Of a stretch of 26,460 nucleotides of DNA, positions 1-26,460 are shown piece by piece; the stretch's first letter is position 1, and each line of letters starts with the position of its first letter. The stretch spans positions 1 to 26,460 of IMG/VR virus record IMGVR_UViG_3300045999_002924. The stretch is one strand, 5' to 3'. Source of the stretch: a virus. The notes under the pieces were generated by a model. It had not been told where the DNA came from. It did no database searches and worked only from the letters and a program-made list of their open reading frames with translations. The position numbers and the translations under genes are program-made.

Positions 1-105
1 GAGGGCGTGCTCGTCGGCGGGGTCGTCTTTACTAACGATCTCCACGACAGCAAAGTTGTGCCGGACATTATGAAACAGAGTGACGTAGTGAGATTCGCGA
101 TTCAT
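1..105 (-). CDS. N-terminal part of a minus-strand gene, unknown function
   Basis: Partial gene cut by the left window edge. Thirty-five codons read without a stop from an ATG at 105 leftwards, beginning MNRESHYVTLFHNV. A GGAG ribosome site lies about 8 nt upstream of the ATG on the minus strand, and a promoter-like pair lies upstream of that. I do not recognise the family. Its direction matches the minus-strand genes at the right of the window, so it may be the first gene of the leftward arm. A plus-strand frame over the same bases (7-189) has no convincing ribosome site and is less likely. Confidence 0.6.
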   Translation of the reverse strand, partial: MNRESHYVTLFHNVRHNFAVVEIVSKDDPADEHAL

Positions 106-139
106 GATGTGTGCTCCAAAAAGTGTTACGACGATCGGA

Positions 140-168
140 ACGATAGCAGACTATTCGCGAGTGTGCAA
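140..168 (-). promoter_or_regulatory. Candidate sigma70-type promoter for the leftward arm
   Basis: On the minus strand TTGCAC (163-168) and TATCGT (140-145) are 17 bp apart, giving a leader of roughly 28 nt before the ATG at 105. Only 3 of 6 and 4 of 6 positions match consensus, so position relative to the gene is the main support. Confidence 0.3.
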
Positions 169-188
169 CTTATCTTGTTGCGCGTGTA

Positions 189-250
189 ATGGGCGCGCCC
201 ATAACGCCCATTGAACCGCTCTGCCGATGGGCGTGCCCATGACGCCCATC
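189..250. repeat. Inverted repeat cluster 1 (ATGGGC/GCCCAT)
   Basis: Positions 189-202 are a perfect 14-bp palindrome, ATGGGCGCGCCCAT, followed by a further ACGCCCATT at 204-212. At 226-250 the arms GATGGGCGT and ACGCCCATC form a perfect 9-bp inverted repeat around GCCCATG, and the inner part, ATGGGC-GT-GCCCAT, is itself symmetric. Dyads of this size suit dimeric DNA-binding proteins. Confidence 0.75.
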
Positions 251-490
251 GCTAATGGACAGGCGAGTGGCGCGGGTATGGGGCAGCGCCGCTCCGCTCC
301 GGCGCCCTGCTAATGGACTAAATGGGTAACATCTATCTATCAATCTATGAACTTCTAAATGTGATGTCATAACGTAACATGTGTATGTATAGCAGCGATT
401 TTTTCCGGCTGGATATTTAGCCCATATGACCCCGGCGCCCCATCCCCGGCGCCGGCTGCCCCTCACCCCTCACCGCGCGCCCTCAACCCT

Positions 491-570
491 GATGGGCGTG
501 ACCCATCACGCCCATGACATCAATGGGCGCGATGGGCAATCCTGCCCGCGTGCCCATCCTGCCCATGACG
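491..570. repeat. Inverted repeat cluster 2 (ATGGGC/GCCCAT)
   Basis: Arms ATGGGCGTGA (492-501) and TCACGCCCAT (506-515) form a perfect 10-bp hairpin with a CCCA loop. Further on, GATGGGCA (531-538) pairs with TGCCCATC (551-558), with extra ATGGGC or GCCCAT cores at 522-528 and 561-566. The core motif is the one seen in the cluster near 189-250. Confidence 0.75.
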
Positions 571-650
571 TACAGGCGCGCGCCTGCCTGTATGTGTATG
601 ACAGCGACCGCCCGGGGCAAGGGTATTTGACCCATCGCCGCGCGTCCAGG

Positions 651-730
651 TGCGATAGGTTCCAGCTATCTGGCGCGAGGATCCGATAGTCGATAGCGTG
701 CGCCTATCGATCCGGCCAGGCTGATAGGCG
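651..730. repeat. GATAG/CTATC repeat cluster
   Basis: GATAG cores occur at 654, 685, 692 and 723, with CTATC cores at 666 and 704. CGCCTATC (701-708) and GATAGGCG (723-730) are perfect 8-bp inverted arms. Several CTATC/CTATG cores also lie in the AT-richer stretch near 331-350. This second motif family is distinct from the GGGC family and suggests a second binding protein. Confidence 0.6.
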
Positions 731-839
731 CGATGCCCACCAGCTCGAGACCAGCGAGCCGACGGCCGCGACGCCCCCCGGGTAGGGCCGGCCGACCGAC
801 GGGTCAAAAACGGAGGTCTCGCAAAAACTTTTTTATTTT

Positions 840-869
840 TTGAAAACCCAAAACGCTCACCGATACACA
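840..869 (+). promoter_or_regulatory. Weak candidate promoter for the packaging/structural operon
   Basis: TTGAAA at 840-845 matches the -35 consensus at five of six positions. TACACA at 864-869, 18 bp downstream, is a poor -10. It ends about 30 bp before the terminase small-subunit ATG and sits next to a T-rich tract at 829-841. It is the best site I see for starting the rightward arm, but support is thin, and a phage polymerase or an activator-dependent promoter is equally possible. Confidence 0.25.
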
Positions 870-898
870 ATCGCGGCGCCACCTGCTACACTCGCGCC

Positions 899-1372
899 AT
901 GTTCCAAACTTTGCCCCTTACTGCACGCCAACTGCAAGCGACCGAGGCGCGTTTGCAGGCGATCTATGACGCTGCCAAGCTTGGCTTGCGTGGAGACAAT
1001 TTGGCACTTGCTGCGGGTCTGTTGCCGGTCGAGTATCGGCGGCTGTGTGAGATGGACCCGTTAGCGCAGTTGGCTGAGCAGAAGGGGCGTGCCGACGCCG
1101 AGAAAGAACTCAGCACGACCTTGTACGCAGCGGCTGCCGCTGGCGACGCCAAGGTCGCCTTGGACATCCTGAAGCACAAGCACGACTGGGTCGCCAAGCA
1201 GCAGGTGCAGATCGACGTCAGCCAGCAGATCAGCGTAATATCCGCGCTAGAGGCGGCCGAGCGGCGCGTCATCGACATGGAAACCGTAGATGCAGCAACC
1301 AATCTACTCAGCGACAGACGAGCAGGCGCTTATGACGCGCCTCTGGTCGCCCAAGCTCAAGAACGATCCTGA
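899..1372 (+). CDS. terS: Terminase small subunit (probable)
   Basis: A 157-residue protein that should bind phage DNA at the packaging start site and hand it to the large subunit. Residues 15-50 look like a small helix-turn-helix domain (short helices around AIYDAAKLGLRGDNLALAAG). Residues 77-97 contain the AAAAAGDAKVALDIL-KHKHDW pattern seen in many small terminase subunits, where it lies in the oligomerisation region. The position directly upstream of the large subunit supports the call. It overlaps that gene by 83 nt in another frame, so the two are probably translationally coupled. I see no strong ribosome site before the ATG. Confidence 0.75.
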   Translation: MFQTLPLTARQLQATEARLQAIYDAAKLGLRGDNLALAAGLLPVEYRRLCEMDPLAQLAEQKGRADAEKELSTTLYAAAAAGDAKVALDILKHKHDWVAKQQVQIDVSQQISVISALEAAERRVIDMETVDAATNLLSDRRAGAYDAPLVAQAQERS

Positions 1373-2819
1373 AGCGTTCGTTCTGTTCGCGTTCCCGTGG
1401 GGCCAGCCCAACACGCCGCTCGCGCATCACAAAGGCCCGCGTCAGTGGCAGCGCCGCCTGCTGAGGAAGATCGCCGACCACATCCGCAACAACAACGACG
1501 CTGCCGCCTACAAGGTGTTCCGGAGTGCGGTCGCCTCCGGTCGCGGTATCGGGAAGTCGGCCCTTGTCAGTTGGCTCGTGCTGTGGATGCTGACAACGCG
1601 CATCGGCGCCACCACCATCGTGTCGGCCAACAGCGAGGCGCAGCTCCGCTCGATCACCTGGTCGGAGATCACCAAGTGGCTGGCGCTCCTCATCAACAGC
1701 CATTGGTTCGAGATCAGCGCGACGCGGGTCAGCCCGGCCAAGTGGCTGGCTGAGATCGTGGAGCGCGACCTGAAGAAGGGTACGCGGTTCTGGTCGATCG
1801 AGGGGCGCCTCTGGTCGGAGGAGAACCCGGACGCCTACGCCGGTCTGCACAACGTGGACGGGGTGTTCCTGGTGTTCGACGAGGCGTCAGGCATTCCAGA
1901 CCCGATCTGGGACGTGGCCCAGGGCTTCTTTACAGAGAACACGCCCAACCGCTTCTGGATGGCGTTCAGCAACCCTCGGCGCAACCAAGGCTACTTCTTC
2001 GAGTGCTTCCACTCCAAGCGGGAGTTTTGGCATTCGGAGCACATCGACGCCCGTGACGTCGAGGACACGGACAAGGCGATCTACGAGCAGATCATCGCGG
2101 AGTACGGCAGCGACAGCCCGCAGGCCCGCATTGAGGTGTATGGTGAGTTTCCGAGCGCGGGCGACGACCAGTTCATCCCGCCGCAACTGGTGGACGAGGC
2201 CGCGGCCCGGCCCCGGTACAAGGACGCGGACGCGCCGATCGTGATCGGGATCGACCCGGCGCGGTCGGGCGCCGACAGCACGGTGATCGTGGTGCGCCAA
2301 GGGCGCGACCTGCTGCACATCAAGCGGTACCGGGGCGACGACACCATGACGACGGTCGGGCACGTCATCGACGCCATCGACGAGTACAGGCCGACGCTGA
2401 CGGTCATCGACGAGGGCGGGCTGGGCTACGGCATACTTGACCGGCTGACGGAACAACGGTATAAGGTGCGTGGGGTGAACTTCGGTTGGAAGTCAAAGAA
2501 CCCGATCATGTGGGGTAACAAGCGCGCCGAACTGTGGGGCGCCATGCGGGACTGGTTGAAGACTGGCAGCATCCCCAACGATCGGCAGCTGAAGTCGGAC
2601 TTCACCGGCCCCAAGACCAAACCGGACTCGGCCGGGACGATCTTCTTGGAGAGCAAGAAGGACATGAAAGCAAGAGGACTAGCCTCACCGGACGCAGCCG
2701 ACGCGCTGGCGTGTACGTTCGCGTTCCCGGTCGCGTCCCGTCAGTCGTCCTACAAGCCGGAGCGCCAAGTAGCGTACTCCGACCGAGTCAGTCAAGCCGC
2801 CGGATGGATGGGAGCCTGA
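1290..2819 (+). CDS. terL: Terminase large subunit (packaging ATPase and nuclease)
   Basis: The 509-residue motor that pumps DNA into the prohead and cuts it. The ATPase domain has a variant Walker A, SGRGIGKS, at residues 83-90, a Walker B, VFLVFDE, at 192-198 with the catalytic glutamate at 198, and a coupling-type SNPR at 227-230. The C-terminal RNase H-like nuclease has the expected acidic residues: D322 in GIDPARSGAD, D374 in TVIDEGG and D468 in ASPDAADAL. Length is normal for the family. The start at 1290 has only a weak GGAAA upstream; an in-frame ATG at 1332 would remove 14 residues without touching a motif. The small subunit overlaps its 5' end. Confidence 0.95.
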   Translation: MQQPIYSATDEQALMTRLWSPKLKNDPEAFVLFAFPWGQPNTPLAHHKGPRQWQRRLLRKIADHIRNNNDAAAYKVFRSAVASGRGIGKSALVSWLVLWMLTTRIGATTIVSANSEAQLRSITWSEITKWLALLINSHWFEISATRVSPAKWLAEIVERDLKKGTRFWSIEGRLWSEENPDAYAGLHNVDGVFLVFDEASGIPDPIWDVAQGFFTENTPNRFWMAFSNPRRNQGYFFECFHSKREFWHSEHIDARDVEDTDKAIYEQIIAEYGSDSPQARIEVYGEFPSAGDDQFIPPQLVDEAAARPRYKDADAPIVIGIDPARSGADSTVIVVRQGRDLLHIKRYRGDDTMTTVGHVIDAIDEYRPTLTVIDEGGLGYGILDRLTEQRYKVRGVNFGWKSKNPIMWGNKRAELWGAMRDWLKTGSIPNDRQLKSDFTGPKTKPDSAGTIFLESKKDMKARGLASPDAADALACTFAFPVASRQSSYKPERQVAYSDRVSQAAGWMGA

Positions 2820-2824
2820 CCGAC

Positions 2825-3082
2825 ATGGCAAAAAAGTCCGTTAGTCTGTCGGTAGGGCGCGGTGAGAAGCTGCCGACCAAGGAAGGTGCCGGGCTGACGG
2901 CTAAGGGCCGGGCTAAGTACAACCGCGAAACGGGCAGCAACCTGAAGGCACCCGCGCCAAGCCCCAAGACGGACGCAGACAAGGGCCGCAAAGCCAGCTT
3001 TTGCGCCCGTATGGGCGGGGTGGCGGCCAAGGCCAAGGACGGCGAACGCGCCAAGGCGGCGCTCAAACGATGGAAGTGCTGA
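2825..3082 (+). CDS. Small basic phage protein, DUF6321-like
   Basis: An 85-residue, lysine- and arginine-rich protein. Its sequence, with GLTAKGRAKYNRETGSNLKAP followed by RKASFCARMGG and ending AKAALKRWKC, resembles the small phage family I know as DUF6321; the family name is from memory. The start chosen is the ATG at 2825, 5 nt after the large-subunit stop; the frame is open further upstream but inside the terminase gene. No function is known. The charge suggests contact with nucleic acid or an acidic capsid partner, which is inference. Confidence 0.8.
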   Translation: MAKKSVSLSVGRGEKLPTKEGAGLTAKGRAKYNRETGSNLKAPAPSPKTDADKGRKASFCARMGGVAAKAKDGERAKAALKRWKC

Positions 3083-3083
3083 C

Positions 3084-3236
3084 ATGGCAACCAAACCTGG
3101 TCTTTACGCAGCAATTCATGCTAAACGCGAGCGCATAGCCGCCGGATCGGGCGAGAAAATGCGCAAACCCGGCACCAAAGGCGCGCCAACGGCCAAAGAC
3201 TTCAAAGAGTCGGCCAAAACAGCAAAAAAGAGGTAG
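3084..3236 (+). CDS. Very small lysine-rich protein
   Basis: Fifty residues beginning MATKPGLYAAIHAKRERIA and containing GSGEKMRKPGTKGAPT. The ATG follows the previous stop by a single base, so it is probably translated by coupling. I recognise the pattern as a recurring small phage protein found near terminase and portal genes, but no function is assigned. It is highly basic with no hydrophobic segment, so a soluble, nucleic-acid-associated role is possible. Confidence 0.75.
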   Translation: MATKPGLYAAIHAKRERIAAGSGEKMRKPGTKGAPTAKDFKESAKTAKKR

Positions 3237-3242
3237 CCAGCC

Positions 3243-3386
3243 ATGCCACTCGTCAAGTCAGCCAGCCCTGCCGCCTTTCGAAAGAACGTAAAAACTGAAA
3301 TGGCGGCTGGAAAGCCGCAAAAACAGGCGGTGGCGATAGCGTACTCGACCAAACGCGCTGCCCAAGCCAAAAAAGGCAAAAAGTGA
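3243..3386 (+). CDS. Very small lysine-rich protein
   Basis: Forty-seven residues beginning MPLVKSASPAAFRKNVKTE, then MAAGKPQKQAVAIAYSTKR and a lysine-rich end. This pattern recurs as an unassigned small phage protein. Its stop codon overlaps the GTG start of the portal gene (GTGA), and an AAGG within its last codons serves as the portal ribosome site, so the two genes are coupled. It is the third of three consecutive tiny basic proteins between terminase and portal. Confidence 0.75.
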   Translation: MPLVKSASPAAFRKNVKTEMAAGKPQKQAVAIAYSTKRAAQAKKGKK

Positions 3387-5494
3387 AAGACGTTCTCGAC
3401 ACCATGCGGACGCGCCTGCGGGTGGCGATGTCCGCATACGCAGACAGCCGACAGGACCAGTTGGACGACCTGCGGTTCATGGCCGGATCGCCTGACAACA
3501 ACTGGCAATGGCCCGCAGACGTGCTAAAAACGCGCGGGACGGCCCAAGGGCAGACGATCAACGCTCGTCCCTGCCTGACCATCAACAAGCTGCCGCAGCA
3601 CGTCAAACAGGTCACCAACGACCAGCGCCAAAACAGGCCGTCTGGCAAGGTGATCCCGGTGGACGACATGGCTGACGTCGAGATGGCTGAAGTCTTGGAC
3701 GGCATCGTGCGTCACATCGAGTACATCAGCGATGCGGACGTCGCCTACGACACGGCGTGCGAGAACCAAGTCATCCACGGCGAGGGCTACATCCGGCTGC
3801 TGACCGAGTACTGCGACGAGACGAGCTTCGACCAAGACATCAAGATCGGGCGGGTCCGGAACCCGTTTTCGGTCTACATGGACCCGATGATCCAAGATCC
3901 GTGCGGGGCAGACGCCGAGTACTGCTTCATCACGGACGAGATCACCAAGGAAGAGTACCACCGGCTCTACCCAAAAGCCGCGCCGGTGACCTCTATCATG
4001 GCGCAAGGTGTCGGCGACGCCGACATCAGCCAGTGGGTGGGCGAGATGACCATCCGCATCGCCGAGTACTTCTACTACGAGCACAAACCGGCAACGCTGA
4101 ACCTGTACCCCAACGGTCAGGTGTTCTTTCAGGACGACCCGCAGGACAAGCAGATGCGTCAGATGGGGCTGCGCCCCATCCGGCAACGCAAAGTTGACCG
4201 AAAGCAGGTCAAATGGCTTAAAACGAACGGTTTTGAGGTGTTGGAAGAGCGCAACTGGCCTGGGCAGTACATCCCGGTCGTGCGGGTGATCGGCAACGAG
4301 TTTGAGGTCGACGGCGAGGTGCAGATCTCGGGCCTTGTGCGGAACGCCAAGGACGCCCAGCGGCTCTACAACTACTGGGTCAGCCAAGAGGCTGAGATGC
4401 TGGCGCTGGCCCCCAAAGCACCGTTTATTGGCTACGGCGGGCAGTTTGAGGGCTACGAACACCAGTGGAAGACGGCCAACGTCAACAACTGGCCCTATCT
4501 GGAGGTCAATCCAGACGCTACAGACGGCCAAGGAGCGCCTCTACCGCTGCCGCAGAGGTCTACCCCTCCGATGGCGCAAACGGGCCTTATACAGGCCAAA
4601 ATGGGGGCTTCTGACGACCTCAAAGCGACCACAGGTCAGTATGACCCGAGTCTGGGCGCAAGCTCGAACGAGCGGTCGGGCCGGGCGATCTTGGCGCGGC
4701 AGCAGCAGAGCAATACCGGGACGTTCCATTACGTCGACAATCTGGCGCGTGCGGTTCGGTACATCACGCGGCAGATCATCGATCTGGTGCCCAAGATCTA
4801 CGACACCCGTCGGATCGCGCGGATCATTGGAATTGATGGCGAGGTGACCCAAGCTGAGATCGATCCGAGTCAGCAGCAAGCGGTTACTAAGCTAATCAAC
4901 GAGCAAGGGATCATCGTCAAGAAGATCTACAACCCGTCGATCGGCAAGTACGACGTCAAGGTCACGACCGGCCCGAGCTACATGACCAAGCGTCAGGAGT
5001 CGATGGAAGCGATGGGGCAGATCCTGCAAGGCAACCCGCAGTTGTGGATGGCTGCGGGCGACCTGTTCGTCAAGAACATGGACTGGCCTGGTGCGCAGGA
5101 GCTTGCAGCTCGTCTGCGCAAGATGATCGATCCTAAGTTGCTGCAAGACGAGGACGATCCTGCGATTCAGGCGGCCAACCAGCAGATCGAGGCGCTGAAC
5201 GGCCAAATCCAGCAGATGATGGGGCTGTTGCAGAACGTCAACCAGTCGATGGAAGCGCAGGATCTGGCGATCAAGTCGCAGGCCAACGACATTAAGGCGT
5301 ATGAGGCCGAGACGCGCCGAATTCAGGCGATGTCAGCGGCGATGTCGCCGGAGCAGGTGCAGGAAGTGGTCATCCAGACGCTGCGAGACGTGATGGACTT
5401 GGGCAACCTTGCGGCCATGCCGCAGAACTTCATGCCGGAGCCGCCTCCGATGCCGCAGCAACCGATGATGCCGCCTGAAGGGGTGCCGCAATGA
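3383..5494 (+). CDS. Portal protein, P22 gp1-like
   Basis: A 703-residue protein expected to form the twelve-subunit ring at one capsid vertex through which DNA enters and leaves. Length is close to that of the P22 portal (about 725). Recognisable portal stretches include PCLTINKLPQHVKQVTNDQRQNRP near residues 63-86, VIHGEGYIRL near 130-140 and RNPFSVYMDP near 158-167. A glutamine-rich helical segment at about 589-654 resembles the C-terminal barrel region of P22-type portals, and the protein ends in a proline/methionine-rich tail. The start is GTG overlapping the previous stop, with AAGG 6 nt upstream; an ATG at 3404 is the alternative. Confidence 0.93.
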   Translation: MKDVLDTMRTRLRVAMSAYADSRQDQLDDLRFMAGSPDNNWQWPADVLKTRGTAQGQTINARPCLTINKLPQHVKQVTNDQRQNRPSGKVIPVDDMADVEMAEVLDGIVRHIEYISDADVAYDTACENQVIHGEGYIRLLTEYCDETSFDQDIKIGRVRNPFSVYMDPMIQDPCGADAEYCFITDEITKEEYHRLYPKAAPVTSIMAQGVGDADISQWVGEMTIRIAEYFYYEHKPATLNLYPNGQVFFQDDPQDKQMRQMGLRPIRQRKVDRKQVKWLKTNGFEVLEERNWPGQYIPVVRVIGNEFEVDGEVQISGLVRNAKDAQRLYNYWVSQEAEMLALAPKAPFIGYGGQFEGYEHQWKTANVNNWPYLEVNPDATDGQGAPLPLPQRSTPPMAQTGLIQAKMGASDDLKATTGQYDPSLGASSNERSGRAILARQQQSNTGTFHYVDNLARAVRYITRQIIDLVPKIYDTRRIARIIGIDGEVTQAEIDPSQQQAVTKLINEQGIIVKKIYNPSIGKYDVKVTTGPSYMTKRQESMEAMGQILQGNPQLWMAAGDLFVKNMDWPGAQELAARLRKMIDPKLLQDEDDPAIQAANQQIEALNGQIQQMMGLLQNVNQSMEAQDLAIKSQANDIKAYEAETRRIQAMSAAMSPEQVQEVVIQTLRDVMDLGNLAAMPQNFMPEPPPMPQQPMMPPEGVPQ

Positions 5495-5853
5495 CGTGCG
5501 AAGTCTTTATCGGGCAGCTTTTTCTCGCGCGGGATGTCACCCATTCGGTACACCTTAATACGAGATCGTATGCCAAGCACAAGGCGCTGAACAAGTTCTA
5601 CACGGGCGTCATTGACTTGGCAGATGATTTTGCTGAAGCCTATCAGGGGAAGTATGGCCTGATCGGGCCGATCGCGTTGCAGTCGGCCAAAAAGACCAAC
5701 AACGTGGTCGAGTTCTTGGAAGATCAGGTCAAAGAGATCGAAAACACCCGGTACAAGGTCGTCGACAAGGAATGCACGCCGTTGCAAAACATCATCGATG
5801 AGATCTTGGCGCTGTACTACTCCACGCTCTACAAACTCAAATTTTTGGCGTAA
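5491..5853 (+). CDS. Small helical protein, DUF5856-like
   Basis: A 120-residue all-helical protein. The pattern FIGQLFLARDVTHSVHLNTRSYAKHKALNKFY, then DLADDFAEAYQGKYG, resembles the phage family DUF5856, whose helices recall ferritin/Dps-like four-helix proteins. The histidine and acidic residues at the expected places are compatible with that fold, but metal binding is unproven. The ATG overlaps the portal stop (ATGA), so it is co-translated. Its role is unknown. Confidence 0.8.
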   Translation: MTCEVFIGQLFLARDVTHSVHLNTRSYAKHKALNKFYTGVIDLADDFAEAYQGKYGLIGPIALQSAKKTNNVVEFLEDQVKEIENTRYKVVDKECTPLQNIIDEILALYYSTLYKLKFLA

Positions 5854-5856
5854 AGC

Positions 5857-7097
5857 ATGGCACTTGTCGTAAAAGATCGGGTCAAGGAAACCACGACTAC
5901 TACCGGCACAGGCACTTATACGCTGGCCGGTGCAGCAACGGGGTTTCAATCGTTCGCTGTTGTAGGTGACGGTAACGCTACCTACTACACGGTTACGAAC
6001 GGCACAGACTGGGAGGTTGGGGTCGGAACGTATACGTCATCCGGCACGACTCTTAGCCGAGACACGATTCTTGCGTCGAGCAACAGTGGGTCAGCAGTCA
6101 ACTGGGGTGCGGGTAGCAAGGATGTGTTCCTGACCTATCCGGCTGAACGAGCCGTGTTGGTGGACGACAATTCTGAGATTGTTCCTGCGACATCAGCGAG
6201 TCTGGTTGGCAACACCGTCACGATTCAGCTTAGATACAGCAGCACACCTGGGGCCGTTCCGACGGCATTGAGCCTTTCAACTGGTGAGTTGGTGGTTAAC
6301 ACCGCTGACGGAAAGTTGTATTTCAAAGATAGCAGCGGGACGGTCAAGGTTCTGTCGCAGGCCGATCAGATCGCTCCGCTGACGACAAAGGGCGATCTGC
6401 TTGTCAACGACGGCACGAGCAACGTGCGTCTGCCTGTCGGGACTGATGCTTACGTTCTGACCGCTGACAGCACTCAATCGTCTGGGGTGAAGTGGGCTGC
6501 TGGTGGTGGCGGCGGCGGTGCAGCAAGCGCAGACATCCAAGAGTTCACCAGCACCGGCTCATCGACATGGACTAAGCCTGCTGGGGCGAAGTTCGTCTAT
6601 GTGCTGATGTTTGGTGGTGGTGGCGGTGGTGGGTCAGGTAGGAAACGGTCTAGCGGCGGTCTTGCTACTGCGGCGAGTGGCGGTGCAGGTGGCGCTGCGG
6701 GTGGCAGGACAGAGTTGTGGATTCCCGCGTCTTTGCTTGGCTCTACTGAGACAGTTACGGCGGGTTTGCAGGAAGCAGCACTACTACGAACGGTGGTGGA
6801 ACAGGTGGTTTTGGAGGATCTTTGTTTCAAACTTCAACGGCGGCAACTGCTGGAGGTGGTTCAGGTGGAAATACAACCGGCGCACCAAACGGTATTGCTG
6901 GCCCTGGCGCATCTTCTTATTTTGTCGGTGGTTCTGGAGGTGGTGGCGGTGCAAGCGGCAGCACTACTGCTGGCAATGGTGGCACAGGCGGCTATCCCGG
7001 TGGTGGTGGTGGTGGCGGCGGTGCTGGCTACACAGTTGACTCAGGTGCTGGTGGCAATGGTGGCGACGGTTACGTCCGTGTTGTGACCTTCTTCTGA
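5857..7097 (+). CDS. Glycine-rich tail/fibre protein needing a -1 frameshift
   Basis: The N-terminal 300 residues resemble phage tail-surface proteins: TYTLAGAATGFQSF, VGDGNATYYTV, then GDLLVNDGTSNVRLPVGTD and VLTADSTQSSGVKWA. From about 6490 the protein becomes glycine-rich. After codon 304 (6766-6768) the starting frame turns into valine/leucine runs typical of GGT read out of register and ends at 7086, whereas the -1 frame continues SSTTNGGGTGGFGGS and ends GGDGYVRVVTFF at 7097, a usual ending for such proteins. The crossover sits on G GGT TTG at 6762-6768. The joined product is about 413 residues. Either programmed frameshifting or an indel explains this. Likely role: host-surface contact. 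Confidence 0.75.
6762..6768 (+). promoter_or_regulatory. Candidate -1 ribosomal slippery heptamer
   Basis: G GGT TTG fits the X XXY YYZ rule in the frame of the gene that starts at 5857: GGT can re-pair as GGG and TTG as TTT. It lies exactly where coding character changes frame. I see no obvious strong stem-loop or internal Shine-Dalgarno stimulator nearby, which lowers confidence that the shift is programmed. Confidence 0.45.
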
Positions 7098-7107
7098 CGA
7101 GGACAAG

Positions 7108-7398
7108 ATGCCAAAACAATTCCTCCTCAATCCCGATGGTAGCGTTCCTGCAAACGCCAATGTCGAACTGCTGCAAGCAGAGGGAATACCGCTGGTGTTG
7201 CCGACAGAGATGCCAAGGCAATCCGGCATGATCGCTGTCGAGCAAGAACCGCAGCAGGACGAGCATGGGGTATGGCGGCAGGTGTGGGTGCTGCAGCCTG
7301 CACCAGAACCTGAGATTGTCCCGGTCGATCCGCTGGCTGCGCTGACCGATGAGCAGAAGGCTGCGCTTGTTGCGTTGCTGCAAGGAGCGTCTGTCTGA
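7108..7398 (+). CDS. Small tail-associated protein of unknown function
   Basis: Ninety-six residues beginning MPKQFLLNPDGSVPANAN and including GVWRQVWVLQPAPEPE, ending in DPLAALTDEQKAALVALL. It follows the glycine-rich fibre gene with a GAGGA ribosome site about 5 nt before the ATG. The pattern recurs next to tail-fibre genes in related phages as I remember them. The acidic, proline-containing body with a C-terminal helix could be a small assembly factor for the neighbouring fibre, but this is inference from position only. Confidence 0.75.
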   Translation: MPKQFLLNPDGSVPANANVELLQAEGIPLVLPTEMPRQSGMIAVEQEPQQDEHGVWRQVWVLQPAPEPEIVPVDPLAALTDEQKAALVALLQGASV

Positions 7399-7535
7399 TG
7401 TTTGGATTTGCGTCCTTTTCGGAGTTGCCGTTTTGTGCGCTGCCGGATTACGGGCCTGGCCCCGTACCGCCGTTGCCCACATACGACAACTATTACATTA
7501 AACTTCGCACGTTCACAGAACGCTGGAGATTTTGA
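7398..7535 (+). CDS. Tiny protein of unknown function (45 residues)
   Basis: Forty-five residues beginning MFGFASFSELPFCALPDYGPGPVPP and ending FTERWRF. The ATG overlaps the previous stop as TGATG, and the next gene starts directly after its stop, so it sits in a tight translational chain. The MFGFASFSE(L/V)PF opening is one I recognise from small proteins beside phage structural genes. It is too short for a fold assignment and has no clear membrane segment. Confidence 0.7.
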   Translation: MFGFASFSELPFCALPDYGPGPVPPLPTYDNYYIKLRTFTERWRF

Positions 7536-7841
7536 ATGTCAATGAACTTGAAGGCTATCACCACACGGCTGGGCTATCAGCAGATCACCAGTCTGTCGTC
7601 TGCCGCGTCTTTGACCGTGCCGTCTGTGGACGTCAACGGCCTGTCCTGCAAACCGTCTATCGCTATCATCGTGCCAGAAGGTGCGGCGGTGCGTTGGCGC
7701 GATGACGACACTGCTCCGACCGCAAGCGTCGGAATGCCCTTGGCAAACGGTGTCACGTTGCAGTACGACGGCGACCTGACCAAGATCCAGTTTATTGAGC
7801 AGACCGGCACGGCCAAGCTCAACATCACTTACTACGCTTGA
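7536..7841 (+). CDS. Small probable virion protein, beta-rich
   Basis: A 101-residue protein with alternating hydrophobic residues and a pattern shared by phage structural accessories: QQITSLSSAASLTVP, AAVRWRDDDTAPTASVGMPLANG and IQFIEQTGTAKLNITYY. Proteins with this VRYRDDGTAPT-like core are usually annotated as unassigned structural or decoration proteins. The ATG directly follows the preceding TGA, so it is coupled to that gene. The assignment to the virion rests on position and pattern. Confidence 0.75.
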   Translation: MSMNLKAITTRLGYQQITSLSSAASLTVPSVDVNGLSCKPSIAIIVPEGAAVRWRDDDTAPTASVGMPLANGVTLQYDGDLTKIQFIEQTGTAKLNITYYA

Positions 7842-7848
7842 GGTCGAC

Positions 7849-8349
7849 ATGAACGTCTTCAACGACAACGCGCCGGTCGACTACGTCGATTACTTCACCA
7901 ATCAACTGCCGAAAGACTTGGCAGCGATGGCGAAACTGCGGGATGAGCTAGCCAAGCGCCAAGGCGCCATGACGGCGGTCGACGACGCCAACAAGCTGCG
8001 CACTGACGCGCAGGCCGCGCTCGCCGATGCAAAGGCGCAAGCGGCCGACTTGATTGGCAGCGCCAAGGCTCAGCACGACACCAAGATGGCCGAGATCAGC
8101 GCCGCTCAGAAAAAGCTGGACGACACGCTGAAGACGCTGACCAAACGCGAGAAAGAGTTCGACGCCAGCTACAACACCAAGTCGGCTGACCTTGCCAAGC
8201 GCGAGAGCCAGCTTGCGGCGCTGCAAAGCGAACTGAACGCTCAAGAAGCAAACCTTGACCAGCGAGAGATCAAAGTTGCAAACGATCGCGCTGCTTTGGA
8301 CGCCCGCATCAAGGCATTTCAAGAAAAGGTTGCATCTTTGTCGATTTGA
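7849..8349 (+). CDS. Coiled-coil protein preceding the scaffold
   Basis: 166 residues, almost wholly helical after residue 20, with heptad-like alternation of alanine, leucine, lysine and glutamate (for example ADAKAQAADLIGSAKAQHD and KKLDDTLKTLTKREKE). The start is the ATG at 7849, 7 nt after the previous stop, with AGG just upstream; the open frame extends further 5' into the preceding gene. Immediately before the scaffold gene, such a protein could be an assembly chaperone or a rod-like virion part. I cannot name the family. Confidence 0.8.
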   Translation: MNVFNDNAPVDYVDYFTNQLPKDLAAMAKLRDELAKRQGAMTAVDDANKLRTDAQAALADAKAQAADLIGSAKAQHDTKMAEISAAQKKLDDTLKTLTKREKEFDASYNTKSADLAKRESQLAALQSELNAQEANLDQREIKVANDRAALDARIKAFQEKVASLSI

Positions 8350-8400
8350 TGTAGTATGACCGTACCTGTGCGGCCCACAGGGTACTCGTTAGAGTAGACC
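8350..8400 (+). promoter_or_regulatory. Structured leader of the scaffold gene
   Basis: Two adjacent hairpins: CCTGTG (8365-8370) with CACAGG (8376-8381), extended by GTA/TAC with one bulged G, then TACTC (8383-8387) with GAGTA (8392-8396) around GTTA. They share bases 8383-8385, so the extended first hairpin and the second compete. No good ribosome site precedes the ATG at 8401. In P22 the scaffold protein limits its own synthesis after transcription; this leader is a candidate for similar control, by inference. Confidence 0.4.
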
Positions 8401-9171
8401 ATGCAAGAAAACCAGTTAGCGGAACTTGAATCCGCGTCAGCGGCCCCCGAGACGGCCTCGGAACAGCCGCCGCAGCAACCTGACCAGGTTGCCGCACCTG
8501 ATACGCCGGCCAAGACGTTCACTCAGGAAGAGTTGGACGACATCATTCGCAAGAGGCTTGCGAAAGAGCAGCGAAAGTGGGAGCGCCAGCAACGCCAACC
8601 CGCAGCGCCGCCCCAGCCACAAGAGATCCCGCCTGCGGATCAGTTCGAGTCAGTCGATGCCTACGCGCAAGCGTTGGCAGAGCGTAAGGCTCAAGAGCTG
8701 ATGCAACAGCGAGAAATCGAGCGGCAACAGTCGGAACTGCTGGAAAGCTACGCTGAACGTGAAGAGTCGGCAAGGGACAAGTACGAAGACTTCGAGCAAG
8801 TCGTCTACAACCCAAGCCTTCGCGTCACGACAGTCATGGCGCAGACGATTCAGGCTTCTGATCTTGGTCCCGACATTGCGTATTACCTCGGGTCCAATCC
8901 GAAAGAAGCTGACCGAATCGCCCGGCTCTCGCCGATCTTGCAAGCCAAAGAGATCGGGAAGTTGGAAGCTAAGTTGGTCGACAACCCTCCCGTCGTTCGC
9001 AAACCAACCAAGGCGCCTGACCCTATCGCGCCCGTGACAGCCTCTCGGTCTAACTCGCCAAAGTTCGACACCACCGACCCGCGTTCAGTTGGGGCGATGT
9101 CAACCTCGGACTGGATCGAAGCAGAGCGGCAGCGGCAGATCAGAGCGTGGAAAGCCAGGCATAACGCCTAA
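8401..9171 (+). CDS. Scaffolding protein (probable)
   Basis: A 256-residue, highly charged protein directly upstream of the coat gene, the standard position for the scaffold that directs procapsid assembly and then leaves. The pattern is typical: a low-complexity proline/glutamine-rich N-terminus, FTQEELDDIIRKRLAKE at about residues 40-56, a long charged helix to about residue 140, a small globular stretch around ASDLGPDIAYYLGSNPKEADRIA near 157-179, and a basic end, RQRQIRAWKARHNA. P22 scaffold also uses a basic C-terminal helix to bind coat. The leader is structured and lacks a clear ribosome site. Confidence 0.85.
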   Translation: MQENQLAELESASAAPETASEQPPQQPDQVAAPDTPAKTFTQEELDDIIRKRLAKEQRKWERQQRQPAAPPQPQEIPPADQFESVDAYAQALAERKAQELMQQREIERQQSELLESYAEREESARDKYEDFEQVVYNPSLRVTTVMAQTIQASDLGPDIAYYLGSNPKEADRIARLSPILQAKEIGKLEAKLVDNPPVVRKPTKAPDPIAPVTASRSNSPKFDTTDPRSVGAMSTSDWIEAERQRQIRAWKARHNA

Positions 9172-9188
9172 TTTACAAAGGATTTATC

Positions 9189-10394
9189 ATGAGTAACAGT
9201 CTTTTGACGATTGACATGATCACGAGGAAGATTCTCGAAATTCTTGAGAACAACCTTGTGATCACCCGTACTGTCAACCGACAGTACGACTCTTCCTTCG
9301 CGCAAGAAGGCGCGAAGATCGGCTCCACCCTGCGTATCCGTCTGCCGGACCGCGCTCTGGTGACCGACGGTGCTGCGCTGCAAGTGCAGGACGACAACGA
9401 GCAGTTCACCACGCTGACCGTTGCCAGCCAGAAGCACATCGGCGTCAACTTCACGACCGCTGAACTGACCATGCAGCTCGACGACTTCGCCGAGCGGGTG
9501 CTGAAGCCTCGTATCAGCCAGCTTGCGTCCAGCATCGACGCCGACGTCGCCAATTCGTTCCAGAACATCTTCCAGTCGGTGGGTACGCCTGGTACGACCC
9601 CTGGGACCAGTCTGGTGCTGTTGCAGGCCCAGCAGAAGCTGAACGAAGCGGCTGCTGTCATGTCGCCCCGTTATGCCACCGTCAACCCGGCCGCCAACGC
9701 CGCGCTGGTCGAGGGCATGAAGGGTCTGTTCAACCCGGTGTCGACCATCAGCAAGCAGTTCAAGACCGGACTGATGGCTGAAGGCATCCTCGGGTATGAA
9801 GAGATGAACATGAGCCAGTCGATCAAGCAGCACACGACCGGCACCCGCACGGGCGCGCACACTGTCACCACGACCGTGTCGAGCCAAGGCGCGACCACCA
9901 TCGCGATCACCGGCACGGGCACGCAGACGATCAAGAAGGGCGACGTCTTCACCATCGCTGGCGTGTATGCGGTCAACCCGCAGACCCGCGAGTCGACTGG
10001 GTCGCTCCAGCAGTTCGTTGTGACGGCCGATGCGACCGCCTCGGGTGGCGCGTATGCCAGCGTCTCAATCAGCCCGGCGATCTACACCGCCAACCAAGCT
10101 CTGGCTACCGTGGACTCGTTCCCGCAGTCCGGCGCGGCGGTCACCTTCTTGGGCAGCGCCAGCACCCAGTACCCGCAGAACCTGATCTACCACCGCGACG
10201 CCATCACGTTTGCGACGGCCGATCTGGTGATGCCGCAGGGTGTCGACATGGCGAGCCGTCAGGTCCACAACGGCATCAGTCTGCGTGTCGTGCGTCAGTA
10301 CGACATCAATAACGACCGTATGCCTTGCCGGGTCGACGTGCTGTATGGCTACTCGGTGATCCGTCCGCAGATGGCTGTGCGGATGTGGGGTTAA
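9189..10394 (+). CDS. Major capsid (coat) protein, P22 gp5-like
   Basis: A 401-residue coat protein forming the icosahedral shell. The N-terminal pattern ITRKILEILENNLVITRTV, then GAKIGSTLRIRLPDR and TTAELTMQLDDFAERVL matches the P22 coat family (HK97 fold), and the end, YGYSVIRPQMAVRMWG, is typical. Length is close to P22 gp5 (430). A threonine-rich segment with TTIAITGTGTQTIKKGDVFTI around residues 236-256 probably belongs to an inserted surface domain. AAAGGA lies 8 nt before the ATG, a good ribosome site, as expected for the most abundant protein. A TTCG hairpin follows the stop. Confidence 0.93.
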   Translation: MSNSLLTIDMITRKILEILENNLVITRTVNRQYDSSFAQEGAKIGSTLRIRLPDRALVTDGAALQVQDDNEQFTTLTVASQKHIGVNFTTAELTMQLDDFAERVLKPRISQLASSIDADVANSFQNIFQSVGTPGTTPGTSLVLLQAQQKLNEAAAVMSPRYATVNPAANAALVEGMKGLFNPVSTISKQFKTGLMAEGILGYEEMNMSQSIKQHTTGTRTGAHTVTTTVSSQGATTIAITGTGTQTIKKGDVFTIAGVYAVNPQTRESTGSLQQFVVTADATASGGAYASVSISPAIYTANQALATVDSFPQSGAAVTFLGSASTQYPQNLIYHRDAITFATADLVMPQGVDMASRQVHNGISLRVVRQYDINNDRMPCRVDVLYGYSVIRPQMAVRMWG

Positions 10395-10398
10395 GGGG

Positions 10399-10416
10399 AG
10401 GGGCTTCGGCCCCTTT
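10399..10416 (+). terminator. TTCG hairpin after the coat gene, probable partial terminator
   Basis: A-GGGGC (10399-10404) pairs with GCCCC-T (10409-10414) around a TTCG tetraloop, followed by TTT and, a little further, CATTTTT. It lies just past the coat stop. The T run directly after the stem is short, so readthrough to the decoration genes is likely and the hairpin may also stabilise coat mRNA. Confidence 0.65.
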
Positions 10417-10420
10417 CAAT

Positions 10421-10435
10421 CATTTTTGAAAGGAT
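10421..10435 (+). repeat. 15-bp leader repeat, copy 1
   Basis: CATTTTTGAAAGGAT carries the ribosome site (GAAAGGA) of the gene at 10442. An identical 15 bp recurs at 10923-10937, also downstream of a TTCG hairpin and upstream of a gene. Confidence 0.8.
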
Positions 10436-10441
10436 ACAATC

Positions 10442-10849
10442 ATGGCTCTTCCTAATGGTGCTGGTGGCTACCAGCTTGGCGCGGGAAACCGCGCTGAAAC
10501 CACGATGGGTTATGCGGACGCGCCGCAAACCGCTACTGCGACCGCAACCCTGTCTGCTGTTCAGATCTTGGGCGGTATGCTGGTAGCGAACCCCTCAACC
10601 TCGGCTGCGACCTACACGCTGCCGACCGCTGCGCTGATCGACGCGGCGCTGCCGAATGCAACGATCGGCAGCACGTTTGATCTGTTCATCGTGAACACCG
10701 GGACGTCGTCTGGTACTGTCACGCTTGCAACGGCAACGGGTCTGACCGACGGCGGGAATGCGTTTGTGGCGGTGGCGATTACCTCCAGCGCCGCGTTCCG
10801 GTTCCGCAAAACGGCCGAGGGTGCGTACACGGTCTACAAGATCGCGTAA
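10442..10849 (+). CDS. Probable capsid decoration/accessory protein
   Basis: A 135-residue protein beginning MALPNGAGGYQLGAGNR, followed by PQTATATATLSAVQILGGMLV and NPSTSAATYTLPTAALIDAALP. The rest is beta-rich (STFDLFIVNTGTSSGTVTLATATG, FRFRKTAEGAYTVYKIA), a pattern repeatedly found just after coat genes in P22-like marine and freshwater phages as I recall them. Likely role: a capsid-surface decoration or small fibre. A good ribosome site (AAAGGA) precedes the ATG. The C-terminal half has a pattern loosely like that of the gene at 10943, suggesting a shared small beta domain. Confidence 0.75.
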   Translation: MALPNGAGGYQLGAGNRAETTMGYADAPQTATATATLSAVQILGGMLVANPSTSAATYTLPTAALIDAALPNATIGSTFDLFIVNTGTSSGTVTLATATGLTDGGNAFVAVAITSSAAFRFRKTAEGAYTVYKIA

Positions 10850-10861
10850 AGGAGCAAGCAC

Positions 10862-10897
10862 ATGGCAGCGAACAACAAACCTGTTGGCGTGGCCTGA
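10862..10897 (+). pseudogene. 12-codon stub resembling the start of the next gene
   Basis: After a clear AAAGGAG ribosome site an ATG opens MAANNKPVGVA and stops at once. The next gene begins MPNTKAVGVAYSDPEF, so N-x-K-x-VGVA aligns and the stub stops where tyrosine would follow. It looks like the leftover 5' end of a duplicated or replaced gene, immediately followed by a terminator hairpin. It could instead be a functional leader peptide. Confidence 0.55.
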
Positions 10898-10903
10898 CGC
10901 ATC

Positions 10904-10929
10904 GCGCGGCCTTCGGGCCGCGCATTTTT
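10904..10929 (+). terminator. Strong Rho-independent terminator-like hairpin
   Basis: GCGCGGCC (10904-10911) and GGCCGCGC (10916-10923) form a perfect 8-bp GC stem around TTCG, followed by ATTTTT. This is the best terminator shape in the window. It lies between head genes pointing the same way, so genes further right need readthrough, antitermination or another promoter. Confidence 0.75.
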
Positions 10930-10937
10930 GAAAGGAT
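10923..10937 (+). repeat. 15-bp leader repeat, copy 2
   Basis: Identical to 10421-10435. It overlaps the last stem base and T run of the terminator and supplies the GAAAGGA ribosome site for the gene at 10943. Confidence 0.8.
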
Positions 10938-10942
10938 CGATC

Positions 10943-11434
10943 ATGCCGAATACCAAGGCTGTCGGTGTCGCTTACAGCGACCCCGAGTTTGAAAGCGTTG
11001 CCGTTACCGGCGCTGTTACTAGCGCTTCGGTTGCCGTTACCGGCGCTGTTACTAGCGCTTCGGTTGCCGTTACCGGAGCCATTACCGGCGCAAGCGTGGC
11101 GGTGACCGGCAAACTGAGCGGCACGCAACTGGATCTGAACGCGCCTGTGACTAAGACTGCTAGCTTCACGTTAGGTGAAACTGAGAACTTTGTCATTGCC
11201 AACGGCTCTGCGGCAAACGTTACTGTGACGCTGCCGTCAGGCGCTGATCAGATTGGCCGTGTTCTGTTTGTCAAAAATCTGTCGGGCACTTACACCCTGA
11301 TCTCGGCGTCGTCCAACGTCAAACCGCGAACTTCTAACACTGCTGGCACGGCTATTTTGGCGGCGACGGCGGGTGCTTTCGCAATGCTGGTTTGCGAGGA
11401 TGGCACGAACTGGGTCGTAATGGCTGGCAACTAA
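10943..11434 (+). CDS. Repeat-containing decoration or head-fibre protein
   Basis: 163 residues. The N-terminus MPNTKAVGVAYSDPEFES leads into three 11-residue repeats (VAVTGAVTSAS twice, then VAVTGAITGAS) and a degenerate fourth starting VAVTGKLSG. Such alternating beta repeats in phage fibres often form a triple-stranded stem. The C-terminal domain (FTLGETENFVIANGSAANVTVTLP onward, ending DGTNWVVMAGN) is beta-rich and typical of phage surface tips. Its place after coat and decoration genes suggests a capsid-surface fibre; this is inference. The ATG at 10943 is preferred over upstream TTG because GAAAGGA lies 6 nt before it. Confidence 0.75.
   Translation: MPNTKAVGVAYSDPEFESVAVTGAVTSASVAVTGAVTSASVAVTGAITGASVAVTGKLSGTQLDLNAPVTKTASFTLGETENFVIANGSAANVTVTLPSGADQIGRVLFVKNLSGTYTLISASSNVKPRTSNTAGTAILAATAGAFAMLVCEDGTNWVVMAGN
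10997..11095 (+). repeat. 33-bp tandem repeat inside the decoration gene
   Basis: Units at 10997-11029 and 11030-11062 are identical over all 33 bp; 11063-11095 is a diverged third copy and a further partial copy starts at 11096. The unit length is a multiple of three, so copy number can change while the frame stays open. Confidence 0.9.
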
Positions 11435-11438
11435 CGGA

Positions 11439-11460
11439 CAGCGGGGCTTCGGCCCCGCTG
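11439..11460 (+). terminator. TTCG hairpin after the decoration gene
   Basis: CAGCGGGGC (11439-11447) and GCCCCGCTG (11452-11460) form a perfect 9-bp stem around TTCG. No T run follows (CATACACATG), so it is a weak terminator at best and may instead protect mRNA ends. It ends only 7 nt before the next ATG and leaves that gene without a clear ribosome site. Confidence 0.5.
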
Positions 11461-11467
11461 CATACAC

Positions 11468-11656
11468 ATGCCCCTCATTTACATGAAGCACCCGGTTCAC
11501 GGGGACAAAATCGCCACTCTTGAGCTAGAAGCCGAGCATGATGAAAAGCACGGCTGGGAGCGGTATACTCCGGGCGAAGAGCCGGCACCGGAGCCGGTGA
11601 ACGAATTGCGGCCGCGCCGCCGCCGGGAGTCAGCCCATGTCGACGTCAGCCGGTGA
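11468..11656 (+). CDS. Small phage protein upstream of gp4-like gene
   Basis: Sixty-two residues beginning MPLIYMKHPVHGDKIATLELEAEHDEKHGWERY and ending in an arginine-rich stretch, RPRRRRE. The MPLIYMKHPVHG opening with a HGW-x-RY turn is one I recognise from unassigned proteins in the head region of P22-like phages. Its 3' end overlaps the next gene by 20 nt, so the two are coupled. Function unknown; the acidic N-terminal part and basic tail might bridge capsid and connector parts, which is speculation. Confidence 0.75.
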   Translation: MPLIYMKHPVHGDKIATLELEAEHDEKHGWERYTPGEEPAPEPVNELRPRRRRESAHVDVSR

Positions 11657-12353
11657 ACTGATCAACGGTGCGCTGCGCCTCTTAGGCCAGCTTGCAGAGG
11701 GCGAGACGCCGTCAGCCGAGACGTCTGCGGACGCCTTGATGGCGATGAACCAGATGATTGACAGTTGGAGCACCGAGCGGCTGTCGGTGTTCGCGACACG
11801 CGATGACGTCTTTACTTGGCCGGCCAACACGATCAGCCGGACTTACGGCCCGTCGGGCGACTTTGTCGGCACCCGGCCTATCTTGCTGGATGACAGCACC
11901 TACTTCAAAGATCCGTCGAGCGGGCTGTCGTATGACATCCTGTTCATCAATCAGGACCAGTACAACGGCATCGCGTTGAAGACGGTCGGGAGCACGTTCC
12001 CGCAGGTGATGTGGGTCAACATGACCTACCCTGACGTCGAGATGTATGTGTACCCAAGGCCGACCAAGGACTTGGAGTTTCATCTGGTGTCGGTGCAGGC
12101 GCTGTCGCAACCTGCCAACTTGGCGACAGTGCTGTCGTTCCCGCCAGGCTACCTGCGGGCGTTCCGGTACTGCTTGGCGATGGAGTTAGCGCCTGAGTTC
12201 GGGGTCGAGCCGTCGATGCAAGTGCAGCGGATTGCGATGGTGGCTAAGCGCAACCTGAAGCGGATCAACAATCCTGACGACCTGATGGCGATGCCGTACA
12301 GTCTGGTGAACCGACGTAGGCAAAGATTCAACATCTTCTCCGGCGGGTATTGA
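11637..12353 (+). CDS. Tail accessory / head-completion protein, P22 gp4-like
   Basis: A 238-residue protein. The N-terminal helices (AGELINGALRLLGQLAEG, then ADALMAMNQMIDSW at about residues 5-44) are characteristic of the gp4 family, which binds under the portal, closes the channel after packaging and starts tail assembly. It is longer than P22 gp4 (166), with a beta-rich central part and a helical C-terminal part ending RRRQRFNIFSGGY. Its TGA overlaps ATG as TGATG at 12351-12355; that ATG was originally the start of the gp10-like gene. Confidence 0.85.
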   Translation: MSTSAGELINGALRLLGQLAEGETPSAETSADALMAMNQMIDSWSTERLSVFATRDDVFTWPANTISRTYGPSGDFVGTRPILLDDSTYFKDPSSGLSYDILFINQDQYNGIALKTVGSTFPQVMWVNMTYPDVEMYVYPRPTKDLEFHLVSVQALSQPANLATVLSFPPGYLRAFRYCLAMELAPEFGVEPSMQVQRIAMVAKRNLKRINNPDDLMAMPYSLVNRRRQRFNIFSGGY

Positions 12354-12364
12354 TGAAGACGCCT
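12353..12364 (+). other. Severed first four codons of the gp10-like gene
   Basis: ATG AAG ACG CCT encodes MKTP and overlaps the gp4-like stop as TGATG, the junction style used elsewhere in this genome. Joined directly to 13036, it would restore MKTPILGASYV, the expected beginning of the gp10-like protein. From this ATG the frame instead stays open through the inserted element to TAA at 13025-13027. Confidence 0.75.
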
Positions 12365-12991
12365 TTATCGAGCGTTCCACCACGACTTTCCCATCCATAT
12401 GGCCGTCACCATATGGATGGAGATATTGTGCCGCGCGGCAACATCTTTGCGTTTTTCTTTACGTTGCTTGGAGTACCAAATGTCTTTAGCTTGCTCAAAC
12501 GTAAGCTTTTTAACCCGCCTCAGTTCGTAGATTGCATGCTGGCAGTTTTCTGCTGGCGATACATACTCAAGATTGTCAACGTGATTGTTAGTACGGTTTC
12601 CGTCTTTATGGTTTATGTGAGCGCCTTGAGGGCGGGCACCAAGAAAAGCTTCCGCAACCGCAGTGTGAATGGCTTTATGTTGTCGAACCGCGTTGGCAGA
12701 CAGCGTAACAAATCGGTACCCATCGCGCCGCAAAGCAGGCTGCAATACATACGCAGCATCAACATAAGCCAAACCGCGAACAATCCGGTTCACAACCCTT
12801 TGAGAGACACTAAACAAAGCCGCAACTTTTCGCTGGCTTTTTTCCTTGGTATATGCCGTTTTAAGGGCCGAAATTTCTTCTGGCGTAAACTGCTGATGGT
12901 ACTTTCCGCGAGAGGATGTTCGTCGAATCCTTCCATCATTGCTAACTTCATAGTCCAGCTCAAAACCAATCAGCGGTTTCCAAATTTGCAT
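12365..12991 (-). CDS. NUMOD4/HNH homing endonuclease
   Basis: 208 residues on the strand opposite the surrounding genes. The NUMOD4 motif WKPLIGFELDYEVSNDGRIR is at residues 4-23. A helix-turn-helix-like segment follows at about 37-73. The HNH core is at about 105-150: QHKAIHTAVAEAF, then AHINHKDGNRTNNHVDNLEY with H125, N127-H128, the D130-G131-N132 turn and N140. A second helix-turn-helix lies near 164-200. An AAAAAGGAG ribosome site precedes the ATG on its own strand. It should nick or cut DNA at a related uninterrupted gp4/gp10 junction so that repair copies the element in. It lacks TTA, CTA and TCA codons, which is why the exact antisense frame is open. Confidence 0.92.
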   Translation of the reverse strand: MQIWKPLIGFELDYEVSNDGRIRRTSSRGKYHQQFTPEEISALKTAYTKEKSQRKVAALFSVSQRVVNRIVRGLAYVDAAYVLQPALRRDGYRFVTLSANAVRQHKAIHTAVAEAFLGARPQGAHINHKDGNRTNNHVDNLEYVSPAENCQHAIYELRRVKKLTFEQAKDIWYSKQRKEKRKDVAARHNISIHMVTAIWMGKSWWNAR

Positions 12992-13011
12992 GTTGGCGCT
13001 CCTTTTTACAC

Positions 13012-13026
13012 AAGGAGAATATCATA
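13012..13026 (+). promoter_or_regulatory. Ribosome site AAGGAG with ATA start candidate
   Basis: AAGGAG at 13012-13017 is followed after 6 nt by ATA at 13024-13026, in frame with the gp10-like protein; ATC at 13021 is also in frame. The ATA overlaps TAA (13025-13027), the stop of the frame that begins at the severed ATG, giving an ATAA junction suited to termination-reinitiation. No ATG, GTG or TTG is available in frame before GTG at 13090. Confidence 0.5.
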
Positions 13027-14529
13027 AAAACCCCTATACTGGGAGCTTCTTATGTAGCGGCCAGCATCAACGCCGCGAACGACCGCTGCGTGAACCTCTA
13101 CCCAGAGATCGTGCAGCAGGGCGGCAAGGAGCCTGCGTTCCTGCGCCGGGCGCCGGGGCTGAAGCTCATTACGCCGACGGTGAGCGGCTCGCCTGTCTCA
13201 ACGCTTGACAACGGCCCGGTGCGCGGGCTGCACGTCTACGGCGGCAAACTGTACGTCGTGACGGCAGAAGCCCCGGCAACGCTGCCCTACCCCGAGACCA
13301 AGCTGTGGGAGTTGGATGCCAACTACGCGGCCACGCTGCGGGGCACGGTCGCTACTGACGTCGGCACGGGCCAGGTAACGATGGCCGACAACGGCACACA
13401 GATGTTCTTGGCGTGCGGCGATGCGGCCGGCACTAGTTACATCTACAACAACAGCACGACCGCGTTTGCAGAGATTACGGACCCTGATTTCCCCGGCGCC
13501 TCCTCTGTCGGATTCATTGACGGGTACTTTGTCTTCAGCGAGCCAGACAGCCAGAAGTTGTGGGTGACTGAACTGCTGGACGGCACCTCGGTCGATCCGT
13601 TGGACTTCGCAAGCGCCGAGGGCGCGCCTGACGACATCCTGTCAGTTGTTGTCAGCAACCGTGAGATCTGGGTGTTCGGTACGACCTCGACCGAGGTCTG
13701 GTACAACGCGGGCGGGCCTGACTTCCCGCTTGAGCGGATCGCAGGCGCCTTCAACGAACTGGGCTGCGCCGCCCAGTATTCGACCGCCAAGTTGTCAAAC
13801 GTGGTGTTCTGGCTGGGCCGCAACCAAGAGGGCCAAGGGATCGTCTATCGGTCGAACGGCTACATCGGCGAGCGGATCAGCACGCACGCGGTCGAGACCG
13901 CTATCCAAAGCTACGACACAATCGAAGATGCGATCAGCATGGTGTACCAGCAGGACGGGCACCCGTTCTATGTGCTGACCTTCCCGACTGCCAACAAGAC
14001 TTGGGTCTACGACTTGGCGACTGGCTTGTGGCATGAGCGGGCCGGATGGATTGCGTCTGAGTTTACGCGGCATCGCGCCAACTGCATAGCGTCCTTCAAC
14101 GGCAAGATCATCGTCGGTGACTACATCAACGGCAAGCTTTACGAGCTTGACTTGAACACCTACAAGGATGACGGCGACGTGCAGCGTTGGCTGCGGTCGT
14201 GGCGGGCGCTTCAGACCGGCCAGAACAACCTGAACCGCACGGCGCAGCACGCGCTGCAACTGGACTGCGAGTCGGGTGTCGGACTGGTGACGGGCCAGGG
14301 TAGCGACCCCCAAGTCATGCTGCGGTGGTCAGACGATGGTGGGCACATCTGGTCGAACGAGCACTGGCGGTCGATGGGCAAGATCGGCGAGACCGGGCGC
14401 CGGGTGATCTGGCGGCGGCTGGGGATGACCGAGCGCCTGCGGGATCGGGTGTACGAACTGAGCGGCACAGATCCGGTGAAGATCGCGATCATGGGCGCTG
14501 AGCTGCGCGCGAGCGGAACCAATGCCTAA
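13024..14529 (+). CDS. Packaged-DNA stabilisation / tail accessory protein, P22 gp10-like
   Basis: About 501 residues from ATA at 13024, or 479 from GTG at 13090. The conserved N-terminal stretch KTPILGASYVAASINAAN lies upstream of the GTG, so the longer form is probably the functional one. The body is a beta-propeller-like repeat (GPVRGLHVYGGKLYVV, GYFVFSEPDSQKLWVTEL, ILSVVVSNREIWVFGTTSTE) and the end has MLRWSDDGGHIWSNE, a gp10-family hallmark. In P22, gp10 binds below gp4, seals the portal and holds the tail needle and tailspikes. The homing endonuclease element took away its normal start. Confidence 0.85.
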   Translation: MKTPILGASYVAASINAANDRCVNLYPEIVQQGGKEPAFLRRAPGLKLITPTVSGSPVSTLDNGPVRGLHVYGGKLYVVTAEAPATLPYPETKLWELDANYAATLRGTVATDVGTGQVTMADNGTQMFLACGDAAGTSYIYNNSTTAFAEITDPDFPGASSVGFIDGYFVFSEPDSQKLWVTELLDGTSVDPLDFASAEGAPDDILSVVVSNREIWVFGTTSTEVWYNAGGPDFPLERIAGAFNELGCAAQYSTAKLSNVVFWLGRNQEGQGIVYRSNGYIGERISTHAVETAIQSYDTIEDAISMVYQQDGHPFYVLTFPTANKTWVYDLATGLWHERAGWIASEFTRHRANCIASFNGKIIVGDYINGKLYELDLNTYKDDGDVQRWLRSWRALQTGQNNLNRTAQHALQLDCESGVGLVTGQGSDPQVMLRWSDDGGHIWSNEHWRSMGKIGETGRRVIWRRLGMTERLRDRVYELSGTDPVKIAIMGAELRASGTNA

Positions 14530-15076
14530 CCCGCAACCGTTCCGCATCCCCGCGCAGCGGGTGCCGCTGGTCGAGACTGAGCAGGGGCTGATGCGGCGCG
14601 AGTGGTATCGGTTCTTCAACCGCAAGCCCCGCCACGGGTCGTTCTTTGACACCACAACGCAGACTGCGGCGGCTACCAACACGGGGTACGCCGTGACGTT
14701 CAACAACACGGCTACGTCGTTTGGGATTGGGATTGGGCAGCCTACTTCGCGAATTTATGTCCCTGATACGTCGACCTACGATTTCGAGTTTTCGTTGCAG
14801 GTTGACAAGACATCCGGTGGTTCAGCCCTGTTGTATGTTTGGCCGCGTATCAACGGCATCGACGTGCCAGACTCAGCCAGCCGGCTGCGTGTCAAAGACA
14901 ACAACGACGAGACCGTTGCGTCGTGGAACTTCATGCTAGATTTGCAGGGTGGCAGCTACTTTGAGTTGATGTGGGCGGTTGACGACACATCCGTGCAGTT
15001 GCTCACCGAGCCTGCGGCCGCATTTTGTCCGGCGATTCCGTCGGCCATTCTGACCGTTTTTGAGGTGTCGCTATGA
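14522..15076 (+). CDS. Probable tail/virion protein with jelly-roll-like C-terminus
   Basis: 184 residues, overlapping the gp10-like stop by 8 nt. The N-terminus MPNPQPFRIPAQRVPLVETEQGLMRREWYRFF is a short helical anchor pattern common in small virion proteins that contact the tail. Residues 45-184 form a beta-rich domain (GYAVTFNNTATSFGIGI, FEFSLQVDKTSGGSALLYVWPRING) resembling the C1q/TNF-like jelly-rolls used at phage fibre tips. I place it in the tail machinery by position and pattern; the exact job is unknown. Confidence 0.75.
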   Translation: MPNPQPFRIPAQRVPLVETEQGLMRREWYRFFNRKPRHGSFFDTTTQTAAATNTGYAVTFNNTATSFGIGIGQPTSRIYVPDTSTYDFEFSLQVDKTSGGSALLYVWPRINGIDVPDSASRLRVKDNNDETVASWNFMLDLQGGSYFELMWAVDDTSVQLLTEPAAAFCPAIPSAILTVFEVSL

Positions 15077-16584
15077 GCGCCTTCTTGTCCTCTGTCCCCA
15101 AGCTTCAGTTTTTTGATGCCAACGGCGATCCGTTGGCGGGTGGAAAACTGTACACCTACGCGGCCGGGACGACCACGCCGCTGGCGACCTACACCGACTC
15201 GACCGGCGCCACGCCTAACACCAACCCGATCATCTTGGACTCGCGCGGCGAGGCGAACGTCTGGTTGACGGCGGTCGCTTACAAGTTTGAGTTGAAGACG
15301 TCGGCTGACGCGTTGATCTGGACGGTGGACAACATCAGCAACGCGCTGAACCTGTCGCAGTTGCTGGCAAACAGCGGGAGCGCTGCCAACCCGCCGTACA
15401 CGTTCGCGGCTGATCCGACGACCGGGATGTACCTGGGCGCGGTCGGCCAAATCGCGCTGTCCGCAAACGGCACGCCGGTGCTGCGATCGTCCGATACCGC
15501 CATGATAATTGGTCAGATTGGCGGGTCGAACGATGTGGACGTTACGCTATACGGCGATTTTATTCAGACTGGAAACGCTGATTTAACTGGCAATCTCAAG
15601 GTGACGGGCGATGTAGAGATCACGTCTGAACTTGGGGTGGGCATCGCGGCGCCAGCAGTCAAAGTTCACGTTGTAAACGATTCAGCCGTGACCAATGCTG
15701 TCACGCCTGTTTTGCGGCTTGACTCACGGTCTACTGGCACGCCTGCCGCAGGAATTGGAGTTGCCATGGAGTTTGCGGCCGAAACTACGGCCGGAAACAT
15801 CGAGGTGGGCGCAACTATCCACGCTGCGGTAACTAGCACGCTTGTTGCCAGCGAAGATTTTGATCTTGTTTTTAGCACGATGAGGTTTGGCAGCTATCCA
15901 AGCGAAAAAGCCAGGCTTCGTGCAGACGGAAACTTGGGGGTTGGGACAGACGCGCCAGCGGTTCGGCTGCACGCGCAAACAACGTCTACTGCAACGAGCA
16001 CCGTCACGCCTGTTTTTAGAATCGATTCGCAGTCAACAACCACCCCCGTCGCTGGCATCGGCGTGGGGATGCAGTTTGCAACGGAAACCGCTGTCGGCAA
16101 CACCGAGATTGGCGCTACGATTGAAGCGATAACAACGGATGTGACTAGCACGTCCGAAGACTTTGATCTGTCGTTTAAGACAATGACTGCGGGCGCTGCG
16201 GCGTCTGAAAAAGCACGCCTAACGTCAACCGGGCTGCTTCAGTTCGACAGCGGCTATGGCTCCGTTGCAACAGCTTACGGCTGTCGAGCGTGGGTCAACT
16301 TTAACGGAACAACGGTTACAAACCCAGCTTCAATGACTGGAGTGCGTGGTAGCGGCAATATCAGTAGTGTGCTTGATAATGGTACGGGCGACTACACGGT
16401 CAACTTTACAACGTCGATGCCGGATGCAAATTATGCGGCAGTTGCTACTTGTTCGCAAAACGACAGCGCCGGTCGGATTGCTGTGGTGTTTAGCTATCTA
16501 ACGACTAGCGTGCGGGTGGGTATTCGGGATGCTGCATTTGCGCTATTTGATGCATCAATCGTCAACGTCGCAATTTTCCGGTGA
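15073..16584 (+). CDS. Tail fibre protein with duplicated shaft module
   Basis: 503 residues. Residues 1-95 form a head-binding domain (LQFFDANGDPLAGGKLYTYAAGTTTPLATY, then NPIILDSRGEANVWL) of the type that docks fibres and tailspikes to P22-like tails. Residues 187-287 and 288-388 are two clearly homologous 101-residue modules, each running LGVG-APAV to EKARL. Residues 404-503 form a C-terminal domain (RAWVNFNGTTVTNPASMTGVRGSGNISS, DNGTGDYTVNFTTSMPDANYA) common in fibre tips. Likely trimeric and involved in host recognition. The ATG overlaps the previous stop. Confidence 0.88.
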   Translation: MSAFLSSVPKLQFFDANGDPLAGGKLYTYAAGTTTPLATYTDSTGATPNTNPIILDSRGEANVWLTAVAYKFELKTSADALIWTVDNISNALNLSQLLANSGSAANPPYTFAADPTTGMYLGAVGQIALSANGTPVLRSSDTAMIIGQIGGSNDVDVTLYGDFIQTGNADLTGNLKVTGDVEITSELGVGIAAPAVKVHVVNDSAVTNAVTPVLRLDSRSTGTPAAGIGVAMEFAAETTAGNIEVGATIHAAVTSTLVASEDFDLVFSTMRFGSYPSEKARLRADGNLGVGTDAPAVRLHAQTTSTATSTVTPVFRIDSQSTTTPVAGIGVGMQFATETAVGNTEIGATIEAITTDVTSTSEDFDLSFKTMTAGAAASEKARLTSTGLLQFDSGYGSVATAYGCRAWVNFNGTTVTNPASMTGVRGSGNISSVLDNGTGDYTVNFTTSMPDANYAAVATCSQNDSAGRIAVVFSYLTTSVRVGIRDAAFALFDASIVNVAIFR

Positions 16585-16589
16585 TCAAC

Positions 16590-16829
16590 ATGAAAGTCAT
16601 CTTCGCAACACCGACCGGCGGCGTCGCCATCATCCACCCGACCGGCGAACTGCCGATTGAGGTGGTCGCGCGCAAGGATGTGCCGCAGGGCGTGCCGTAC
16701 AAGTTTGTCGAGGACAGCGCGGTGCCGACTGACCGGACGTTCAGGAACGCTTGGGTGGCCGAGCCGTTTGAGCCGGATGGATATGGCGACCCGGATGGAT
16801 ACTGGAGTGAGCAAAATGATCAAAGTTGA
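16590..16829 (+). CDS. Small fibre-associated protein
   Basis: 79 residues from the ATG at 16590 (MKVIFATPTGGVAIIHPTGELPIEVVARKDVP), chosen because GGTGA ends 5 nt upstream; GTG at 16581, overlapping the fibre stop, would add three residues. It contains VPYKFVEDSAVPTDRTFRNAW, a pattern seen in small proteins next to phage tail-fibre genes. It ends in a glycine/aspartate-rich tail. It may help fold or attach the fibre; that is inference from neighbours. Confidence 0.75.
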   Translation: MKVIFATPTGGVAIIHPTGELPIEVVARKDVPQGVPYKFVEDSAVPTDRTFRNAWVAEPFEPDGYGDPDGYWSEQNDQS

Positions 16830-17058
16830 TCTTGACAAAGCCAAAGTGATCGCTCACGATCGCCGTCGTGCGGCTCGCGAGAAGGAGTTCGCGCCGTTTG
16901 ACGACATCATTGCCAAGCAGATCCCCGGCGTATCCGCACAGCAAGCCGAGGCCGAGCGCCAAAAGATCCGCGACAAGTACGCCGCCATGCAGACTGCGAT
17001 CGATGCAGCTCAAACGCCTGACGCGATCAAAGCCGCGCTGGAAGGAAATCAATCATGA
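16816..17058 (+). CDS. Small helical fibre-associated protein
   Basis: 80 residues, starting at the ATG within the end of the previous gene. MIKVDLDKAKVIAHDRRRAAREKEFAPFDDIIAKQIPG, then AERQKIRDKYAAMQTAIDAA and PDAIKAALEG follow the VDLDKAKEI-HK-N-R-AR pattern of small helical proteins paired with tail-fibre genes, often labelled fibre-assembly-like. Its stop overlaps the next ATG (ATGA). Probable chaperone or connector for the fibre module; not proven. Confidence 0.75.
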   Translation: MIKVDLDKAKVIAHDRRRAAREKEFAPFDDIIAKQIPGVSAQQAEAERQKIRDKYAAMQTAIDAAQTPDAIKAALEGNQS

Positions 17059-17846
17059 TTGAAGCACTTATCGGCGGTCAGATCCTCGGCGGTCTGTTCG
17101 GCGCCCGCGCCACACGCAAGGCCGCAGCCGAGCAGGCTGCTGCGACCCGTGAGGGCATCGCATCACAGGAGCGGATGTTCGAGCGCCAGTTGGCGCTTCA
17201 AGAGCCGTTCCGGCAGGGCGGGCTTGAAGCTCAGAATATGCTAATGGAAGAGATCCGCAACCCGTCGCAGTACCGGGCGACGGCGGGTCTCTCGCCGGCT
17301 GAGTTGGCGGCTGAGCAGTTCAACTTTGAGGCAGACCCTGGCTACGGGTTCCGGCTGTCGGAAGGCTTGCGTGCGCTTGAGCGCAGCGCCGCCGCCCGAG
17401 GCGGGCTGATGTCAGGTGGCACGGGCAAGGCGCTCCAGCGGTACGGCCAGAACCTTGCGTCTCAAGAGTACGGCAACGCCTTCCAGCGGTTCCAAGCGGA
17501 TCGGGCGGCTCGGGCCGGCCTTGGCTCAATGGAGTACGGTCAGTTTGCGGGCGAGCGCAGCGCGCGCCTGCTGCCGCTCATGCAGACCGCCGCCACGGGC
17601 GCAGGCTCGACCGCTAACATCGCGGGCCAGATGGCAAACTTAGGCGGCGCGCAAGCGGCCGGTCTGGGTGCGATGGGGGCCGCGCAGGCCGCCGGCACGA
17701 TCGGGTCGGCGAACGCGCTGGCGAACGCCTTCGGTCAGGGTACGAACCTGTACTTGCAAGGCCAGCAGAACCAGTTTATGCAGAACTTGATGAATCGGTT
17801 GTACCCCACGACGGTGCCGGGTGGTCCGGGATCTGCTTTTGATTGA
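17055..17846 (+). CDS. DNA ejection / internal virion protein (gp7-like role)
   Basis: 263 residues. A glycine-rich hydrophobic N-terminus (ALIGGQILGGLFGARATRKAA) leads into helices, then FNFEADPGYGFRLSEGLRALERSAAARGGLMSGGTGKALQRYG at about 96-138, a strongly conserved signature of phage proteins annotated as DNA transfer or ejection factors. The C-terminal third is alanine/glycine-rich. In P22, three ejection proteins leave the virion before the DNA and form a conduit across the envelope; this is the smallest of three consecutive candidates. Confidence 0.8.
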   Translation: MIEALIGGQILGGLFGARATRKAAAEQAAATREGIASQERMFERQLALQEPFRQGGLEAQNMLMEEIRNPSQYRATAGLSPAELAAEQFNFEADPGYGFRLSEGLRALERSAAARGGLMSGGTGKALQRYGQNLASQEYGNAFQRFQADRAARAGLGSMEYGQFAGERSARLLPLMQTAATGAGSTANIAGQMANLGGAQAAGLGAMGAAQAAGTIGSANALANAFGQGTNLYLQGQQNQFMQNLMNRLYPTTVPGGPGSAFD

Positions 17847-17868
17847 CCACCTATAAGGAACGATTGAC

Positions 17869-19395
17869 ATGGCTATCATGCCGCAGATCGCGATGGGGTT
17901 CCAGATGCCCCAGATCCAGTTGCCAAACCAAGGCAATATGCTCATGCAGGTCGCGCAACTCCAGCAGATGCAGGAGGCGAACGCCTTGCGTCAGGCGCAG
18001 GCGCGTAAGCTTCAATTGGAAGAAGAGCGAGGCAACGCGCTGGTACAAGCGTTGCGAGGCGGGCAACCCACGCTTGAGCGGCTTGTGGCGGCTGATCCTA
18101 ATCGCGGGTTTGAGGTCTACAAAGCGTTTCAGGAGCAGCAAAAAGCACAGGAGCAGCAAGACGAAGAGCGCCGCAAGAAATTTGTGAGCGCCATTTACGG
18201 ATCGTTTAAAAACCCGTCATTGCCGTCGTATGGCCGGTCGGTGCTGTTCTTGCAACAGCAAAAGCTGACTGACCCTGAACTGGACAAGTTCTTGGGCGAC
18301 TTGATGTTTGTCGACGACGATACTCGCAAACAACAACTCGGCACGTTGTTGAACGCGATTCCGGGCGGGGGTGACTACATCCGCAAGATTGCCTCTGACA
18401 AAGCCGCGCTTGACAAAAAGTTGGCCGAAACAGAAAAACTGCTTGCGGAAAAACGCAACGTCGGTCGGTCTCAACCAACCATTCAAAACATCGACTTGAA
18501 TAATGAAATTGTCACGCAGTTGGTCGACCCAAATACCGGGGGCGTCAGAATGCTTGTCACTCGCCCCAAAGCCCTGACGCCTGACCAGCAACGAGTGGCA
18601 AACCAAGAACGCGACGTAGTGGCTGGAATCGTTACCGACGAAACCGGCAAAGTTACGCAGTACAACAAGTTTGGTCAAGTCATTCAAGCTAATCAATTCC
18701 CGTCTTCTGTAGTGGCAGGCGCGGCGCCCGGCGTGCCCACAGCGACTCCCGGCACGTCCGTTATTGCGCCGGCGCCAGTAGCCGGCGCGGCGCCCGCTGG
18801 AGCCGCTGCGGCACCTATTCAAATTCGGGGTAAGCCGAGCGCCCAGTTTGAAAAAACACAGGAGGGCCGGGCTAAACTAGCTCAAGATCTTGACACGGCG
18901 CTTGTTGAGTTACGAGGCATACTGAAGCCTGGCGGTTTAATTGATCAATCTACGGGCAGCGGCGTTGGAAGCCTAGTGGATATAGGCGGGCGCTTTGTCG
19001 GACACGCCACCAAAGGGGATGTCGCAATCGGACAACTCCAGCCGATTGCCGATCTTGTGTTGAAGTTGGTGCCGCGATTCGAGGGTCCGCAGTCGGATAA
19101 AGATACGCGCTCGTATAAAGAAGCGGCTGGTCAGTTAGCAGATCCAACAATCCCCCGCGAAATCCGCCGCGCGGCTGCGCAAACTATCATTCGGCTAATG
19201 GAAAATCGAAAAAGTCAGTTTGGGTACGAAGGCGCGGCCACCGAACCCGCGTCTCGCGGCGCGGCTGGTGGTCAGCCCACCGCGCCCGCCGCACCCGCAG
19301 CATTTCAAAGAGGGGCCGAGCAAGTGATCCAAAGCGGGCCGAACAGAGGAAAGACTGCGGTGTTTGATGGTGTTGGTTGGAAACTGAAAGAGTAG
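17869..19395 (+). CDS. DNA ejection / internal virion protein (gp20-like role)
   Basis: 508 residues. A methionine/glutamine-rich helical N-terminus (MPQIAMGFQMPQIQLP, LMQVAQLQQMQEANALRQAQ) is followed by a coiled-coil region to about residue 205, an alanine/proline linker at about 283-322 (VAGAAPGVPTATPGTSVIAP), and a C-terminal domain containing GHATKGDVAIGQLQPIADLV and VPRFEGPQSDKDTRSYKEAAG, which recurs in podovirus ejection proteins. AAGGA precedes the ATG. It probably belongs to the internal complex ejected with the DNA. Confidence 0.8.
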   Translation: MAIMPQIAMGFQMPQIQLPNQGNMLMQVAQLQQMQEANALRQAQARKLQLEEERGNALVQALRGGQPTLERLVAADPNRGFEVYKAFQEQQKAQEQQDEERRKKFVSAIYGSFKNPSLPSYGRSVLFLQQQKLTDPELDKFLGDLMFVDDDTRKQQLGTLLNAIPGGGDYIRKIASDKAALDKKLAETEKLLAEKRNVGRSQPTIQNIDLNNEIVTQLVDPNTGGVRMLVTRPKALTPDQQRVANQERDVVAGIVTDETGKVTQYNKFGQVIQANQFPSSVVAGAAPGVPTATPGTSVIAPAPVAGAAPAGAAAAPIQIRGKPSAQFEKTQEGRAKLAQDLDTALVELRGILKPGGLIDQSTGSGVGSLVDIGGRFVGHATKGDVAIGQLQPIADLVLKLVPRFEGPQSDKDTRSYKEAAGQLADPTIPREIRRAAAQTIIRLMENRKSQFGYEGAATEPASRGAAGGQPTAPAAPAAFQRGAEQVIQSGPNRGKTAVFDGVGWKLKE

Positions 19396-19399
19396 GGTC

Positions 19400-21583
19400 A
19401 TGGCAAATAACTACTTGAGCGAAGCTGAAGTATTTGGGACGGCTGGCCCGAAATACTTGAGCCAGTCGGAGATATTTGGCGCGCCGCCTGCTGACGCCAT
19501 GCCCCGCGAGCGCCCGCTGACCGCAGCAGAGGCCATTCCGTTCCTGTCGCCCGAGCAGCGAGAGTATTTTGGACAGGGGCTGCGCAACATCCGGGGCGGC
19601 GTCGTGGAAGGGCTGGGCGCCATAGGCTCCACGTTCCTGCGGCCCACAGAGTCAGCGGAAGAAAACGCCCGTCGCCGGGCGCTGATCGAACAGTTCGCCA
19701 CTGAGCGCATGGGGGCCGAGCCGGACTCGTTGGGCCGCACGGTCGGCTCGCTCGGCATTACTGCGGCCGGCACGGCGGGCGTCGGCCCGCTGATGGGGCT
19801 GGGCGCCAAGGCCGCGCAGATGCCCCAGTTTGCGCGGGCACTGGAGACGGGTGGGTTTGCCGGACAGGGTCTGCTACCGCGTGTTGCAGCGGGCGGCGCC
19901 GTCGGCGGTGCGTCAGCGGGTCTGGTCGATCCGGCTGATCTGCTGATGGGCGCGGGCATGGGGGCGGGCCTGCCCTACTTCATGGCGGGCGCCGCTAAGC
20001 TCGGCAGCGCAGGCGCCGGCAAGGTGATGGATGCGCTCGGCATGGGCCTACCCCAGAGCCGCGCGGCGAACATTCTGCGTGAGGCGATCGGCGAGCAAAA
20101 TCTGCCGAACGCGATGGCAGCACTCCGCGCCGCCGGCACAGGCATACCCGACGAGGCGTTGGTTGGTGTTTCCCGACCTGCGTTTATCTCGCTGGTGGAC
20201 TTGGCGGCGAAGAAAGATCCTGACAACACCATCAACGCTTTGCGAGCGTTGACGGGCGAACAGCAGATGAACGAACTAGCCCGCATCGCGGGCGGGTTCA
20301 CGCAGACGCAGGCGCGCGCCACCCGCGAACAAACGCAAGCAAACTTGCGCAGCCTGACCGCGCCGATGCGCGAGCAGGCGCTGGAGAGCGCCGGTCTGGC
20401 CGGTAAGTACGCCCCAGGTCTTGAGACGGACGTGTCTCGGTTCCAAGGCGCGGCGGCCGGCAAGGTCGAGGACGTGCGGCGATTGGAGACCGCGAAGGAC
20501 ATCGCCAAGATGCGCGTGGACCAAGAGGGTACGTCTACTCGGGTTTTGATGGGGCAGCGGCCTGATCGCAGCGAGCGCCTCATGCAGATGGTCGACAATG
20601 CCAAGCGATATGGTGAGCAGGCCGCCGACACGTCGGCGCTGTTTGGTGACGCGGCCCGCTTCGCACAGTACCAACTGGACAGCTTGGCCGCTGAAGGGCT
20701 GAAGCCGCTGCGCCCGGCCGACTTTGTTGGCAAGATCAAAGACCTTGCACGCAACGACGAGATGGCTGGCAATGACGCTTTTGAGGGCGCTCTTAGCAAG
20801 GTCATTCGCGACATCAACGACTGGACGCAAGCGGGCGGCGTGATCTCACCCGATGCGCTTTACGCCATCCGCAAGAACTCAGTTAACAGTGCGATTGAGA
20901 AACTGTACCCCGATCCAAACTCAGAAGTCGCGCGTAAAGTTGCCGCCAAAGCGATGGCAAGCATCCGACCGATCATCGACGATGCTATCGAGCAGGCCGG
21001 CGGCACGGGCTGGCGCGACTACCTGAAGGCGTTTGAGTCCGGCATGGCCAAGGTCAACCAACAAGAGGTGGCGGCCAAGGCGTTGCAGTTCTTCAAGGAT
21101 TCGCCTGACGACTTCGTGCGGCTTGTGCGCGGCGACAAGCCCAAGGAGATTGAGAAAGTTTTCGGCGTGGGCAGCTACGATGTCGTCAAGGAGATGGGCA
21201 CCCGCTACCCGACGCTGGACAAACTGGCTAAGTCAATCGAACAGCGCAAAGCGATTGACGTTGCGGTGCAGCAAGGCCGCGAGCCGATTGAAGACATCCT
21301 GCGAAACAACAAAGGGCTGATGAAGCTGCCGGCGTTCTTCGATCCTACAGTCACGGCCGGCAATAAACTGCTATCGATGCTCGGCGCCAAAGTCGACACC
21401 AAGACGATGGAAGTCTTGATGAAAGCCGTGCAGTCAAATCAGAACTTGTTGGAAGCGTTGCAGCGTGTGCCGGCCAAGCAGCGCAACGTCGTGTTGAGAA
21501 CACTGTCTAACGACCGTTCTTGGATTCCCGCCGCAACCGCGCCAATCACGTCGGGCATGGCTATTTCTGCTGGACAGGAGTAA
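19400..21583 (+). CDS. Large internal virion / ejection protein (gp16-like role)
   Basis: 727 residues, the longest gene here. Near the N-terminus YLSEAEVFG (5-13) recurs as YLSQSEIFG (19-27). Residues 113-210 are rich in glycine, alanine and hydrophobics (TAAGTAGVGPLMGLGAKAA, VAAGGAVGGASAGL), with possible membrane-inserting helices, and the rest is helical and charged. Size, position after two ejection-protein genes and composition fit the largest of the three P22-type ejection proteins. I see no lytic transglycosylase motif, so any peptidoglycan activity must come from elsewhere. Confidence 0.75.
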   Translation: MANNYLSEAEVFGTAGPKYLSQSEIFGAPPADAMPRERPLTAAEAIPFLSPEQREYFGQGLRNIRGGVVEGLGAIGSTFLRPTESAEENARRRALIEQFATERMGAEPDSLGRTVGSLGITAAGTAGVGPLMGLGAKAAQMPQFARALETGGFAGQGLLPRVAAGGAVGGASAGLVDPADLLMGAGMGAGLPYFMAGAAKLGSAGAGKVMDALGMGLPQSRAANILREAIGEQNLPNAMAALRAAGTGIPDEALVGVSRPAFISLVDLAAKKDPDNTINALRALTGEQQMNELARIAGGFTQTQARATREQTQANLRSLTAPMREQALESAGLAGKYAPGLETDVSRFQGAAAGKVEDVRRLETAKDIAKMRVDQEGTSTRVLMGQRPDRSERLMQMVDNAKRYGEQAADTSALFGDAARFAQYQLDSLAAEGLKPLRPADFVGKIKDLARNDEMAGNDAFEGALSKVIRDINDWTQAGGVISPDALYAIRKNSVNSAIEKLYPDPNSEVARKVAAKAMASIRPIIDDAIEQAGGTGWRDYLKAFESGMAKVNQQEVAAKALQFFKDSPDDFVRLVRGDKPKEIEKVFGVGSYDVVKEMGTRYPTLDKLAKSIEQRKAIDVAVQQGREPIEDILRNNKGLMKLPAFFDPTVTAGNKLLSMLGAKVDTKTMEVLMKAVQSNQNLLEALQRVPAKQRNVVLRTLSNDRSWIPAATAPITSGMAISAGQE

Positions 21584-21587
21584 CGTC

Positions 21588-22373
21588 GTGACGCCCCAAG
21601 AAGCTGAGATGATCCTGCTGCTCGCCAAGACGGGCGAGCCGTCGATTCCGTTTGGGACGGCGTTCCAAGCGGCGCGGGTCTTGGGGCGCGGTGATTTCCA
21701 GTGGCAAGGCAAACCCTACAAGGCGCAGACCGCCGCAGAGGCGCGCGGCCAGCCTCGCCTGCCGCGCGGCATGAAGGAGTCTGATTTGTACCGCGATCCG
21801 GCGCAGGAGCGCATCAACCGCAACTACTACGACCGCACGCAACAGATTGAGAAGGACTACCAGCAAGAGCTGCGCAACATCTCGTTCGACAGTACGCAGT
21901 CGGAGAAGAACGCGCTGCGGCAATACACCTCGGACATGACGCCGTTTGAGCAAAACCAACTCGCTTTGCGGATGGCCGACGAAGACATGAAACGGCTTCG
22001 CGAGTACGAGTTGAACGAATTCATTCAGGGTACGGTCAACGAAGAGGTCGAACGGCAGCGCGAGCCAGATCGCCGCCAGATTGCTGACTTGGTTCGGCGC
22101 GTCAACGAAGCAAAGTACGAAGCGGCTATGCAGCAGATGCGCGACTACGAGGCGGCCGAGCGGGACGCAGACGCTCAGTTAAACCTGCAACGGCTTGCGC
22201 CCCTACGGCAACAACAGGCGCTCCAGCCTCTGTATCCGGAGATGCTACTGCCAGGTTTGCCCCGCGCCGTGCGCGGTGCGGTCGGTCTATTGGATCGATT
22301 GCGCGCTGGACGCCCCGCGCCGCCCCCGCGCCAAGAACCAACATTCAATTTGAACAGCCTGATGGCACCGTGA
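21588..22373 (+). CDS. Virion-associated protein, unknown function
   Basis: 261 residues from a GTG start with AGGAG upstream. Near residues 20-48 it has IPFGTAFQAARVLGRGDFQWQGKPYKAQTA, a short motif (F-AFAAAR-G---F-W-GK-Y) frequent at the N-terminus of phage internal virion proteins. The middle is a long charged coiled-coil (NEFIQGTVNEEVERQREPDRRQ) and the end is proline/arginine-rich. It sits at the end of the ejection-protein block, so a role in the ejected complex or its loading is likely. Confidence 0.75.
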   Translation: MTPQEAEMILLLAKTGEPSIPFGTAFQAARVLGRGDFQWQGKPYKAQTAAEARGQPRLPRGMKESDLYRDPAQERINRNYYDRTQQIEKDYQQELRNISFDSTQSEKNALRQYTSDMTPFEQNQLALRMADEDMKRLREYELNEFIQGTVNEEVERQREPDRRQIADLVRRVNEAKYEAAMQQMRDYEAAERDADAQLNLQRLAPLRQQQALQPLYPEMLLPGLPRAVRGAVGLLDRLRAGRPAPPPRQEPTFNLNSLMAP

Positions 22374-22388
22374 TCTGGAGTCTTAACG

Positions 22389-22553
22389 ATGGGCAACATT
22401 TCCGAAGTGGAGGCGAAGTTGATGAGTCACGAACAGGTATGCGCGGTGCGCTACGAAGGCATCAACGCCCGCCTCAAGCGGCTGGAGCATATACTGGTCG
22501 GCAGCGCCGGCGCTATCATCCTGATGTTGGCCGGCTTGGTAGCCAAACTGTAA
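22389..22553 (+). CDS. Small membrane protein, XhlA/holin-like
   Basis: 54 residues. An amphipathic N-terminal half (AKLMSHEQVCAVRYEGINARLKRLE) is followed by one transmembrane helix at about residues 33-53 (ILVGSAGAIILMLAGLVAKL). This layout matches XhlA-type proteins, which cooperate with a holin and endolysin in lysis. It lies immediately before a holin-like gene and the endolysin. It may act as a holin partner or antiholin. Confidence 0.75.
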   Translation: MGNISEVEAKLMSHEQVCAVRYEGINARLKRLEHILVGSAGAIILMLAGLVAKL

Positions 22554-22563
22554 GGGGTCGCAC

Positions 22564-22731
22564 ATGAACTCAGCTATCGTTGCATCAATTATCCGTCACG
22601 TCCTAACGACTGCTGGCGGCGGCTTTGCTGTCTCGTGGGGCATCGACGGCGAGACCTGGCAAGGCATCGTCGGCGCCATCGCCACGCTGGGCGGGCTGGG
22701 CTGGTCGGTCTGGGACAAGCGTCGCGTATGA
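22564..22731 (+). CDS. Holin-like protein, Pam3 gp28 type
   Basis: 55 residues with two hydrophobic segments (about 3-22 and 31-48) separated by a short GIDGETWQG turn, and a charged end, WDKRRV. The pattern IIRHVLTTAGGGF, then IVGAIATLGGLGWSVWDKR is that of small Pam3 gp28-like phage proteins thought to be holins, which open the inner membrane so the endolysin can reach the wall. Its stop overlaps the endolysin ATG (ATGA), supporting the lysis role. Confidence 0.82.
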   Translation: MNSAIVASIIRHVLTTAGGGFAVSWGIDGETWQGIVGAIATLGGLGWSVWDKRRV

Positions 22732-23240
22732 GGTTTGACGCCTGCCTGAAGCACGTCCTCGCGCACGAGGGCGGCTTTGTCGAGCACCCCAACGATCCGG
22801 GCGGCGCTACTAACTTGGGCGTCACTAAGGAGACGTGGGAGCGGTGGGTCGGTCACGGCGTCAGCGTCGACGCCATCCGGGTGCTGACCGTCGCGGACGT
22901 GACGCCGGTCTATCGTGAGAAGTACTGGGACCGCGCCAAGTGCGGCGCGCTGCCGGTCGGGATCGACTACTGTGTGTTCGACACCGCCGTCAACAGCGGG
23001 CCAGGCCGCGCGATCAAGTTCCTGCAAGAGACGGTCGGCTCGACGCCAGACGGCGTGCTGGGGCCGCTCACGCTACGAGCCGTCCACGTTATGAACCCGC
23101 GCGACGTCATCGACGGGTACTGCGACCGGCGCCTGACGTTCCTTCAAGAACTCAAGACTTGGGAGACGTTCGGGCGCGGCTGGGGGCGGCGCGTGCTGGA
23201 GGTCAGGCGCACCGCCCACGAGATGTTAGCCGCGTCCTAA
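22728..23240 (+). CDS. Endolysin, GH108 lysozyme with peptidoglycan-binding domain
   Basis: 170 residues. The N-terminal GH108 domain has AHEGGFVEHPNDPGGATNLGVT with the catalytic glutamate at residue 14. The C-terminal PG_binding_3 domain contains YCVFDTAVNSGPGRAIKFLQ and GVLGPLTLRAV. It cleaves the glycan backbone of peptidoglycan at the end of infection. There is no signal peptide, so it depends on the upstream holin. It is the last rightward gene; its final 15 nt overlap the convergent DUF3310 gene. No spanin gene follows in this window. Confidence 0.93.
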   Translation: MRFDACLKHVLAHEGGFVEHPNDPGGATNLGVTKETWERWVGHGVSVDAIRVLTVADVTPVYREKYWDRAKCGALPVGIDYCVFDTAVNSGPGRAIKFLQETVGSTPDGVLGPLTLRAVHVMNPRDVIDGYCDRRLTFLQELKTWETFGRGWGRRVLEVRRTAHEMLAAS

Positions 23241-23507
23241 GACTTCGTTGAGCTTCTTGACGTAGTGCAGGCACTTGTTGACGTCGTCTGAGTCCTTGCG
23301 GCCCTGCCGCATGGCGTACTTGATGACGTTTCCCTTCAAAAACCCGATGAACTCCTCGCGGGTTAGCACGGCCTCCATGACGTCCCACGGCTGCACCCCC
23401 ATGTCCTTGTAGTGGGTGCCGCCGACCTGCATATCGTTCGCTTTCATCTTCCAGGCTTCCTCTTCTTCCTGCGTTATTTCGATCCATTCGCCAAGCGTCT
23501 TCACCAC
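23226..23507 (-). CDS. DUF3310 family protein
   Basis: 93 residues from a GTG at 23507 with GAGGAGG just upstream. The family core is clear: MQVGGTHYKDMGVQPWDVMEA near residues 26-46, then FLKGNVIKYAMRQGRKDSDDVNKCLHYVKKL. DUF3310 proteins (also known as nucleotide kinase-like in T7-type annotations) are common in phage early regions; the biochemical role is not settled. The GTG is 9 nt downstream of the stop of the winged-helix-like gene, so they are co-transcribed. The 3' end overlaps the endolysin tail to tail. Confidence 0.92.
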   Translation of the reverse strand: MVKTLGEWIEITQEEEEAWKMKANDMQVGGTHYKDMGVQPWDVMEAVLTREEFIGFLKGNVIKYAMRQGRKDSDDVNKCLHYVKKLNEVLGRG

Positions 23508-23516
23508 GGCGCCTCC

Positions 23517-24050
23517 TCACACGATTGCCGAAAACCAGCTTTGTTGGGCCGGTCTCGGAGCGGGGGCTGGCTTATACCCTGCATTTGACGTAGCTGCTCC
23601 ACGGTCGGGAAGGGCCACATCGAGGTTGCGTCTCCACGAGACCGGCGCGGAGGCTTTGACGGGGTTTTGGATAAAAAATCCGTGTTTGACGAGTTCATTC
23701 ATTGCCTTCTTGATTGTTGATCGGCCGAGGTTCAGCTTCTCGGACAGTTGCACGTTGTCGTAAGAGATCGGCGTGTCGCCGAAGAGGTCGAACAGTTTTG
23801 TCTGCGTCTCGTTCCATCGCTCGTTAGTGTTCCTTCCGTATCCGAAAGCGTACACCGCTACGGGCTGCGTGCCTTTGTAGTCCCATCGGACGACGTGAAT
23901 CAGTTCTGCGTCCTTCATGCCTGCAATGAACTTGTGGACGCCGTCGGCGCCGAGTTTGGTGCTGGCGACAAGCTCTAGGGCGGTCTGCGGCTTGTCGATC
24001 AGGGACTTGATAAGCAGGGGGATGGTTGTTGCGCTTACTCTTTTGGTCAT
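23517..24050 (-). CDS. DNA-binding-like protein with two winged-helix segments
   Basis: 177 residues from ATG at 24050, chosen because AAGGAG lies 8 nt upstream and the ATG overlaps the previous stop (ATGA). Residues 7-57 (IPLLIKSLIDKPQTALELVASTKLGADGVHKFIAGMKDAELIHVV) and 79-127 (QTKLFDLFGDTP to LGRSTIKKAMNELVKHGFF) both look like winged-helix domains. A proline/alanine-rich tail follows. It could be a transcription or replication regulator acting at the repeat-rich region at the left of the window; this link is inference. Confidence 0.82.
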   Translation of the reverse strand: MTKRVSATTIPLLIKSLIDKPQTALELVASTKLGADGVHKFIAGMKDAELIHVVRWDYKGTQPVAVYAFGYGRNTNERWNETQTKLFDLFGDTPISYDNVQLSEKLNLGRSTIKKAMNELVKHGFFIQNPVKASAPVSWRRNLDVALPDRGAATSNAGYKPAPAPRPAQQSWFSAIV

Positions 24051-24352
24051 CGGTTCTTCTCCTTGTTTGCCGCAGACCAACCAGCCCACGCCCAATAAGC
24101 CGGGCTGTTTAGCCTGAACGGGTTGGTGCTGTCGTCGTAATCGGCATTCCACCATTCATTAAAGGCGTCAGGTATGGCATCCCATTGCCCCTGCTCTGCC
24201 TGTTCGATGGCAGCGCGGAGGGCTGTGATTGCTTCGTCAGCGATTTGCCACACACCTTCGATGGCGTCGTCCGTTAACATGGCCCGTTGGTTGTCGTACC
24301 GTTCCAGCAGCTCCAACGCCTCCAGCGCCTGCTTCATTGCCTCGATGCTCAT
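24047..24352 (-). CDS. Small accessory protein, unknown function
   Basis: 101 residues from ATG at 24352 (MSIEAMKQALEALELLERYD), overlapping the previous stop as ATGA. The helical ALEALE opening followed by IADEAITALRAAIEQAEQ recurs in many phage accessory proteins. The C-terminal half is aromatic-rich: FNEWWNADYDD and SPAYWAWAGWSAANKEK, a pattern also seen in phage early proteins. Soluble; no function known. Confidence 0.8.
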   Translation of the reverse strand: MSIEAMKQALEALELLERYDNQRAMLTDDAIEGVWQIADEAITALRAAIEQAEQGQWDAIPDAFNEWWNADYDDSTNPFRLNSPAYWAWAGWSAANKEKNR

Positions 24353-24552
24353 GATTTCGCCTTGAGTTCTGCAATCGCTCTCCATGCCGGTCGCCACACC
24401 TCGCAGTCAAGGCAAGTCGGGTCACCGCAGTCAGGATCAACGTGGACAAGAAACCGTTCGAGGATCTTCACCAACTGCCCGACGATATGCTCATGCTCCA
24501 TGACTGTCATGCACGGGATGCCGTCGATGATGCGGGTGAACTTGGGTTTCAT
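24349..24552 (-). CDS. Small cysteine-containing protein, unknown function
   Basis: 67 residues from ATG at 24552, preceded by GGAGGTGTTGGA on the minus strand. C42, C47 and C50 (DCGDPTCLDCEVW) form a compact cysteine cluster that could bind a metal, although only three cysteines are close together; the nearby histidines (H20, H22, H37) could add ligands. Both ends overlap neighbours by 4 nt (ATGA). I do not recognise the family. Confidence 0.75.
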   Translation of the reverse strand: MKPKFTRIIDGIPCMTVMEHEHIVGQLVKILERFLVHVDPDCGDPTCLDCEVWRPAWRAIAELKAKS

Positions 24553-24704
24553 TCCAACACCTCCACCTCGGCCCATGCTGCGAGATGCACAGTCTCTCCA
24601 TCATCTGTCTTGCACAGACTGTATGCGCCGTCGAGTTTAATGAACAACAGCTCGATGCCGTCGATCCTGATCCGCGTGTTGCGCGGCACTTCGTAGAGTT
24701 TCAT
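24549..24704 (-). CDS. Small phage protein, unknown function (51 residues)
   Basis: Starts MKLYEVPRNTRIRIDGIELLF and ends GETVHLAAWAEVEVLE. This small beta-rich pattern (K-Y-VPR-T-IRI, then Y-LCKTDDGE-VHLAAW-EVE) recurs in early regions of T7-like and other podoviruses as an unassigned protein. Overlapped by 4 nt on both sides (ATGA), so it is translated in a chain with its neighbours. Confidence 0.75.
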   Translation of the reverse strand: MKLYEVPRNTRIRIDGIELLFIKLDGAYSLCKTDDGETVHLAAWAEVEVLE

Positions 24705-24793
24705 GTCCACCCCATAAGTTTGTATCCAACCTCAGTCGGCACGGTCGCCGTGATGTACGCCCGCCGGAGCGGGCAGTAGTAATGGATTGTCAT
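24701..24793 (-). CDS. Very small protein, unknown function (30 residues)
   Basis: MTIHYYCPLRRAYITATVPTE and on to KLMGWT. The ATG at 24793 has GAGGTGAG just upstream, and the stop overlaps the next ATG (ATGA), which supports real translation despite the size. No family recognised. Confidence 0.6.
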   Translation of the reverse strand: MTIHYYCPLRRAYITATVPTEVGYKLMGWT

Positions 24794-24796
24794 CTC

Positions 24797-25036
24797 TCAC
24801 CTCTGCTTAAAGCCCAGACGCCGGATGCCGAGTTCGATCAGCATGGCTGCGTCCTCAAGGCTGTTCTGGGAACTGCTCATGGCTGTCTGCCACTCGCCAC
24901 CGATCCGTTTGCCGACCAGACCGACCGTGACGATCTCGCCTGCCTTGGCGTCCTCCAGCCATTGCTCAAGCATTGCAATCGCGTCGCTGTTGTCTGGTGT
25001 AGTGGCTTTGATAAATGGTTTGATGTTGTCGGTCAT
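24797..25036 (-). CDS. Small accessory protein, unknown function
   Basis: 79 residues from ATG at 25036 overlapping the previous stop (ATGA), with GGGGTGAG upstream. It contains AIAMLEQWLEDAKAGEIVTVGLVGKRIGGEWQTAMSS, followed by a helix, EDAAMLIELGIRRLGFKQR. The fold looks mixed alpha/beta. I recognise similar unnamed proteins in phage accessory regions, but no function. Confidence 0.75.
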   Translation of the reverse strand: MTDNIKPFIKATTPDNSDAIAMLEQWLEDAKAGEIVTVGLVGKRIGGEWQTAMSSSQNSLEDAAMLIELGIRRLGFKQR

Positions 25037-25254
25037 TTCTCACCCCTTGCTTTCAGCATGGCGTCTGCCATTACCCAGCTTGCCTCTGCTAGTGTTTTTA
25101 CCGGCTCTTCTTGGCGTTCCATAAATCGACGAGCATCTTTATCAAGACCCGCAAGCAAGCCCTGCATCGCCTTCGCCGCAAAATAATCGCGCAGCGTCAT
25201 GCCTTGATATGCCGTCCCCGTCGGGAACGCCGGTCCGCCTGTTGGTTTATTCAT
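25033..25254 (-). CDS. Small phage protein with GGPAFP / GMTLRDYFAAKAMQG motif
   Basis: 73 residues. MNKPTGGPAFPTGTAYQGMTLRDYFAAKAMQGLLA is a widespread phage and prophage signature of unknown role, followed by a helix ending VMADAMLKARGEK. The start overlaps the previous stop. Its 3' end carries the AGCAAGGGGTGAGA junction that also serves as the ribosome site of the next gene. Confidence 0.85.
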   Translation of the reverse strand: MNKPTGGPAFPTGTAYQGMTLRDYFAAKAMQGLLAGLDKDARRFMERQEEPVKTLAEASWVMADAMLKARGEK

Positions 25255-25508
25255 CTCTCACCCCTTGCTTTCTTGAGTGCTTCACGCGCTCGTGTAAACG
25301 TCGCATCAAGATGTTCCCATCCTGTATCAGTCGCATCGACAATCTCTTGCAGCGCCTCGTACAGATCCGGCGCGGCTGCGATCAGTCGGGCATCTGCTGC
25401 GTTTACATTTCCGGTCGTGTAATCCGCATCCTTACCGATCTGGACATATCTGTACTGCCTGCCGTACATAGATGGCCTGTCCTTCCACGGCCCCGGTGTG
25501 TAGCTCAT
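25251..25508 (-). CDS. Small phage protein with ADARLIAAAPDL motif
   Basis: 85 residues. The TPGPW opening (residues 4-8) and AADARLIAAAPDLYEALQE (37-55) are the signature of a very common phage early-region protein with no known activity; a helical C-terminus ends in KKARGER. The start overlaps the previous stop and the end overlaps the next start (ATGA). Confidence 0.87.
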   Translation of the reverse strand: MSYTPGPWKDRPSMYGRQYRYVQIGKDADYTTGNVNAADARLIAAAPDLYEALQEIVDATDTGWEHLDATFTRAREALKKARGER

Positions 25509-25795
25509 TGGTTTCCCCTTGCTCTGATTGCTTTAGCAATTGTGTGCCCGATCAACCCGTTCTCTGCCACCTTCGCACACGCTTCCCGTTCCCTCGCCAC
25601 CGCTCTTCTGGTCGCTACACAAGCGGGTCTCTGGCATTGGTCGTGGCAGGTGTGGATTCCGTCGTAGGACAGATGCTTCTCGATCAGGCGGACGAATCGT
25701 TCAAGCGACTGTTCGTCGCACTCCATGTGCGGGTATTCCATGCTGTCTTGAATCCCGGCTTCCAGCGCCATCCTCATGATGTCGTCTTTGGTCAT
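25505..25795 (-). CDS. Small phage protein, unknown function, paralogue of its upstream neighbour
   Basis: 96 residues opening MTKDDIMRMALEAGI, with a helical segment SLERFVRLIEKHL, then a cysteine/histidine patch (C50, H51, C54, C59) that could bind zinc, and ending EREACAKVAENG to AIRARGNQ. The MTKDDI-MA--AG opening and the final RARG match the next gene upstream, so the two probably arose by duplication. Both ends overlap neighbours by 4 nt. Confidence 0.82.
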   Translation of the reverse strand: MTKDDIMRMALEAGIQDSMEYPHMECDEQSLERFVRLIEKHLSYDGIHTCHDQCQRPACVATRRAVAREREACAKVAENGLIGHTIAKAIRARGNQ

Positions 25796-26052
25796 TTCTC
25801 ACCCCTCGCTCTGATCATCGCTGCCGCAGCCAGAGTGCCGTAGCCATCGATCCCAGCTTGCTCGACCAACTGAGCGCATTCCGCTCGCTCGTGAACAATC
25901 GCATGGTCGAAAGCCTTCATAGCCGCCAGTGCGCCTGAGTTGAAAGCAATCTCAGCGAACCGCTGTAGCCTCTCCCCAAACCCATCTGACAGGTCGTTCC
26001 CTATCTCCCATCCAGCCGTCTGCGCCATCTTGATGATGTCGTCTTTGGTCAT
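25792..26052 (-). CDS. Small phage protein, unknown function, paralogue of its downstream neighbour
   Basis: 86 residues opening MTKDDIIKMAQTAGWE, then FGERLQRFAEIAFNSG, HERAECAQLVEQAG and MIRARGEK. It follows the layout of the protein encoded at 25505-25795 without its cysteine patch. Proteins with the ERFA-----ER-ACA plan are frequent in phage accessory regions and have no assigned function. Overlapped on both sides. Confidence 0.82.
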   Translation of the reverse strand: MTKDDIIKMAQTAGWEIGNDLSDGFGERLQRFAEIAFNSGALAAMKAFDHAIVHERAECAQLVEQAGIDGYGTLAAAAMIRARGEK

Positions 26053-26351
26053 TTCTCCATCTCCTTAGCGTAGTACTTCATCTCAACAATCCGGGCGCAC
26101 TCGCGCAGCTTCCCGACGTTGGTCCGCTTCATTACTTCAATCGCAATCGCAACGAAGGTCTCGACCTCTGCCCGTTCGTCATCACCCCATCCAATCAACG
26201 CTGCCATACAAGCTTTTAAACGCTCATCCTTCATACGATCTAGTTTCTCAACCAGATAGGCTAGGTCGTCTTCAGGCAGTGCAGCTTTCATCTGAAGCAG
26301 TTCGGTCATGCGCCGAGCCTGCTCTTCGACGAAATGTTTGTCGGGTTTCAT
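26049..26351 (-). CDS. Helical accessory protein, unknown function
   Basis: 100 residues, almost entirely helical: FVEEQARRMTELLQMKAAL, then DLAYLVEKLDRMKDERLKACMAALIGWGDD and VETFVAIAIEVMKRTNVGKL. It starts at ATG 26351, overlapping the stop of the partial gene at the right edge. No family recognised; the composition suggests a small soluble, possibly oligomeric protein. Confidence 0.8.
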   Translation of the reverse strand: MKPDKHFVEEQARRMTELLQMKAALPEDDLAYLVEKLDRMKDERLKACMAALIGWGDDERAEVETFVAIAIEVMKRTNVGKLRECARIVEMKYYAKEMEK

Positions 26352-26460
26352 TCTTCTTTGACAAACACACCATTGGGCATCAGGAATCCTTTGCGATTCT
26401 TGATCTCGTTGTAAGCCCCTTCAAGACACTGAACGATGTCTAGGTTAGAAAGTTCGCAAA
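26348..26460 (-). CDS. C-terminal part of a minus-strand gene
   Basis: Thirty-six codons plus stop read in from the right edge, ending CLEGAYNEIKNRKGFLMPNG then VFVKEE, with a stop that overlaps the ATG of the next gene as ATGA. The start lies outside the window. Too short to assign. Confidence 0.7.
   Translation of the reverse strand, partial: CELSNLDIVQCLEGAYNEIKNRKGFLMPNGVFVKEE

Follow-up and report, generated by a model that had tools for sequence, protein, structure and literature searches.

Comparison of 79 non-identical element copies from the HNH/NUMOD4 and HNH/AP2 families suggests that an HNH element at the junction of two phage head genes, gp4 and gp10, has probably been selected for ribosome passage, preserving gp4-gp10 coupling together with a rebuilt gp10 start. 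In the proposed explanation, a free-standing, antisense homing-type element would be tolerated at this translationally coupled junction through two repairs. The element would restore gp10 at its 5' end by supplying a new Shine-Dalgarno (SD) sequence, a start codon, ATA in this case, and synonymous codons, and the strand opposite the endonuclease gene would stay free of stops. Ribosomes ending gp4 would reinitiate at the old gp10 ATG, read through the 224 codons that span the element here and terminate at the rebuilt gp10 start, where the ATAA overlap would restore coupling. Their passage would keep the late mRNA covered, and gp10 would be reinitiated even at AUA, AUC or AUU. The insertion point, the rebuilt start, the open frame, the selection for its openness and its ATG, and the placement of its stop are evident from the sequences; ribosomes may really use the bridge.

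A homing-type element at the gp4/gp10 junction

The window, i.e. the whole stretch of DNA that was analysed (26,460 nucleotides; metagenomic virus record IMGVR_UViG_3300045999_002924), carries a P22-like head-completion module. Its gp4-like head-tail adaptor gene (11637-12353, plus strand; PHROG phrog_12985 / head-tail adaptor Ad3) is intact, and the TGA stop (12351-12353) shares one base with the original gp10 ATG (12353-12355), giving TGATG. What is left of this start, ATG AAG ACG CCT (12353-12364, plus strand), forms the left insertion flank, matches the empty-site relatives L003-L006 and now starts the frame that we call the bridge; overlap and codons read as originally reported. An HNH/NUMOD4 homing-type endonuclease gene of 208 aa follows on the minus strand (12365-12991). 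Its product matched HNH_3 (E 4e-11) and NUMOD4 (E 4e-8) above the Pfam cut-offs and an HNH endonuclease in PHROG, which confirms the antisense NUMOD4/HNH insert of the original prediction.

The uninterrupted junction that this prediction anticipated was found in L003-L006. These relatives join exactly at the predicted point (TGATGAAGACGCC followed by CATCCTCGGC, encoding MKTPILGASYV); their sequence across the junction is TGATGAAGACGCC-CATCCTCGGCGCC... and their gp10 proteins are 98-100% identical. A one-base gp4/gp10 overlap was present in 63 of 74 element-free relatives. The window's element also occurs in the independent contigs L001 and L002, and L014, a phage with 86% identical gp10, carries it while its closest relatives L012, L015 and L016 are empty. 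This independent occurrence shows that the element is no assembly accident, and the site is thus occupied or empty at one precise position in two sets of relatives (window, L001 and L002 vs L003-L006; L014 vs L012, L015 and L016). By its domain content and its presence or absence at one site we classify it as a free-standing HNH homing-type element, whose enzyme may home. A group I intron with an endonuclease was rejected: a search for self-splicing RNA gave zero Rfam matches in 12250-13150 at E 1, the approximately 44 nt of non-coding sequence leave no room for one, and the flanking frames differ.

All loci with a gp4/gp10 element are metagenomic. A protein search of cultured phages revealed no close relative of the window's endonuclease (best identity <60%); in the closest element-free relative, Phage DSL-LC05, gp4 and gp10 overlap by one base. 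A pattern scan of genome contigs gave 5 matches, about the chance expectation.

Two further features were seen elsewhere in the window. In a tail-fibre-like, glycine-rich ORF (5857-7086), the glycine-rich frame is abandoned near 6750-6830, within 6517-7097, and continues as GGTGGFGG...GYVRVVTFF in a different frame that ends at 7097; this frameshift could be a sequencing error, a mutation or programmed. Near-perfect tandem repeats (GCCGTTACCGGCGCTGTTACTAGCGCTTCG) at 10990-11090 in a small structural ORF (10928-11434) encode a repeated VAVTGAVTSAS motif.

The rebuilt gp10 start

The complete gp10-like gene (packaged DNA stabilisation / head closure Hc3; PHROG phrog_578, E 9e-130) occupies 13024-14529 on the plus strand and restarts at ATA. 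An SD sequence read from the plus strand, AAGGAG (13012-13017), lies 6 nt upstream of this ATA and is conserved in relatives; nearly all copies of the element supply an SD to gp10. Compared with the empty relatives, 10 of the first 11 codons (ATA AAA ACC CCT ATA CTG GGA GCT TCT TAT GTA; 13024-13056, plus strand) are changed, at third positions only and including ATG to ATA. The original prediction had recognised the rebuilt codons at the right edge of the element (ATA AAA ACC CCT, 13024-13035, then ILGASYV), but had the frame resume at 13036; it resumes at 13024, and the anomaly reaches codon 11 (13056).

The prediction had also placed the element in gp10 after codon four, which holds as the entry point of this HNH/NUMOD4 element, and had described gp10 as split, which would leave a four-codon stub and a truncated or unstarted body. 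The old ATG with codons 1-4 does lie left of the insert as such a split would leave it; however, SD, start and codons 1-4 are all rebuilt to the right, and other elements at the same junction place ATG, GTG or TTG at the corresponding position. The pN/pS of gp10 codons 2-21, upstream of a conserved internal Met22, is 0.26 in loci with ATA or ATC, compared to 0.22-0.24 in relatives starting with ATG. This purifying selection implies that the gp10 N-terminus is translated. The rebuilt start and the selection on codons 2-21 rule out a split or truncated gp10, a reading that we consider highly improbable; the sequences indicate that gp10 restarts complete at ATA 13024.

An upstream in-frame AUG does not account for gp10 at the ATA loci. 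Nearly all of them have an in-frame stop 4-11 codons upstream of the gp10 start (e.g. TAG GAG TAT ATC ATA), and in the window, where the gp10 frame is open for 26 codons upstream, this stretch holds no ATG, GTG or TTG. Gp10 may initiate at AUA, a poor start codon in laboratory systems; at some loci AUC at -1 is a possible start, which does not apply to L107, L130, L136 and L143. A further, element-less lineage (L113, L115, L117, L120, L121, L124, L125, L129, L131, L133, L134, L137, L139) has gp10 at ATT after GGAG, preceded by a 9-codon mini-ORF from gp4 whose TAA lies on the ATT; these sequences probably represent a scar of the element with an apparent AUU start codon. The loci were collected by gp10, start-pattern or endonuclease searches, and the frequencies of start codons among them are therefore biased.

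The recoding may prevent re-cutting of the site or exact loss of the element by recombination. Alternatively, codons 1-11 were merely co-converted from a diverged donor phage, with no selection for resistance to cleavage or recombination, a reading that is compatible with our main explanation and to which we give even odds. Right edges have evidently been exchanged between elements, judging from L119, which bears the right edge of the L116 type, and from the NUMOD4 endonuclease tree, on which the non-AUG gp10 start requires at least 6 changes; both are as expected from co-conversion, and so is L103, in which, as in some relatives, the start codon alone is unusual. Against co-conversion, though not decisively, the recoded tract of the window changes 10 of 11 codons and ends sharply at codon 11, with 10 differences in 33 nt vs about 2-5% in the rest of gp10; the tract of L014 is shorter (6 differences in 33 nt). 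Donor co-conversion explains the recoded codons as well as protection does.

The endonuclease gene has its own SD sequence (AAGGAG on the minus strand, 12999-13004; from the sequence), which forms an inverted repeat with that of gp10 (13012-13017). The resulting CTCCTT...AAGGAG arrangement (12999-13017) could hide both SDs on their mRNAs, and longer SD inverted repeats (CCTATTTA...TAAATAGG) occur in other elements. The CTCCTT/AAGGAG hairpin is found in many but not all elements and is largely a by-product of two facing SDs. An extended -10-like site, TGNTATnnT, is frequent on the endonuclease strand over the gp10 start, as a consensus match only.

The open strand opposite the endonuclease gene

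The four-codon ATG stub is not dead. It opens a frame that continues across the entire element as far as the rebuilt gp10 start; this bridge, which the original prediction had not noticed, is kept in nearly all elements at the gp4/gp10 site. In the window it runs on the plus strand from the original gp10 ATG through 224 open codons opposite the endonuclease (12353-13027) and ends with TAA (13025-13027), overlapping the ATA start (13024-13026) as ATAA. Bridge and endonuclease codons lie in mirrored register, and any TTA, CTA or TCA codon in the endonuclease gene is therefore a stop in the bridge; codon counts gave zero of the three in the window's gene.

Across the 79 endonuclease genes at the junction, TTA made up 6 of 472 TTR codons, CTA 3 of 605 CTN codons and TCA 1 of 238 TCN codons, and 71 genes had none of the three. 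In the same genes, A-ending codons accounted for 69-75% in the Lys, Glu, Gln and Arg2 boxes and for 16-34% in other fourfold boxes. With one gene taken per cluster below about 70% identity (31 clusters), the codon bias of the individual genes predicts 208 TTA, CTA and TCA codons in total, against 8 observed; several residual stops sit upstream of the bridge start and are thus harmless.

Long antisense frames can be an artefact of codon usage, since GC-rich genes frequently have open antisense frames in the same register, others in the window included. We give this reading almost no weight here and consider it ruled out by three controls. The gp4 and gp10 genes of the same phages use TTA, CTA and TCA normally: only 5 of 74 gp10 genes lack all three over a similar length, yet the endonuclease genes, which avoid these codons far more, are AT-richer than gp4 and gp10. 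NUMOD4/HNH homologues at other sites use the codons freely (TTA 71%, CTA 26%, TCA 38% of the same boxes); none of 53 was without them, with 3 to 23 in each, and the 8 that are also antisense to their neighbours still have 6-12. In the second family, HNH/AP2, 22 of 24 genes at the gp4/gp10 junction have zero such codons vs 8 of 56 elsewhere, with TTA at 1 of 111 vs 114 of 245.

Codon usage also leaves the start of the bridge unexplained. In the most frequent NUMOD4 group, a C-terminal His codon gives rise to the bridge ATG; 38 of 38 genes have CAT there, whereas CAT and CAC both occur at four further invariant His positions of the catalytic region (24:20, 15:29, 28:16 and 3:41). A long open frame with a conserved start could also code for a functional overlapping protein, either of the element or of the phage. 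The bridge product, however, is conserved less than the endonuclease in 603 of 603 pairs, with no pair reversed (mean identity 46% vs 71%), and has no match to a Pfam or PHROG family; third positions of the endonuclease vary freely, and different endonuclease families yield unrelated products. We rejected the overlapping protein, which is most unlikely, on the conservation of bridge versus endonuclease. Taken together, the controls, the CAT-only codon and the poor conservation of the product indicate that what selection maintains is a start, a stop and an unobstructed path between them, and not a protein.

Stop placement, intervening genes and remnants

Both ends of the bridge lie close to the neighbouring genes. 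The first bridge ATG is at most 33 nt from the gp4 stop in 69 of 79 elements, and in 78 of the 79 the bridge stop lies at -18 to +8 nt relative to the gp10 start. In the window, each stop overlaps the next start as in a coupled chain (TGATG, 12351-12355; ATAA, 13024-13027), although in the +1 frame a start codon followed by AA (NTGAA or ATAA) automatically yields an overlapping stop, and the exact overlap is thus partly a by-product.

The open strand might serve only to cover the late mRNA with ribosomes, against Rho-dependent polarity or decay, while gp10 initiates independently from its own SD. A good gp10 SD is present in nearly all element copies and openness alone would suffice for such cover; we nevertheless regard it as an unlikely account of the whole pattern. 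The stops are concentrated no more than 18 nt from the following start, also in loci where the frames do not match and dedicated bridge stops are found (L163, L173, L207 and L051). Intervening genes are coupled again: in L123 and L095 an extra gene separates gp4 from the element, and the stop of this gene overlaps the bridge start (TAATG and ATGA, respectively). In L176 a 53-codon gene lies between the element and gp10; the bridge TAG is 4 nt before its ATG, and its own stop overlaps the gp10 start. Finally, among the element-less remnants, whose length is far too small for polarity to matter, 5 of 7 types (L054, L107, the L113 group, L148 and L184) keep a mini-ORF linking gp4 to gp10, which is absent in the remnants L102 and L178. 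For the chains and remnants, translational coupling is a better explanation than protection of a long mRNA by itself, although both benefits may apply.

A 53-codon gene (MEFTFRSRKVEV...) is found between gp4 and gp10 both with and without a homing element, in L176 and L184. Departures from the general layout were observed in L160, with three stops in the bridge frame, and in L154, L182 and L197, with one bridge stop and a GTG 6 nt later. L284, a distant gp4/gp10 phage, has an antisense NUMOD4-type element with 8 stops on the opposite strand and offers a natural comparison case.

Implications and comparison with known systems

We lean, on the comparisons above, towards the wider claim that an antisense selfish gene has evolved a stop-free, ribosome-transparent opposite strand with start and stop signals of its own, and depends on coupled reinitiation of sufficient strength at a standing AUA, AUC or AUU start of a phage structural gene. 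If true, a parasite gene can settle in a tightly coupled pair of essential genes by way of a translatable opposite strand, and would place a usually invisible constraint on synonymous codons; the arrangement would be a natural counterpart of home-and-rescue gene drives. The locus offers an exceptionally clear natural test case for translational coupling across several hundred nucleotides and for AUA, AUC and AUU reinitiation in bacteria. It also holds a warning for annotation, as the plus-strand frame resembles a gene and annotation pipelines will call gp10 short because its start is ATA.

Free-standing homing endonucleases of the T4 type (seg/mob) are present or absent at phage gene junctions, with expression tuned to spare their neighbours, and mobE starts by translational coupling at UAAUGA (PMC2988022). 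The present elements share with these an endonuclease gene, HNH or other, that is present or absent at a phage gene junction; they differ in being antisense to the operon, with the opposite strand kept open as a bridge. In the open literature searched, PMC2988022 included, we found no antisense homing gene with an open bridging opposite strand. Elements lodged within the coding region of an important phage gene are known, namely mobE in nrdA of Aeromonas phage Aeh1 and mobA in the T4 topoisomerase; the interrupted genes are genes-in-pieces that yield two polypeptides (PMC2988022). The likeness ends at the insertion: gp10 is restarted whole, not made as two polypeptides, and its completeness and the purifying selection on its N-terminus set it apart from genes of the mobE/nrdA type.

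Fungal mitochondrial elements of the Allomyces atp6 type carry a replacement gene end. In engineered home-and-rescue drives (PMC7968924), the nuclease gene is accompanied by a recoded part of the gene that it interrupts. With both, the phage element has in common a nuclease gene joined to a recoded piece of its target, here codons 1-11 as a recoded functional copy of the interrupted segment; in contrast to both, this piece comprises only 33 nt plus a new SD, concerns a 5' end and occurs in a phage. Translational coupling of adjacent genes by stop/start overlap is described in PMC12548453. The ATGA, ATAA or GTGA and TGATG or TAATG overlaps at the two ends of the bridge resemble those of such coupled neighbours, whereas the middle frame is here the non-conserved antisense strand of a parasite gene.
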